NCBI GenBank assembly: GCA_029261715.1
Contig: JAJDAT010000005.1
Coordinates: forward strand, 256,487-320,486
From: Nitrospinia bacterium
Lineage (GTDB): Bacteria > Nitrospinota > Nitrospinia > Nitrospinales > JAJDAT01
Direction of reading: 5' to 3'
DNA length: 64,000 nucleotides
Shown: positions 1 through 64,000 of the stretch, piece by piece
Layout: each line of letters starts with the position of its first letter
How positions within the stretch are numbered: the first letter of the stretch is position 1
The notes under the pieces: model-generated
Seen by the model: only the letters and a program-made list of their open reading frames with translations
What the model was told of the DNA's origin: nothing
Database searches by the model: none
Program-made: the position numbers and the translations under genes

Positions 1-96
1 AATTTTTGTCTTTGCCGATTGTTATGCAAAATCAGTAAAGTTGACGTCTTGGGTTTCCGATATTATAGATAGGGATAAATATAAAAGGACAAATCT

Positions 97-1452
97 ATGA
101 GTTATGTGGAAGACGCGAGTTCAACCCAGGTTTTAGAAGGTAGCTTCAAGATAGAAAAAACGCCGTTAGATGCCGTTCAAGACCTTTTTGAGCTTGATGA
201 CCTGACGGATGATGAAGCTCAAATGATTCGGGAATGGGAGAACCTATTGTTGGAGTTGACTCCAGTATTGAGAATTGACGAATGGAAACGCGCTCAAAGA
301 ATGATCCGTCTGCAATTATCCAAAAGAGAGAGTAGGGGAGAGAACTTAAACGCTTTTAAACAAACAAAAAGTCATATTGATCCCGCAGGCAAGCGAGTCT
401 CTGGAAGACTGCAAACTAAAATGCTTGAATATAAAACGCCTCATATTTGGTCGACCCTACAAATACCTCTCACCGAAAATTGTAATTTGCTTTGTAAGCA
501 TTGCCCCAGGACTCAAAAGTATTTAAGTAAAGATATTCCTTTTGAAGCTTTTCAGGAATATTTATCCAGATTTTCGGCGGATAGATTTAAAAAGGTATTG
601 CTAAGTGATTTTGGCGAGCCGTTTTTGAGAAAAGATATTTTAAGGATTTTGCGTTTTGTAAAAGAAAGAGGATTTCATAATGTAGAAGTCGTTACAACGG
701 GAAACCTGATGAACGAGAATATGCGCAAAACGATTTTAGAAGAAGGTTTATTGGGGAAACTTATGATCTCTATTGAATCGGCGTCAAAAGATCTTTATGA
801 AGATATCAGAGGATCAGATTTTGAGTCGATGAAGAGCTGCATAGGAGACTTTATTCAATACAGGAACCAAATTGGATCGAAGAAACCAGAAGTATTTTTT
901 AACGCAGTATGTATGAAAGACAACGCTCACGAGCTTCCAATGATAATGGACTTAGCGGCAGAGCTTGGAGTTGATCATGTGCTGTTTGTTCATTTGAATG
1001 GGATTGTTAGCGATTTCTCAAGCGAAGAAAGAAGCGGGTTCGAAGAAAAAATGCTTTTTTCAAAAAATCATTTAAACACGTGCGATCCAGAATACGTTAA
1101 AGAAATTTTTAGTAAAGTTCATGAGAAATCCATTAAATATGGAATAGGGTATTTACCTCCGGAAGATTATTTAGAAACGGCAAATCCATTTGGTATAGAC
1201 GAATTGGCTGAACCCTGGCCAGAAAGTTCTAAGTGTGACCGTCCTTACGAGTGGGTACAAGTTCAATCCGACGGCAATGTTTATCCGTGTTGCCAAATAG
1301 CGCAGCGCTATTCAGTAGGAAATGTTCAAGATAAAACGTTTGAAGATGTTTGGAAGAGTCCTGAGTTTGTTGAATTCCGAGAAGGATTAAAAAACGGAAA
1401 TCCCAACAGATGGTGTGAAGTCTGCAACATCTATAATGGCAAACGATTTTAA
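97..1452 (+). CDS. Radical SAM protein with SPASM-like C-terminal domain
   Basis: ORF; CNLLCKHCPR (CxxxCxxC) radical SAM motif; C-terminal Cys cluster GNVYPCCQIAQRYSVGNVQDKTFEDVWKS...WCEVCN typical of SPASM. Confidence 0.9.
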   Translation: MSYVEDASSTQVLEGSFKIEKTPLDAVQDLFELDDLTDDEAQMIREWENLLLELTPVLRIDEWKRAQRMIRLQLSKRESRGENLNAFKQTKSHIDPAGKRVSGRLQTKMLEYKTPHIWSTLQIPLTENCNLLCKHCPRTQKYLSKDIPFEAFQEYLSRFSADRFKKVLLSDFGEPFLRKDILRILRFVKERGFHNVEVVTTGNLMNENMRKTILEEGLLGKLMISIESASKDLYEDIRGSDFESMKSCIGDFIQYRNQIGSKKPEVFFNAVCMKDNAHELPMIMDLAAELGVDHVLFVHLNGIVSDFSSEERSGFEEKMLFSKNHLNTCDPEYVKEIFSKVHEKSIKYGIGYLPPEDYLETANPFGIDELAEPWPESSKCDRPYEWVQVQSDGNVYPCCQIAQRYSVGNVQDKTFEDVWKSPEFVEFREGLKNGNPNRWCEVCNIYNGKRF

Positions 1453-1513
1453 AAATATTACAGGTAGGTCAAGTATTTAGTCATTTCCATTATTAAATTT
1501 GTTTTTCATACTT

Positions 1514-2404
1514 TTAACCAAAATTCAAAAGTTCATGAGTCATAAGTAAATCCGCTACTGGATTGGCAATCGTTCGTGGAGACGACACTAAAAAAATTTC
1601 TTCATACACTCCTTCTAAATTCCCTAGGGCCGTCATCTTTTGTTCTTGGGCAAAAGATTGGCTGACAAAATCAGGCAAAGCGACGAGTCCCATTCCCCTG
1701 CTAGCCATTAATTTCTGAACGCTAGTATCTTGAGTTTCCATTACTACCTCAATATTAATTTGATTAGAACGGAAATAGTGATCTAAGTCGTGGCGACGTT
1801 TGCTGTGAAATGTGGGCAGTAAGAAGGGCTGGCCTTGAAGGGATTTTGGAAATCCTTTTTTAAGATGGAGAAAACCTTGCGTCCCAAAAACTGATAGCGG
1901 ATGTCGTCCTAATGATCGAATAGAGAAGCGACGCAAATCTCCTACGTCGGGTTGATAGTCGGCAACTACAAGGTCGACTCTATGTGAAAGCAACTCTCGA
2001 AACAAGAGATCCCCTGTGCCTTCTAGAACCGTTATGGTACATGGTCCCCATGTTAAGGCTGCATCGGTAAGGTGTCGGATTACTGTTTTCGGGATGCTGT
2101 CAAGAACTCCAATTTCCAAATGAACTTTTCGCAAAAAAGATCCCGCCTGCAACACTTCTTTAAGTTCGTCGCCTAAACCAAAAATCTGATTGGCAAACTC
2201 CAAAGTGACCTGGCCTGCCTGAGTTAGTATGAGTCTGCGGTTTTTTCGTTCAAATAAAAGATGCCCCAATTGCTCTTCCAATTGCTTGATTTGAATGCTG
2301 ATGGCAGGTTGGCCCAAGTTTAGCTTTCCTGATGCTTTGGCAATGCTACCTTCCTGAGCTACCACTTGGAAGTAATGTAAATGCTGATAATTCAACCAAA
2401 TCAT
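1514..2404 (-). CDS. LysR-family transcriptional regulator (NhaR-like)
   Basis: N-terminal HTH NYQHLHYFQVVAQEGSIAKASGKLNLGQPAISIQIKQLEEQLGHLLFER; LysR substrate domain length. Confidence 0.9.
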   Translation of the reverse strand: MIWLNYQHLHYFQVVAQEGSIAKASGKLNLGQPAISIQIKQLEEQLGHLLFERKNRRLILTQAGQVTLEFANQIFGLGDELKEVLQAGSFLRKVHLEIGVLDSIPKTVIRHLTDAALTWGPCTITVLEGTGDLLFRELLSHRVDLVVADYQPDVGDLRRFSIRSLGRHPLSVFGTQGFLHLKKGFPKSLQGQPFLLPTFHSKRRHDLDHYFRSNQINIEVVMETQDTSVQKLMASRGMGLVALPDFVSQSFAQEQKMTALGNLEGVYEEIFLVSSPRTIANPVADLLMTHELLNFG

Positions 2405-2413
2405 AAAAGCCTA

Positions 2414-2494
2414 ATAGTTTAATTTTTTTAAAGTATAGCATAAAAAGATTTAAGTAACTTTAATGAATTAAAAGGCTCTAAATATTCAAAGCTT
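2414..2494 (+). promoter_or_regulatory. Candidate regulatory element, copy 1 (ungapped similarity to 3098-3178)
   Basis: atagtttaa-N17-ataaaaagatttaag-N22-tctaaat; identical spacing of all blocks in copy 2; lies between the divergent LysR gene and the small-protein gene. Confidence 0.5.
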
Positions 2495-2547
2495 CTATCT
2501 GCTTGGTAGAAGTAAGAATACTTAATCTTAACCAGGGAGAAGTTGCA

Positions 2548-2898
2548 ATGTACAGACAAACGAAGGTCTTGATGGCAATGTTAGTATCGCTGTGTTTTCT
2601 GGTGACACCTATGTTGGCGTTTGCTGGAGGTTACCCTCAGGGCGATAATTCCGCTGCTAATGTCGGTGTTCCAAAAGGATGGGTACCAAAGGTTGAGGGG
2701 CAATCTGGCAGGAAACCTGGCGGGAATAAGTTTCCTCCGGGCGACAACTCTGCCGCTAATGTTGGTGTTCCAAAGGCCTGGGAACCTACCTCGGAGGCAG
2801 CCAGTTGGGGGTCGAGCGGTTCGCAAAGTAGCAGGCTACCAAAAGAAGGCAACGACCGCGCCAATGTGGGAGTTCCTAAAGTCTGGATGCCTAAGTAA
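2548..2898 (+). CDS. Small secreted protein with three GDNSAANVGVPKxWxP repeats
   Basis: ATG at 2548 preceded by agggaga; Sec signal peptide MYRQTKVLMAMLVSLCFLVTPMLAFAGG; three internal repeats. Track ORF starts at 2503. Confidence 0.75.
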   Translation: MYRQTKVLMAMLVSLCFLVTPMLAFAGGYPQGDNSAANVGVPKGWVPKVEGQSGRKPGGNKFPPGDNSAANVGVPKAWEPTSEAASWGSSGSQSSRLPKEGNDRANVGVPKVWMPK

Positions 2899-2916
2899 GG
2901 GTTGAATAATAAGGAA

Positions 2917-2955
2917 GAATTCTCCTGAGAATCATTCTTAGGAGAGTTCTTTCTT
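2917..2955 (+). terminator. Rho-independent terminator-like hairpin after the small-protein gene
   Basis: gaattctcctgagaat / attcttaggagagttc near-perfect inverted repeat followed by tttctt. Confidence 0.6.
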
Positions 2956-3097
2956 GGGATTAAATGTCTGGCGTCAAATTAAAATAGACCAAAGCGTGTG
3001 AACGACATCATCAAAAAATGGTTTCCAGCGAGTAAAAAACTAAGAGATTCTTTCTGAAGTACTTTTGTAAAAAGGAGAATTATAGGGGGGAGGAATT

Positions 3098-3178
3098 ATA
3101 GTTTAACTTTTTTAAGGGGTTTTATAAAAAGATTTAAGCAATTTAAATCATAAGAACGCTTCTAAATGCTTTAAACTT
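3098..3178 (+). promoter_or_regulatory. Candidate regulatory element, copy 2, upstream of the HlyD/TolC/ABC operon
   Basis: About 58/81 identical positions (hand count, ungapped) with 2414-2494, including the exact 15-mer ataaaaagatttaag. Confidence 0.5.
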
Positions 3179-3413
3179 ATTAGGATGAGACCTCTATTAC
3201 TAACTAAAAATACCAAAAATTCCGATAGTTTAATTAAATGATGTAAATTAACTTATAATTAATATAAAATAGATAGAATCACTAAAATTATAAAAAAATT
3301 TAAAGCTTGTTTGGGGTAGTTGTATGTACCGTTCCCTATCCTCAAAAATTGGTTCACATGAGGAACAAGTTTAAGAAATTATTCTTGCTGATTTCTTCTA
3401 TGCCAGAAAAATA

Positions 3414-4841
3414 ATGACCGAACAAAAATTGGAAAAAATTCCAGCTATTGACGAGTCTGACCAGAAATATAGTGGGTTTACCGAGGATTTATTGGCTAGT
3501 AACAAGCCGTTAAAATCTAAAAACTTAGTCAAAATTCCTCGACGTTTGTACACGTGGTCACGATTCGCTCTCATTTTCTTTTTATTTTTTGCGACTATTG
3601 TGAGTTTTGTGCCTTGGACGCAGACAGTAACGGTTCAAGGCAAGCTGTCGGCATATTTCCCGGCAGAACGATCGCAAGAGATTCATGCGCAGATTAATGG
3701 GAGCATACAACATTGGCATGTCAATGAAGGAGATATGGTTAAGAAAGGGGACTTGGTTCTTGAATTGGCAGATATTAGTCCTAAGTTCATGGCTCCCGAT
3801 CTTTTGCAACGATTGGATCAATCTCGTGAAGCGTTGGAGCAACAACGACAAGCAGCCTTGGAGCGCGCAAAAATCTTTGCGGACCGAATAGATGAAATGA
3901 GGGCCTTGGCCGAAGCGGCTACAGGTTCGGCCGAGGCCAGAGTATCCGAAGCTGACAATAAAGTGATAGGTACAGAGTTACAAGCGACTCCAGCCAAAGG
4001 AGCTGAGGAAACCGCCGCGTTAAATTTAGAACGATCGCGTTTGCTTGAAGCGCAGGGATTAATCTCAAGACGCGAATTGGAACTTGCTATTCAAGCGACA
4101 AAGGAAGCTGAGGCAGGTTTGAAAGCGAATGAAGCTAAGTTACGCGAAGTTCAAGAAGGGCGCCGCGCTTTAGCTTACAATCGTGAAAAAATCGACGCTG
4201 AGTTGGTGCAAAGTTTATTAAATACTAGATCAAAGCGAGCCTCGGCGCTTAGTGATGCCGCCAAAGCTTCGAAGGAATTAGCTGATTTAGAATTGACTCG
4301 ATCTATTGTGGTTCAGAGACGTGTTGCCAGCCGCGTTATCGCTCCTCTTGATGGAACGATAGTGCGTTTGACGCCAATTGGTCCTAGTGAAATCGTGCAT
4401 CCAGGAGATTTGTTGTTTACCATTGTGCCCAAGAGTCCAACGCCAGCGGTTGAAATGTGGGCGAATGACATTGACGCTCCTCTCCTGAGACAAGGCCGCC
4501 CAGTTCGGCTACTTTTTCAAGGAGTCCCTGCTATTCCTCTTCCGGCATGGCCGGAATTGATGGCTGGTACTTATGACGGTTTTATTCAAGTGGTGGATCA
4601 ATCCGCATCGGCAAATGGACAGTTTCGTTTATGGGTAGTACCCGATACTCAACGTCGAAAATGGCCGCCTCAGTTACATGTACGGCAGGGAACGCAGGTG
4701 ATGGGCTGGGTGATCTTAAATCGAGTTCCTTTGTGGTATGAGATGTGGCGCCGTTTTAATTTGTTCCCAGCAGACTATAAATCAGGCAGTAGAAGTTTGA
4801 TGGACGTCTTTTTGTCAAAAGCTGGACGACCGGGTAAGTAA
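3414..4841 (+). CDS. HlyD-family periplasmic adaptor / membrane fusion protein
   Basis: N-terminal TM segment, biotinyl-lipoyl-like halves (GSIQHWHVNEGDMVKKGDLVLEL; SRVIAPLDGTIVRL), long coiled coil. Confidence 0.85.
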   Translation: MTEQKLEKIPAIDESDQKYSGFTEDLLASNKPLKSKNLVKIPRRLYTWSRFALIFFLFFATIVSFVPWTQTVTVQGKLSAYFPAERSQEIHAQINGSIQHWHVNEGDMVKKGDLVLELADISPKFMAPDLLQRLDQSREALEQQRQAALERAKIFADRIDEMRALAEAATGSAEARVSEADNKVIGTELQATPAKGAEETAALNLERSRLLEAQGLISRRELELAIQATKEAEAGLKANEAKLREVQEGRRALAYNREKIDAELVQSLLNTRSKRASALSDAAKASKELADLELTRSIVVQRRVASRVIAPLDGTIVRLTPIGPSEIVHPGDLLFTIVPKSPTPAVEMWANDIDAPLLRQGRPVRLLFQGVPAIPLPAWPELMAGTYDGFIQVVDQSASANGQFRLWVVPDTQRRKWPPQLHVRQGTQVMGWVILNRVPLWYEMWRRFNLFPADYKSGSRSLMDVFLSKAGRPGK

Positions 4842-4907
4842 TGGAAGATTGCATCTTATTTAGAGATATCAATTTACGGATAAATAAGTCTTGCGAGAGG
4901 AGACATT

Positions 4908-6365
4908 ATGAGAGGTAAGCAAATTGCTGTTGTGGGGGCGTTGATTCTATTTACCGCCGCTCCTCTGTGGGCAAAAGAAATTTTGCAAATGTCTCTAAAT
5001 AAAACTCCGACTTCAATTCTGACCCTCCAGTCGGTGTTAAAACGGGTGGAAGAAGGACACCCGCTTCTACGAGGAAGCCAAACGGAAAAGATGGTGGCTA
5101 GCGGTAAACTGCTTAAGGCTTTGGGGCAATTTGAACCCACTTTTGTTAACGATTTTGAATTGGAACGGCTTGCAAAAGATGATCGAACTAAGAGCGTTGG
5201 ATTTAATGACACGTTTGTGGAGATGCTTCATCCATGGGGCATCAGAGGGTTTGCCGGTTTTCGAACTGGGATTGGCGATGTAAAACCAGCAGATTTAGGT
5301 ATTAATGATTCCAATCAGCCTTTGTTAGGTATCGCAATTCCCCTTCTTCGAGGATTAATGACAAATCGGGCTAGCGCCAAATTAAAGAAATCCTCGCTGG
5401 CGGAAAAACAAGCGAATCTGCAAATCCAGCAAGCGCGGCAAGATTTGTATCTTGGCGCCGCAAGACAATATTGGAATTGGGTGGCGGCATGGAAGCTTAT
5501 GGATTTACAAAAAAATGCGGTTGCTGTGGCGCAAGAACGTCTAGTCCAATTAACGAAACAAGTCGAAGCTGGCGCAAGAGCAAAGTTTGATATCGTCGAA
5601 GCAAACCAAGAAGTGCAACGGAGAAGAGATAAACTAATTAAGACGAGACGCAAGGTTGATGAAGAGCAATTTAAACTCGCGTTGTTCTTGTGGGAAAACG
5701 ACAACTTAATTGTTCCCGATAATTATAAGGCTCCCTTATTCCCATTAACGCAACTAGATAATTCATTAACTGCATTAGAGAGAGGTAAACGGCGCGCTGT
5801 CACACTCCGTCCGGAATTACATTTAGTGAGTTTGGAAGCTGAGTTTAATCATATCGATTTAGAGGTTGCAGAAAATAATTTACTTCCAGATCTGTCTGTA
5901 GAGGTTGAGCCCTCCAGGAAGCCAGACGAGTTTGTCTTGGGTCTGGGGTATCGATTTGGAGTTAAATTTAGTATGCCGTTTTTTCAGCGTGGAGCTCGCG
6001 GAGATCTTCTCAAGAAGAGGGGCAAAGCTCAACGGTTAAGGCTTCTTCAGCGGTATCGACTAAAACAAGTGACGATGGATGTGGCGAACGCTACTTCAGC
6101 CGTTATGCGCGCTGATGAGCGCATTAAAGTTTTGCAGAAGTCCCTTGAATTTGCGCAAAAATTAGAAAAGGGAGAACGCACTCGTTTGAAACTAGGCGCT
6201 ACGACTTTGCTCATTGTTAATCTTCGAGAGCGTAATGTTCTTAAAGCCGCCGAGGGGCTTATAACAGTTAAAGCCGATTATCAAAAAGCCCTTGCCTTAT
6301 ATAAATGGTCGACCGGGGAGTGGGTGAATGGATCATCTCCTATTGACGATCAGAGGAGGCAATAG
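4908..6365 (+). CDS. TolC-family outer membrane efflux protein
   Basis: Signal peptide, TolC-type helical repeats, operon position after HlyD. Confidence 0.8.
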   Translation: MRGKQIAVVGALILFTAAPLWAKEILQMSLNKTPTSILTLQSVLKRVEEGHPLLRGSQTEKMVASGKLLKALGQFEPTFVNDFELERLAKDDRTKSVGFNDTFVEMLHPWGIRGFAGFRTGIGDVKPADLGINDSNQPLLGIAIPLLRGLMTNRASAKLKKSSLAEKQANLQIQQARQDLYLGAARQYWNWVAAWKLMDLQKNAVAVAQERLVQLTKQVEAGARAKFDIVEANQEVQRRRDKLIKTRRKVDEEQFKLALFLWENDNLIVPDNYKAPLFPLTQLDNSLTALERGKRRAVTLRPELHLVSLEAEFNHIDLEVAENNLLPDLSVEVEPSRKPDEFVLGLGYRFGVKFSMPFFQRGARGDLLKKRGKAQRLRLLQRYRLKQVTMDVANATSAVMRADERIKVLQKSLEFAQKLEKGERTRLKLGATTLLIVNLRERNVLKAAEGLITVKADYQKALALYKWSTGEWVNGSSPIDDQRRQ

Positions 6366-6372
6366 CAAAATT

Positions 6373-8028
6373 ATGACTGTTCCTTCTCTAAGAGAAAACC
6401 TGGATCGCCTTGGTTCCTTTCTGAGTCAAGACCGCTCTATTATTTTACCGATTTTTACCTACGCTATTGTGGTTGGTTTGTTTTCTCTTATTATTCCTTT
6501 AACGGTCCAGGAATTAGTAAACACGTTTGCATTTGCTATATCTCCCGTAATGGTCGTTACGCTTGTTGGCATTATGGCTGGCATCCTATTGTTTGTGGGA
6601 ATATTCAAAATTTTGCAATTCTACGCGATGGACATTCTGGAAAGGCGAATCTTTGTTCGCATGGCTCTAAGGCTGGCCCAGGTGTTGCCGCAATTTAAAG
6701 AGAAAACATTTCGATCTGATTCTGTAAATCTTTTTCTTGAAACGGTGTTTCTCCAAAGGTCTCTTTCTAGTCTCTTTGTGGATCTTATAAATGTGTTGGT
6801 TGGCGGGTTTATTGGAATGACCTTGCTCGCTTTGTATCACCCATATTTTGTGTTCTTTGACGTCGCGTTAATTTTATCCGTGATTATTATCGGAATTTTA
6901 GGGAAAGGTGGTTTGGGAAGAACGATTCACATGTCTGAAACAAAATATGAAACGTTTCATTGGTTCCAAGAAGTTGCCGATAACCTTTTGCATTTCAAAG
7001 CCGCTAATTGTTCAAATCTTATTCTGCAAAAAGTCGATACATTAGCGGAGGATTATGTTCGAGCGCGTCAATCTCGGTTTAGCGTTTTGTTGCGCCAATA
7101 TATCGGTTCTATTTCGCTCCAAGTTTTTCTACACACGGGATTGTTAGGAACTGCCGGATGGTTATTAAGTCAAGATGAATTGACCTTGGGGCAACTAGTT
7201 GCGGCAGAAGTGATAATCGCCAGTTTGCTTCTTAACATTGATTCGGTAATGAAACGTTCGTACGTCGTGTTTTATTTTTTCACGGCTTTAGCTGAACTCG
7301 ATCATTTATTTTCTTTGCCTCAAGATAAAGCGGGCAATGAATCGGGTCTATCCGTTCCTCAGTCCGATGCCGCTGGGCTGCATCTTAAATGCAACCAATT
7401 GAATTGGGAGAGCGACACAGAGTCGCTTCCTAAAGAAATTTCTTTTGAAGCTTTTCCAGGAGAAAAATGGGCGTTGATATGTGGGACCGAATGGGCGCGT
7501 AAACACGTATCGTTATTATTAGCAGGTTTAGATCAACCTTCATCGGGGGCTGTGAAATATAATGAGGTTGATTTAAGAAACCTCTCTACGGATCAAATTG
7601 GTTCCCAGCGAAGCATTCTTTTTTCGCGAGATCTCACCTTATTTAAAGGATCGGTAGTTGAGAATATCAAGATGGGACGGCCAGGCATAGAATCCGAAGA
7701 TTTGTTATGGGCGTTATCTTTTTCGCAATTAGATAAAGAACTCGAAGCATTTCCCGATGGTTTAGAAACGATTGTCCATGAAGGCGGTAAAGAGTTCACT
7801 CTCAGCCAACGTTTAAGAATTTTGTTGGCAAGAGCGATAGTCACGCGCCCGTCTCTTTTGATTTTAGATGGAGCTATGCAGGAAGTTCCCGATGATATCC
7901 GAGAAACCCTTTTGCATCGCCTTAGTTCTAGCGATTGCCCTTGGACGTTGATCATTGTCACCACAGACCAACGTGCAAAAACTTTTGTTGATAAGCATTT
8001 ATCCCTTTCTGATCTCTCACAGGAATAA
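6373..8028 (+). CDS. ABC exporter-type protein (TMD+NBD) with degenerate nucleotide-binding domain
   Basis: ABC exporter TM region followed by NBD-like fold; Walker A, signature, Walker B Glu and H-loop all substituted. ATG at 6373 avoids overlap with TolC (track ORF starts at 6328). Confidence 0.8.
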   Translation: MTVPSLRENLDRLGSFLSQDRSIILPIFTYAIVVGLFSLIIPLTVQELVNTFAFAISPVMVVTLVGIMAGILLFVGIFKILQFYAMDILERRIFVRMALRLAQVLPQFKEKTFRSDSVNLFLETVFLQRSLSSLFVDLINVLVGGFIGMTLLALYHPYFVFFDVALILSVIIIGILGKGGLGRTIHMSETKYETFHWFQEVADNLLHFKAANCSNLILQKVDTLAEDYVRARQSRFSVLLRQYIGSISLQVFLHTGLLGTAGWLLSQDELTLGQLVAAEVIIASLLLNIDSVMKRSYVVFYFFTALAELDHLFSLPQDKAGNESGLSVPQSDAAGLHLKCNQLNWESDTESLPKEISFEAFPGEKWALICGTEWARKHVSLLLAGLDQPSSGAVKYNEVDLRNLSTDQIGSQRSILFSRDLTLFKGSVVENIKMGRPGIESEDLLWALSFSQLDKELEAFPDGLETIVHEGGKEFTLSQRLRILLARAIVTRPSLLILDGAMQEVPDDIRETLLHRLSSSDCPWTLIIVTTDQRAKTFVDKHLSLSDLSQE

Positions 8029-8060
8029 GAGTCGCTCTGAAGTTCTCGAAGCGTGTTTTT

Positions 8061-8272
8061 ACCGCAAAGATGCTAAGGACGCAAAGAAGGTCAAGAAACG
8101 AGTTTAGTGGCGCTACCGCTTTGCTTTCAAGTTTTAAATAGTGCATGAAAACTAAAAATCCGCTTTGTTCAAACTCATCCCTCTAGCTTAGCCTGCCCTG
8201 AACTTGTCGAAGGGTCGCCCCGATTTAAATAATTGTCATGCTGAGCTTGTCGAAGCGCGACCACCTTTTATA
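8061..8272 (+). repeat. Dispersed repeats: CGCAAAG-type element (8061-8090) and GTCATGCTGAGCTTGTCGAAGCGCGACCACC element (8237-8272)
   Basis: Both modules recur in inverted orientation at 32440-32515. Confidence 0.6.
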
Positions 8273-8446
8273 AATCCCACAATCTCTTTTTAAAAGGTGA
8301 GAATTGATATTTTGTATGCGAAAATAAATCTTCGTGAAGTTTATTGTTAGATTTAAAATTACTTGTGAGATGGTTTTATGGCCGATGAAAAACTAGTGGA
8401 GCTGTTAAAAGAGGGCCCAGAAAAATTTAACGAGAGTGGAGTGGTA

Positions 8447-8935
8447 ATGATGAATGGTATTTCTAAACTGACATTTCTTCTAGCTGTAGTTTTATTGATG
8501 TCTGGATGTGTCAATCGAGTTGGGGCAAACTGGCATGCGACCTCGAATATAAACAATATCAAATCATTTTACGTTATCAAGTTTGCCCCTGATGGCAGAG
8601 GTATTAATAAACTAATTGTCAATAGATTGAGAGTTATGGGGTTTGAAGCTACAACAGGTTTAAGTTCGGCAATACCGCCTACTGTGGATGTTGTGGTTGA
8701 TTACTCAGACAGGTGGAGATGGGATCTCACTATGTATATGCTTGAACTCACAATTAATCTCAGAAACCCAAAAACAAATGCTCTTTTAGGGGATGGAAAC
8801 TCTTATCATACGTCTTTGACTAGACAACCCCCAGAGAAAATGGTGGAGGAGGTTCTGGACAATGTTTTCTCAAGAGCTAAGGGAGGCGAGATTGTGCAAC
8901 TACCACCTTATATTCCTGAAGATTACGAAGAATAG
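8447..8935 (+). CDS. Hypothetical lipoprotein
   Basis: Lipobox LLMSGC after MMNGISKLTFLLAVV; track ORF starts at 8378 but the signal peptide supports 8447/8450. Confidence 0.65.
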   Translation: MMNGISKLTFLLAVVLLMSGCVNRVGANWHATSNINNIKSFYVIKFAPDGRGINKLIVNRLRVMGFEATTGLSSAIPPTVDVVVDYSDRWRWDLTMYMLELTINLRNPKTNALLGDGNSYHTSLTRQPPEKMVEEVLDNVFSRAKGGEIVQLPPYIPEDYEE

Positions 8936-9030
8936 AGATCTTGAATTCAAGAGTTGAGGGAAGCGAGATTGTACAACTGCAAGTCATATAATTAAGAAGA
9001 AAGAAGCGACAGGTTTTTATAATTTAAAAG

Positions 9031-9255
9031 TTACCAACCCTGTCCTTTGGCGCCGTAGTTTCTGCTCCCTGATTTGGCTTGGCTCAAATAGTCGCCTAAA
9101 CCACCGGTATCTAGTCCTTTAGGTTCGGGTTTATCCAACTTCTCTTCTATAGCTTTTACTATTAACTGATTCAACTCCTCAGGACCGCCTTTGGTTTTTT
9201 CAATTAAACTTTGGTAAAGAGAGTCGTCTATTTTTATCGTAATTTCGTGGGGCAT
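9031..9255 (-). CDS. Small hypothetical protein (possibly ribbon-helix-helix-like N-terminus)
   Basis: ORF MPHEITIKIDDSLYQSLIEKTKGGPEELNQLIVKAIEEKL; no competing strong ORF. Confidence 0.5.
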   Translation of the reverse strand: MPHEITIKIDDSLYQSLIEKTKGGPEELNQLIVKAIEEKLDKPEPKGLDTGGLGDYLSQAKSGSRNYGAKGQGW

Positions 9256-9400
9256 TTTAAAGCTCCAAAAAGGAATTATATTAAAGAGCGTTTTGATTAT
9301 TCTATTTTGTTTTTAGTTGATAGATAATCTCTAAGTCATCCTAGAGTCGTTCCAAAGGAACGGTGAAGGATCTAGGTAAATAAAGACTTCTGTACTTATA

Positions 9401-11713
9401 TTAAAAAATACCTGCGCCGCGAGCAAGGTCTTCTTTTTTCGCAAGTCGACTGCTATGCAAGATTGACGGAACGCAAGGCACTTCTATTATAAACGTGGTT
9501 CCTTTGGGTTTATTATCGCGAGCTTTAATTTCGCCGTCGTGATCAACTATAATCCGGTGAACGATAGCGAGACCCAAACCCGTGCCTCTTTTTTTCGTAG
9601 TGTAATAAGGCATAAAGAGTTTTTCCCGTTCTGTTGAAGGAATGCCCACGCCTGTATCGGAAAATTCTATCCGCGCAATTTGCTTTTCTTGAATGAGTCT
9701 TGTTTTTACCTCAATGGTGCCTTCTTCGCCGATAGCGTCTTTCGCGTTATCAAACAGATTGATGAAGACGCGGCGAAATTGTTCCGAATCGATATTAATT
9801 TGATTCAAATTAGGATCAAAATTCTTTTTGATAAAAGTATTTTTGTTTATATCCGCATATAAAGCCGAAACGTTATCGATGATTTTATGCAATGAGTTTG
9901 GCTGAGGGTTTGGCGCCGGTAATCGCGAGAACCTTAAGAACTGTTCCAATAACTCCTTCATTCCTTCAACTTCTTGATCGATGATTTGAATGCTATCGTC
10001 GAATATTCGCGCAAAGTCTTCTTTGCTTTCGCGGAATTTTTTTCGTAAGCGTTGAGTGTTGAGTTGAATGGGAGTGAGTGGGTTTTTTATTTCGTGTGCG
10101 ATACCCTGAGCGACTTCTCTCCAAGCCGCTAGCTTTTGAGTTTTTATCATATGAGTCAAATCTTCAAATACGATTACCAAACCCAAATATTTTTTACCGG
10201 GATCTTTTAACGCGTTGATTTTGATCAATAAGGTTAAATTGGAATCGCCCACTCGCAATTCAATTTGTTCTTCAATGGTATCTTTATTATCTTGGCTTAA
10301 GCGTCGAATCATGTCCCGAATAGGGTCGTGATACGACTGGTCGAAAGCGTCACGATAACTTCTTCCCTTTATATCTGGGTTCTGAATATTTAATATCTCA
10401 ACCGCCGCTTTATTTAACGTGGAAATTCTTCCTTTTTTGTTAATGGAGATTACTCCTGCGCCAATATTTTCTAGAATAGTTTCGATGTGGTTACGGCGAC
10501 TATCTAACTCAATATTGGTGAACTTTAATTCTTCGTTACCTTTTTGAATTTCTTGGCGACTGTAATTGAGTTCGACCATCATGTCATTGAAGGAATCCAC
10601 AAGCAGAGAAATTTCGTCGTTGGCCTCCACGGCAATTTTAACGTTCAAATCACCTCCGGCGATTCTGCGGGTACCTTCCGCAAGCTGTTGAATCGGGACC
10701 GTGATGCCGCGAGCCATATAAAACCCGAGCCAAATAGCCGAAAATAAGATCAACAATGTGATCATTAAAAACGTGATGTAGTAATTCGCGGTTACGGGTA
10801 TTTTGAGCATGGATTGCTTTTGATAGTCTTCAAACGTTTTGCGAATTTTCCCAATTTTGATAGCTGTTGTGCCCGGGATTTGCGAAAGGGATACAACATA
10901 TCCCCAAATAGAAATCTTTTTACCAATTTTTTGAGCCAGAGGCAAAACCACGGTCAGTACTTGTTTGCCGTTGATTTGGCGAATTTCTGAAACGCCTTCT
11001 CCTTCGACGCTTTTTTTAATCAGATCAGAAAAATCTAAATCTCTCGGATTTGTTGTTAACGTTTGGTTAACTTTTAAAACGACTGTTTTAAGTAAGTTGT
11101 CAAAAACGATCAGTCCTTGTAAACGATGTTCAAGAAATTTGTCGGAAACAAATTGATTGAGCAAAGCTCGATTTTCTTTGCGATAAAGTTCGTTTATATT
11201 AATTAAACTTTCTACCGCGCGAGCTTTATAAAAAGCGTCTTCTTCCAACAAAGCATAATAATCTCCTGCGACTTCGACCGTTTGTTTTAGAGATTGCTCT
11301 ACTTGTAAGCTGAACCAGTTACCAATGCTGTAGCTAAAGAGTTTACTGGCGACAAAGAATAGTAATAAAGAGGGGACTAACACCAAAGTCAAAAACGCAA
11401 AGATAAGCTTGGTTTGAAACTTGGAGCCAATTATTTTACTTTTGCGTTCGTTATAAAGCTTGACCAAATTTCTTGTGATCAAGATAAGCAAAACGAACAA
11501 CAAAATGAGTAAAACGTTAAATAACGCTAATACGGTAATGTTTTCGGTGGTTCCCTGTTTTAGGAAATAGTCTTCAAGGCGTGTTAGTAGAATAACGGAG
11601 AAAAAAACAGCGACAATAATTTGCCAGGTTCTTTTTCTCTTTTTGCCGATGATATCTTCTTTGTAGCGGTCGGCTGAGGGAGGCTTATTGATTAAAGGTT
11701 CGGACGGCTCCAT
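9401..11713 (-). CDS. NtrY-like membrane sensor histidine kinase (HAMP-PAS-HisKA-HATPase)
   Basis: HAMP region, GIAHEIKNPLTPIQLNTQRLRKKF H-box typical of NtrY, GTGLGLAIVHRI G-box. Confidence 0.9.
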   Translation of the reverse strand: MEPSEPLINKPPSADRYKEDIIGKKRKRTWQIIVAVFFSVILLTRLEDYFLKQGTTENITVLALFNVLLILLFVLLILITRNLVKLYNERKSKIIGSKFQTKLIFAFLTLVLVPSLLLFFVASKLFSYSIGNWFSLQVEQSLKQTVEVAGDYYALLEEDAFYKARAVESLININELYRKENRALLNQFVSDKFLEHRLQGLIVFDNLLKTVVLKVNQTLTTNPRDLDFSDLIKKSVEGEGVSEIRQINGKQVLTVVLPLAQKIGKKISIWGYVVSLSQIPGTTAIKIGKIRKTFEDYQKQSMLKIPVTANYYITFLMITLLILFSAIWLGFYMARGITVPIQQLAEGTRRIAGGDLNVKIAVEANDEISLLVDSFNDMMVELNYSRQEIQKGNEELKFTNIELDSRRNHIETILENIGAGVISINKKGRISTLNKAAVEILNIQNPDIKGRSYRDAFDQSYHDPIRDMIRRLSQDNKDTIEEQIELRVGDSNLTLLIKINALKDPGKKYLGLVIVFEDLTHMIKTQKLAAWREVAQGIAHEIKNPLTPIQLNTQRLRKKFRESKEDFARIFDDSIQIIDQEVEGMKELLEQFLRFSRLPAPNPQPNSLHKIIDNVSALYADINKNTFIKKNFDPNLNQINIDSEQFRRVFINLFDNAKDAIGEEGTIEVKTRLIQEKQIARIEFSDTGVGIPSTEREKLFMPYYTTKKRGTGLGLAIVHRIIVDHDGEIKARDNKPKGTTFIIEVPCVPSILHSSRLAKKEDLARGAGIF

Positions 11714-12488
11714 TACTTGGTATCCTGGTTTTGGAGTTTCGCTTGCGGGATTGTCTTCTAGGAAATGGCGACGATGCCGTTTCTATTTCGTTCTTCCACA
11801 CTAAAGGCGACGATTCTGTCCAGGAAGTTTTGAAGTCGTTAAATGGAACAAAAAAGAAGATGTAATTAAAAGGAAACCAAAAGCGATCTGTTTCAATACC
11901 CGCTTTGACCCTTATGTAGTATTTTTGATCGGGGTCTAATTTGCTAATAGAGGCAATTGGAATTTCCCGAAGGGTTGACGCCATTCTTTGGTAGCGATCT
12001 TGGTTTCTTGTTAAAACTTTATTTTGAACGTTTCTACCAATCGATGAAAACCGATACGCTTTTTTCAATGAGTCGTAATGAATGGTATTGCTTATAGTGT
12101 TGGCGCTGATTACTTTATCTGTCCAAAAGGGAACATTCTTTACCAACTCAATATCGTAGGTAAAAGTGATTGGAACCCCTTTTTTAATTGTTTTAATGAC
12201 ATCGGGAGAAAAACCATCTACCAAATCGGCGCCCATAGTGACCGAATTTTCTGTGGAAGAAACGCTGATATTGGCGATTGACGGAGAAGCGAAAAGGTTT
12301 TGGCTCGGAAAAAGTAGGAGTACAAAGACAGTTAGGAAGAGAACGAGATGAGTAAGCCTAGGAGAAACTCTTGTAAGTTTCGAGCAAAACTGCGTCAAAA
12401 CTGATGTTGGGTTCCCAACCAAATTGTTTTTTAAATTTGTCATATTTAATAGCGCTTCTTCGGGGTTCGCCTTGTCGTGGCGGACCAA
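11685..12488 (-). CDS. DUF4390-like protein
   Basis: ORF with hydrophobic signal sequence THLVLFLTVFVLLLFPSQNLFA; upstream of ntrY-like gene. True start probably downstream, since the track start overlaps the epimerase by ~130 nt. Confidence 0.6.
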   Translation of the reverse strand: MVRHDKANPEEALLNMTNLKNNLVGNPTSVLTQFCSKLTRVSPRLTHLVLFLTVFVLLLFPSQNLFASPSIANISVSSTENSVTMGADLVDGFSPDVIKTIKKGVPITFTYDIELVKNVPFWTDKVISANTISNTIHYDSLKKAYRFSSIGRNVQNKVLTRNQDRYQRMASTLREIPIASISKLDPDQKYYIRVKAGIETDRFWFPFNYIFFFVPFNDFKTSWTESSPLVWKNEIETASSPFPRRQSRKRNSKTRIPSNGAVRTFNQ

Positions 12489-13269
12489 ACTGAATTTCGA
12501 GGTTTTTTCCCGAAAGTCGGACCAAAGCTTCCGTTAGAGAAAGAATACTTGTTTCTATTCCCGTTCCTACGTTAAAAATTCCGGAGCTATCTGAATCCAA
12601 AGCTAACAAGTTAGCCGAAACAACATCGAAAACTGATACAAAATCCCGCGTTTGTTTTCCATCTCCAAAAATGAGAGGCGCCGTATTTTCAATTAACCGC
12701 TTGCAAAATATGGCGATAACCCCCGATTCCCCATACGGGTCCTGCCGAGGGCCAAAAACGTTGCTATACCGTAAAGTGACGCAGTTTAAATTATGAACCT
12801 TTTGATAAAACTTTAAATAATGCTCGACGCTTAGTTTAGAAATTGCATAAGGGCTTGATGGATTACAAGGTGATTCCTCTGAAGCCGGAACCGGCGCTTG
12901 ATCGCCATAAATAGCGCCCCCCGTCGATGCAAAAATAAACTTTTCAATGTGATAGGTTACAGCAAGTTGTAATAATTGTAAAGTGGCAATAATATTGGTG
13001 TTAGCGTCGTGAGCCGGATCGGATACCGAGCGCTCCACAGAGCTTTGAGCGGCGTGGTGATTTATTGCCTGAATTTTCTCATTTTTGAGAACATTCTCAA
13101 CTTTGGGGTCGAGAAGATCCAGCTCATAAAATTTGGCTTGCGGATTAATATTTTCTTTACGACCGGAAGAAAGGTTATCGATGATAACAACTTCGTGGCC
13201 TGCTTTGATGTAAGCGTCTGAAATATGAGATCCGATGAAACCGGCGCCGCCGGTCACTAAAATTTTCAT
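12358..13269 (-). CDS. NAD-dependent epimerase/dehydratase (UDP-glucose 4-epimerase-like)
   Basis: MKILVTGGAGFIGSH Rossmann motif; YAISKLSVEHY YxxxK motif. Confidence 0.9.
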   Translation of the reverse strand: MKILVTGGAGFIGSHISDAYIKAGHEVVIIDNLSSGRKENINPQAKFYELDLLDPKVENVLKNEKIQAINHHAAQSSVERSVSDPAHDANTNIIATLQLLQLAVTYHIEKFIFASTGGAIYGDQAPVPASEESPCNPSSPYAISKLSVEHYLKFYQKVHNLNCVTLRYSNVFGPRQDPYGESGVIAIFCKRLIENTAPLIFGDGKQTRDFVSVFDVVSANLLALDSDSSGIFNVGTGIETSILSLTEALVRLSGKNLEIQFGPPRQGEPRRSAIKYDKFKKQFGWEPNISFDAVLLETYKSFS

Positions 13270-15929
13270 TCATCCATTCCTTGTAATAATTGGCGCAATT
13301 CGAAAATGAGGTCTAATGCTTGTTTAGGGGTTAAATCGTTGGGATCGATATCTTTCAGTTTAACATTAATAGGATTAGGTGGTTCGCTGAATAAGTTCAG
13401 TTGACGCGGCGGTTCCATCGGCGGCAACTCTGTAGACTCTCCAATTTTGGGCCAGCCCACTTCGTCGAACTCGTTTTTTTCTAGATTAGACAATACCTCC
13501 CGGGCTCTTTGCAACAATTTATCGGGAAGTCCCGCCAATCGCGCTACCTGAATGCCGTAACTTTTGTCCGCTCCTCCAGCCGCTATCTTTCTAAGAAAGA
13601 TTATTTCATCGTTCCATTCCTTAACTTGCACGTTGAAGTTATTCACTCCCGGTAGTAGAGCCGCTAAATCGACCAACTCGTGATAGTGCGTCGCAAAAAT
13701 GGTTTTCGCGCCTATATTTTCCGGACCATGTAAGTATTCAACTAAAGACCACGCAATGCTGATACCGTCGAAAGTGCTAGTTCCTCTTCCCACCTCATCT
13801 AAGATAACCAAACTTCTAGAAGTCGCGTTATTCAATATGTTGGCAGTTTCGTTCATTTCTACCATAAAAGTCGATTGACCTTTTAGCAAATTATCGTGCG
13901 CTCCCACTCGTGAGAATATTCGGTCGATCGCCCCAACTTCAGCTTTATTGGCGGGAACAAAGCTACCAATCTGCGCCATTAAAGCGATCAACGCTACTTG
14001 CCGTAGATAGGTTGATTTCCCCGCCATGTTTGGTCCGGTAACAACCATGATTTGGTTATTGCCGCAATCGAGAGAAGTGTCGTTAGGAATGAACTGGTTT
14101 TTAGGCCCCATTTGTTCTACTAAAGGGTGACGACCGCTTTCGATAATTAAATTGGAGTTTCCGCTCACTTTTGGCAAACAGTAGTTATGTTGTCGCGCCG
14201 TTTCCGCAAACGCGGCCAACACGTCAATTTCGCTGATCTTATCCGCCATTTTTTGAATGCGCACATTTTCCGCCGCAACCTTTTCTCGTAATTTACGGAA
14301 CAATCTCAATTCTAATTCTTGAATTTTTTCTTCCGCTCCAGAAATATCCGCTTCGTATTTTTTCAACTCGGGAGAGATATAACGTTCTGCATTGACCAAA
14401 GATTGTTTGCGAATATATTCTTCCGGAACTTGGTCGATATGTTTTTTGGTGACTTCAATGTAGTAACCGTAAATTTTGTTGTAGCCGATTTTTAAAACGG
14501 AAATTCCGGTTCGTTCTTTTTCTTTTGTTTCTAAAGCTGCAATCCAGCTTTTATTCTGGGTGGCCAATCCTCTCAAGCGGTCGAGTTCGGGGTCGACTCC
14601 TTTTTTGATCGTATTGCCGTCTTTAATATTAAGAGGAGGACTCTCGGAAATATTGTCGTCGATCCATTGGCGGATGTTATCCAAGTTGTCCCAGTTCTCT
14701 AAAATTTGCGAAACGATTTCAGGAGGGAGCTTGGCTGTCAATTCCTGAACCTTTGGCAAAACCGCAAGGCTCGATGTAAGATTCGCCAAGTCACGGGCTC
14801 CGCAAGCCGCCAAAGATATTTTTGCAGCCAACCGTTCCAGATCGAATATTCTTTTAAGTTCCGTTCGTAAATCGTCTTTCAGGATGACCTGTTTGCGTAA
14901 TTCGTCGACAACCTCTAACCTTTGATTGATCAAATTAGAATCCAAAAGAGGTTTAAGAATCCAATCCTTTAGCTTTCGCGCCCCCATAGGTGTTCTAGTA
15001 GAATCCAGAAGGTTGAGTAGCGTGCCAGATCTTTTGCCGTCCGCGTTTTGTACAAGCTCCAAACTACGAATAGTAGCCTGGTCCAACGCCATATAATTAT
15101 GTGGGTTGTAAGTCGAAAGCGAATTGATATGAGCGAGTCCGGAATTCTGCGTTTCTTTAACGTACTGTAACAAAGCGCCTGCCGAGCAAACTGCGCGGCT
15201 TAACCGCTCACATCCAAAACCCTCCAGGGAAGACGTTTCAAAATGATGCAGCAAAGTTTTTCGCGCTTGCCGATCCGAAAAGTTTCTATCGTCGGAAGGC
15301 TGTAGCCGACAGGGTAAATCGGTCAGCCAATCTGGCTTGGAACCGTTATTTAAAAAAGAATCAGGCAATAAAATTTCTTTAGGTTCTAATTTTTCTAGTT
15401 CGTCGCGTAATAAAGAGATCGAATTTTTTGAATCGATCTCCGCTGTTTTAAAAATCCCGGCAGAATGATCCAAAGCCGATAACCCGATAACTTCTTTCGG
15501 ATCAATAAAAAGAGAAACGATAAAGTGATTGCTCTTCGGATCTAACAGAGCGTCGTCTAAGACGGTGCCGGGAGTGATAATTTTAGTGACTTCTCGTTTA
15601 ACTAATCCTTTAGCTGTTTTGGGATCTTCAACTTGTTCGCAAACGGCGATTTTCTTTCCGTCTTTGATCAACTTTGCAATGTATTGGTTTACGGAATGAA
15701 ATGGAATGCCGCACATAGGAATCGCGTTCGCCTTATTCTTATTGCGAGAGGTTAGGGCGATATCTAAAATTTCCGAAGCGACGACGGCGTCGTCGTGAAA
15801 CATCTCGTAAAAATCTCCCATGCGGAAAAATAAAATAGAATCCGGGTGATGTTCTTTGATCCCAAAATACTGACGCATCATGGGAGTTTCGTCTTCAGAG
15901 ATAGGAGAGCCTTTAATTGATGGCGGCAT
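13266..15929 (-). CDS. mutS: DNA mismatch repair protein MutS
   Basis: TPMMRQYFGIKEHHPDSILFFRMGDFYEMFHDDA; TGPNMAGKSTYLRQ Walker A; LDEVGRGTSTFDG. Confidence 0.97.
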   Translation of the reverse strand: MPPSIKGSPISEDETPMMRQYFGIKEHHPDSILFFRMGDFYEMFHDDAVVASEILDIALTSRNKNKANAIPMCGIPFHSVNQYIAKLIKDGKKIAVCEQVEDPKTAKGLVKREVTKIITPGTVLDDALLDPKSNHFIVSLFIDPKEVIGLSALDHSAGIFKTAEIDSKNSISLLRDELEKLEPKEILLPDSFLNNGSKPDWLTDLPCRLQPSDDRNFSDRQARKTLLHHFETSSLEGFGCERLSRAVCSAGALLQYVKETQNSGLAHINSLSTYNPHNYMALDQATIRSLELVQNADGKRSGTLLNLLDSTRTPMGARKLKDWILKPLLDSNLINQRLEVVDELRKQVILKDDLRTELKRIFDLERLAAKISLAACGARDLANLTSSLAVLPKVQELTAKLPPEIVSQILENWDNLDNIRQWIDDNISESPPLNIKDGNTIKKGVDPELDRLRGLATQNKSWIAALETKEKERTGISVLKIGYNKIYGYYIEVTKKHIDQVPEEYIRKQSLVNAERYISPELKKYEADISGAEEKIQELELRLFRKLREKVAAENVRIQKMADKISEIDVLAAFAETARQHNYCLPKVSGNSNLIIESGRHPLVEQMGPKNQFIPNDTSLDCGNNQIMVVTGPNMAGKSTYLRQVALIALMAQIGSFVPANKAEVGAIDRIFSRVGAHDNLLKGQSTFMVEMNETANILNNATSRSLVILDEVGRGTSTFDGISIAWSLVEYLHGPENIGAKTIFATHYHELVDLAALLPGVNNFNVQVKEWNDEIIFLRKIAAGGADKSYGIQVARLAGLPDKLLQRAREVLSNLEKNEFDEVGWPKIGESTELPPMEPPRQLNLFSEPPNPINVKLKDIDPNDLTPKQALDLIFELRQLLQGMDE

Positions 15930-15946
15930 GAAACTGGGTATTTATT

Positions 15947-16435
15947 TTAAGAAGGAATATTCTGGAATTGAGGTAATAGCATATCGTAACCGGCGGAAAG
16001 GTGTTCGGGCATTGCTTTCACGTCCGCTAAAACAGGCATGAAATTGGTGTCGCCTTCCCAGCGTGGCACTATGTGATTGTGGAGATGCTCTGCGTAACCA
16101 GCGCCTCCAGCTTTGCCAAGGTTAAGGCCAATGTTGAATCCTTGAGCGGAGTAGGTTTTGCGAAGTACTGAAACACAGTGTTTAGTGAAATGCCATAGTT
16201 CATTGGTTTCTTCATCATCAATTGCGGTGACGCAACCCAGATGTCTGTATGGAGACACCATCAAATGACCGTTACTGTATGGAAAAGTGTTCATGATAAT
16301 GAAGCAATGCTTGCCGCGATGCAGGATGCGGTTTTCTTTGTCTTGTTGATCTTTCGGAAGATCACAAAAGATACAACTGCCAGACTTTGGCGACTTAATG
16401 TATTCTAATCTCCAAGGAGTCCAAAGTTTTTCCAT
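15947..16435 (-). CDS. HIT-family hydrolase/phosphorylase
   Basis: CIFCDLP zinc site; HLHNHIVPRW histidine triad. Confidence 0.88.
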   Translation of the reverse strand: MEKLWTPWRLEYIKSPKSGSCIFCDLPKDQQDKENRILHRGKHCFIIMNTFPYSNGHLMVSPYRHLGCVTAIDDEETNELWHFTKHCVSVLRKTYSAQGFNIGLNLGKAGGAGYAEHLHNHIVPRWEGDTNFMPVLADVKAMPEHLSAGYDMLLPQFQNIPS

Positions 16436-16588
16436 GATTTCTAATTATTCGCTTAATGGATAATTGAAAAAAACTCGAATTATGCAGATCCTATGACTTG
16501 TCATCCTGAAGCAACTTTCTTTGATGAGCTTGTCTTGAGGCACTCGAAGGAGTGAAGGATCTCGCCTCGATTCAATATATTGTCACCT

Positions 16589-17053
16589 TTAAAAATTATT
16601 CTCTCCCGTTGATTTCCTATGGGGGAAAATCAGCCGAAATAACTCCAATGTTTTCTTTTGCATGCGTATTTCTTCTTTAGCGGAGATCTCATGATCGTAG
16701 CCAATAAGGTGCAACAATCCATGCGCTATCAATAAGACCACTTCCTCTTCAAAGGTAAGGTCGTGTTCTTTAGCTTGCCGCTCTGCTGTTTCCAAAGATA
16801 CTACAACATCCCCCAATAAAATGGAATCGAATCCTTCCTCGTCTTCAAACTGAGGAAAAGAGAGCACATCCGTTGGCGCGTTTTTATCGCGAAATGATTG
16901 ATTAAGGCTTTTGATTTTTCGGTCGTTGACCAGCAACACGCTCAATTCTTTTTCTTCGAGAGAGAGGTGTTGTAGGATGATAGTAAAATGTTTTTTTAAT
17001 TTTCTCGAATCGATTTTAAATCGACGCGATTCGTTACGAATAAAAAGAGGCAT
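16589..17053 (-). CDS. ybeY: Endoribonuclease YbeY
   Basis: LLIAHGLLHLIGYDH motif; FRDKNAPTDVLSFP. Confidence 0.9.
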   Translation of the reverse strand: MPLFIRNESRRFKIDSRKLKKHFTIILQHLSLEEKELSVLLVNDRKIKSLNQSFRDKNAPTDVLSFPQFEDEEGFDSILLGDVVVSLETAERQAKEHDLTFEEEVVLLIAHGLLHLIGYDHEISAKEEIRMQKKTLELFRLIFPHRKSTGENNF

Positions 17054-17232
17054 ACTATTTAGTTTATAGAGAAAAGAAGTTGAATAGATTCGATTTTAAT
17101 AAGCGTTAAGAGAATCATTGATTTTTGCATAAAAAAGGAGTTTTTTTAATTGTAAAGCTTGCCAATACTTAAAACGTGACCTTTATTAAAGATCATAGCA
17201 AATTCTGTAAATAAATTCGTCAGGAGGTCGTG

Positions 17233-18180
17233 ATGAGTCAAAAAAAAGGGATCATAACCGCATCAAAGCTAAACTTAAGGTCAACGCCTTCAACTAGAAA
17301 AGCTCCAATTGGTCAGCTTAAACGAGGCGATAAAGTAACCATCTTAGAAACTAAAAATGGTTGGTACAAGATAGAGTCGAAAAAAGGCGTAGGTTATGTA
17401 AGCGGTAAATACGTAACCATTCAAGATCCCAAACCCGCATCCTCGTTTTTGTTTGAGAATAACGCTTTAATCAAAGCGGAATTAGAGTCTCCAGAGAATC
17501 GTCTTATCAAGATTCAGCCAGAGTTAAATTTTGAAGAAAAGTTGGTAGCTAGAACATGGAATAAGTTTGGCGGTTTACTATCCGTGTTGAGCGAAATGGT
17601 GGGGATTGAAGCTGTATGCTCCATTGCTGTCCTTTGTGTTGAGTCCGGCGGGAAAGGTTTTGGTAAAGATGGACGGATGATCATACGTTTTGAAAATCAC
17701 AAGTTTTATAGACTTTACGGCAAAAAACGTCCCGATAAATTTGATCTGTATTTTAAATTTGATTCGAAAAAGAAATGGTTAGGGCATCAATTTCGCAGCG
17801 ATGTAGAGAAACCATTTGAGAAACTCCATGTCAATCAGTCCAAAGAATGGGAAGCGTTTGAATTTGCGCGGAAACTAAATAGCGACGCGGCAATGTCTTC
17901 AATCAGTATGGGCGCGCCGCAAATCATGGGATTCAATTACCACGCAATAGGTTATGACTCAGTGAGAGAGATGTTTGATAATTTTGCGCAAGACATTCGC
18001 TTTCATATACTAGGTTTGTTCGATTTTGTTCGAGGAGCGGGAACCGTTTCTCCCATGCTTCATTCGCTGCAACTAAAAGATTTTACGGCATTTGCCAGTC
18101 GTTATAATGGTACAGGCCAAGCTGCGGAATATGGCGAAAGAATCCAAAACTATCACGATATTTTTTTAGAATTGAAGTGA
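17233..18180 (+). CDS. SH3b domain + N-acetylmuramidase (phage endolysin-type) protein
   Basis: SH3b (LNLRSTPSTRKAPIGQLKRGDKVTILE...GYVSGKYV) and muramidase-like AISIMGAPQIMG-type motif (SISMGAPQIMGFNYHAIGYDSVREMF). SD aggagg precedes ATG 17233. Confidence 0.75.
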   Translation: MSQKKGIITASKLNLRSTPSTRKAPIGQLKRGDKVTILETKNGWYKIESKKGVGYVSGKYVTIQDPKPASSFLFENNALIKAELESPENRLIKIQPELNFEEKLVARTWNKFGGLLSVLSEMVGIEAVCSIAVLCVESGGKGFGKDGRMIIRFENHKFYRLYGKKRPDKFDLYFKFDSKKKWLGHQFRSDVEKPFEKLHVNQSKEWEAFEFARKLNSDAAMSSISMGAPQIMGFNYHAIGYDSVREMFDNFAQDIRFHILGLFDFVRGAGTVSPMLHSLQLKDFTAFASRYNGTGQAAEYGERIQNYHDIFLELK

Positions 18181-18309
18181 TGTTAGAGAACTGAACTTTT
18201 GGGCTGATTCGAAAAGTAAAGTATTGCTCGGAATCATTTCCAAAAGTAAGATCGACAACTCTCCTAAGAAATAACTGTGGCACTTGGACTGGCTCTAGTT
18301 TGAATTTTC

Positions 18310-19767
18310 CTAGTTGAGGCAAGCTTTAAAGTTTTCGGTTAATTCCTTGATGGAGGGATCGAAGTGGAACTTATGAATGGGTTCTGGAAGTATCTTGTGA
18401 TATCCACAAGACCGAACTATTTCTAGAGCAGTTTTAAAGACTTCATCTAGGGGGTAATCCGGGACGAGTGTGTTCCCTTCTTTATCCGCTCCACAAGTTC
18501 GATGGTATTGAAGAATGTCTTTATAGGCGGCTTCAAAGGGATATCCCTCAATGGGCTTTTCCTGTTTCTTTAAAATCTTCGAAATCGATTTGCCGCGATT
18601 GATTCTAATTATTTCTTCTAAGGCTAAAGTCGCGTGTTTTTCTATTTGCGATTTTATATTGCTAATTTCCGACCCGTTATGCTTATTTTCGAAGGCTTTT
18701 TCAATTTTAAGCGCAATTTCCAAGTAGGATTCCAGGAGGACTTGTTCTTCTAAAGTCATTTTGATCGCATGTAAACGCTGGCGGAATAAGCTTTTAAGCT
18801 TCGGGATTGTGCTAGGTTTTGATTTGGCGAATTGATTTTTAAAAAAACTTTCGGCTTTTATCAATTGGAGCGCTATTTGATCTAATCTCAAATTAAATTG
18901 AATTGAGGCTAATTTTAGTATGTTTTCAATTTGTTGATTCCGGTTTTTATCACTGGCGTTAATGTTGGATTCTATAGTTTCGAGTTGGTTGTTGATATAG
19001 GAATAACTTGTGAGGAATTTTGTAGAGCTTAATAAGCCGAGAGGTTTGCCTGTTGAATTGTCTTTTAAATTTTGGATAAGGTCGCGAAGTTTTTTAATTT
19101 TAGTTTTCGCATTGGAGAACAAAACGCTTTTAATTCTTGGGCTCTTTTTAAGTTGGGGATGATTGTTAATAATTTTTTCGTTGAAGTCTAAGTATTTAGA
19201 AGTGTTTTTCAATGTTTGTTTGAGACTGTTTTTAGTTAGATCCCAATCGGGAAGAGTAGGACTTGCCAAAGTGGTTTTCGTCGGGATGGATAAATAAGAC
19301 AATGCAGAGTTGTCGCCAAGGAAATGAGGATCGAAGTTTTTTAGGTTTTTTAAAAAACTTTTTTGAAAAAAATTACCGAGTAGAAGATATCCCTTAAAAA
19401 AGCCATGGGTGTTTGGCATGTTGACATTTAGAAAGAGCGGTTCTCCTCTTCCAAAATATTCGGGATCCAAATTTAGATTTAAATCGGTTGTATCTAGATT
19501 GCTTAAGAAGCCGTCGCATTGCTTGTCGGATTTTTTAATCCAGGTATTTTGTTGAATATCTCGGTTTAATTTTTGGCTATTAGCTGACGGATATATTTTA
19601 TAAAAATCTTCAAAGCTTTGGATTTCGATAGGATTGCTTTTTGTATGTGGGTTTTCCCAAATGGTGAGAGTGGGGCCGCGGGGGGCGCAAGCCTGGCTTA
19701 ATAATACGAAAAGGATTATTCCATAATAAATAATAAAAGTTGGAAAGGTTTTAAAAGAAGGAATCAT
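18310..19767 (-). CDS. Hypothetical lipoprotein
   Basis: N-terminal lipobox LLSQAC; Lys/Asn-rich helical protein. Confidence 0.6.
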   Translation of the reverse strand: MIPSFKTFPTFIIYYGIILFVLLSQACAPRGPTLTIWENPHTKSNPIEIQSFEDFYKIYPSANSQKLNRDIQQNTWIKKSDKQCDGFLSNLDTTDLNLNLDPEYFGRGEPLFLNVNMPNTHGFFKGYLLLGNFFQKSFLKNLKNFDPHFLGDNSALSYLSIPTKTTLASPTLPDWDLTKNSLKQTLKNTSKYLDFNEKIINNHPQLKKSPRIKSVLFSNAKTKIKKLRDLIQNLKDNSTGKPLGLLSSTKFLTSYSYINNQLETIESNINASDKNRNQQIENILKLASIQFNLRLDQIALQLIKAESFFKNQFAKSKPSTIPKLKSLFRQRLHAIKMTLEEQVLLESYLEIALKIEKAFENKHNGSEISNIKSQIEKHATLALEEIIRINRGKSISKILKKQEKPIEGYPFEAAYKDILQYHRTCGADKEGNTLVPDYPLDEVFKTALEIVRSCGYHKILPEPIHKFHFDPSIKELTENFKACLN

Positions 19768-19843
19768 TTTTTATTGAAATCTTGGCGAATGTTCTAGATG
19801 TTTTTTAAAAAAGAAACTATAGAGTTTTACTTTTTTATTAGAT

Positions 19844-19872
19844 AAAAAAACGCCCAGGTAAAACCTGGGCGC
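19844..19872 (-). terminator. Rho-independent terminator of the 19926-21209 gene
   Basis: cgcccagg-taaaa-cctgggcg hairpin followed (minus strand) by a T-tract. Confidence 0.8.
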
Positions 19873-19925
19873 TTGATCAAACGAAACTAAAGTTCTTATC
19901 TACACAAATTAAACTATAAAGAAAG

Positions 19926-21209
19926 TTATTTGACGGTTACTAGGATCCCTCCTTTTTTGCCGTCGCTATTTTCAACAGTGACCACTGTTGTGCCGGCTTT
20001 ATCTCCGGTGATCACGCTGGCGCCAGCGACAGTGCTAGCTTTAGCTATGTCTTTATCTGCCGACATAGAAGATTTAATGGGAGTGCCGTCAACCAACTGA
20101 ACTTTTGTGCTTTTAGTTACCTGAATATCGACGGCAACCTTATCTAGAACAATAGGATTTTTGACATTCACTGGCAGTATATATGTTCTTCCTCTTTCAC
20201 TTTTAAAAGTAATACTGGTTGTTCCAGGAGAAACTCCGGTAATTGTTGCCGTTCTTAAAGTGGGACCAATAACCACTGTAGCAATGTTTGGATTCTTGGA
20301 CTCCGCTGTTTTTTCAAGATCGCCACCCATTTTTGTTTTTACATCCTTAGATGTACCCACATCAATCGAGCCTTCTAAAGGGGAAATTAGCAATCGTCCA
20401 TTGTTGTCCATTGTTTCCGCAAGTTTTTGAGATAATTCTAAAGTGTGTTGCGCTCCTTTTAGGCCAGGGTTGTCCACGCGTTCCAAAGCTTCCGTTATTT
20501 TTTCTAAGCCTGCGCTTAAGGAACAAGCTCCATGAAATTGCACAGCGTCCTTTATTGCTGCTTCAACGGTATAATTGCTAATTTCCTTTTCTTGATTGGT
20601 TTTTATGGTTGTATAAAGTTCATTTCGTCTACTTTCAATACCGCCGCGAATAACTTCTATGGTTTTACTTGCAAAATAGGTTTCGTTAAACTCTGCGCGC
20701 CCGCCGTTTAATATAGCTGCTGTACCCGATAAGGCTCTAACGGTAGACACCGGAGTGAAGATTGCGCCAAGGCCGCCAGTAAGAGTTGTTAGACTGCCTA
20801 ACCACAAGTTGGTATTGGCATCTTGTTTGTCTATAAACTGAACATATTCTTCACACCGTTCTTGCGAAGCGGCTAAAATACGTTCTTGAATTCTATTTCT
20901 ATTTAACTTTTTTTTATTTTCGGGTGTATCAGAATAAAACTTGTCAAATGCATCCTCTAATTCTTTGGAGGTATACTCATCTTTTTCACCTACATCTTTT
21001 TCACCTACATCTTGTTCACCTACATCTGAGTTTAATAAACGGACTAAATTGATTTCTTGAAAATGTTCGTTTTCAATCAATTTGTCGGCTCCAAAAGCAG
21101 AAGCATTTGTGTCATTAAAATAACCTGCGATGTTCGTGCCAGCGCAACCGCCAAAAAGCAGGGCAGAGAGCCCGAGGGTGCCTATAAGTTTAAAATATTT
21201 ATTAATCAT
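19926..21209 (-). CDS. Lipoprotein with C-terminal Ig-like (Big2-like) repeats
   Basis: Lipobox LLFGGCAG; NIATVVIGPTLRTATITGVSPGTTSITF and DIAKASTVAGASVITGDKAGTTVVTV Ig-like repeats. Confidence 0.7.
   Translation of the reverse strand: MINKYFKLIGTLGLSALLFGGCAGTNIAGYFNDTNASAFGADKLIENEHFQEINLVRLLNSDVGEQDVGEKDVGEKDEYTSKELEDAFDKFYSDTPENKKKLNRNRIQERILAASQERCEEYVQFIDKQDANTNLWLGSLTTLTGGLGAIFTPVSTVRALSGTAAILNGGRAEFNETYFASKTIEVIRGGIESRRNELYTTIKTNQEKEISNYTVEAAIKDAVQFHGACSLSAGLEKITEALERVDNPGLKGAQHTLELSQKLAETMDNNGRLLISPLEGSIDVGTSKDVKTKMGGDLEKTAESKNPNIATVVIGPTLRTATITGVSPGTTSITFKSERGRTYILPVNVKNPIVLDKVAVDIQVTKSTKVQLVDGTPIKSSMSADKDIAKASTVAGASVITGDKAGTTVVTVENSDGKKGGILVTVK
20981..21025. repeat. 15-bp tandem repeat x3 inside CDS (encodes VGEKD)
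   Basis: ctttttcacctacat / ctttttcacctacat / cttgttcacctacat. Confidence 0.85.
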
Positions 21210-21631
21210 TGTTCCCGCCTTCAGTTGTTAAACGATTTTTCATATATAGAACTATTTTCTATGGTTTTTTCTGACCATTTTTGGGCAAAAGAATACTTCT
21301 CGAATTAGTTTTATACTCAAATTTCAATGATTTTGAGGTCTTCTTATAAACATGATATTAGGTTTTTGCAAGAGAAAATTTTTGATTAGCAGAAGATATT
21401 GTGTGAACTTGTTGAAAATATTTATGTTATGCGAAAAAATAAAATTAGGGTTTTTATTAGGAGTGATGAGAAAGAATGTGACTTGTTTGTGATTTTTTTA
21501 ATGAAAGTTTAAAGTGAAGGAAATCAGATTTTTAAAGAGTAGAGTGGCCTTTTATTTAAACAGGATATTATTTCCAAAAAATAGTTAAGCTAATTCCTTT
21601 AAAAATTAAATCCAAACTGGAAGTTAACATC

Positions 21632-22000
21632 ATGTCTAAAACTGTTTTTCTAATTTTTTTTACTTTGGTCTACATCTCCGCGTGTGCGCAACCGGATCGG
21701 TTGGCCTCTGAACGAAAAACCAAAGGCGTTGGGAGTTACGTCGACAAAGTTTATGAGGTTGGGCCGGAACTGAAGGATTGTATGGGAATGGTTCCGCAAA
21801 AATGCATGGTCGTTGATGGCGGGTTTTTTTACGACCCCATCGCGAGATTTAATCACGAATCAGGAAATACCTATCAAATCAAAGTTCGACGAACTCAGAT
21901 CTATGATCCGACTATCCCCAATGGCGCGCGGATGGATGCCAGTATTTACCGCTACGAGCTGCTCGAAATAATCTCGAAAAAAAAAGATAACAACTTATAA
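21632..22000 (+). CDS. Hypothetical lipoprotein
   Basis: Signal peptide/lipobox LVYISAC; convergent with cytochrome gene. Confidence 0.55.
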   Translation: MSKTVFLIFFTLVYISACAQPDRLASERKTKGVGSYVDKVYEVGPELKDCMGMVPQKCMVVDGGFFYDPIARFNHESGNTYQIKVRRTQIYDPTIPNGARMDASIYRYELLEIISKKKDNNL

Positions 22001-23743
22001 CGTTTTAAGATACTCGATGATAGCGAAGCGTTGGGCGGGAGTGAATTCAGGATCGATTCTTCCTTTTGCGTCTAACTGGTTTGTGAAGAGATGCCCGGTA
22101 TTTTTATTTCCGTTTCCGCTTACAAAATACTCAAAAGCGCCGCTAATCCACTTTGTGCTGTAGCCAACATGCTTAGAATCAAAGAGTCTGTTCCCGGTAT
22201 AAAAACGGTCCGCTCTTTCACTCATTGGCGATAGCAGTTGATATAAGTTGGGAACCGATCCGTTGTGCAAAAAAGGACCTGTCGCCCAAATACCGTTTAA
22301 CGGACGCGCTCTGTATTTAAGTTCGCCTTCGACCTTAGACCGAAATCTGTTTGTTCTACAATTATTAAAGATCTGGCGCTCGTCTGAGGAAAGGCCAAGC
22401 TCATCGTATTTTTGCACGATAACTTTTTCCGTAAGCGCTTGCAGGGCTTGCGCCGCTGTAACCTTTTCAACTCCCTCCAAACCGATAAACTTTTTGATGT
22501 TATCTGGAAGAATAACAGTGCGATTATTGAAGTTAGTCGCTTGATTTGGGTCGGTGCCTATATCGTCGATGGGTTTTACTGTAAGTTTGTATTCTTCAAA
22601 AGGTTTGTTGGGAAAACGGCTTTTATATTCATTAAAGCATGGTTGATCGGTTCGGGGTATGACTTTTGGTTCGTGGCAACTTTTACAATGTTTTTTGTAG
22701 AGATTTTCTCCCTGTTCAACTTTTTGCGGATCTAACTTCCCCATAATAGCGGGGTCCCATTTGGGCGAAGACAAACCTTGTAGAGTACTCTCTAACCAAT
22801 GAATATTTTTTATGCGAACCGTCGATTGGATTTTTAAGTTTTGATCTTTTTCAGATAGGGACGAAATTTTTAATCCCGCTTTGACGCCCAAAGCTTCGGC
22901 GATATTTCTGCCCATTGGTTGCCGGATGGAAGCGTTCCATTGCACCCAATTAAACTTCCAAATATCCCATAACTGAGGGAAGTTGATAGGAGCCGAGGAA
23001 ACTACACGATTTTTAATATTGATATTCCCGAACACTCGGTTGCCGCCGCTAGCCAAAGCGTCTAACCTGCCAAATCCTGTCGCGACTTTATGTTTTTCGA
23101 GAGGTTTTCTTTTTTCTAGAATTGCTATTCCTGTTTCGACTAAATCGTGGAGTTTTGCTTTTAACGCTTCTTCGCCTTCGGGGTCGTCCACGTCCTTGGC
23201 AAACCGACTAAACCGAAAAGGAAGATTGTCTGTTAGATAAAGAGCCATTCCCAATTGTTTTTTAAAAAGCCCAAGGTCGATATTCGATGGAGCGCCGTCA
23301 ATAACGACGGCTCTTACTTCATCGTTTTGTTTAAAGTTGATTTGCCCGGTATGACATGCAGCACAGGTTAGTCCGACAACCGTTTCCCGGTTACCGGTAT
23401 CAAAGTTGATATATTTATGGTCTTTGGTAAATCCAATTGGTAATCCGTCTGGATTGTAGGTGGGATCTTGCCGAGATGGAATAAAGCCAAACTGAACTAA
23501 ATAATCAGAGCGGTGGAATTTAGGAGTTTCCGTTAAAGAGAACGTTGGTTGCTCCAGCGCCATGAACCATTTATAAGGTATAAGAGCGGTTCCCTGCGAT
23601 AAATGTCTATATTTTTGCTTAACGCCGTCTGTCCAACCTTGATCGACCGACACCGTTTGCACTGTCGGTTGATATTGCAAAGTTACGCAACTGGATAAGA
23701 CCATCAAAGTCAGAGCCAGGCCCAACGTTTTAACGCTTTTCAT
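21995..23743 (-). CDS. c-type di-heme cytochrome, RoxA-like/peroxidase-superfamily lipoprotein
   Basis: Two CxxCH motifs (CAACH, CKSCH); lipobox VLSSC; YRARPLNGIWATGPFLHNGSVPNLYQLLSP block characteristic of RoxA-like proteins. Confidence 0.75.
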   Translation of the reverse strand: MKSVKTLGLALTLMVLSSCVTLQYQPTVQTVSVDQGWTDGVKQKYRHLSQGTALIPYKWFMALEQPTFSLTETPKFHRSDYLVQFGFIPSRQDPTYNPDGLPIGFTKDHKYINFDTGNRETVVGLTCAACHTGQINFKQNDEVRAVVIDGAPSNIDLGLFKKQLGMALYLTDNLPFRFSRFAKDVDDPEGEEALKAKLHDLVETGIAILEKRKPLEKHKVATGFGRLDALASGGNRVFGNINIKNRVVSSAPINFPQLWDIWKFNWVQWNASIRQPMGRNIAEALGVKAGLKISSLSEKDQNLKIQSTVRIKNIHWLESTLQGLSSPKWDPAIMGKLDPQKVEQGENLYKKHCKSCHEPKVIPRTDQPCFNEYKSRFPNKPFEEYKLTVKPIDDIGTDPNQATNFNNRTVILPDNIKKFIGLEGVEKVTAAQALQALTEKVIVQKYDELGLSSDERQIFNNCRTNRFRSKVEGELKYRARPLNGIWATGPFLHNGSVPNLYQLLSPMSERADRFYTGNRLFDSKHVGYSTKWISGAFEYFVSGNGNKNTGHLFTNQLDAKGRIDPEFTPAQRFAIIEYLKTL

Positions 23744-23953
23744 GAATCCCCCCCGGGCAAGCTTTTTCTATGTACGTATTTTTTCGCTCAAACTTTTTAT
23801 TTTATCAATTTAGCAAGTCTTGGTTCGCAAACAAATTTTTGATTAAAAAAATAGCATCTATTGGGGGTTTGTCAATCAGAAATGCCCAAAACCTGCTTAT
23901 TGCGTACATTCTCAATAAACATGGAACGTCGGTCTTAAAAAAGTAGAGCGTTA

Positions 23954-25705
23954 CTAACGGTCGAGTTCGGCGACGAGGACTTCGCGATTGTAGACGTTCA
24001 CCACGTCTCCGCGCGCGATCATCCCAATCACTATGGTGGGGTCGTTTTCATGAACCACAGGGAGTTGTTCAAAATTCATATCCGCAAACAGTTCCATGGC
24101 TTCGTTCAGGTTTTTTGATGGAGTAAGACTGACGACGTTTTTGGTGCTTATATCGTTGGCGACGACTAAATCCCCTAATCCTTCTTCCAATATCATTTCC
24201 CTCATGTCGGAAAAAGCAAGAATACCGGTCATGTGGCCTTCTTTATCGACAACTGGAAAATGTTGGCTTTTCGAACGCGAGACAATTTCTAGTATTTTCC
24301 TGAAAGGCGTGTCTTGCGGCAGGGTGACGACTTTTTTGGTCATGACGTCGCGCACGTAAAACGAGTTCAGTATAGATACTTCTCTGCCGTGCTGGATGTT
24401 GATTCCTTTTTTCAGGAGCTTTTCAAAATAGATCGAGTGTCGGTGGAGAATCTGCATTGTGTAAGATGCTACAATACAACTCATCATGATCGGTAATATC
24501 AACGTGTAGTCATTAGTCAATTCAAAAAGCATCAATATATTGGTTAATGGCGCTTGCATAACGGCCCCTGCAACGGCTCCCATCCCAACGACGGCATAAG
24601 TTTCTGGCGAAGCAGATAATGATGGAAATGCAAAGTGAGTCCCGGCGCCAAAAGCGCTTCCCAACATAGCGCCTATAAATAGAGAGGGCGCGAAAATACC
24701 GCCTAATCCTCCAGAACCAAGCGTAACCGCAGTGGAACCTATCTTCAGAAAAATGAGAAGAAAAGCAAGCGTCCAAATCATTTCACCATTAAGGGCTTGT
24801 TGCATGGCTTCATAGCCGTTCCCCATGACTTGAGGCGTCCAAATAGATATGATGCCAATGATGAGTCCGCCCAAAGCCGGTTTCAGCATTTGCGGGATGG
24901 AAACTTTTTTCGCAAAAAAATCGCCAAAAAAGAAATAAGCTTTGACGAATAAGAACCCGGCGACACCGCATAGCAAGCCGAGAATAAAATAAAATATGAT
25001 TTCCCAACTACTCACCAATTGATGAACGGGAACTTGAAACGTTACGTAGTTGCCTTCGATAGCCCGACCAACAACGGTGCCAATTACGGACGCGATTACG
25101 ATAGGACTAAAAGCGCTGATCGCAAAGTCGCGTAAAATTATCTCTAGAGAAAACAGGACTCCCGCTAAAGGCGCGTTAAAAGAGGCTGCGATTGCAGCCG
25201 AAGCGCCGCACCCCACCAATACCCGAATCCGGTCAGTCGATTGATTGAAAAATTGTCCGAAGAACGACCCAATAGCCGCGCCGATTTGAACCGTAGGTCC
25301 CTCTCTTCCTGCGGAACCTCCCGTGCCAATAGTGATGGCGGAAGTTGAAGAACAAGAAAGAATCGTTCGCGGGTGAATTTTCCCGTCTTCCAAAGCCACC
25401 GATTCCATGACTCGATGGACCCCATTTTCTTCAACAGCATTCGGAAAAAACTTGCAGATGACGCCAATAATTAATCCGCCAATCATTGGCAGAAACGGCA
25501 GAATCATCCAATGGATGTTATCTGGAAGGCCAATAAACGTCAGACTATTCGCGGAAAATATTTTTTCAATAAACTCAATCATCCAGCGAAAACCTGTGGA
25601 GGCGCACCCAGCCAATAGCCCTATTAAGGCGGCTAATACAAGCTGGTCGTGGTCGCGCGCGAGCAACCGCTTGGCAATTTCACGTCCTAGGAGGCGTTTA
25701 AGCAT
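23954..25705 (-). CDS. ClC-type chloride channel/transporter with C-terminal CBS pair
   Basis: GTGGSAGREGPTVQIGA selectivity filter motif; two CBS domains. Confidence 0.93.
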   Translation of the reverse strand: MLKRLLGREIAKRLLARDHDQLVLAALIGLLAGCASTGFRWMIEFIEKIFSANSLTFIGLPDNIHWMILPFLPMIGGLIIGVICKFFPNAVEENGVHRVMESVALEDGKIHPRTILSCSSTSAITIGTGGSAGREGPTVQIGAAIGSFFGQFFNQSTDRIRVLVGCGASAAIAASFNAPLAGVLFSLEIILRDFAISAFSPIVIASVIGTVVGRAIEGNYVTFQVPVHQLVSSWEIIFYFILGLLCGVAGFLFVKAYFFFGDFFAKKVSIPQMLKPALGGLIIGIISIWTPQVMGNGYEAMQQALNGEMIWTLAFLLIFLKIGSTAVTLGSGGLGGIFAPSLFIGAMLGSAFGAGTHFAFPSLSASPETYAVVGMGAVAGAVMQAPLTNILMLFELTNDYTLILPIMMSCIVASYTMQILHRHSIYFEKLLKKGINIQHGREVSILNSFYVRDVMTKKVVTLPQDTPFRKILEIVSRSKSQHFPVVDKEGHMTGILAFSDMREMILEEGLGDLVVANDISTKNVVSLTPSKNLNEAMELFADMNFEQLPVVHENDPTIVIGMIARGDVVNVYNREVLVAELDR

Positions 25706-26301
25706 GGTCTACCAAATAAATTGAAAACAAATAGGAACTATTATAAACAAAAATAACCGATTATGTGTACCTAAAAGTATTGATTTTTAATAATTTATTC
25801 AATTTTTGAAAATAGAGCTCAGTCTTTTGAGTATTTTTCAATGTTCCTTATCATTTTAATAAAACTATCTAGAAAATTTACGGAGGATTCATCGAGAGGA
25901 AATTTGCAAAGGCGATAAAGGATCTAGGTCAAATTTCCAACAGATCTCGCTTCGATTTAATAAAATTTTCTCATCTTAAAGAATGGTCTCTTCGGTGATT
26001 TTTTTTCATAATCCATACAACTTAATTACGGCAAAAATCCTTTTGTTATGGTATGCTCCAGAGGTTTTAAAAAATGATTCGCCTTGCGGGTTAATTGGAA
26101 AATGAACAAGGGTTGTCGTTGCGTGTCATCCCGAGCGAAACTCCTTTAATGAGCCTGTGCTGAGCTTGTCGAAGCAACGAAGGATCTCGCCTCGATTCAA
26201 TAAAATAACTTCCTTTTTTAGTATCAGTTAATCCTCCTAGTTTTTTAGAAATTCCCTAATCTCACTGATTGATCAAATTCTTTTAATTTGGATTGGACTT
26301 T

Positions 26302-26949
26302 ATGGTTAAAGTAGCTCCTTCAATTCTTGCCGCAGATTTTACAAAATTGGGCGAAGAAATTCAGGCCGTTGAAAAGGCCGGCGCCGATTGGATTCACATA
26401 GACGTGATGGACGGCCACTTCGTGCCCAATATCACCGTAGGACCTTTGATCGTTGAAGCGGTGAACCGCGTGACAGATTTGCCACTCGACGTTCATTTGA
26501 TGATAGAAAACCCAGACCGCTACATTCCAGAGTTTGTTGAGGCAGGGGCGGATGTGCTGACGGTGCATATTGAAAATTGTCCGCACTTACATAGAACGAT
26601 CCAGCATATTAAAAGTTTTGGGATCAAAGCCGGTGTTGTGGTGAACCCAGCGACATCGCTATCCTTACTGGAAGAGATCTTGGGCGATATCGATTTAGTC
26701 CTTTTAATGTCTGTCAACCCAGGTTTTGGGGGGCAGAAGTTTATACCTTCCGTAATTGATAAGATTGAATATTTAAGAGAGATCCTGGAGAAGAGCGGTA
26801 GCGACGTTGAAATACAAGTTGACGGAGGCATTAAAGTCGATAACGCGGCGGAAATCGTTAGCGCGGGAACCGATATCCTGGTGGTTGGGTCGGGAATTTT
26901 TTCGACAGACAATTATAAAAGCACAATCATGAAGTTAAAGAACACTTAA
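26302..26949 (+). CDS. rpe: Ribulose-phosphate 3-epimerase
   Basis: [52 protein letters not shown]. Track ORF begins at TTG 26293. Confidence 0.95.
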
Positions 26950-27214
26950 CATCGGTTTTTCAATAATTTTGCAGGTTTTGGCGGTTTTTCCACTCTTTGC
27001 AGCAAGATCTTCAAGTTTTCCTAAAAAAAGTACGATTGAGCTTGTAATTTGCTGAAAAAACGCGTTAAACTTCTAAATTCATTAGACATGAGCCCTCGGC
27101 TTCGTTCTCCTTGTGTGCGATTAGTAAGGGAGTTTGGAAGGGCGTCTCCCAGTATGGAGATCGAGGAAAATAAAAAAAGATTAAGTTTGGGTTTATATTT
27201 GGAGGGATAGGATC

Positions 27215-27613
27215 ATGATGGGAATTGGTTTTCCAGAGTTAATGATAATTTTGGTCATTATTATGATCATTTTCGGGGCAGGTAAATTACCTGAAATTGG
27301 AAGCGCATTTGGTCGAAGTATCAAGAATTTTAAATCTTCCATGAAAGAAGCGGAAGAGGGCGACCAGCCAGCAGTAGAAGGCGCAGCCACAGAAGGCGGC
27401 GAGCCAAAAGGTGAATTGGGAGAAGGCGGCGAGGAACTGAGCAAAGAAGAACAAGAAAAGATTGCTCGCGAAAAGCTCCAAGCAGAATTAGCCGAACGCG
27501 ATAAAGAACGCGACCAAGAAGCTGCGGCATTCACCGCTAGTCTGCCTAAAAAAGGCACTTACGATTTCGCAAAAGACCAAGAAGATCAAAAAAAGAAAAA
27601 AGAAAAAGCGTAA
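27215..27613 (+). CDS. Twin-arginine translocase TatA/TatB family subunit
   Basis: [44 protein letters not shown]. Confidence 0.88.
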
Positions 27614-27626
27614 TAGCTTAGAGAAC

Positions 27627-27665
27627 AAAAAAGCCGGGGAGCTTACGCTCCCCGGCTTTTTTTAT
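27627..27665 (+). terminator. Rho-independent terminator downstream of the tat gene
   Basis: aaaaaagccggggagc-ttac-gctccccggctttttttat. Confidence 0.92.
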
Positions 27666-27899
27666 ACCTAATTTTTTGCTTTTAGTTTTTGAAGTAATAG
27701 TTAAGTCAAAGTTTACCCTATTTAGATGTGTCCCCATTGCATGTCATCCAGAGGCGATATTTTAATATCGGCGAAGAATCTCGCCTCGACCCAATAAATT
27801 ACCTCTCCCCTAAAATTTTGCATAAAGAAATTCTCATTGAAAAGTGAGAAAACATTTCGTATCTTGAATCGTAACCTATTCACGAAATGAGAGTTCCCA

Positions 27900-30800
27900 T
27901 TGTCCGAACTAGAAACCACAGAATCTAACGCTCCAAAAGTATTCATCAGCTACAGCCACGAACCAGAAGAATATAAGACCAAAGTTTTCGATTTAGCCAA
28001 TCGCTTACGCGCAGAATACATAGATTGTATGATCGATGAGTATGAGCTTAATCCGGAAGATGGATGGTTTTTATGGATGTATAAACAAATCAAAAACGCT
28101 GACTTTGTTTTAGTGGTTTGTTCCGAAAGATATAAGAAAAGTTTTGAAAAAGAAGAAGATGGTGGACGTGGCTCTGCTTGGGAAGGATGTCTTATCAATG
28201 CTGAAATCTTTCATGAATTCTCAAAAAATAAGAAATTCATTCCAATTGGGTTTTCAAAAGGCGATTGGAATAATATACCTTTTCCATTTGCAGATACGAG
28301 CCGTTTTCTGGTTAGCGAAGAAGCCGAGTATCAAAAAATAATTACTTTATTCAGTTTGAAAGGTAAGTCTTCAAATATAGCCCCGCCTTTAGGTTCTCCT
28401 AGAACAGAAATATCAAAATCTTCAAACATAGCTCCTGCTTTAGGTTTTCCAGTAAAAAAACAACCTGAAGAACCCAACGAATCTAACAAAGCCAAAGTAT
28501 TTAACGTACCGTTTCGGCAAAATCCATTTTTTACGGGACGCGAAACCATTTTAGAAAGCATCGAGCGGTCTTTTCAAACGAACAATAAACAAACCGTGTT
28601 GACCCAAGCTCAAACCCAAGCGGTTCATGGTTTAGGAGGTATCGGGAAAACTCAAATTGCCGTAGAATTTGCCTATTGTCATTATAAATCATACGAAACG
28701 ATTTTATGGATAGACGCTGAGACGAACGCATCTTTATCCAAAAGCGTTGCAGATATTGCAGACCGTTTAGATTTGCCGGAAAAAGATTCACAAGAACAAG
28801 AGCAGGTTGTAAAGGCTGTTCAAAGATGGTTGGAGAATAACAAAAACTGGTTGTTGATTTTGGACAATTTGGAAGATAAAGAACTGCATGACAATTTCCT
28901 TCCCAAAGTTTGCGAAGGCGACGTATTGATCACAACCCGCCTAGATGATATCGACACAGTTAATAAATTAGAAGTCGATAAGATGGGAGAAGAAGAGGGA
29001 ATCTTATTCTTGTTGCATCGATCTGGTGCGATTGATCAAGATCAAAAAACCGAAGACGCAAGTTCGGAAGATGCAACTACCGCAAAAACTATTTTCAAAA
29101 AATTTGATGGGTTACCTGTGGCGTTGGAGCAGGCAGGAGCTTATATCAAAAGTAATAAAAGCAGTCTTCAAAAATATTTGGAGATGTATGAAGCAGAAGG
29201 CACAGAGCTGAATTATGCTGGTGTGTTTAAGTGGTCATTGAAAAAGACGGAGGAGGATTGCCCGGAAGCTGGAGAATTGATTCGGTTATGCGCTTTCCTA
29301 GATCCGGATTCTATTCCAAAGTTTATTTTTGAAGAAGGTAAAGAATTTTTAAGCGATGGTTTATCGTCGATACTGGAGAGCCGTTTCAAGTGGGAAGAGC
29401 TTATTAGCAAAGCCTGTCGGTATTCGTTACTTAAACGGAATAACGACGATCAATCTTTGAGTATGCATCGTTTAGTTCAGCAAGTGATTCGCGGTGGTTT
29501 AGACGATCCAAAAGACTGGTTAGAAAAAGCTGTAAAAGTTTTAGACTCATCGTTTCCCGATCCAGAGGATTTACAAAATTGGCCTATTTGCGCGCAGCTA
29601 CTTCCTAGTATTGAAAGTTTTTACAAAGAGGTGGGAGGGGAAAAAATAGAAATTATTGAAGTTGGAATTTTGTTTGATAGAGTTGGAAGTTACTTTGAGA
29701 CAAGAGGTATTTATAAGGAAGCTGAACCCTATTACAAAGTTGCTTTGAAAGTTCTAAAAACATGTGATGGAGAAAAATATCTTAATTTGGTGAATTCTCC
29801 ATTAAACAATTTAGCAAACTTATACTTCAGACAAGGCCGTTACGAAGATGCAGAAATTATTTACAAAGAAGTTTTAAATAACCTAAATATACTCGTTGGA
29901 AAAGAACATCCGGATATTGCTGCTTGTTTAAATAATCTATCAAATTTGTATGTAGTTCAAGAACGTTATGCAGAAGCTGAGCCGCTTTTAAAAGATGCTC
30001 ATAAAATGTTGAAAAAGCTCCTGGGGGAAAAGCATCCCAATATAGCGACCTCCTTAAACAATTTGGCTGAGCTATATAGAAACTTAGGCTGTTATGAGGA
30101 AGCGGAGAAGCTATTTAAAGAGTCTTTAAACATGATAATACTTCTCCTGGGTGAAGATCACCCTTATATCCCCAGCTCGTTTAACAATTTGGCTGAATTA
30201 TATAGACACCAAGGCCGTTATGAGGAAGCCGAGCCGCTTCAAAAAAAAGCTTTAGAGATGTCAAAAAAACTCCTAGGCGAGGAGCATCCAGATGTCGCGA
30301 ATTCCTTAAATAATTTAGCAAGTTTATACCACAGCCAAGGCCGTTATGAGGAAGCCGAGCCACTTTACAAAGACGCTTTAATAATTAGAAAAAAACTCCT
30401 GGGCGACGAACATCCGCATGCTTTAGTTTCCCTAATTAGTTTAGCCAATATATATTACAGCCAAGGCCGTTATGAGGAAGCCGAGCCACTTTACAAAGAC
30501 GCTTTAATAATTAGAAAAAAACTCCTGGGCGAGGAGCATCTCGATGTCGCGAATTCCTTAAATAATTTAGCGAATTTATATTACAGCCAAGGCCGTTATG
30601 AGGAAGCCGAGCCGCTTTACAAAAACGCTTTAATAATTAGAAAAAAACTCCTGGGCGAGGAGCATCTCGATGTCGCGAATTCCTTAAATAATTTGGCGGC
30701 ATTATATGATAACCAAGGTCGTTACGAAGAAGCCGAGCCGCTTTACAAAAACGCTTTAATAATTAGAAAAAAACTCCTGGGCGAGGAGCATCCAGATGTC

Positions 30801-31112
30801 GCGAGTTCCTTAAACAATTTGGCGGGGCATTATAGAAAACAAGGCGGTTATGAGGATGCCGAGCCGCTTTACAAAGACGCTCTTGAAATATGGAAAAAAT
30901 TCCTTGGAGATGAGCATCCAAATATTGGAATGAGTTATTGGCATTTGGGCGTTTTGCGTAAGGATCAAAAGAAATTGGGTGAAGCTGAGGAATATTTGGT
31001 AAAGGCATTTAACTTGTTTGAGAAAGTTTTAGGGGGGATTCATCCGTGGTCGGCAAAATGTGGAGAGCATTTGGAAGCGGTGCGGAAGCAGATTGGGGAA
31101 GAGGAGGGGTGA
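27900..31112 (+). CDS. SEFIR/TIR - NB-ARC NTPase - TPR (NLR-like) protein
   Basis: SEFIR-like N-terminus KVFISYSHEPEEYKTKVFDLANRLRAEYIDCMIDEYELNPEDGWFLWMYKQIKNADFVLVVCS; P-loop VHGLGGIGKTQIAVEFA; Walker B WLLILDNLED; at least ten kinesin-light-chain-type TPRs. TTG start. Confidence 0.9.
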   Translation: MSELETTESNAPKVFISYSHEPEEYKTKVFDLANRLRAEYIDCMIDEYELNPEDGWFLWMYKQIKNADFVLVVCSERYKKSFEKEEDGGRGSAWEGCLINAEIFHEFSKNKKFIPIGFSKGDWNNIPFPFADTSRFLVSEEAEYQKIITLFSLKGKSSNIAPPLGSPRTEISKSSNIAPALGFPVKKQPEEPNESNKAKVFNVPFRQNPFFTGRETILESIERSFQTNNKQTVLTQAQTQAVHGLGGIGKTQIAVEFAYCHYKSYETILWIDAETNASLSKSVADIADRLDLPEKDSQEQEQVVKAVQRWLENNKNWLLILDNLEDKELHDNFLPKVCEGDVLITTRLDDIDTVNKLEVDKMGEEEGILFLLHRSGAIDQDQKTEDASSEDATTAKTIFKKFDGLPVALEQAGAYIKSNKSSLQKYLEMYEAEGTELNYAGVFKWSLKKTEEDCPEAGELIRLCAFLDPDSIPKFIFEEGKEFLSDGLSSILESRFKWEELISKACRYSLLKRNNDDQSLSMHRLVQQVIRGGLDDPKDWLEKAVKVLDSSFPDPEDLQNWPICAQLLPSIESFYKEVGGEKIEIIEVGILFDRVGSYFETRGIYKEAEPYYKVALKVLKTCDGEKYLNLVNSPLNNLANLYFRQGRYEDAEIIYKEVLNNLNILVGKEHPDIAACLNNLSNLYVVQERYAEAEPLLKDAHKMLKKLLGEKHPNIATSLNNLAELYRNLGCYEEAEKLFKESLNMIILLLGEDHPYIPSSFNNLAELYRHQGRYEEAEPLQKKALEMSKKLLGEEHPDVANSLNNLASLYHSQGRYEEAEPLYKDALIIRKKLLGDEHPHALVSLISLANIYYSQGRYEEAEPLYKDALIIRKKLLGEEHLDVANSLNNLANLYYSQGRYEEAEPLYKNALIIRKKLLGEEHLDVANSLNNLAALYDNQGRYEEAEPLYKNALIIRKKLLGEEHPDVASSLNNLAGHYRKQGGYEDAEPLYKDALEIWKKFLGDEHPNIGMSYWHLGVLRKDQKKLGEAEEYLVKAFNLFEKVLGGIHPWSAKCGEHLEAVRKQIGEEEG
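30333..30842 (+). repeat. Near-identical 126-bp tandem repeats encoding TPR units
   Basis: agccaaggccgttatgaggaagccgagcc... recurs every 126 bp (30333, 30459, 30585, 30711). Confidence 0.9.
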
Positions 31113-31458
31113 GTGAGGTGGATGGAGTTGAATAAGGGGGGCTCTTCGAGAGTTAGTTCCGCAAGCTCAGCACAGGTTTCGAGTGACAATTTAAAACTCC
31201 TAGATCCTTCACTTCTAGACTGCTACGCAGTCTATCCGTTCTAGGATGACGTCTGTTTTTTTCGTTTTTTTGTGGCGAGATGTTAGTTTCGAAAAAACTG
31301 TGAACTTATTTTTCAAATGCACAGGAAGAGATATATGTTTTTAGGGAATTAGTTTGCGGGATTATTCAAAAGCGAACCTTGCTCCAAGCCACCAGTTCAT
31401 CTCACGGTCATCCTGGAGGAGCCTTGCAAAGGCGACGAAGGATCTAGGTATAAAAAGA

Positions 31459-31743
31459 ATGAAAACCTTATATGTCTATATCTTGTCGAATGAACACCGT
31501 ACTCTTTACACTGGGGTGACAAACAATTTAAATCGTCGCATGTATGAACATAAACAAAAAACTGTAGAAGGTTTTACCGCAAAATATGACATCGCGAGAC
31601 TTGTTTATTTTGAAGAGTACAATAGCCCACGAGAAGCAATTTATAGAGAAAAGCAAATAAAGGGTTGGCTCAGAGAAAAGAAGATTGAACTTATTGAGTC
31701 AACGAATAAGGAGTGGAAGGATTTAAGCAAGGGATGGAGTTAG
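31459..31743 (+). CDS. GIY-YIG domain nuclease-like protein
   Basis: MKTLYVYILSNEHRTLYTGVTNNLNRRMYEHKQKTVEGFTAKY; first real Met at 31459, upstream ORF extension lies in a dispersed repeat. Confidence 0.85.
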   Translation: MKTLYVYILSNEHRTLYTGVTNNLNRRMYEHKQKTVEGFTAKYDIARLVYFEEYNSPREAIYREKQIKGWLREKKIELIESTNKEWKDLSKGWS

Positions 31744-31958
31744 TGACCTAGATCCTTCACTTCGGCAATCAACTGACTCATAGACTTGTGTTCGGCAACG
31801 CCGCTTTTATAGCCATCTTCTTCATCTCGAATTTCGATAGCTTTGCGCTGTTCGTCGGTAAGGCTTTCCCACAACTTCATATCTTCTGGAGTGGGAAATA
31901 CGGTAGAGGAAAATTTGATTTGTGAAATATCAACGGTCTTCGTTTTGGTTTCATTCAT
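31740..31958 (-). CDS. Small hypothetical protein
   Basis: ORF MNETKTKTVDISQIKFSSTVFPTPEDMKLWESLTDEQRKAIEIRDEEDGYKSG; C-terminus KDLGH encoded by dispersed repeat. Confidence 0.5.
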   Translation of the reverse strand: MNETKTKTVDISQIKFSSTVFPTPEDMKLWESLTDEQRKAIEIRDEEDGYKSGVAEHKSMSQLIAEVKDLGH

Positions 31959-32036
31959 ATTTTAAGAGTAGCAAAATGGGAAAATATTTTCACCATTTTT
32001 TACTATTAAGTATTTTATTAAACCGAGGCGAGACCC

Positions 32037-32225
32037 TTACAACAAAAGGAGGGCGATAACTTCTTTCAAGTTTTCGTTTAATTCTTCTAGTGTTTCGCCT
32101 TGAGAATGAGCGCCTGGAAACCCTGGAATATGCCCTACAAAGTGTCCTGTGTCTGGGCATTTTTCTATTACGGCAGTGAAACTTTTCATAAATTTTAGCT
32201 CTATTTGATAAGAGTTAATATTCAC
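32037..32225 (-). CDS. HicB-like antitoxin-type protein (possibly truncated, no HicA seen)
   Basis: MKSFTAVIEKCPDTGHFVGHIPGFPGAHSQGETLEELNENLKEVIALLLL; start likely at the internal Met. Confidence 0.65.
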   Translation of the reverse strand: MNINSYQIELKFMKSFTAVIEKCPDTGHFVGHIPGFPGAHSQGETLEELNENLKEVIALLLL

Positions 32226-32439
32226 TTAGTTTACAAATAAACGTTAGTTCTTTCCAGTTAAAGAGGGGCATATTTCAAGGTAATGCAAGGGATATTTATT
32301 TTATTGAATCAAGGCGAGATCCTTCGCCGATACTACCATATCGCCTCAGGAAGACATGCGGTGGGGGCTGTACAATTCACATGTAAGAGAGGTTGGGCGT
32401 TTCAAAGAATTAATTCATCAATTAGGTCTTTTCCCGATC

Positions 32440-32515
32440 TGGCCTTTCTTTGCGGCCTTGGCGTCTTTGCGGTAGGAAAGGTGGTCGTGCTTCGACAGGC
32501 TCAGCATGACAATAT
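32440..32515 (-). repeat. Dispersed repeat pair, inverted relative to 8061-8272
   Basis: RC reads gtcatgctgagcctgtcgaagcacgaccacctttcctaccgcaaagacgccaaggccgcaaag. Confidence 0.65.
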
Positions 32516-32519
32516 TGTA

Positions 32520-32828
32520 TTAGGTCCAAGGCTCTTTCAAGTTTTCCATGGTCCAGCGGGACCAGCCGTCGACGTCTTTATAGATCCCTTTGGTGAAGAA
32601 GTTGAAGGGATCAAAAAAACGAATTCCGTTTTCTGGATCTAATTCAAAATTAACTTTATCATTTTGAGCGGGGTGATTTTTACACTCTAGAAAATTATCG
32701 CCTTCAACGTCGGATAAATCAAAAATCACGCCCATTTTCTCGGGTGAGTAGTCATCGGTATCCACAACGTCGCGCACTTTTTCCATGATTTCTTCTACTT
32801 GTTCTTGGGTCAAATGATTCATTTTCAT
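32520..32828 (-). CDS. Hypothetical protein
   Basis: ORF with acidic composition; ggagagattcc upstream of the Met. Confidence 0.55.
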   Translation of the reverse strand: MKMNHLTQEQVEEIMEKVRDVVDTDDYSPEKMGVIFDLSDVEGDNFLECKNHPAQNDKVNFELDPENGIRFFDPFNFFTKGIYKDVDGWSRWTMENLKEPWT

Positions 32829-32880
32829 GGAATCTCTCCTTCAAGGAAAGGTTGAAGCTTTTTTGTTTGTTTAAAGAATC

Positions 32881-34320
32881 TTAAAACAAGGAAGCGTTTT
32901 CGGCAAGTGAAATTATAGGGCCTGGGAAAATTCCTAAATCGAGGATTCCAACAAGCGCAATGATAACGACAAGCAACGTTAGCGGTTGGAAGTTAGGCTG
33001 AAACTCTTGGTTAGCGTCTTTAAAGTACATATTCACTATGATTTTCAGATAGTAGTAAAAGGATATAACGCTATTTAGAACCGCGATGGTGACTAAAATA
33101 GTATGACCTTCTTTTAACACAGCGCTGAAAACATAGAACTTCGCGACAAAACCTGCCAATGGCGGCAACCCGCCTAAAGACAGCATGAACATGGCCATGG
33201 CGAGCGCAAGCAGTGGGTATTTGTTGGACAACCCACAGTATCCTTCTATCTCTAAATTTTCGTCGCCCTTCTTGCCAAGAATAATGATGATTCCGAATAC
33301 TCCAAAAACCATGAACGTGTAGGTAAGCATATAAAACAGAAGGCTCGAAGACGCTAACGAGTTTTTAGCGATTACGGCCATCAAAAGATATCCTACATGA
33401 GAAATACTGGAATAGGCTAAGAGGCGTTTAATATTGGTTTGCATGATTGCGCCGAGATTACCGAGAGTCATACTCGCTACAGCGACAACAGCTAATGGCA
33501 TTTCCCAGGAACCGTCCAACCCGCCAATGCCGGTATGAAACACTCTGAACATAGCGACTAACGACGCTGCTTTGGGTCCAACAGCCATGAATGCGGTAAT
33601 AGGGCTTGGCGCTCCTTGATAGACGTCTGGCGACCACATATGGAATGGGGCGGCAGCGACTTTGAATCCAAACCCGACGATGAATAAAATACATCCCAGA
33701 ACCAAAAAGGAATTATCTTTTCCATCCATTGCGCTAATGGCTGCCATGATGCCTTTTAGGTTTGTCGTTCCCGTAAAGCCATAAATGAGGGACATACCGT
33801 AAAGCAAAAAGCCGGAGGCAAACGCGCCTAGTAAAAAGTATTTTAATGCGGCTTCATTAGATTTTAGATCGTCTCTTCTGATTCCCGCTAATACATATAA
33901 ACTGATCGAAACAACCTCAATACCTAGAAAGATCAAGATCAAGTCTACGGCGGAGGAAAGAACAATCATTCCTACCGTACAAAATAAAATTAAGCAGTAG
34001 TATTCACCGATCTCTATGCCTTTTTCTGGATTGTAATTCGCCGAAAGAAGAATCGCGAGCCCTGAACTGAGGGTGAAAATGATTACGCAGAAAACCGAAA
34101 GATTATCGACTACATAGCTATTCGTAAAAGAATACACCGGTAAATTGCTTTTTGAAAAAGCGGTAACAGCCGTTAAGAACAAACCCAGCAAGCTTATATA
34201 GATAAGTTGGGTTTTGTCTTTTCCAATAAACAAGTCCCAAATTAGAACGGCAAAGCCAAACGCAGAAAGCGTTAGTACGGGCGCCAAGCTAACTAGGTCA
34301 ATGTCTGGGGCTGCAATCAT
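32881..34320 (-). CDS. nuoN: NADH-quinone oxidoreductase subunit N
   Basis: Antiporter-like subunit; GFKVAAAPFHMWSPDVYQGAPSPITAFMAVGPKAA. Confidence 0.95.
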   Translation of the reverse strand: MIAAPDIDLVSLAPVLTLSAFGFAVLIWDLFIGKDKTQLIYISLLGLFLTAVTAFSKSNLPVYSFTNSYVVDNLSVFCVIIFTLSSGLAILLSANYNPEKGIEIGEYYCLILFCTVGMIVLSSAVDLILIFLGIEVVSISLYVLAGIRRDDLKSNEAALKYFLLGAFASGFLLYGMSLIYGFTGTTNLKGIMAAISAMDGKDNSFLVLGCILFIVGFGFKVAAAPFHMWSPDVYQGAPSPITAFMAVGPKAASLVAMFRVFHTGIGGLDGSWEMPLAVVAVASMTLGNLGAIMQTNIKRLLAYSSISHVGYLLMAVIAKNSLASSSLLFYMLTYTFMVFGVFGIIIILGKKGDENLEIEGYCGLSNKYPLLALAMAMFMLSLGGLPPLAGFVAKFYVFSAVLKEGHTILVTIAVLNSVISFYYYLKIIVNMYFKDANQEFQPNFQPLTLLVVIIALVGILDLGIFPGPIISLAENASLF

Positions 34321-34356
34321 ATCTACTGTTCTTTCTTTGTTAAATTGGTTCTATTT

Positions 34357-35946
34357 TTAATGAGCGTTGGAATGAGATTCTTTTTTGTGTTCGGTTTTAT
34401 GCTCGGTTTTATGTTCAGTCTTTCCGGCATGACCAGAATCTGCGTGCTCCGTATGTGTCTTCGGTTTAAAGTTACTAGGGTCTACTTTGGAAATTAAATG
34501 AGTGACCGATGCGTCGAAAGTTTTCATAAACGGTTTTGGGTACAATCCAATCCAAAAGATCAAAACAACTAAAGGAAGTAACATTGCGTACTCCCTGAAA
34601 TCTAAATCTTTTAGCTTTGCATTTTCAGGACTATTTGATTTGAGGAACATAACCCGTTGAAACATCCATAAGATGTAACAAGCGGCGAAGATGACACCTG
34701 TTGTCGCGACCCCTGCCATGAAGGCGTCCGCTTGGAATATTCCCAAGAGAATAAGAAACTCGCCAACAAACCCGTTCATACCCGGCAATCCGATAGATGA
34801 CAGGGCTACGATCATAAATATGATGGCGTATTTAGGCATAACATTCGTAATGCCGCCAAACTCTTTAATCATTCGCGTGTGTCGTCTGTCGTAAATCACG
34901 CCTACCAAAAGGAAGAGCGCGCTGGTGCTAATACCGTGATTGATGTTTTGAATGAGAGCGCCTTGAATACCGTAATGGTTAAAAGCGAATATTCCTAACA
35001 TCACAAATCCCATATGACTTACGCTGGAATAGGCGACTAGTTTTTTCAAATCTTCTTGAACCATGGAGACAAACGCTCCATAGACAATACCGACGACAGC
35101 CAACCAACCCACGTAAGGCATGAATTCGTTACAAGCGTATGGAAATAAAGGTAAGTTGAACCTTAAGAATCCATAGGTTCCCATTTTCAATAAAACGCCG
35201 GCTAAAATAACACTACCCGCTGTTGGAGCTTCAACGTGGGCGTCCGGCAACCAAGTGTGAAATGGAAACATCGGAACTTTAATGGCAAATGCCAAAAAGA
35301 ACGCCACGAATAGCCATTTTTGAGGTCCGAATGGGATATCTATATTGTTGGTGATGGTCATTAAGTCGGTTGTATATATACCGGTTTGTTCGGCGTGAAG
35401 TTGGTACATCCAGATGATAGCAACCAACATCAATAAAGATCCAAACGCGGTGTATAAGAAGAACTTAATCGACGCGTAGAGTCTGCGCGCTCCGCCCCAA
35501 ATACCAATTATGAGGTACATCGGAACCAATTGAAGCTCCCAGAACACATAAAACATAAAAAGGTCTAGAGCGACAAAAACGCCCAACATGCCGGTAGATA
35601 AAACCAGCAAGGCCATCATATATTCTTTGATTCGCTTTTTTACCGTCCACACGGAAACGATACATATGGCGGTTAGGAACGTCGTCATGATGTAGAGAAG
35701 AAGGGAGATCCCGTCTAACCCGACATGAAAATTTACTCCCCAGTTTTCAATCCAAACTGCAGATAATTCGAACTGCATATTTGGAGTGGTGAGGTCAAAA
35801 TTGAAATAAAACACCAAAGAAAGCAAAAAGTCGGTGATTGCGACACCTAAAGCAGTTAGCTTAATCAGGCTTTCGTCTTTTTCAGGCAAGAAGGCGATGC
35901 CTATGGCCCCTAACAGAGGTAAAAATGTAACGAACGTTAAAAACAT
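34357..35946 (-). CDS. nuoM: NADH-quinone oxidoreductase subunit M
   Basis: KVPMFPFHTWLPDAHVEAPTAGSVILAGVLLKMGTYG; His-rich C-terminal tail. Confidence 0.96.
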   Translation of the reverse strand: MFLTFVTFLPLLGAIGIAFLPEKDESLIKLTALGVAITDFLLSLVFYFNFDLTTPNMQFELSAVWIENWGVNFHVGLDGISLLLYIMTTFLTAICIVSVWTVKKRIKEYMMALLVLSTGMLGVFVALDLFMFYVFWELQLVPMYLIIGIWGGARRLYASIKFFLYTAFGSLLMLVAIIWMYQLHAEQTGIYTTDLMTITNNIDIPFGPQKWLFVAFFLAFAIKVPMFPFHTWLPDAHVEAPTAGSVILAGVLLKMGTYGFLRFNLPLFPYACNEFMPYVGWLAVVGIVYGAFVSMVQEDLKKLVAYSSVSHMGFVMLGIFAFNHYGIQGALIQNINHGISTSALFLLVGVIYDRRHTRMIKEFGGITNVMPKYAIIFMIVALSSIGLPGMNGFVGEFLILLGIFQADAFMAGVATTGVIFAACYILWMFQRVMFLKSNSPENAKLKDLDFREYAMLLPLVVLIFWIGLYPKPFMKTFDASVTHLISKVDPSNFKPKTHTEHADSGHAGKTEHKTEHKTEHKKESHSNAH

Positions 35947-36071
35947 AGCAACTCTAATTAATACTTATGATGTTCACGTTAACTCTATAATCGCTAACGC
36001 CAAAGGTACAAAATAAAAAAAGCTGAGAATGAAATAACGATAATTAAATTCTCAACTTAAAATCGTCAATC

Positions 36072-38036
36072 TTAGAATACGACCAAAAGTAAAATCGCAA
36101 AACCTATTATCATGGATAATGCGTAATTCCGCACATATCCAGATTGAAACTGTTTAGCTTGTTTACTGCACCAACCGATAATTTGAGCGACTCCGTTTAC
36201 TGTTCCGTCGATCGCTTTTGCGTCTGCCTCTTTCCAAAGAAGTCGAGAGCCTTGAACGACAGGTTTGACAATAGTTTCGTCGTAAATTTCGTCAACCATA
36301 TATTTGTTTTTGACTATCTCGTAACCCCACTGACCGTCGGTAAGTGTCTCCGGTAATTTTGGGTATTTGATGTAACAAAGATACGCGCCAACAATTCCGG
36401 TAATAGCCACGCCAACAGATAAGAACATAAGAGCGACTTCCAACCCGGCGTCAGGATGTTCTTTATGATGAAGCAGATGGGATAAATGAGCGACGTGACC
36501 ATGTTCTTCCATCATTCTGGTAGAGTTGGTTACAATCGTTTGCCAATCAATAAATAATACGGGTTCAAGCCAGTTGTGTAACACATGCCAGCCATGAATC
36601 AACGGAATTCCAAGCATACCGCCAACTGCCGCTAGGGTAGCTAATATCATCAATGGTCTGGTCATAATATCTGGCGACTCATGTGGATGTACATCAGGAT
36701 CGACTCGCGACTCGCCATGAAATGTTAGGAAAACCAGTCGGAACATATAAAAAGCGGTCAATAGTGCGCCAGTTATACCCATTCCCCAAAGGAATATATT
36801 TCCATCAATTAAGGAATGTAACAATATTTCGTCTTTACTAAAGAAACCCGATAGCGGAAAAATTCCGGCGATGGCCAAAGTAGAAACTAAGAAAGTAAAG
36901 TAAGTTTTTGGAAAGTGTTTCTTTAGGCCGCCCATTTTTCGGATATCTTGTTCATGGTGCATTCCATGAATAACGCTTCCGGAACCCAAGAACAAACAGG
37001 CTTTAAAGAATGCATGGGTGATTAAGTGAAAAATTGCCGCCGTAAACGCGCCAACACCACAACCTAAAAACATGTATCCGATTTGACTGACTGTTGAATA
37101 AGCTAAAACTCTCTTGATATCCCATTGCGTCATGCCGATTGTTGCGGCCAGTAATGCCGTTCCGCCTCCAACAAAGGCGACAGCCATCATTGTCATGGGA
37201 GCCATCATAAATAAGATGTTGCAGCGAACCACCAAATAAACGCCTGCGGTTACCATGGTAGCGGCATGGATGAGCGCGCTAACTGGTGTTGGACCTTCCA
37301 TAGCGTCCGGCAACCAGGTATAAAGCGGAATTTGCGCCGATTTACCCGTTGCTCCCAAAAACAAGAAACCCGTAATGATGATAGCAATTTCGCCATCGTA
37401 AATGAGTTTATGAGGAGCTGCCGCAAAGACCTCGGTGTAATCGATGGTTCCAAAAATATAGAAAATGAACATCACCGCGAGTAAGAAGGCGAAGTCGCCA
37501 ACGCGGTTAACGATGAAAGCTTTAGTCGCCGCATCACATGCGGATTGTTTGTCGAAATAATAGCCAATGAGGAAATAAGAACAACAACCGACGCCCTCCC
37601 ATCCGATAAACATCAAAAGGAAGTTGCTTCCCATTACTAGAATGAGCATCGCGAACATAAATAAGTTTAAGTAAGCGAAATATCGGTAGTAGCTGTACTC
37701 TTCCTTCATGTAGCCAATGGAAAAGATGTGGATAAGAGAGCCAACGCCCGTTATCACCAGCATCATGACCATAGAAAGAGGATCGACTTGGTAAGCCCAT
37801 TGGACTGCGAAATCGCCGGCAACGATCCAATCAAACATCACTTGTTCGTATATTCGGTTTTCAGCAGGAAGCCCGATTAACCCGAATAAGATCAGAACGG
37901 TTGTAATAAACGAGAGTATTACCGAACCGCAAGCGACCTTGCCTACGTTATCTTTACCAATTTTTAGTCCCCAAAATCCGTTGATTATAGATCCAATGAG
38001 CGGAAAAGTTGGGACCAGCCAAGTCAAACTGAGCAT
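36072..38036 (-). CDS. nuoL: NADH-quinone oxidoreductase subunit L
   Basis: GKSAQIPLYTWLPDAMEGPTPVSALIHAATMVTAGVYL. Confidence 0.97.
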   Translation of the reverse strand: MLSLTWLVPTFPLIGSIINGFWGLKIGKDNVGKVACGSVILSFITTVLILFGLIGLPAENRIYEQVMFDWIVAGDFAVQWAYQVDPLSMVMMLVITGVGSLIHIFSIGYMKEEYSYYRYFAYLNLFMFAMLILVMGSNFLLMFIGWEGVGCCSYFLIGYYFDKQSACDAATKAFIVNRVGDFAFLLAVMFIFYIFGTIDYTEVFAAAPHKLIYDGEIAIIITGFLFLGATGKSAQIPLYTWLPDAMEGPTPVSALIHAATMVTAGVYLVVRCNILFMMAPMTMMAVAFVGGGTALLAATIGMTQWDIKRVLAYSTVSQIGYMFLGCGVGAFTAAIFHLITHAFFKACLFLGSGSVIHGMHHEQDIRKMGGLKKHFPKTYFTFLVSTLAIAGIFPLSGFFSKDEILLHSLIDGNIFLWGMGITGALLTAFYMFRLVFLTFHGESRVDPDVHPHESPDIMTRPLMILATLAAVGGMLGIPLIHGWHVLHNWLEPVLFIDWQTIVTNSTRMMEEHGHVAHLSHLLHHKEHPDAGLEVALMFLSVGVAITGIVGAYLCYIKYPKLPETLTDGQWGYEIVKNKYMVDEIYDETIVKPVVQGSRLLWKEADAKAIDGTVNGVAQIIGWCSKQAKQFQSGYVRNYALSMIIGFAILLLVVF

Positions 38037-38045
38037 TTTATATCC

Positions 38046-38348
38046 TTACCATTTCATTATATTGAATTCGTCTAGATTGATTGTCGGCTTTTTACGGAAA
38101 ATGGATATGATGATAGCCAACCCTACCGAAACTTCTGCCGCCGCGACAGCCATGACCATAAAGCTAAAAACCTGACCGTCGTGTTGATTCAAAAACCGGT
38201 CAAACCCAATTAAGCTGAGGTTGACTGCGTTCAACATGATCTCAATGGACATGAAAACGACGATGACGTTTCTTCTCAGCAAAACGCCAAGCACGCCTAT
38301 AAAAAATAAAATAGCGCTAACAATTAAATAATGTGAAAGAGGAACCAT
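38046..38348 (-). CDS. nuoK: NADH-quinone oxidoreductase subunit K
   Basis: RRNVIVVFMSIEIMLNAVNLSLIGF. Confidence 0.95.
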   Translation of the reverse strand: MVPLSHYLIVSAILFFIGVLGVLLRRNVIVVFMSIEIMLNAVNLSLIGFDRFLNQHDGQVFSFMVMAVAAAEVSVGLAIIISIFRKKPTINLDEFNIMKW

Positions 38349-38357
38349 TAGAATTTT

Positions 38358-38864
38358 TTAGTTTAGTTTCGTTTTGGCCAATACAACCGCGCCTATCATC
38401 GCTACTAAAAGCAATATAGAAGCTACCTCGAAAGGCAATACAAAATCAGTGAATAATAGTTCGCCAACGGCGGCGGTCGTGCCAAACGTTTCGGGCAACA
38501 CTGCAGGTTTCCCGATGTTTGTGCTAAAGCCGTCGCCAAATATTTTAAATAATAGAGTGACTACAAAAACGCCGGATAAACTGGCTAATAATACGTTTTT
38601 ACCGCGCATCTTCCAGTCTTCGTCGTCGCCTTTTAAGTTTAACAGCATGATCACGAACATGAAGAGGACCATAATCGCGCCGGCATATACCAACACTTGC
38701 AGAATGGCCATCAAATGAGCGTTTAATAATACAAATAAACCCGCCAACCCAAGCATCATTCCAATAAGGGATACCGCCGAGCTAATAGGGCTTGTATTCA
38801 CAATAACCCCAACAGCAAAAACGATACACATTAGGGATAGTGGATAAAAAATAAATTGTTCCAT
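38358..38864 (-). CDS. nuoJ: NADH-quinone oxidoreductase subunit J
   Basis: HLMAILQVLVYAGAIMVLFMFVIMLLNL. Confidence 0.95.
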   Translation of the reverse strand: MEQFIFYPLSLMCIVFAVGVIVNTSPISSAVSLIGMMLGLAGLFVLLNAHLMAILQVLVYAGAIMVLFMFVIMLLNLKGDDEDWKMRGKNVLLASLSGVFVVTLLFKIFGDGFSTNIGKPAVLPETFGTTAAVGELLFTDFVLPFEVASILLLVAMIGAVVLAKTKLN

Positions 38865-38891
38865 AATTACGGTCCGCTGATTAAACTAATC

Positions 38892-39467
38892 TTAATTCTT
38901 GAAATTCCATTTAGCGTTCATATTCCGAACAAACTCAACTCTGTCTTTAAGTTCGGATATTGGGGTAGCTAATTGTTCTTTGTCATATTTCATTTTTCTA
39001 CGATCCAGCATAGAAATTTCGCAATCGTTGCTCATGAAAATAGCTTCTTCTGGGCATGCTTCCTCACAGTTACCGCAGAAGATACAAATTGCGTAGTCGA
39101 TAGAAAATTTGTCTGGAAAACGCTCAAGTTCGTTTTGTTTGCCGCTATTACAACCCGGAGTTATATCGATGCAATAAGCGGGACAAGCCGCTTCGCACAA
39201 TCCACAAGCGACACAGTTAAAATTACCTTTTTCGTTAACGGCTAGAACAGGGCGGCCACGATACGCAATCGGATAGTCGACCATTTCTTCGGGATAATAA
39301 ACGGTAAAAATTTTCCGTTCCTTTTTCTTACCAACTAAAAATGGAATGAAACCAAATAAGTTAATAAAGAAATGCCGAGAGGTAATTATCATTCCCCTAA
39401 TGATCTCAGGGAGATAAATCTTTTCCCAAAAAGTCAGTTTTACGGTCCGGTTTACGTAATATGCCAT
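38892..39467 (-). CDS. nuoI: NADH-quinone oxidoreductase subunit I
   Basis: Two 4Fe-4S motifs CVACGLCEAACP and CIFCGNCEEACP; operon position. Confidence 0.95.
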   Translation of the reverse strand: MAYYVNRTVKLTFWEKIYLPEIIRGMIITSRHFFINLFGFIPFLVGKKKERKIFTVYYPEEMVDYPIAYRGRPVLAVNEKGNFNCVACGLCEAACPAYCIDITPGCNSGKQNELERFPDKFSIDYAICIFCGNCEEACPEEAIFMSNDCEISMLDRRKMKYDKEQLATPISELKDRVEFVRNMNAKWNFKN

Positions 39468-39495
39468 GATAAGCCCTTAATATTTAGCGACGGAA

Positions 39496-40563
39496 CTATA
39501 TTAATATTAATCCCGTAACAAGTATGTTAGCCAATGAAAGAGGCAACAAAATTTTCCAGCCAAGATCCATGATTTGATCGTATCGGAACCTTGGTAACGT
39601 CCATCGAATGGTCATTTGAAACCATATAAAGAAAACCACTTTAGTGAAGAACACTCCGACATGGATCAACATCACAACAAGGTTTGATCCAGTGGTTCCT
39701 AGAAAATCAAATAAAGATAATAACGATGCTGTCGTTATAAATGGAATGTGCCAAGCTCCAAAGAATAGAATTGTCACGATGGCGCTAATGGTTACCATTT
39801 CAATAAACTCGGCCATAAAAAACATGCCAAATTTGAGTCCGCTATATTCAGTGAAATAACCCGCTACCAATTCGGATTCCGCTTCTGGAGCGTCAAAAGG
39901 AATCCGTTTGTTTTCCGCAATCGAAGCGGTTAAAAACATAATGAAACCGAGAGGTTGTAAGAAGATACCCCAATCGAAAAAGCTCTCTTGCGCCGCTCCA
40001 ATTTCCGTTAACTTCATTGATTCATAAACCATCAGAACCCCAATGATGGTCAAACCCATGGTTACTTCATAGGAAATCATTTGAGCTGTGGTTCTCATTG
40101 AACCTAAAAGAGACCAGTTATTATTGGAACTCCAACCAGCAATTACATATCCGTAAGTGGCGATAGATGCAATGGCGAAAACAAAAAGCAATCCAACGTC
40201 TAAGTCGGCAATAACGAGATTAACTTCTTTCCCAAAAAGGTCATAGACCCCGCCGAAAGGCACAACGGTAAATGTGATGATGGCAGGGATTAAAGCCACA
40301 ATAGGGCTTAATGTATGTAGAACCGGGTTGGCTCCTCTAGGGATAAAATCTTCCTTTGTGAACATCTTTAAACCGTCAGCCATAATATGGAATAGGCCTA
40401 AAGCTCGAAAACCTAAAATATCGGCTCGGTTTGCTCCAATACGGTCTTGCATGATGGCGCTTTGTTTTCGTTCTACCCAGGTTAAAATTGGGGCAAAGAA
40501 ACCGACGGTAACGCCTAGAACAAAGAGGACTTTTAAGAGAGTGATGAAGAAATCCAATAGCAT
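39496..40563 (-). CDS. nuoH: NADH-quinone oxidoreductase subunit H
   Basis: ERKQSAIMQDRIGANRADILG; ENKRIPFDAPEAESELVAGYFTEYSG. Confidence 0.97.
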   Translation of the reverse strand: MLLDFFITLLKVLFVLGVTVGFFAPILTWVERKQSAIMQDRIGANRADILGFRALGLFHIMADGLKMFTKEDFIPRGANPVLHTLSPIVALIPAIITFTVVPFGGVYDLFGKEVNLVIADLDVGLLFVFAIASIATYGYVIAGWSSNNNWSLLGSMRTTAQMISYEVTMGLTIIGVLMVYESMKLTEIGAAQESFFDWGIFLQPLGFIMFLTASIAENKRIPFDAPEAESELVAGYFTEYSGLKFGMFFMAEFIEMVTISAIVTILFFGAWHIPFITTASLLSLFDFLGTTGSNLVVMLIHVGVFFTKVVFFIWFQMTIRWTLPRFRYDQIMDLGWKILLPLSLANILVTGLILI

Positions 40564-40576
40564 AGAAACAGTTCGC

Positions 40577-41065
40577 TTAGTTTAATGGTCCAATTAAAGG
40601 CTGACGCTTGTTGATTGGGTAGTCTTTTCTAAGAGGATGACCTTTAAACTCTTCATAGAGAAGAATTCTTTTCATATTAGGGTGTCCCTTAAACTTAATC
40701 CCGTACATATCCCAAATTTCTCTTTCATACCAATCGGTAGTTTTCCAGAGATCAGTTATCGTATCAATTTCGCAGTTTTCTTCTTCTACCGGGGCTTTAA
40801 CCCGAACACGATTATTGTTCTTTAATGAATAGAAATGGTAAACCACTTCAAATCGCTTTTCTTTTTTATCTACATAATCTACAGCAGTTATATCCATTAA
40901 GAAATTGAACGATAATTCAGGATCGTCTCTCAAAAACTGAGAAACAGCGTGGATGCTTCCTTTGTCAACAGTGACAGTTTGATCGTCTCGAAAGTTATGA
41001 CTTTCAAGCACTTTATCGCCAAATTTATCTTTAATTCTATCAATTATATGTGTCTCAGTACCCAT
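40577..41065 (-). CDS. nuoC: NADH-quinone oxidoreductase subunit C
   Basis: WYEREIWDMYGIKFKGHPNMKRILLYEEFKGHPLRKDYP. Confidence 0.95.
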   Translation of the reverse strand: MGTETHIIDRIKDKFGDKVLESHNFRDDQTVTVDKGSIHAVSQFLRDDPELSFNFLMDITAVDYVDKKEKRFEVVYHFYSLKNNNRVRVKAPVEEENCEIDTITDLWKTTDWYEREIWDMYGIKFKGHPNMKRILLYEEFKGHPLRKDYPINKRQPLIGPLN

Positions 41066-41113
41066 ACGGACCCAATATTTAGTAAGCTTTAAGTTTATTT
41101 ATTAAGGTAAGAG

Positions 41114-41482
41114 TTATTCCCACTCTAAACCGCCTCGTTTCCAAACGTAAAACAGACCTATCCCAAGAATAGAAATGAAAGCCATCATCTCAGCGAGGCC
41201 AAAAAGACCTAGTTTCTTATATAAAATGGCCCATGGAAATAGAAACACGGCTTCAATGTCAAATAAGATAAAAAGGACGGCCACTAAATAAAACTTAACT
41301 GAAAAGCGTTGTCTTGGGGAAACGATTTGGACTTCGCCGCATTCGAAAGGTTCCATCTTTTCGGCGAATTTTTTCTTAGGACCTAGCAAGGAGGTAGCTA
41401 CAACCATACCAACAGAGATACCCAAGGCAAATAACAACATTATTACCATCCCGGTATATTCTGATAACATGCATTCCTCCAA
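41114..41482 (-). CDS. nuoA: NADH-quinone oxidoreductase subunit A
   Basis: EPFECGEVQIVSPRQRFSVKFYLVAVLFILFDIEAVFLFPWA. Confidence 0.95.
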   Translation of the reverse strand: MEECMLSEYTGMVIMLLFALGISVGMVVATSLLGPKKKFAEKMEPFECGEVQIVSPRQRFSVKFYLVAVLFILFDIEAVFLFPWAILYKKLGLFGLAEMMAFISILGIGLFYVWKRGGLEWE

Positions 41483-42243
41483 AAACTTAGCGGTTAGTTT
41501 ATCTAAAGATTCCTACAATCTATTAGGTGCGGCAAATTTAAAAACCAGCAGCGTTGACCATAAAGTTTTACTTAGTAAAACCAACGTCTTAATAGGAATC
41601 AAAAAACCTCTAAAAATTATGAAAAATAGACGGGAAATATTACTTCACCTTGACCCGTTTGTCAATGTTCATCCCGTGAAGTTGGCAATAATAGCCCAAA
41701 CCAAATAGGCTGTCAAAATTTATATTTTATTGGGTTTTAGAGACAAATTTGAGAGATTCCGTAGAAGAGATACTTTGATTTTTTTTAAATTAGATTTTTT
41801 TAAAAAATGAGTTTTTTAAATAGGGAAAAACAAAGAATTAAAACCAATATAACTATCTATTATTAAATGCGTTATTAAGAAGTAGAGAGAGAGAGCTTGT
41901 GAGATATATGATGTGTTGATGGAAAAGAAATTGTGATTGCGAAGTTTCTTTTGTGCTTAATTTAGAGGAAAACCGTTAAGTTTACGGAATATCTTACCTT
42001 GAAATAAAAATTTTATGATCCACTAGATTCTCCATCACCTCAATCCTGGATAGGTCATTTCTCCAGCAGCATTTAATGTAAAGTTTTTAAGTTTTTCTTA
42101 ATTGTTACGTTTTGTTTACATAGTTTTTATTTAAAAAAGTGTTTCGAATGGAGTAGGATGCTCCAAAATGTTTAGATTGGGTGTAATATAGCTAAATTGT
42201 ACGGTTTTATGCTAGATCTTTAGATAGAAGGATTATTTGATAA

Positions 42244-42861
42244 ATGCATGAGATTAAACATTATATGGTAGATAGGGTTGTTGCTACGGAGCCCGAAACA
42301 ACGGCAACTGAAGCGGCAAAAATAATGTCGAATGAAAAGGTTCACTCCTTATTGATTAGGAAAGATAAAGAATATACGGGGATTGTGACCGCCTACGACC
42401 TGATTAGAAAAGTTTTAGCGAAAGATTTGGATCCAAAAACTACAGCAATGATAGAGGTTATGTCGACTGGTTTGATCATTATGAAACCCGATCAAACAAT
42501 GTCGGAAGCCCTAATTTCAATGTACAAGAATAATATCCGCCATCTCCCCGTGCAAGATGGAGATGAAATTGTTGGTATGATTTCGGTTAAAGATTTTGCG
42601 GGTTATTTTAATCAAAGGTATGGCGATGGTGACCCTATAGTAGGTTTTTGGAAAAGGTACGACACCCTGTTAGAAACCAATACATTTCGCCACGAAGTCA
42701 AAAAACTTTTGGAAAACTATCGGAAGAAATTGGACGATACTTCCTTGACTGCGGAAGCCATTGATGCGAACGAAGCATGGACCCAAATCGCAAAATACGC
42801 CAAAATTGAAGGGTATAACGACTTAGCCGAAGTGTTGGGGATTGCGATTCAAAGCGATTAA
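42244..42861 (+). CDS. CBS-domain pair protein
   Basis: Two CBS motifs: VHSLLIRKDKEYTGIVTAYDLIRKV and IRHLPVQDGDEIVGMISVKDF. Confidence 0.88.
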   Translation: MHEIKHYMVDRVVATEPETTATEAAKIMSNEKVHSLLIRKDKEYTGIVTAYDLIRKVLAKDLDPKTTAMIEVMSTGLIIMKPDQTMSEALISMYKNNIRHLPVQDGDEIVGMISVKDFAGYFNQRYGDGDPIVGFWKRYDTLLETNTFRHEVKKLLENYRKKLDDTSLTAEAIDANEAWTQIAKYAKIEGYNDLAEVLGIAIQSD

Positions 42862-43024
42862 ATAGAGGCCTACTAGATCTTCATGAGGTTCTTTTGATTT
42901 GACATGTAAGCCCAGCTTGTTGCAACAATCAGAGTTAAATTCCATCGAAAGATCTTGTTTTTAATTCAATATCTAGCTTAAATTCCTCAGAAGTCATCAA
43001 TAAAGAAATTTTTGGTTTTAGCTA

Positions 43025-43432
43025 ATGGCCCCAAAATTATTTAAAACCTACTCTATTATTCCGACAGCAAAGAGAAAGGAACTCGTTCGCGTAGATTGGA
43101 GATGCTACGCTTCTCAGCGTGGTCGTAAGATGGGGTTGCTTACAGAGGAAGAAACTTGTTGGTTAAAAAAGTATTTAGAGGAACGGCATGGCTTTTCTTT
43201 AGTCGTAGAGGAATATTGCGAGAATGGAGGGGCTTCTGGAGTTTTTATAGAAGAATTGACCGAATACGATGATTTAGAGTTAATCCCAGTGCGTTTAATC
43301 CCAAAGACCGAAACCGAGTTTCACCACAATATTTTTGGTTACGTTATTTCCTTTCCATTAGATAACGTATCGAGCGTAGAAGATTTTCTACATATTATGG
43401 AAGATAAGAACGAGCAGGATGATTTTATTTAA
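43025..43432 (+). CDS. Uncharacterised protein, paralog of 57260-57733
   Basis: Shared K(T)(Y/H)SII.T..+.....+RVDWR... W(L)+(K/E)YL and (H)(N)I(F/H)G(Y/F)(V/L)I(S/R)FP...V..V.D(F/L)L. Confidence 0.7.
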   Translation: MAPKLFKTYSIIPTAKRKELVRVDWRCYASQRGRKMGLLTEEETCWLKKYLEERHGFSLVVEEYCENGGASGVFIEELTEYDDLELIPVRLIPKTETEFHHNIFGYVISFPLDNVSSVEDFLHIMEDKNEQDDFI

Positions 43433-43446
43433 ACGCGGGAATTGAT

Positions 43447-43917
43447 CTAGGCAATCTGGTCAATACTCTGACCTCTTTGCTCAACATTAGACTGAGCTGA
43501 ACTAAGAGCTCCATTTTCAGAGCTTTGTTCTGCTTGTTCCCTTTGAAGAGTACTCACGTTTTGCTCGGGAGCGGCCGAAGAGTTTTCCGTATTAGCTTCT
43601 TGAATATCCGAAACTTCAGTTTCAATATCTTGATTTTCGACTGAGTTTCGAGACGGATCGGCGTTAGCTTCAATTCGATCGTCTACACTTGGCGTAGCTC
43701 CTTCCCTTACGGAAGCTTGACCTTGGGATTGGACAGAGTTTTGTTCTCGGCCGGCAGAGCTTATTTGAACGCTATCCTCAACAGGGCTGCTACTGCCACC
43801 TTGCTCCTGGCCTCCAGCGCTATTAGGCCTTTGAAAGGCTTGTGCAGGAGAACTCGAGTTAATTGAACCTATTTCAGCCATAACTTTTTGTTCCGTAGTT
43901 GCAAAGTTTTGCAGCAA
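43447..43917 (-). CDS. Ser/Gln/Glu-rich low-complexity protein
   Basis: ORF; probable start at internal MAEIGSINSSS; VEDSVQISSAGRE segment. Confidence 0.5.
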   Translation of the reverse strand: MLQNFATTEQKVMAEIGSINSSSPAQAFQRPNSAGGQEQGGSSSPVEDSVQISSAGREQNSVQSQGQASVREGATPSVDDRIEANADPSRNSVENQDIETEVSDIQEANTENSSAAPEQNVSTLQREQAEQSSENGALSSAQSNVEQRGQSIDQIA

Positions 43918-44149
43918 AGTTATTACTCTATCTATTCATTGTAAATTAAAAATCACCAAAAGTGAATACTTTTTTAACCATTTATAGAGTAGTTCCAATC
44001 TTAAAAGAACCTTTAGAAATTTGAGTTTAGCGCATTGGTTGGAAAAGGAAAGAATGCTGCATTGAGCTTCTCGAAATGAGACTACCTTGTTGTCAAAACT
44101 TCAATCGAGAGTTTGAAAGTATCGCGCGTCATTCTATAATGGCGATATT

Positions 44150-44545
44150 ATGAAAAAAAATGGAAATAGTGAGAAGACAGTTTTTACGTTATTACTGATT
44201 TTAGGAATGATAATTGGAAGTTCGCTTCCCAATTTTGTTTTTGCCGACTCTTGCGTCAAAATGTCGAAAGTGGACCATAAGATTGTAGAAGATAGATCTT
44301 CTTACTTTATGATCCGGTTTCGAGCAAAAGTTAAAAACAATTGCGAAGAAAATTTAAGTGGTACTGCTGAGTTTGTTATAACCGACGAAAATGATAAACG
44401 AATAAAAAATATTCCAGGCGATATATTGTCAAACGTTAAGCCAAACGAAATCTATAAAATAGATCAAACCTTTCCCGTCTATAAGCGAAATTATAAGAAG
44501 GGATACGTGGTTTTTTTAGATATCTACAAAAAAAATACTCGTTAG
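44150..44545 (+). CDS. Secreted hypothetical protein
   Basis: Signal peptide TLLLILGMIIGSSLPNFVFA; beta-rich domain. Confidence 0.6.
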   Translation: MKKNGNSEKTVFTLLLILGMIIGSSLPNFVFADSCVKMSKVDHKIVEDRSSYFMIRFRAKVKNNCEENLSGTAEFVITDENDKRIKNIPGDILSNVKPNEIYKIDQTFPVYKRNYKKGYVVFLDIYKKNTR

Positions 44546-44559
44546 ATTTTAATTCAGTT

Positions 44560-45546
44560 CTATTTCTCTTTAACCGTTTCGATGAGGCGGTTCACAATAT
44601 CTGTCGGTTTTACATTTTCCGCTTCCGCTTTAAAGTTGAGTATCAATCGATGCTCTAACACTTGTTTGGCTACGTTTCGAATGTCTTCGGTAGTGATGCT
44701 TGTTCTGCTATCTAAAAGCGCTTTTGCTTTAGCGGCTAAGATAAGATATTGCGAAGCTCTAGGGCCAGCTCCCCAGTTTATCCATTCGTGAACAAAATCG
44801 GGAGAAGATCCATTTTTAGGTCGGGTGGCCTGTACTAAATCCACTGCATAACTTGCGACAAATTCTGAAGCGGGTATTCTTGGAACGAGTTTCTGAAATT
44901 CTAAAACTTTTTCGGCGTCTAAAACCTTTTCTAGTTTTTCTTCAAACCCAGACGTGGTGGCTAGGGCGATATTGACTTCTTGTTCCTTTGTAGGATAGTC
45001 AACGTTGATGTGCAACATGAAACGATCCAACTGCGCCTCTGGCAATGGATAGGTGCCTTCATGTTCAATAGGGTTTTGCGTTGCAAAAACTAAGAATGGC
45101 GGTTCTAGTTGATACGTTTCATTTCCGACCGTAACTTGTTTTTCCTGCATGGCTTGCAATAGGGCCGCCTGAGTTTTTGGCGGAGTCCGGTTGATTTCAT
45201 CCGCTAGAATGATGTTGGAGAAAATGGGGCCCTTGATGAAACGGAACGACCTTTGTCCAGTCGTTTGGTCTTCATGCAAAATGTCGGTGCCGGTGATGTC
45301 AGAAGGCATCAAGTCGGGAGTGAATTGGATACGGTTGAACTTGAAATCCATCACGCGAGCCAAAGCCCCAACGAGCATTGTCTTAGCCAATCCAGGCACT
45401 CCAACCATTAGGCTATGACCATTGGCAAAAAGCGCGATTAAAAGATTTTCAATGACGGCATCTTGCCCAACGATAACTTTTCTGATTTCTTTTAATATTT
45501 TAGTCTTGGCTTCTTGAAACTCACGCGCCAATTCGACGTCTTCCAT
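44560..45546 (-). CDS. MoxR-family AAA ATPase
   Basis: GQDAVIENLLIALFANGHSLMVGVPGLAKT; FSNIILADEINRTPPKTQAALLQAMQEKQVT. Confidence 0.95.
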   Translation of the reverse strand: MEDVELAREFQEAKTKILKEIRKVIVGQDAVIENLLIALFANGHSLMVGVPGLAKTMLVGALARVMDFKFNRIQFTPDLMPSDITGTDILHEDQTTGQRSFRFIKGPIFSNIILADEINRTPPKTQAALLQAMQEKQVTVGNETYQLEPPFLVFATQNPIEHEGTYPLPEAQLDRFMLHINVDYPTKEQEVNIALATTSGFEEKLEKVLDAEKVLEFQKLVPRIPASEFVASYAVDLVQATRPKNGSSPDFVHEWINWGAGPRASQYLILAAKAKALLDSRTSITTEDIRNVAKQVLEHRLILNFKAEAENVKPTDIVNRLIETVKEK

Positions 45547-45706
45547 TTAGGACTCCAAATAAGTTTTTGATATCCCTTAAAAAACTAAAAACGCGCAGAA
45601 ATTCAAAATGTATTCTTAATCGCGAGTTGTTAGGCTATTAAGAAAAACTAGGAATTCAAATGCGTTAAGTAGGGGAGATCAACGGATATGAAACTATTAT
45701 TTTAAT

Positions 45707-47260
45707 CTATTCCAGATAACGAAACAACTGGACTTGAAGCTCTTTTTCTTTATCCAATCCAAGAGTTTTATAAACGCTAATTAATCTAGAATGAACAAAA
45801 GGATTAAAGGGGTTTATCTTGAACGCTTTTTCAAAATACACTCGAGATTTTTCTTTTGCATCTTTTTGAAAATGTAACTCTCCCAAATTAACTAATGTGG
45901 TATGGAAAGTAGGATAATATTTAAGATTTTCTTTTAATAAAGGTTCCGCTTTTTCGTAATCCTTCTTCAACATAAAAGTTTGAGCTAATTTGTTATGTAA
46001 AACAGGAGAAAGTGATTTTGTCTTTTCAATTGCTTTTTCGTACTCGAGAATAGCCGCCTTTAAAAAGCTTCTAGATTTTAGGACGTCTCCAAGGAAAGTT
46101 AGGTCCCGAGCTTGCTTAGACTGAATTTCGGCATATTCTTGTTTTTTATCTTCCTTTGACTGGTTACGGTCTTTTTTGAAATTAAACCGTAACGCCGTAA
46201 TACCTGGAATAATTTTAAACTCTCTTTTTAGCGCGTACTTTTTCCACGAGTCTTGGAAATCTTTTAAAGATTGTCCAAAACGTTTTTGTAATGTTTTGGT
46301 TATAGAAATGTCGTCTCGCAAATCTTCTACAAGAGAAGAAATGACTGTTTCACCTTTTTGCTCGACCATATATTCGACCATAGACGCGACTTCAGCATAG
46401 GCTAGCTGCACATCTTCCGCTGTTTTTAGTTTTGCTAGCGAAGGCATCATTTGATCGAGACCAATTAAGTAGTCCTCTTTAAGTCCCTTTGCCAATACAG
46501 TTTCCATGAGCGGGGTTAAAGGTTCTTTTGCTCCTCGCCAACGAGTTTCAAGAAATTTAGCCAGACCTTCGTGCAGCCATAAGGGAACTTTGTTCCCGCT
46601 TTTTTGAGTCAATAAATAATGCACGTATTCATGACTCAGCGTATCCAGCCAATTGTAACCTCTTAATAGAGAACCGGGAGAGATAGCCATCAACCGGTTA
46701 TATTTACAAAGGGCGACAGTTCCAGACGTCATAATATCTTTTAAGGTCAAAGGAGAAACCTTAGAAAATGGCTCACGTGAAGGATAGAACTCGACAATAA
46801 TCTTTTGATCGGGATAAAAATTTAAAATTTTTCCTAAAACTTCATAAGACTTTTCAAGAGCTTCTTTGGCATGGTGGATTAATATTTCGTCGGAGCCGTT
46901 CTCAAAACGAAAAATAAAATGTTCTGATTCCTTAGAAACGAAAGAGCCCGTCGCTTGTTTGGTCTGGCCTATGAGGTGCCGGAGAGATTCTATGGAAGGG
47001 TCGTTTGTTTTAATCGGTTCTATATATTTCCAGGCGGATTCGTAATCTCCTTTAAAAAAGTCCAAACGAGATTTTAAAAGAGCGAGTTCCGCAGAGCCGG
47101 AGTGATCCTTAGATAATGAATCAATTAAGGATTCCGCTTTAGACAAATTCCAACCATTAAGCAATTCGTTGGCTTGTCTAAATGTTGAGGGAGCGGAAGC
47201 AGCCCAAACAGGGGACGAAAGTAAAATGAATCCTGCCAGCAGTATTTTAACCAACGTCAT
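45707..47260 (-). CDS. TPR protein with peptidase MA-like (HExxH) metalloprotease domain
   Basis: TLSHEYVHYLLTQKSGNKVPLWLHEGLAKFLE gluzincin-like motif; C-terminal TPRs. Confidence 0.82.
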   Translation of the reverse strand: MTLVKILLAGFILLSSPVWAASAPSTFRQANELLNGWNLSKAESLIDSLSKDHSGSAELALLKSRLDFFKGDYESAWKYIEPIKTNDPSIESLRHLIGQTKQATGSFVSKESEHFIFRFENGSDEILIHHAKEALEKSYEVLGKILNFYPDQKIIVEFYPSREPFSKVSPLTLKDIMTSGTVALCKYNRLMAISPGSLLRGYNWLDTLSHEYVHYLLTQKSGNKVPLWLHEGLAKFLETRWRGAKEPLTPLMETVLAKGLKEDYLIGLDQMMPSLAKLKTAEDVQLAYAEVASMVEYMVEQKGETVISSLVEDLRDDISITKTLQKRFGQSLKDFQDSWKKYALKREFKIIPGITALRFNFKKDRNQSKEDKKQEYAEIQSKQARDLTFLGDVLKSRSFLKAAILEYEKAIEKTKSLSPVLHNKLAQTFMLKKDYEKAEPLLKENLKYYPTFHTTLVNLGELHFQKDAKEKSRVYFEKAFKINPFNPFVHSRLISVYKTLGLDKEKELQVQLFRYLE

Positions 47261-50200
47261 TTTACAAGTTCCTTATAGTATTCGGAAATAAGGCGTTCGT
47301 AATTTTTAGGACGTTGACGTTTCATCGCATGAAGAATATCTTCTCTAAATTTTGTTGGCGCGTTATATTGATCTTCCGAAGGTAGATCTACCTTTTCTCT
47401 TTTCATTCGCATAGATCCACCACGCTGTGTGTCTGGGGAGCGTCCAACTCCAAAACGTGGAGTATTGGATTTGCCTTTTGCGCGACCCTTGCCTTTTTGA
47501 TTTTTCATTTCCTCAAGCATTTCGCGAGTTTCGCCAAGTCTATTGAGAGCCTGGTTTTCCGAGTCAACGCTCTGAGAAAGTTCTTTTTTACTGAGACTCT
47601 TCTGAGCGGATTTCATGAAGCCTTGCGCAGAGCCCATTTTTTGAGAAAGTTGCGGTGGAACCATTGGGTTGATGCGTCCCATTTCAGCAATCTTTTCGCC
47701 TAAATCACGCGCTTCCTGCCGAATTTCATTTTGTTTTTTGGCCATAGAATCGAGTTGTTCTTTTTTTTGGTCAGACATTAGAGCCTCAAACTCTTTCTTC
47801 ATTTCCCGATTAAAAGTGCCAAGCTTTTTAGAAATTTCAGCGTTTATTTGTCGTAATTCGTTCAATTCAGTCTTCATTTTTTCTTTTAATTCTTCGCTGG
47901 ATTGGGTAACCATTCTGAGGTTGTGTTGCCATCTAAACGCCAAAGGGTAGGTGTTTTTAAAGAGTTCGTTAAACTCTTTAAGATCCAATAATTTTGTTAG
48001 CTCCTCTAATGCGTCATATTTTTCAACCATTTCAGGAAGCGATCTTTGGAATTTATAATATTCGTCTAATCGAAGAGCGCCTCTTTCGCGAATAACGTTG
48101 GTCATTTCTTCGCGTGTTTTACGTATTTCGTCAAACTTTTTCGGCAAATCTGGTTTCAACGCAGAATCGATCGCTTCTTGATTAAATTTGCGAATCTTTG
48201 AGTCTAAGTTGGCCTGTTTTTCAAGTAACTCTGCGTGTCGATTTATATCTGGATCTTTGTTCAAATAGTCTTTAGTTTCTTTCAACACTTCTTGTGCGGC
48301 ATTTACATCCTTTTTTAAGGCTTCAAAGAATTTCGAAAGCTCGTCTTCAAATTTTTCTAATTGAGCTTTTCGAAGTTCTTTATTCATGTCGGTTGTTTCT
48401 TCCAACAGATCCTTTTGCTTTTTTTGAACTTGTTCAAGGCTTTGCAATGAATCGTCGATTCTTTCCATTGTTTCCATATCGACAAGATCGTCCATTTCAT
48501 CTCCAGACTGATCCAATTGGTTGGCAAGGCTTTGCAAGTCTTTAGTCATCTTTTCAAGCTCATCCATTGCAGCTTGAATGTCGCCTTTTTCCATTAAGTT
48601 TTTAATTTTTTCGAGAGACGCTTGAAATTTGTCGAGATTCAGTTGCTTTACCGCTTCGGGGTTTAGGAACTCATCCGGCAAACCTTGAGTTTGTTTAGCT
48701 AATTGTTCCATCATCTGTCGGAAGGTTTGCTCTATCTTGTCGAGTTTTTTCTTTAGTTCGTCAGGACTGATGGGGGCTTTTTGATCTTTCATTTTTTCGA
48801 ATTCGTCGCGTAGAGATTCGGTTAACTTTTCTAATTCGCGTTCCAAGCTTACGGCCTGGTCCATTTTTTGCCGATTGGTTATTTTAATTAAAAATAAAAT
48901 ATCTCTTTCCAATTCGCTAATCAGCTTATTCGTTAATGGGGTTACGGGCGGAAAAGAAAAGGAAATAGGTACGACGTTTCCAGGAGGTTGCGTGGCTAGC
49001 TGGTTGAGCGCGGTTATCTGCTCTTTGCGTATAATTTGAAGTCCTTTCACCATATTTGTGAAAAAATTAAGGTAGGCAGGAGAAAAGGATTCCATTGGCT
49101 CGGCGCGTTCTTTTATACGTTCGGCCAGGTCTATGATGTCTATTAATTTATCTATATTGAATGAGAAAAACCTCTTGATCCGGTTTCTATCCGGAATATT
49201 TTTCGTCTTGAACGACTCGTTTTCGACAAGGTTATCAGCCAAAAGGGCCACTAAACTTTCAACCAACTCATCCTGAAGGGCAATAAGGTCGTCCGCTTCT
49301 TTACGCGTGTCAAATATCTTAAAAGTGTACGTTTCTGATTGCCCAGTATTAGGCCCAGAGACATTATCGTTATCAAAAGCTTCTAAAAAGTATTGAACCT
49401 CGTCGCCAGGTTTTAAGTTTGATCCGTTTAAATTCCAGGAATGGCTATTTTTAAATTCTTTTTCTTCGGTGCGAACCTTTTTCAATAATTTCCTATAAGG
49501 CTTACCGTTTACTCGATAGACTAATTCAACTTTACGGATTCCAAAGTCGTCGCGAATCTCGTAGTAAAATTGAAGTTTATCCGTGTTTTTATAAACTGGT
49601 TTTGGATTAGCCAGAAATAAAATAACTTTGGGCGCTTTATCTATATCAATCTTTATGGGATATTTCTTAGGCAATACGCTAGCTGGATTTTTTCCAATTT
49701 TTACTCGAAACCGGTAATACCCAGAATCTCTCATTAATAAAGATCCATAAAGCTTATTCTCGTCTGAGACGTTTAACGAAAACCGGTCTTTCCCATTTAC
49801 TTCTATTTCGGCAGCGGCTAAAGGAAAATTTGATTCCGCCTCAATGGCCACTTCAGAGCCAGGTAAAGCTTGAATAGAGCCGTCGGAGGGAGACACCGTT
49901 TTGGGTTTTATTTGAGTGTAAGCTGGGTAGTTATATTTTAGTTTTATCGACTTAATGTTGATTGCCGGTAACGCTTTAGAATTTAAAGGAACCGAATCCG
50001 ATCCTATTAAAACTGCGTTTGTTTGTTGTGGAGGATTTATGAAATTCTGCAAACCCTTTGAATAGAAATCAGGAATTAGCGTAAGAGTTAGTATTGCAAC
50101 TCCTAACGAACCTAGGAATAAATTCCTATTTAACTTTGCGCGATTTAAGTCAAGCGCAGAATTGGGGTCTACATGCTCTATTTTTTCTTTGGTTGATTCG

Positions 50201-50589
50201 AGCAACTCTTTGATGAAACTGAGCGAAACTTTAAGCTCGGCATCCGATTCGTTCAAACGGTTTTGTAGCTGGCAAGAATTAATTAGAGAATCGTTTAACT
50301 GAGGATTTTTCTTTTCAATTAACAGAGCTGCTTGTTCTCTAGAAAATTTGGAAAAAAATGCAGGAATGAAATAGCGAATAAAAGAGTAAGTTAAACCAAC
50401 AACCAATAGTCCGCCAATTGGAATAGCCAGGGTTTGTAAATTCCCCCAAAAATAAGAAACTCCATTTCCTACTAAATAAATTAGAGTAAGAAACGTTGCC
50501 AATAAATAAAAACCATTAATGGCAAAGAAGCTTTGGCGTTTTTTGCGGACTATATCTAAAAATGAGTTGATACGATCATTAGATTGCAT
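47257..50589 (-). CDS. DUF4175-like large membrane/coiled-coil protein
   Basis: Two N-terminal TM segments, long coiled-coil, conserved C-terminus; neighbour of moxR. Confidence 0.75.
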   Translation of the reverse strand: MQSNDRINSFLDIVRKKRQSFFAINGFYLLATFLTLIYLVGNGVSYFWGNLQTLAIPIGGLLVVGLTYSFIRYFIPAFFSKFSREQAALLIEKKNPQLNDSLINSCQLQNRLNESDAELKVSLSFIKELLESTKEKIEHVDPNSALDLNRAKLNRNLFLGSLGVAILTLTLIPDFYSKGLQNFINPPQQTNAVLIGSDSVPLNSKALPAINIKSIKLKYNYPAYTQIKPKTVSPSDGSIQALPGSEVAIEAESNFPLAAAEIEVNGKDRFSLNVSDENKLYGSLLMRDSGYYRFRVKIGKNPASVLPKKYPIKIDIDKAPKVILFLANPKPVYKNTDKLQFYYEIRDDFGIRKVELVYRVNGKPYRKLLKKVRTEEKEFKNSHSWNLNGSNLKPGDEVQYFLEAFDNDNVSGPNTGQSETYTFKIFDTRKEADDLIALQDELVESLVALLADNLVENESFKTKNIPDRNRIKRFFSFNIDKLIDIIDLAERIKERAEPMESFSPAYLNFFTNMVKGLQIIRKEQITALNQLATQPPGNVVPISFSFPPVTPLTNKLISELERDILFLIKITNRQKMDQAVSLERELEKLTESLRDEFEKMKDQKAPISPDELKKKLDKIEQTFRQMMEQLAKQTQGLPDEFLNPEAVKQLNLDKFQASLEKIKNLMEKGDIQAAMDELEKMTKDLQSLANQLDQSGDEMDDLVDMETMERIDDSLQSLEQVQKKQKDLLEETTDMNKELRKAQLEKFEDELSKFFEALKKDVNAAQEVLKETKDYLNKDPDINRHAELLEKQANLDSKIRKFNQEAIDSALKPDLPKKFDEIRKTREEMTNVIRERGALRLDEYYKFQRSLPEMVEKYDALEELTKLLDLKEFNELFKNTYPLAFRWQHNLRMVTQSSEELKEKMKTELNELRQINAEISKKLGTFNREMKKEFEALMSDQKKEQLDSMAKKQNEIRQEARDLGEKIAEMGRINPMVPPQLSQKMGSAQGFMKSAQKSLSKKELSQSVDSENQALNRLGETREMLEEMKNQKGKGRAKGKSNTPRFGVGRSPDTQRGGSMRMKREKVDLPSEDQYNAPTKFREDILHAMKRQRPKNYERLISEYYKELVK

Positions 50590-50868
50590 AATTACATTTT
50601 ATTATATTACGTAGCTATTTGAAACCAATTGTAGAAAGATGTTTGACACTTGTTTGAAAGGCATTATGACGCTGAAACCCAAAAAAGCTTTATTTATATG
50701 AGAATTCTTTAAGAAGATTTCTAAAAAATAAGATTTGCCAAGAGCCTAGTCCCTATTTTAAGGGCTAGGCGATAGCAAGTCAGTAAAAAGTAGGAAATAT
50801 TAGAATCGCTCTTAATTATTAGGAAAAAATGTGTTGAATTTAAGGAGCATTCCGAATAATATTTTGAT

Positions 50869-51024
50869 ATGAAAACTGAAGAAGAAACATTAGAAGAATC
50901 TTTTTTTACGAAACAGTGGAAGCTTGTTAAAGGTGATGATCTTAAGTGGAGAATATTCTGCGCTTTTTTTTTCTCTCTGTTAATCGTAGGGCTGAAATTT
51001 ATTAGCTCAATCGAAAGATTCTAA
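50869..51024 (+). CDS. Possible 51-aa single-TM small protein (not in ORF track)
   Basis: Manual translation MKTEEETLEESFFTKQWKLVKGDDLKWRIFCAFFFSLLIVGLKFISSIERF*; polar N-term then hydrophobic helix. Confidence 0.35.
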   Translation: MKTEEETLEESFFTKQWKLVKGDDLKWRIFCAFFFSLLIVGLKFISSIERF

Positions 51025-51340
51025 TCTACCAGCTTTTCCCCCATCCAAGTTGCTTAGAGACATCGTTTTTTCCTGAGGCGAACCAGTAGGTTCGACGAAG
51101 CGCCATTCTGAATCTTGATATTGTTGGTCTGAACAAGGTAGAAGGGGCGCCTCGATTCAACAAAATTGCTACTTCTAATCTTAGGAGGCTCTCGAAATGC
51201 AACCTTCCGCCGTTTACTTATCGGTAGCGAATAATCTCACCTTGTTTCAACGTTTACTCTGTTTTAAGGTTTTGCCTAAAGGCAGATGGGTTAAGCTATA
51301 ATGCGCTTATTTCCTATCATCTTAAGTTGCCGTGTAAACC

Positions 51341-53704
51341 ATGGACATTGATTCTGCAGTTAAAAAATTAAAAGCAAGTTCGATATTCGGTTTACTGTCT
51401 AAGCCTGCTTTAACCAAATTTTGTAAAAACTCGGAACTTGTAAAGCTTCCCAAAAATAAAGTTTTATTCGAAGAAGGCAGCCCAGGGGATGTTATGTATA
51501 TACTTCTTCAGGGAAAGCTTGAAATTTATACAAAGAATAAGCACATTGCGCTTCGAACTCCATTTGAGATGATTGGCGAATTATCTTTAATTAGTTTGCA
51601 ACCGCGTTCTGCTAGCGTGAAAGCTAATTCGGCTTCTATTTTGCTAAGAATCACTAAAGATTGTTTTGATAATTACATCGCTCCGCATTCTAAAGTGATG
51701 TTGGAGATCATGAAAGTTCTTTCTAGGCGAAGCGGGTGGGATTTAGAAAAATTAGATAAGGGATATAAGGAGCTTCGTCAATCTCAACAGAATTACGAAG
51801 ATATTGTTCAATCCGTTTCAGACATTATTTTAAGAGTATCTCCGGAGGGATTGATTAATTACGCTAATTCTTCCGTTAGCGTTCTTGGATATAAATCTCA
51901 TGAAATGATGGGGAAATCGCTAAAAGATTATATTAACGATGAAAATGAAAAAACAATTCTGAAAGATCTGTTGTCTAAAAGAATTGGGAAGGGCAAAGGA
52001 AAAGCGCGAGAGGTATGGTTACAAGTGAATCCCAAAAGCGTTTTGTCTAAAAAAAATAAAAAACTATATTTTTTAATCAGTTCTTCGGGTGTTTGGAGCG
52101 AATCCAAAGAGAACAAGAAAACAAAAAGAGTTCAAAGAATATTTGGCGGTAATCAATTGATTGCCAAAGATATTACTGAAAGAAAAAAAGCCGAAGAGGA
52201 ATTAAAAAATAATAAAATTCGCTTAGAAAAATTAGTTAAAAAAAGGACAAAAGATTTAGAAAAAACGAATCTCGAATTAAAAAAATCAAAAGAAGAAGCC
52301 GATTCGGCCAACAAAGCAAAGTCGGAGTTTTTGTCGAGAATGAGCCACGAAATACGAACCCCTCTGAATGCAGTTCTTGGATATTCTCAGATCCTTTTAA
52401 GAAAAAGTTATTTAGAACCTGAAGATAAAGATAGCGTAAAAGGGATTTCAACAAGCGGAAGCCATCTTTTAGAGCTTATCGATGAAGTTTTGGATATGTC
52501 TAAAATCGAGGCGAATTTAATGGAGATAAACGCCGGTGATTTTGACTTAAACGAACTTCTAAAAAGTTTATCAATTATTTTTGCTCCAAGGTGTGCGGAT
52601 AAAAATTTGATGTTGTTTGTTGATAACTTAAAAAAAGAATATTTTGTTAGATCCGATCAAACTAAATTGCGGCAAATTTTAATCAATTTGATGGGTAATG
52701 CCGTCAAATTTACAGACGAGGGATTTGTTTCGTTAAAAATTAGCGATTCAAAAGCTAATCTGTTTCGTTTTGAAATAATAGACTCAGGACCTGGAATTCC
52801 TCCAAAAGATCATAAAAATATATTTGATCCCTTTCGCCAAACTGACGAGGGAATTAAAAAAGCAGGAACCGGTTTGGGTTTGACGATTTCTCAAAAACAA
52901 GCTCGGCTGTTGGGAGGAGATTTAATCGTTGAATCTGAATTAGGAAAAGGGGCCAAATTTATTTTGACTTTGCCTTTACCAGCGGTTACTCAAAAGGTCT
53001 TGCAACGAAACAGAGAAGATTTTGCAATAAAAGGATTGAAAGAAAACTTAAAAATAAAAGCGTTAATATTAGATCGTAATTCTAATAACCGTGACGTTCT
53101 CTTTAAGTTATTAAGTTCTATCGGAGTAGATGTGTTTTCGGTGGCAGACAGTTCTCAAGCTTTGGATGAAATTAAAAATTATAAGCCTGATATTGTTTTC
53201 TTCGATATAAAGATTCCCATAACTGATGAAATCAAAGTCTTTGAAAAAATTTCGAAAAAATTTAAAAAGAAATCTTTAAAAATCATAGCAATGACCGCTT
53301 CTGTTTTAAACCATGAAGTGGATGCGTTTCTGGAAAAGGGTTTTGATGAAGTACTTCTAAAACCTATTCGATTAGAAAGCTTGGTTTTATTATTGAAAAA
53401 ATGTTTGAATGCCGAGTTTGAATTCGAGAAGAGTATTGAACAGACTTCTAATTCATTTTCAGATAATGGTTCTAAAGAAGATGCCGCGAAATTTAATCTT
53501 CCGAGTTCTGCGTTAGAAGCTTTAAAAGAAGCGGCTGATTCGGGTAATGTCACTCACTTAGCAAAAGAGCTTGCCAAAATTGCAACGATGGGTGAAGACG
53601 GGAGAAAATTAAAAAAATATCTAGAAGAGTTTGTTAAAGTTTATGATCTAGAGGGTATTTTAAGTTTTCTCGATAATATGGAGACTAGACGACTAAATAA
53701 GTGA
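51341..53704 (+). CDS. Hybrid sensor histidine kinase: cNMP-binding - PAS - HisKA - HATPase - receiver
   Basis: Cyclic-nucleotide-binding-like domain (LPKNKVLFEEGSPGDVMYILLQGKLEIY), SRMSHEIRTPLNAVLGYSQ, GTGLGLTISQKQ, receiver VFFDIKIP. Confidence 0.92.
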   Translation: MDIDSAVKKLKASSIFGLLSKPALTKFCKNSELVKLPKNKVLFEEGSPGDVMYILLQGKLEIYTKNKHIALRTPFEMIGELSLISLQPRSASVKANSASILLRITKDCFDNYIAPHSKVMLEIMKVLSRRSGWDLEKLDKGYKELRQSQQNYEDIVQSVSDIILRVSPEGLINYANSSVSVLGYKSHEMMGKSLKDYINDENEKTILKDLLSKRIGKGKGKAREVWLQVNPKSVLSKKNKKLYFLISSSGVWSESKENKKTKRVQRIFGGNQLIAKDITERKKAEEELKNNKIRLEKLVKKRTKDLEKTNLELKKSKEEADSANKAKSEFLSRMSHEIRTPLNAVLGYSQILLRKSYLEPEDKDSVKGISTSGSHLLELIDEVLDMSKIEANLMEINAGDFDLNELLKSLSIIFAPRCADKNLMLFVDNLKKEYFVRSDQTKLRQILINLMGNAVKFTDEGFVSLKISDSKANLFRFEIIDSGPGIPPKDHKNIFDPFRQTDEGIKKAGTGLGLTISQKQARLLGGDLIVESELGKGAKFILTLPLPAVTQKVLQRNREDFAIKGLKENLKIKALILDRNSNNRDVLFKLLSSIGVDVFSVADSSQALDEIKNYKPDIVFFDIKIPITDEIKVFEKISKKFKKKSLKIIAMTASVLNHEVDAFLEKGFDEVLLKPIRLESLVLLLKKCLNAEFEFEKSIEQTSNSFSDNGSKEDAAKFNLPSSALEALKEAADSGNVTHLAKELAKIATMGEDGRKLKKYLEEFVKVYDLEGILSFLDNMETRRLNK

Positions 53705-53757
53705 CAATAAACGATCAAAACATACCTATTTGAAGCCTTTTCCCCGTCGGACGCCTC
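53689..53757 (+). repeat. Three-copy intergenic element, copy A
   Basis: acgactaaat-N16-tcaaaac...ctattt-aagcctt; same spacing as copies B and C. Confidence 0.5.
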
Positions 53758-54102
53758 AATACTATTCCCACCTAGCAAAAATACGAAATGGATGAGGTTC
53801 TAGAGATACTGGAATGCGTTTTCAAAACAAAAGATTCGCATTTTCTAGAATAAATACCTAGTTCCTCAATGTAATCTAAAAGGTGTTGTAAGTGTTTGAT
53901 TTTGCTATTATTAAAGGTGCAAAGACTGGCGGTTACATTTTTAGAACTACTAGCAACCTACCAAGCTATCATTTATCCAAATCTAACCGAATTTGTTTTC
54001 TAGCTATTTTCTACATATTTTGTGGTTATTTTGTAGTAAAAACCTGAAGGTCTATGGGAGAATTGGGCAAATATTTTATTCTCGAAAATAATTGATAGTC
54101 CC

Positions 54103-55122
54103 ATGGAAAAAATTAGAGTTTTGGTTGTAGACGACGAACCTAGGAACGTTCAACTTATAAGGAGTATTCTTAACAGTCAGGAGTGCTATATCGTCGATGA
54201 AGCCGTTGATGGGGAAGAAGCGTTAAAAAAACTTAAAGATAAAAACTATGACGCTCTATTAACAGATTGGCTGATGCCTAAAATGAATGGCGCCGATTTG
54301 ATTAAGAGAATCCGGAGTGAATTGAAGTCTCCTCCCTACATTGTAATGATTACAGCGATTCAATCGGCGCAGGCTAAAGAAAACATTCTTGAAATTGGGG
54401 CAGACGAATTTATTTCTAAGCCATTACGTATGAAGGAATTCTTAGTTATTTTAAAAGAGGGGTTGGCAAGAAGGTCACAGCCTTTGCCTAAACTCCAAAA
54501 AATTAAAGTTCCAAAAAAAATCATTCCTCCTCCATTTGTAGCTGTTGTGATTGCGTCTAGTACGGGTGGGTTTGAAGCTCTGATCCATTTATTTTCCGGC
54601 GCTTTACCAGAGAAGGCCGCTTTTTTTGTAGCTCAACATGCCCCAGTGGAAACTCTTAGAAACATGGCAAGGAAAATAAAAACTCTAACTAATCTTGATG
54701 TAAACTTGGCAAGAGATTCTCAAAAAATTAATCCCGGAAATGTTTATATTGCTCCAGGCGATAGGCATTTATGCATCAATCCAAAACCATTATCCATTAG
54801 CCTCAATCAGGATCCTAAGGAAAACTATGTAAGGCCATCGGCAGATCCATTGTTTCGTTCTGCGGCCTTAGTTTTCGGAAAATGCACGTTAGGAATTGTT
54901 TTAACTGGTTTGGGAGTTGATGGGACTCAGGGAGCGGCTCATATTAAAGCTGTCGGGGGAGAGGTTTTAGCGCAAGACCCTAAATCGGCAATCGCTCCAT
55001 CGATGCCGAAGAATGTCATCTTATCGGGACTAAATTCCGATACCGTAAAGCTCGACGAAATCAATTCGAAAATTGAATCCCAAATTTCAATGCTAACCTC
55101 AAACCTAAAGTCTATTTCTTAA
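54103..55122 (+). CDS. cheB: CheB-type protein-glutamate methylesterase (receiver + CheB domain)
   Basis: REC VLVVDDEPRN..LTDWLMPKMNG; CheB ASSTGG, QHAP, TGLGVDGTQGAAHIKAVGGEVLAQD. Confidence 0.92.
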   Translation: MEKIRVLVVDDEPRNVQLIRSILNSQECYIVDEAVDGEEALKKLKDKNYDALLTDWLMPKMNGADLIKRIRSELKSPPYIVMITAIQSAQAKENILEIGADEFISKPLRMKEFLVILKEGLARRSQPLPKLQKIKVPKKIIPPPFVAVVIASSTGGFEALIHLFSGALPEKAAFFVAQHAPVETLRNMARKIKTLTNLDVNLARDSQKINPGNVYIAPGDRHLCINPKPLSISLNQDPKENYVRPSADPLFRSAALVFGKCTLGIVLTGLGVDGTQGAAHIKAVGGEVLAQDPKSAIAPSMPKNVILSGLNSDTVKLDEINSKIESQISMLTSNLKSIS

Positions 55123-55294
55123 AAAGATTAAGTGATCAATGTATTTATCTTTATCAGGATATTTCGGCAACGAAACCTTTTCCGTAACTAGGAAGTTGAG
55201 CCAGATATATTAATACACTACTACTGTGTTTACTATTATGACCTGGAAGCTGGAGTGTTTTGTGCGGGAAATCTTAAGGGGGTTGTAAAGTTTG

Positions 55295-55843
55295 TTAAGA
55301 AGTTTCGAAACCGAATTTTTCGTAGAGCTCAACGGTTCTTTCGGTCAGTTCCGCTTTTAGCTCCATATCGTCGGCTAAACTTTCCGCCTGTTTAGAGTGG
55401 TGAATGGCTTCGGAGCCTTTATCTAAAGCTTCGTAAGCGAGGCTGATGCTTAATTGGACGTCGCAAGAGTCTGGTATAATTGCTACGCTTTTTTTTAGAA
55501 GGGCAAGAGCGTTTTCAAACTTTTCTAATCGCATATAGACGACCCCTAATTTATGAAGAGCGTCTTCGTCATCGGGGTATATTTTTAAAAACTTTTCAAA
55601 ATAGTTAGCGGATTCCTCGTATCTTTTACTAACGACAAGGCAAATTGCCAGATTATATAAGCCATCTTCCTCGTCTGGTTCTATGGCCAGCGCTTTTTTA
55701 TATTCTTCCTCGGCATCTTCTAGTCTTTCGGCTTCAAAATAAGCGTTGGCGAGCGCAATTCTATTTACAGGGTCGTCAGGCTCTTCCTTCACGATTGATT
55801 GTAATTCGTCAATGCCTAGATCTTCAAATTCGTCATTTTCCAT
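55295..55843 (-). CDS. TPR-repeat protein
   Basis: Consecutive 34-aa TPR motifs. Confidence 0.85.
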   Translation of the reverse strand: MENDEFEDLGIDELQSIVKEEPDDPVNRIALANAYFEAERLEDAEEEYKKALAIEPDEEDGLYNLAICLVVSKRYEESANYFEKFLKIYPDDEDALHKLGVVYMRLEKFENALALLKKSVAIIPDSCDVQLSISLAYEALDKGSEAIHHSKQAESLADDMELKAELTERTVELYEKFGFETS

Positions 55844-56017
55844 GGGGCTATTGTATCAGTTAAGAACTATAATCAAAAACTTTGATTGAAACTTTATACA
55901 TTTTCTTTCATTAAATTTTTTGCCTCAGCGGTCCTTTTTCAGTAAGATTTCGTTTATTATGGTTGTTACAATAAGTAAAGATAAAGCAAAGACGCTTTTA
56001 TAAGGAAAATTTAATGT

Positions 56018-56488
56018 ATGAATGATGCGGTTGAGGATTTTCGCAAAGCTAATTTAATGAAAGCTAATATGTCGCAAAAAGATTTAACCGGTCGTGACTT
56101 TAGTGAAGCGAACTTAAGAAAGGCTGATTTATCTGGAGCGATTTTATCGCGAGCCAAAATGGTAAAAACCGCTCTAAGTGTCGCTAACTTGTCTAACGCC
56201 AATTTGACGGAAGCGGATTTGTCTGGAGCTGAATTGATTGGCGCTATTTTAGACGGAGCTTGTTTGAGAGGCGCGGATTTGACGAGGGCATCTTTGAGTA
56301 AAGCGAGCATGCGAGGCGCCGATTTAACGGGGGCAAATCTTCAAAAAGTTAACAACCTTACGTGTAAACAAATAGAATCAGCGATTTTTGACAAAACTGT
56401 TATGCTGCCCGATTACTTGAAAATTACCTGGACGTCTGAAAAAGACTGGGAATGCGCAGATCGGAAGAAAGGCATTGAAGACAACTAA
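56018..56488 (+). CDS. Pentapeptide-repeat protein
   Basis: A(D/N)LxxA repeats: SEANLRKADLSGAILSRAKMVKTALSVANLSNANLTEADLSGAELIGAIL. Confidence 0.9.
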   Translation: MNDAVEDFRKANLMKANMSQKDLTGRDFSEANLRKADLSGAILSRAKMVKTALSVANLSNANLTEADLSGAELIGAILDGACLRGADLTRASLSKASMRGADLTGANLQKVNNLTCKQIESAIFDKTVMLPDYLKITWTSEKDWECADRKKGIEDN

Positions 56489-56489
56489 T

Positions 56490-56678
56490 ATGGCAACGAC
56501 TAAAGTTAAAAAGTGCGACCATGAGGGCAAACGTATTCACTGGTTTACCTCGAATTTAAATGAGTGGGAAATTAAGTGGTGCGAAGATTGCGGCGCCTTG
56601 AAAAAATTTAATCTTGAGAGTAAGGAGTTTGAATGGATAACTCCTAGAATGACTGAACAACTTTATTCAAAAAAATAA
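56490..56678 (+). CDS. Small Cys-containing hypothetical protein
   Basis: MATTKVKKCDHEGKRIHWFTSNLNEWEIKWCEDCGALKKF; ATG 2 nt after the preceding stop. Confidence 0.6.
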   Translation: MATTKVKKCDHEGKRIHWFTSNLNEWEIKWCEDCGALKKFNLESKEFEWITPRMTEQLYSKK

Positions 56679-56704
56679 GAAATAATTTTCTGGGTTTTAC
56701 GAGG

Positions 56705-56775
56705 ACGACTAAATTGGCGGTACCAAGCGGTCAAAACGCATCTATTTAAAGCCTTGTTTCTGTATGATGTGTCTA
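56705..56775 (+). repeat. Three-copy intergenic element, copy B
   Basis: acgactaaattggcggtaccaagcggtcaaaacgcatctatttaaagccttgtttctgtatgatgtgtc. Confidence 0.5.
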
Positions 56776-56829
56776 GGGTGTCGTCGATTAAAGTGTGGAG
56801 TTAATAATTAGCGTTGGATTAATAGTAAT

Positions 56830-57276
56830 ATGAATACAGATGGGAATTTGACCCTAAAATTCGATCCAATTAAAAAAAAGTTTTTTCCAAAAAGCCTGCC
56901 AAGAGAAGTGGAGGTTTTGGATTACAATTTTATTGAACGTTCTGATTTGCTGAGAATTGAAACAATTATGTGGATGTTGTTTGGAGAAGAAGGAGCGCGA
57001 AGAACTTGCGATTATGCCGAAAGATTGGGAATCCTTGAATCTGAATTGGGGCGGTTCAAAATATTTTTAGAGATAGAGAGAGGCATTATTGAAGGGCATT
57101 TTGGAGTTTTTTGCGCAGGATTTCACAAAGTTTTGAATTATCCTATTTTGACTCATAGGGTAATTGATTACTTTAAAAAACAAAATATCCTAGAACGAAT
57201 GGATGATATGGGGTTTGAAATTGATCCTTGCCTACAAGATTTTATAGAGAATCGCGCCAATGGATGTCTTGTATAA
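56830..57276 (+). CDS. Hypothetical protein
   Basis: ORF overlapping the next gene by 17 nt (translational coupling). Confidence 0.65.
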   Translation: MNTDGNLTLKFDPIKKKFFPKSLPREVEVLDYNFIERSDLLRIETIMWMLFGEEGARRTCDYAERLGILESELGRFKIFLEIERGIIEGHFGVFCAGFHKVLNYPILTHRVIDYFKKQNILERMDDMGFEIDPCLQDFIENRANGCLV

Positions 57277-57733
57277 AACTCATTCGATTATTTCGACTTC
57301 ATTCAGAGAACAGCCCATCCGAGTGGATTGGCGTTTCTTTATGAGATCAAGCCCTCTCAAGCATTATCATGAATTAATTCATGAATATAATTATTTAGAT
57401 GACGACGATTTAGATTGGGTAAGGGAACGGGCGGATGGTTTTCTATGCAAACCAGAAGTCGATTGGCTGAGAGAATATTTGGATAAAAACTTTGCGGTGA
57501 AATTAGAAACGGAAGAGTTTGATTTGCCGATAAAATATGATGATTTGTTTTTTTTGGGTGAAGATTTAGAGAATAGGTATTATCTCGATCAACGCATGGT
57601 TGTACTGAGTAAAAAGGTAAAATTCGAAGATAATATTCACGGGTTTTTAATTCGTTTTCCTTTCGAAAAAGTGAATACCGTGAAAGACCTTTTAAGTCGA
57701 ATTGATTTTGACGATAGTAAAGAAGAACGCTGA
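57260..57733 (+). CDS. Uncharacterised protein, paralog of 43025-43432
   Basis: See 43025-43432; YKTHSIISTSFREQPIRVDWRFF and NIHGFLIRFPFEKVNTVKDLLSRI. Confidence 0.7.
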   Translation: MDVLYKTHSIISTSFREQPIRVDWRFFMRSSPLKHYHELIHEYNYLDDDDLDWVRERADGFLCKPEVDWLREYLDKNFAVKLETEEFDLPIKYDDLFFLGEDLENRYYLDQRMVVLSKKVKFEDNIHGFLIRFPFEKVNTVKDLLSRIDFDDSKEER

Positions 57734-57752
57734 GCTCTATTGATTCGGCAGA

Positions 57753-57980
57753 CTATTTTGTGGATGGCTTTTTAAAAGACCAGGGTAGTAACGATTCTTC
57801 ATAGTCGTCTTTTATTCCGATGGCCCCATGGAGGATTGACGAATCGCTTGTTTCGGACGAATCTGAAATTTCGTTTTGCTTTATAATTTCGCGGACCCTT
57901 CTGCGATTAAAATCTGGATCTACTAGATCTCTTTGCACTCGGCTTATAAAGCCAGCGACTAATGGGTTAGCATTTTTCAT
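57753..57980 (-). CDS. Small hypothetical protein
   Basis: ORF of 75 aa preceded by element copy C. Confidence 0.4.
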   Translation of the reverse strand: MKNANPLVAGFISRVQRDLVDPDFNRRRVREIIKQNEISDSSETSDSSILHGAIGIKDDYEESLLPWSFKKPSTK

Positions 57981-58019
57981 AATGATTAACCTGATAAATA
58001 GGCAACTTCAATCTAGATA

Positions 58020-58080
58020 CATCCAACGGTAATGAGCTTGGAACAGTATTTTGACCGCTTTGTATCGTCTATTTAGTTGT
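58020..58080 (-). repeat. Three-copy intergenic element, copy C (inverted)
   Basis: RC acaactaaatagacgatacaaagcggtcaaaatactg; 26-nt block spacing conserved. Confidence 0.5.
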
Positions 58081-58267
58081 TATTTAGGGGAACCTCTAAA
58101 AACTGTTTTTGGCTACGAGTGAGCCTTATGAAATAAGGGCTTGCGAGTTGCCGCAAGTAAAAACATTGAATTATTAGAGACACCCTCAAATTATAACATA
58201 TCACAAGCTTTGTGTATGAAAGCAGGTATTTGCTAAAGCTATTTTTTGGCGAGGTTATTAAAAAGAG

Positions 58268-58558
58268 ATGGATGTACTTGGGAATTTACACAGAGCTTTA
58301 GACTTTATAATTTCTCAAGGGGACATTGAGGTAAAGCTGAGTTTATGGGAAACAATTCAAAAAGCGGCGGAGGACACGCAGTTTCCGTCGGACTTGCAGT
58401 TTTCAGAGGAAAAAGAGCTGATTGAAAACTGTAAGGGGGTTATAAAGTGGGTGACTGAAAAAGACGAGCAAAAACAACTGGCAAAGCTTTCGGGGGATTT
58501 GGTACGTCTAATGGTAGAAATCGAAGATGGAAAAGACCGGGATATAACGCTTATTTAG
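58268..58558 (+). CDS. Small hypothetical protein
   Basis: ORF, 96 aa, helical. Confidence 0.5.
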   Translation: MDVLGNLHRALDFIISQGDIEVKLSLWETIQKAAEDTQFPSDLQFSEEKELIENCKGVIKWVTEKDEQKQLAKLSGDLVRLMVEIEDGKDRDITLI

Positions 58559-58651
58559 CTAGGCAAGTATAAGAATCTTGTCTTTTTAATGAAAAAATTG
58601 TCACAGTGAGGTTTTCGAATTGCGTCCACCACAAAGTTGAGTGAATTAAAC

Positions 58652-60049
58652 CTAACTCCACTCAATCTCAGTTTTTAAATCTGGCTGGATCTTAACTATT
58701 TTTACAGTTTTATCCACATGTTCTTTTGTGTTCTTAACGTTTAGTTTATCGAAAAGAAAGTCCATCCTAGCTTCTAACTTTTTTCCGATCGCGTCTTTGA
58801 TTTCTTCAGAGAGATCCCAAAACCGCTCTTTAAACTCGCCAAACCCTTTTTTACGAGTTTTATAAATAAACTGCTCGTCCGTCATTCCATCCTTTTTTTC
58901 CTTGGCGAACTTTGTTCTCAAGTGAGCGTAAATTTCGTCTTTAAAGTCTTGCGGAAAATCCCCTGAATCGTAAATCATGTTTTGAAAGTCGGTCGCCAGG
59001 TGAATCTCTGCAGTTTCTAATTCAGGAAAACGGTGGAACATTTCTGCGGGCAATGTGGAAGCTCCATGTTGAACGGCTCCAGATATTTTGTATTCTTCCC
59101 GAGAAATGATTGAAAGTTCGCCGAGAGTATCAAAGTCCAGTTTAGGTTCTTCCACAGAACCATCGGCGCTAGGTTTTCCTCCATGCTCGGTACCTGTTTG
59201 CACCGATATTTTGCTAATGCCTTTAAATGATGGATTGATAGTCGTTAACGTGGAGTTAAAATTATCCATATAGGCTTTTAACTCTTCAGGATTGCTATTT
59301 TCTTTTCCCACTTCTCCAATCTCGCCGCCAACAGACACTGTAATTCCGTTAGGTTCTAACTGTCTGATATATGCGGTTAAATCGGCTCCAATCTCAAAAT
59401 TAGGTCTTTGTTGCTCAACCGTATTTGGTCGGCTCAGGTCCACTAATGTAGAAGTATCGATATCGATGTTGTAAAAACCGCCGCTAATTCCTTCTTCAAT
59501 TAAGTTTTTTAATCCTTCCACTTCCTTCTTTTGATCTTTTGCAAAATTGCTCGCATTAATTTGAAAATGGTCACCTTGAATGAAAACGGGGCCAATGTGC
59601 TTTTCCTTAATAGCTGCGGCAAGAATGACGGTTGTGTATTCGTGAGGCCTTTGAAAGGTATAGCCGATTTCTGATTTAGCGATCTCAAAAATATTTGCCG
59701 AGCAGTTGATCTTGTGAGCGGATCGAAAAATTGCCCGCGCGATTTCAAAGGTAAGCCCGCGAATATTGATTGCCGGTACAGTAAACCCGGACACTTCTCC
59801 ACGTCCTCTAGCTTCGTAAAGCTCTTGAATAGAAGAGGTTACGGCTCCTAATTGTAACGCGGCAGATTTGATGATAAACCGGGCTAAACCTCGCGTTTCT
59901 TTACTTTTTCCAAAAACCGCTTCTTTAAGGAGAGAATCAATAGCTGTCTCCCTAAAAGCGTCTTCGTTTTCTATCGTAAGTTGATTTTCGTTGAGGGAAA
60001 AAATCCCTTTATATTGACTCAGAATATCTTCAGAGGCTACCGTTGGCAT
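58652..60049 (-). CDS. Class II fructose-bisphosphate aldolase-like protein
   Basis: FTVPAINIRG; VFIQGDHFQIN; VGGEIGEVGKE; SVQTGTEHGG; AVQHGASTLP. Confidence 0.8.
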   Translation of the reverse strand: MPTVASEDILSQYKGIFSLNENQLTIENEDAFRETAIDSLLKEAVFGKSKETRGLARFIIKSAALQLGAVTSSIQELYEARGRGEVSGFTVPAINIRGLTFEIARAIFRSAHKINCSANIFEIAKSEIGYTFQRPHEYTTVILAAAIKEKHIGPVFIQGDHFQINASNFAKDQKKEVEGLKNLIEEGISGGFYNIDIDTSTLVDLSRPNTVEQQRPNFEIGADLTAYIRQLEPNGITVSVGGEIGEVGKENSNPEELKAYMDNFNSTLTTINPSFKGISKISVQTGTEHGGKPSADGSVEEPKLDFDTLGELSIISREEYKISGAVQHGASTLPAEMFHRFPELETAEIHLATDFQNMIYDSGDFPQDFKDEIYAHLRTKFAKEKKDGMTDEQFIYKTRKKGFGEFKERFWDLSEEIKDAIGKKLEARMDFLFDKLNVKNTKEHVDKTVKIVKIQPDLKTEIEWS

Positions 60050-60661
60050 GGTTTGCTCCTTAACTTGGAAAGCCAGTTAAGCTCGTTAAATGGTTGTATT
60101 TTATATTTAGCCAGAAAAGCCAAAGAACTTAGTGACCGTATGAATAATTTGAAGGATAAACAATAAATCTATGTATAGATCAAACTATTATAAGCTGAAT
60201 TAGTTGGAATAATCCGAAACGTTGAGATGTTTTTAAAAGTTCAGTTTATGCTAATTAGTTCAGGTTAGAGCCCAAAATATGGAGGCTATTTTACTCAAGT
60301 TGCCGGTTTATTTCTACTGGTAAATTCATTTAACCGTCCCACAAATTGAATTTTTAGCCAAAATTGAAGTTTATTCATCACAAGTTAGGGCGTTTTTTAG
60401 AGTTTATTAGATTATTGAGAGGCGTTTTCGCAAAATTTTACTATCGGATTATGGGCCGTGAGTTCCAATTTGAAAAATCTTATGAAGATCTTATCTCCCA
60501 TAACCTTTAATATATTGACACTTGCGAATAATTTGTTAAAATCCAGCAAATTAGTATGCCTTTAATTAGGGTATGTAAGCTTGAGTTCACTTAAATTTTT
60601 TCAATAAAAAATTATTTATATAAAATCTTTATAATTGGTTGCTTAGAAGGGGATTTGCCTC

Positions 60662-62626
60662 ATGTTTAAAAACATTTATGTACCTGTCGACAATTCCGAC
60701 TATTCTAACGAGTGTATAGATATTGCGTTAGAATTTGCAGGGAAAACCGGCGCCACGCTTTCTTCTAGCCATGTTTATGCCGCGAAAATGCATGATGTAC
60801 GTTTTCGCCAAATGGAAAGCGGTTTACCCGAGGAATATCAAGACGAGCAGGAACTGGAAAAGCAAAGGAATATCCATGATCAATTGATCACTAAAGGAAT
60901 GGAAGTTATTACAGATTCTTATTTAGATGTTCCGAAATTTAAATGTAAGGACTTGAATGTTCCTTTTGTTGGTAAATCCCTAGAAGGAAGAAACTGGATT
61001 GAGTTGGTTCGAGATATTAACGAATCCAATTACGATTTGGTTGTAATGGGAGTTTTGGGGCTCGGAGCCATTAAAGATAGTTCGATTGGAACGGTTACTG
61101 AAAGAGTTATCCGAAGAATCCAAACCGACACCTTAATAGTAAAGCATATTCCTGAGTTACATGGCGACCAAGAAGGAAGCGGAAAAATTGTTGTAGCGGT
61201 TGACGGTAGCGGCCATTCTTTTGGCGGTCTTAAAACTGGAATACAAATAGCTAAATTAACGGGACGACCGTTAGAAATTATTTCCAGCTTTGATCCTTAT
61301 TTCCATTACGCGATGTTCAATAGTTTAACCGGTGTTCTTTCTAAGGAAGCTTCCAAAGTTTTCAAATTTGAGCAACAAGAAAAATTACACGAAGATATCA
61401 TCGATAAAGGATTGGCGAAGATCTATCAAGCCCATTTAGAGATCTCTCGAAATATAGCCAAAGAAGAAGGTTTGGACTGCACCATTCGGTTGTTAGACGG
61501 TAAAGTTTTCGAGAAAGTTTTACAATACGCTCGCGAAGAGAAACCGCATCTGTTAATTCTTGGCCGAATTGGCGTTCATAGTGCGCCTGATATGGATATA
61601 GGTGGAAACACCGAGAACTTGTTGCGATTAGTCCCTTGTAACGTGATGCTTTCTAGCCGAGTGTTCAAACCAAAAGTAGACATGGTTGCGGACGAAAGTA
61701 TCGAATGGACTTCCGAAGCCAGTGAACGACTTCAAAAGATCCCAGGGTTTGTTCGTCCAATGGCCACAACAGCAATTTTACGATACGCTTTGGAAAGAGG
61801 GCACAGCATGATCACCTCTGGCGTTATCACCGAAGCTTGTGAAAATATTTTGCCTGCTGGCGCAATGCAAGCCATGAACATGATCGGCGATAAATTGAGG
61901 GACCAAGGTAAAGAAGACGGTGTCGATGCCTTTTCCGATGAAAATGTTGGGAAAATTATCGATACGAATAAAATGGATTGCCCTGTAGAGACTAAGTTGA
62001 AATGCCAAAACTGTGGCGCTGTTATGGGTTTTGATGCAATTAAGTGTGGCGTTTGCGACGCTGGTCCATTATCGCTTAAGCCAATTGACATGGAAGAGTT
62101 TGCAGTCAATGTCGATGACGAAGGTGGGATTGGGTACTCTTCTAGTTTTGCTGAAAAAGAGATTCAATGGACACAACACGCTTGGGATCTATTGGATAAC
62201 TATTCAGAAGGCCATATCCGTAGAAAAGCTCAAGCGCGAGTTGAAAAGAACGCACGGGTTCAAAACGTGACCACGATTTCTGTAGCTTTTGTTAATAGTA
62301 TTGTCAATGAAAAGACTACCGCTAAAGGTAGTGACATTGGGAATGGCAACGGAAACGGTAATGGAGCTAATGGCGACAACGGAGCCCATGACGAGTCTAA
62401 ATACACGTGGGATGAAGATGCAACCGCGCGTATCGAAAGAGTTCCTCCAGGATTCATGAGAGATAACACCATGAAGAGAGTTTTGGATTATGCGGTTTCA
62501 ATTAACGCGACCCACATCACTCTCCAAGTATGCGAACAAGGAATTGAAGCTTCTGTAAAAATAATGGCCGAAGCCGTTGCTAATGGCGCGACTATAGAAG
62601 ATTTTCTTCCTAAAAAGGACGCATAA
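60662..62626 (+). CDS. UspA-UspA-PCP_red-zinc ribbon-PCP_red(degenerate)-PCP_red fusion protein
   Basis: Two Usp domains (MFKNIYVPVDNSDYSNECIDIALEFA; KIVVAVDGSGHSFGGLKTGIQIA), PCP_red-like WTSEASERLQKIPGFVRPMATTAILRYALERG, CQNCGAVMGFDAIKCGVCDAG, WDEDATARIERVPPGFMRDNTMKRVLDYA. Confidence 0.85.
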   Translation: MFKNIYVPVDNSDYSNECIDIALEFAGKTGATLSSSHVYAAKMHDVRFRQMESGLPEEYQDEQELEKQRNIHDQLITKGMEVITDSYLDVPKFKCKDLNVPFVGKSLEGRNWIELVRDINESNYDLVVMGVLGLGAIKDSSIGTVTERVIRRIQTDTLIVKHIPELHGDQEGSGKIVVAVDGSGHSFGGLKTGIQIAKLTGRPLEIISSFDPYFHYAMFNSLTGVLSKEASKVFKFEQQEKLHEDIIDKGLAKIYQAHLEISRNIAKEEGLDCTIRLLDGKVFEKVLQYAREEKPHLLILGRIGVHSAPDMDIGGNTENLLRLVPCNVMLSSRVFKPKVDMVADESIEWTSEASERLQKIPGFVRPMATTAILRYALERGHSMITSGVITEACENILPAGAMQAMNMIGDKLRDQGKEDGVDAFSDENVGKIIDTNKMDCPVETKLKCQNCGAVMGFDAIKCGVCDAGPLSLKPIDMEEFAVNVDDEGGIGYSSSFAEKEIQWTQHAWDLLDNYSEGHIRRKAQARVEKNARVQNVTTISVAFVNSIVNEKTTAKGSDIGNGNGNGNGANGDNGAHDESKYTWDEDATARIERVPPGFMRDNTMKRVLDYAVSINATHITLQVCEQGIEASVKIMAEAVANGATIEDFLPKKDA

Positions 62627-62678
62627 CGAGTTGTTATTTTTAAGAGATTTATGATTTTTTTTTAAACAAAATCGTTTT

Positions 62679-62715
62679 AAACCCCTGCTTTAGCCAATAA
62701 AGCAGGGGTTTTTTT
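62679..62715 (+). terminator. Rho-independent terminator-like hairpin directly abutting the next ATG
   Basis: aacccctgcttta-gccaa-taaagcaggggtt followed by ttttt; ATG at 62716. Confidence 0.88.
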
Positions 62716-64000
62716 ATGCCCAATTCAATAAACCTATATAAACGTCTTGTTCGGTACCTGATTCCTTATAAAGGAAAGGTGTTCCTTGCTATTTTCTGTT
62801 CTATTATTGTGGGACTGATAGCTACCTCCCCAGTTCCGATAATCCAGAAGACGTTTGACGAAATTTTTGTCAAAAAAGACACCTTTATGCTTACGGCAAT
62901 CCCGCTAGCGTTGGTGGGGCTTTACTTGATTAAGGGAGCTTTGTCCTATCTGCAAAACGTGATTATTTTTGGGATTTCCTGGGAATTGGTGGTTTCGTTA
63001 AGAAACGAAATTTTTTATAAAATTCAAAGACTGCCTTTAGGGTATTTTGAAGACACTCCGGTTGGTGAGTTGCTATCGCGTTTTATCAATGACGTCACCA
63101 TTATGCAATCCTCTATAACCAATATGGTGAAAGAGTTTTTGCAAAATGCTTTTATGTTAGTCGGTTTAATCTGTTGGGTGTTCTATCTTAAATGGGACTG
63201 GGCAATAATGTCCCTGTTTGTTTTTCCATTAGCAATAGCGCCAATCGCTTCAATTGCCAGAAAGCTCAGACACTTAAGCAGAAGAGGGCAAGAAATAATT
63301 GCGACCATTAATTCCACAGTCGTTGAAACATTTTCCGGAATCAAAGTCGTACGCGGTTTTTCTTTGGAAAAACAGCAAAACAAAAAATTAGACCTTCAAA
63401 ATGACCAGTTTTTAAGCGTGATGAAAAGCAACGTCAAATATACAGAATTATCTTCGCCATTGATGGAAATACTCGGAATGGTGAGTGGAGCTTTCATCCT
63501 CTGGTATGGCGGTAATCAGGTATTAGAGGGAACGGTTACTCAAGGTTCTTTCATTGCATTTATCGTAGCCCTATTCATGATGTACGGTCCAATCCGATTG
63601 TTATTTAAAATATATACAAAGTTTCAGGGATCGTTGGCAGGAGCCGAAAGAGTTTTCTTTATATTAGATCAAGATGAAGAAGATGTAAAAGGCGGTGATT
63701 TAACCCTGAATGGCTTTGAAGAAGAAATAGAGTTCAGAAATGTTTCTTTCAAATATCCTTCGCGTAGCGCTTGGGTCTTAAACGACATAAACCTAACGGT
63801 TAAAAAATCTTCCATCGTAGCAATCGTAGGAATGAGTGGGGCGGGAAAGACCACGTTAGTCGATTTGTTGTTTCGATTTTATTTGGCGTCTGAAGGAAAA
63901 ATTTTGATCGATGGAGTTAATATCAATGACTTTGACGTGCTTTCGCTCAGGTCTAAATTAGCCTTAGTGACTCAGGAAACGTTTTTGTTTAATGACACTA
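62716..64000 (+). CDS. MsbA-type ABC exporter (truncated by window end)
   Basis: Manual translation MPNSINLYKRLVRYLIPYKGKVFLAIFCSIIVG...; intact Walker A VGMSGAGKTTLVDLLFRF; runs off window edge. Confidence 0.9.
   Translation, partial: MPNSINLYKRLVRYLIPYKGKVFLAIFCSIIVGLIATSPVPIIQKTFDEIFVKKDTFMLTAIPLALVGLYLIKGALSYLQNVIIFGISWELVVSLRNEIFYKIQRLPLGYFEDTPVGELLSRFINDVTIMQSSITNMVKEFLQNAFMLVGLICWVFYLKWDWAIMSLFVFPLAIAPIASIARKLRHLSRRGQEIIATINSTVVETFSGIKVVRGFSLEKQQNKKLDLQNDQFLSVMKSNVKYTELSSPLMEILGMVSGAFILWYGGNQVLEGTVTQGSFIAFIVALFMMYGPIRLLFKIYTKFQGSLAGAERVFFILDQDEEDVKGGDLTLNGFEEEIEFRNVSFKYPSRSAWVLNDINLTVKKSSIVAIVGMSGAGKTTLVDLLFRFYLASEGKILIDGVNINDFDVLSLRSKLALVTQETFLFNDT

What the first reader, a model, noticed from the sequence alone, without database searches (positions are those of the whole stretch)
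2414..8028. Regulated tripartite export locus (LysR / small repeat protein / HlyD / TolC / ABC pseudo-exporter)
A divergent LysR gene, a small Sec-signal repeat protein, and HlyD + TolC + ABC exporter genes form one compact unit. The same ~80-bp element precedes both the small protein and the export operon. Each part belongs to a known family, but the combination, with a secreted repeat peptide and a catalytically degenerate ABC subunit, does not match a standard type I secretion or efflux module I know. A coherent reading is an envelope export/signalling system in which the small protein is a co-regulated partner or product.
Basis: partly seen in the sequence, partly recalled or inferred. Interest (0 to 1): 0.72.

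Follow-up and report, generated by a model that had tools for sequence, protein, structure and literature searches.

The report
LysR-controlled exporter with dead ATPase
The locus is a regulated three-part pump across the cell envelope whose motor protein has lost the residues for burning ATP; the same loss recurs in relatives from several bacterial phyla, while the small secreted repeat protein next to it is a local add-on rather than the pump's fixed partner.

Summary
The window carries a divergent NhaR-like LysR gene, a 116-aa Sec-signal protein with three repeats, and a HlyD-TolC-ABC operon; a real ~80-bp element precedes both the small gene and hlyD. The interpretation splits.

(1) The element is very probably the LysR operator: it is conserved upstream of lysR orthologues in six other genomes.

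(2) Nothing found makes the small protein the exporter's partner or product. Two paralogues sit elsewhere in the same genome without an exporter, no orthologue was found in 60 relatives, and all six orthologous exporter operons in the phylum lack it. Two have a beta-carbonic-anhydrase-like gene in its place and one has that gene's remnant.

(3) The degenerate ABC subunit is the interesting part. About 100 relatives in Nitrospirota, Nitrospinota and Nitrococcus, and distant ones in other Gammaproteobacteria, Alphaproteobacteria and Bacteroidota, sit with HlyD (usually also TolC). None has an intact set of ATPase motifs, and some Nitrospira carry two degenerate copies in tandem. The NBD is under purifying selection (dN/dS 0.01-0.28).

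Best reading: an LTTR-controlled tripartite conduit whose inner-membrane subunit is a conserved pseudo-ATPase. Substrate and energy source are unknown. I found no description of this family in the papers searched.

The parts
1514..2404 (-). LysR-type regulator, NhaR-like, divergent from the unit
   Evidence: Pfam HTH_1 1e-20, LysR_substrate 3e-17; NhaR model 133.6 bits, below its cut-off of 219; orthologues 79-81% identical divergent from the exporter in three relatives
2414..2494 (.). operator A: ATAGTTTAA-N5-TTAAAGTAT dyad plus ATTTAAGxAACTTxAAT
   Evidence: conserved upstream of lysR in six other genomes; 81-bp repeat
2548..2898 (+). small Sec-signal protein, three repeats (GDNSxANVGVPKxW)
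   Evidence: two paralogues in own genome; no Pfam or NCBIfam family
2910..2956 (+). 22-bp hairpin between small gene and hlyD; probable transcript end of the small gene
   Evidence: fold -30.6 kcal/mol, z -6.2; the terminator consensus scan did not score it
3098..3178 (.). operator B, second diverged copy, ahead of hlyD
   Evidence: 72% identical to A; no second copy seen in the relatives' aligned intergenic regions
3414..4841 (+). HlyD-family periplasmic adaptor
   Evidence: HlyD_3 2e-12; best NCBIfam type_I_hlyD 70.7 bits, cut-off 208.65
4908..6365 (+). TolC-family outer-membrane channel
   Evidence: OEP 1.2e-33
6373..8028 (+). pseudo-ATPase ABC exporter half-transporter
   Evidence: motif table; AlphaFold model pLDDT 74, pTM 0.69, Foldseek top hits TM287/288, PCAT1, IrtAB, with HlyB at rank 26

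Best explanation
The unit is a tripartite trans-envelope conduit (adaptor, outer-membrane channel, exporter-fold inner-membrane dimer) under a divergent LysR-type regulator that binds operator A, and here also operator B. The inner-membrane subunit is a conserved pseudo-ATPase: its NBD is kept and selected for but should not hydrolyse ATP, so the pump is either a gated, gradient-driven conduit or takes energy from something else. The small repeat protein is a separately transcribed, co-regulated periplasmic protein that sits where relatives have a carbonic-anhydrase-like gene. Shown: genes, operator conservation, operon conservation, motif loss, purifying selection. Inferred: LysR binding, complex assembly, lack of ATP hydrolysis, transport itself.
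For: HlyD-TolC-ABC (or TolC-ABC with HlyD on the other strand, or ABC-HlyD-TolC) stays together across phyla. All ~100 close relatives lack catalytic Glu, LSGGQ, Q-loop Gln and H-loop His; the catalytic Glu column is Gly in all 34 aligned. Two tandem ABC copies in many Nitrospira are both degenerate. NBD dN/dS 0.01-0.28, in the range of the TMD or up to about three and a half times it. Exporter fold predicted. Operator conserved. Three orthologous operons carry a CA-like gene or its remnant in place of the small gene.
Against: A canonical ABC partner encoded elsewhere was not excluded. Some Nitrospira members keep a GKT(T) Walker A and some distant members keep a Glu near Walker B, so ATP binding, or weak hydrolysis in a few, is possible. 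No substrate, expression or binding data. AlphaFold confidence is moderate (pLDDT 74).
Confidence: 0.5

Rival explanations
1. The pseudo-ABC is the degenerate half of a heterodimer whose catalytically competent half is encoded elsewhere in the genome, as in heterodimeric exporters with one degenerate site.
For: Degenerate sites paired with canonical ones are common; Pdr5 NBS1 has all motifs changed yet the pump works with a canonical NBS2 (PMC7756269). The own genome has several canonical ABC exporters.
Against: No canonical partner gene was seen beside any of the roughly 90 loci read; where two ABC genes sit in tandem both are degenerate. From general knowledge, in known pairs the degenerate half usually keeps Walker A.
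Confidence: 0.25
2. The NBD is an ATP or ligand sensor that gates the conduit without hydrolysis; members with a remaining Walker A bind nucleotide.
For: Purifying selection on the NBD; GKTT kept in some Nitrospira; in many Nitrospira the next gene encodes a 4HB_MCP_1 sensory-domain membrane protein.
Against: The window and the other Nitrospinota members have no Walker A GK[ST] at all.
Confidence: 0.17
3. The small repeat protein is the exported product or an obligate partner of this exporter.
For: Adjacent and behind the same operator.
Against: Missing from all six orthologous operons; two paralogues lie away from any exporter; LysR orthologues stand opposite a different small triple-repeat protein in genomes where no exporter was found.
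Confidence: 0.08

Closest known systems
Type I secretion system (HlyB-HlyD-TolC; LssB/PrtD subfamilies)
   Same: three components, adaptor and outer-membrane channel families, exporter fold (HlyB among the structural matches)
   Different: no functional ATPase motifs, no C39 domain in the window protein, no RTX-type substrate gene seen beside it, all scores far below the NCBIfam T1SS cut-offs
Heterodimeric ABC exporters with one degenerate site (TM287/288, TmrAB, TAP, Pdr5)
   Same: degenerate motifs in a maintained NBD; TM287/288 is the top structural match
   Different: known cases keep one canonical site in the dimer; here no canonical partner is encoded beside the gene, and tandem copies are both degenerate
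MacAB-TolC
   Same: ABC-adaptor-channel tripartite system
   Different: MacB has another fold with the NBD at the N terminus (general knowledge); this ABC is a 6-TM exporter with a C-terminal NBD
NhaR / LysR-type regulators
   Same: best NCBIfam match is NhaR, full length; divergent gene with a dyad operator between
   Different: below the NhaR cut-off (133.6 vs 219 bits)

Membership tests
Type I secretion system | ABC, adaptor and outer-membrane channel genes together | tested here: met
Type I secretion system | ABC subunit with intact Walker A/B, signature and H-loop | tested here: not met
Type I secretion system | NCBIfam T1SS models reached at curated cut-off | tested here: not met
   LssB 127.6 vs 693.1; type_I_hlyD 70.7 vs 208.65; type_I_sec_TolC 65.4 vs 225.15
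Type I secretion system | linked substrate with C-terminal secretion signal | tested here: inconclusive
   no constant candidate substrate across loci; unlinked substrates not testable
Heterodimeric ABC exporter with one degenerate site | a canonical partner half-transporter | tested here: inconclusive
   none in cis; tandem copies both degenerate; partner in trans not excluded
MacAB-type pump | MacB fold with N-terminal NBD | tested here: not met
LysR-type regulator | LysR HTH and substrate-binding domains | tested here: met
NhaR | NCBIfam NhaR cut-off of 219 bits | tested here: not met
   133.6 bits

The most novel reading that the evidence does not exclude
A family of tripartite envelope transporters, found in Nitrospirota, Nitrospinota, Gamma- and Alphaproteobacteria and Bacteroidota, that moves or gates its substrate without ATP hydrolysis by its own ABC subunit, with a close clade that spread between Nitrospirota, Nitrospinota and Nitrococcus.
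Probability: 0.35. Interest if true: 0.85.

Novelty: new variant of a known kind. Interest (0 to 1): 0.6.

Why it matters
ABC exporters are defined by ATP hydrolysis. A widespread operonic family in which every sampled ABC subunit has lost that machinery, while its NBD remains under purifying selection and tied to HlyD (and mostly TolC), asks directly how such a pump is energised or whether it is a pump at all. Members occur in sequenced culturable strains (Nitrospira moscoviensis, Nitrococcus mobilis Nb-231, Novosphingobium aromaticivorans DSM 12444), so it can be tested. The close clade's spread between Nitrospirota, Nitrospinota and Nitrococcus, all phyla or genera known for nitrite oxidation, suggests a role in that lifestyle.

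Tried and rejected
A single-sequence scan of genome contigs found nothing; the alignment scan worked. Weak matches to the small protein in relatives: those read were unrelated proteins, such as a TPR-like protein. Homology between the window small protein and the DTGYPW triple-repeat proteins of G011/G014: not shown, only signal peptide and GYP align (hhalign probability 0.9%, E 0.064). A carbonic-anhydrase remnant in the window between lysR and hlyD: none found, though G046 has one. Element copies ahead of the two paralogous small genes: none. Strict restriction of the family to nitrite oxidizers: rejected, because distant degenerate relatives occur in other Gammaproteobacteria, Alphaproteobacteria and Bacteroidota, and the window genome itself gave no NxrB match. 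Literature: no held paper has nitrite-oxidizing, HlyD, TolC and ABC transporter together; searches for degenerate or inactive tripartite ABC subunits listed none that by title or abstract describes this family.

Full report
What is there. The window is G000:C5:256487-320486 of a 5.33-Mb genome. The searched relatives that match published contigs are Nitrospinaceae/Nitrospinota, so the phylum is Nitrospinota. Around the finding lie a radical-SAM/SPASM gene (97-1452), a NhaR-like LysR gene (1514-2404, minus), a 116-aa Sec-signal protein with three repeats (2548-2898), then HlyD (3414-4841), TolC (4908-6365) and an ABC half-transporter (6373-8028). The 81-bp repeat at 2414-2494 and 3098-3178 is real and found only there in the genome.

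The repeat is very probably the regulator's operator. LysR orthologues (73-81% identical) occur in six other genomes of the phylum: three divergent from the exporter (G054, G009, G046) and three with no exporter found (G011, G014, G021). All six have the same element just upstream of lysR, with a dyad ATAGTTTAA-N5-TTAAAxTAT and a second block ATTTAAGxAACTTAAAT that is best kept in the exporter-linked copies. Binding by LysR is inferred, not shown. In the window the element is present twice, once before the small gene and once before hlyD. A 22-bp hairpin lies between the two genes (2910-2956, z -6.2), so they are probably separate transcripts each with its own operator.

The small protein is an add-on. 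It has two paralogues in the same genome (59% and 50% identical), both away from any exporter, and no credible match in 60 relatives. None of the six orthologous exporter operons has it. In G054 and G009 the place between lysR and hlyD holds a beta-carbonic-anhydrase-like gene (Pro_CA 2e-23 and 8e-22; motif CFDSP instead of CxDxR), and in G046 it holds a remnant of that gene (74% over 35 aa, E 1e-14, in-frame stop). In G011 and G014, where no exporter was found, lysR stands opposite another small Sec-signal protein with three DTGYPW-type repeats at similar spacing. It is alike in plan but not demonstrably homologous. The steadier link is therefore regulator to small secreted protein.

The exporter is the find. 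HlyD-TolC-ABC orthologues (ABC 64-70% identical) occur in 6 of 76 other genomes of the phylum. A broad scan gave 80 loci, nearly all Nitrospira/Nitrospirales, Nitrospinaceae or Nitrococcus mobilis; two odd MAG labels (L086, L101) are probably binning errors. The scan depended on two conserved peptides, so it favours close relatives. The three genes stay together, in the order HlyD-TolC-ABC or TolC-ABC with HlyD on the opposite strand. Many Nitrospira have two ABC genes in tandem, and many have a membrane protein with a 4HB_MCP_1 domain next. Every full ABC protein in the motif table lacks the Q-loop Gln, the LSGGQ signature, the catalytic Glu and a canonical H-loop; Walker A is gone except for GK[ST] in some Nitrospira. 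Position 500 of the window protein (Glu in active ABCs) is Gly in all 34 members aligned.

The degeneracy is older and wider than that clade. Of 369 sampled Gammaproteobacteria, only Nitrococcus has a close member, but nine have distant ones (23-31% identity) in ABC-HlyD or ABC-HlyD-TolC operons, also degenerate. Replicons labelled as plasmids in Novosphingobium, Croceicoccus, Persicobacter, Aureibacter and Riemerella hold further members; the four with gene annotation show ABC-HlyD-TolC order, and all five read are degenerate to varying degrees. In a quick tree the close and gammaproteobacterial members all fall on one side of the canonical ABCs of the own genome (long branches, so monophyly is provisional), and the Nitrospinota group sits next to marine Nitrospirales, which suggests transfer between phyla. 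The NBD is under purifying selection: dN/dS 0.01-0.28, in the range of the TMD or up to about three and a half times it.

Fold. The AlphaFold model (34 sequences, pLDDT 74, pTM 0.69) has six long helical TM segments and a C-terminal NBD. The best PDB matches are TM287/288, PCAT1 and IrtAB, with HlyB-HlyD complexes among the top 30.

Link to nitrite oxidation. In 396 Nitrospirota genomes the pseudo-ABC is in 111 and NxrB in 93, with 70 shared (count). This is strongly associated but confounded by common descent and, probably, by nxr genes missing from MAGs. In Nitrospinota only 3 of the 7 carriers show NxrB, and the window genome shows none, so the window organism is not shown to be a nitrite oxidizer.

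Mechanism. Most likely the three proteins form a type-I-secretion-like conduit whose inner-membrane dimer does not hydrolyse ATP. It may be gated and driven by a gradient, or use another energy source. The main rival is an unlinked canonical ABC partner, as in Pdr5-like or TM287/288-like asymmetric pumps (PMC7756269). Everything beyond sequence, selection and predicted fold is inference.

Noticed in passing
L061:6969-7526, L062:5589-6146: Beta-carbonic-anhydrase-like protein (185 aa) with CxDxP in place of CxDxR, between lysR and hlyD in two relatives; a pseudogene remnant in a third (L063 gap).
   Followed up: partly
L240:7334-7693, L241:8773-9105: Another small Sec-signal protein with three DTGYPW-type repeats, divergent from the same LysR, in genomes where no exporter was found; further matches at G008 C5 and G011 C29.
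   Followed up: partly
L087:9934-10725 and 41 other Nitrospira loci: Membrane protein with a 4HB_MCP_1 sensory bundle, in most of these loci directly downstream of the pseudo-ABC gene(s); may be a subunit of the system.
   Followed up: partly
L110-L143 (e.g. L124:9860-13438): Two pseudo-ABC genes in tandem in many Nitrospira, both degenerate: a candidate all-degenerate heterodimer.
   Followed up: partly
L086, L101: Loci labelled Armatimonadetes and Acidimicrobiia carry Nitrospira-type operons; probably mis-binned contigs.
   Followed up: no
window 97-1452: Radical SAM/SPASM protein on the other side of lysR; no counterpart beside the lysR-linked orthologous operons.
   Followed up: no
window 8198-8270: Two copies of a CTGAxCTTGTCGAAG-type repeat downstream of the ABC gene; looks like a dispersed intergenic repeat.
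   Followed up: no
L005:283-6645: 2120-aa filamentous-haemagglutinin-like repeat protein about 3.3 kb from one small-protein paralogue.
   Followed up: no
G000 whole genome: No NxrB match at E 1e-60 in a 97% complete genome of this phylum; either nxr is missing from the assembly or the organism is not a nitrite oxidizer.
   Followed up: partly
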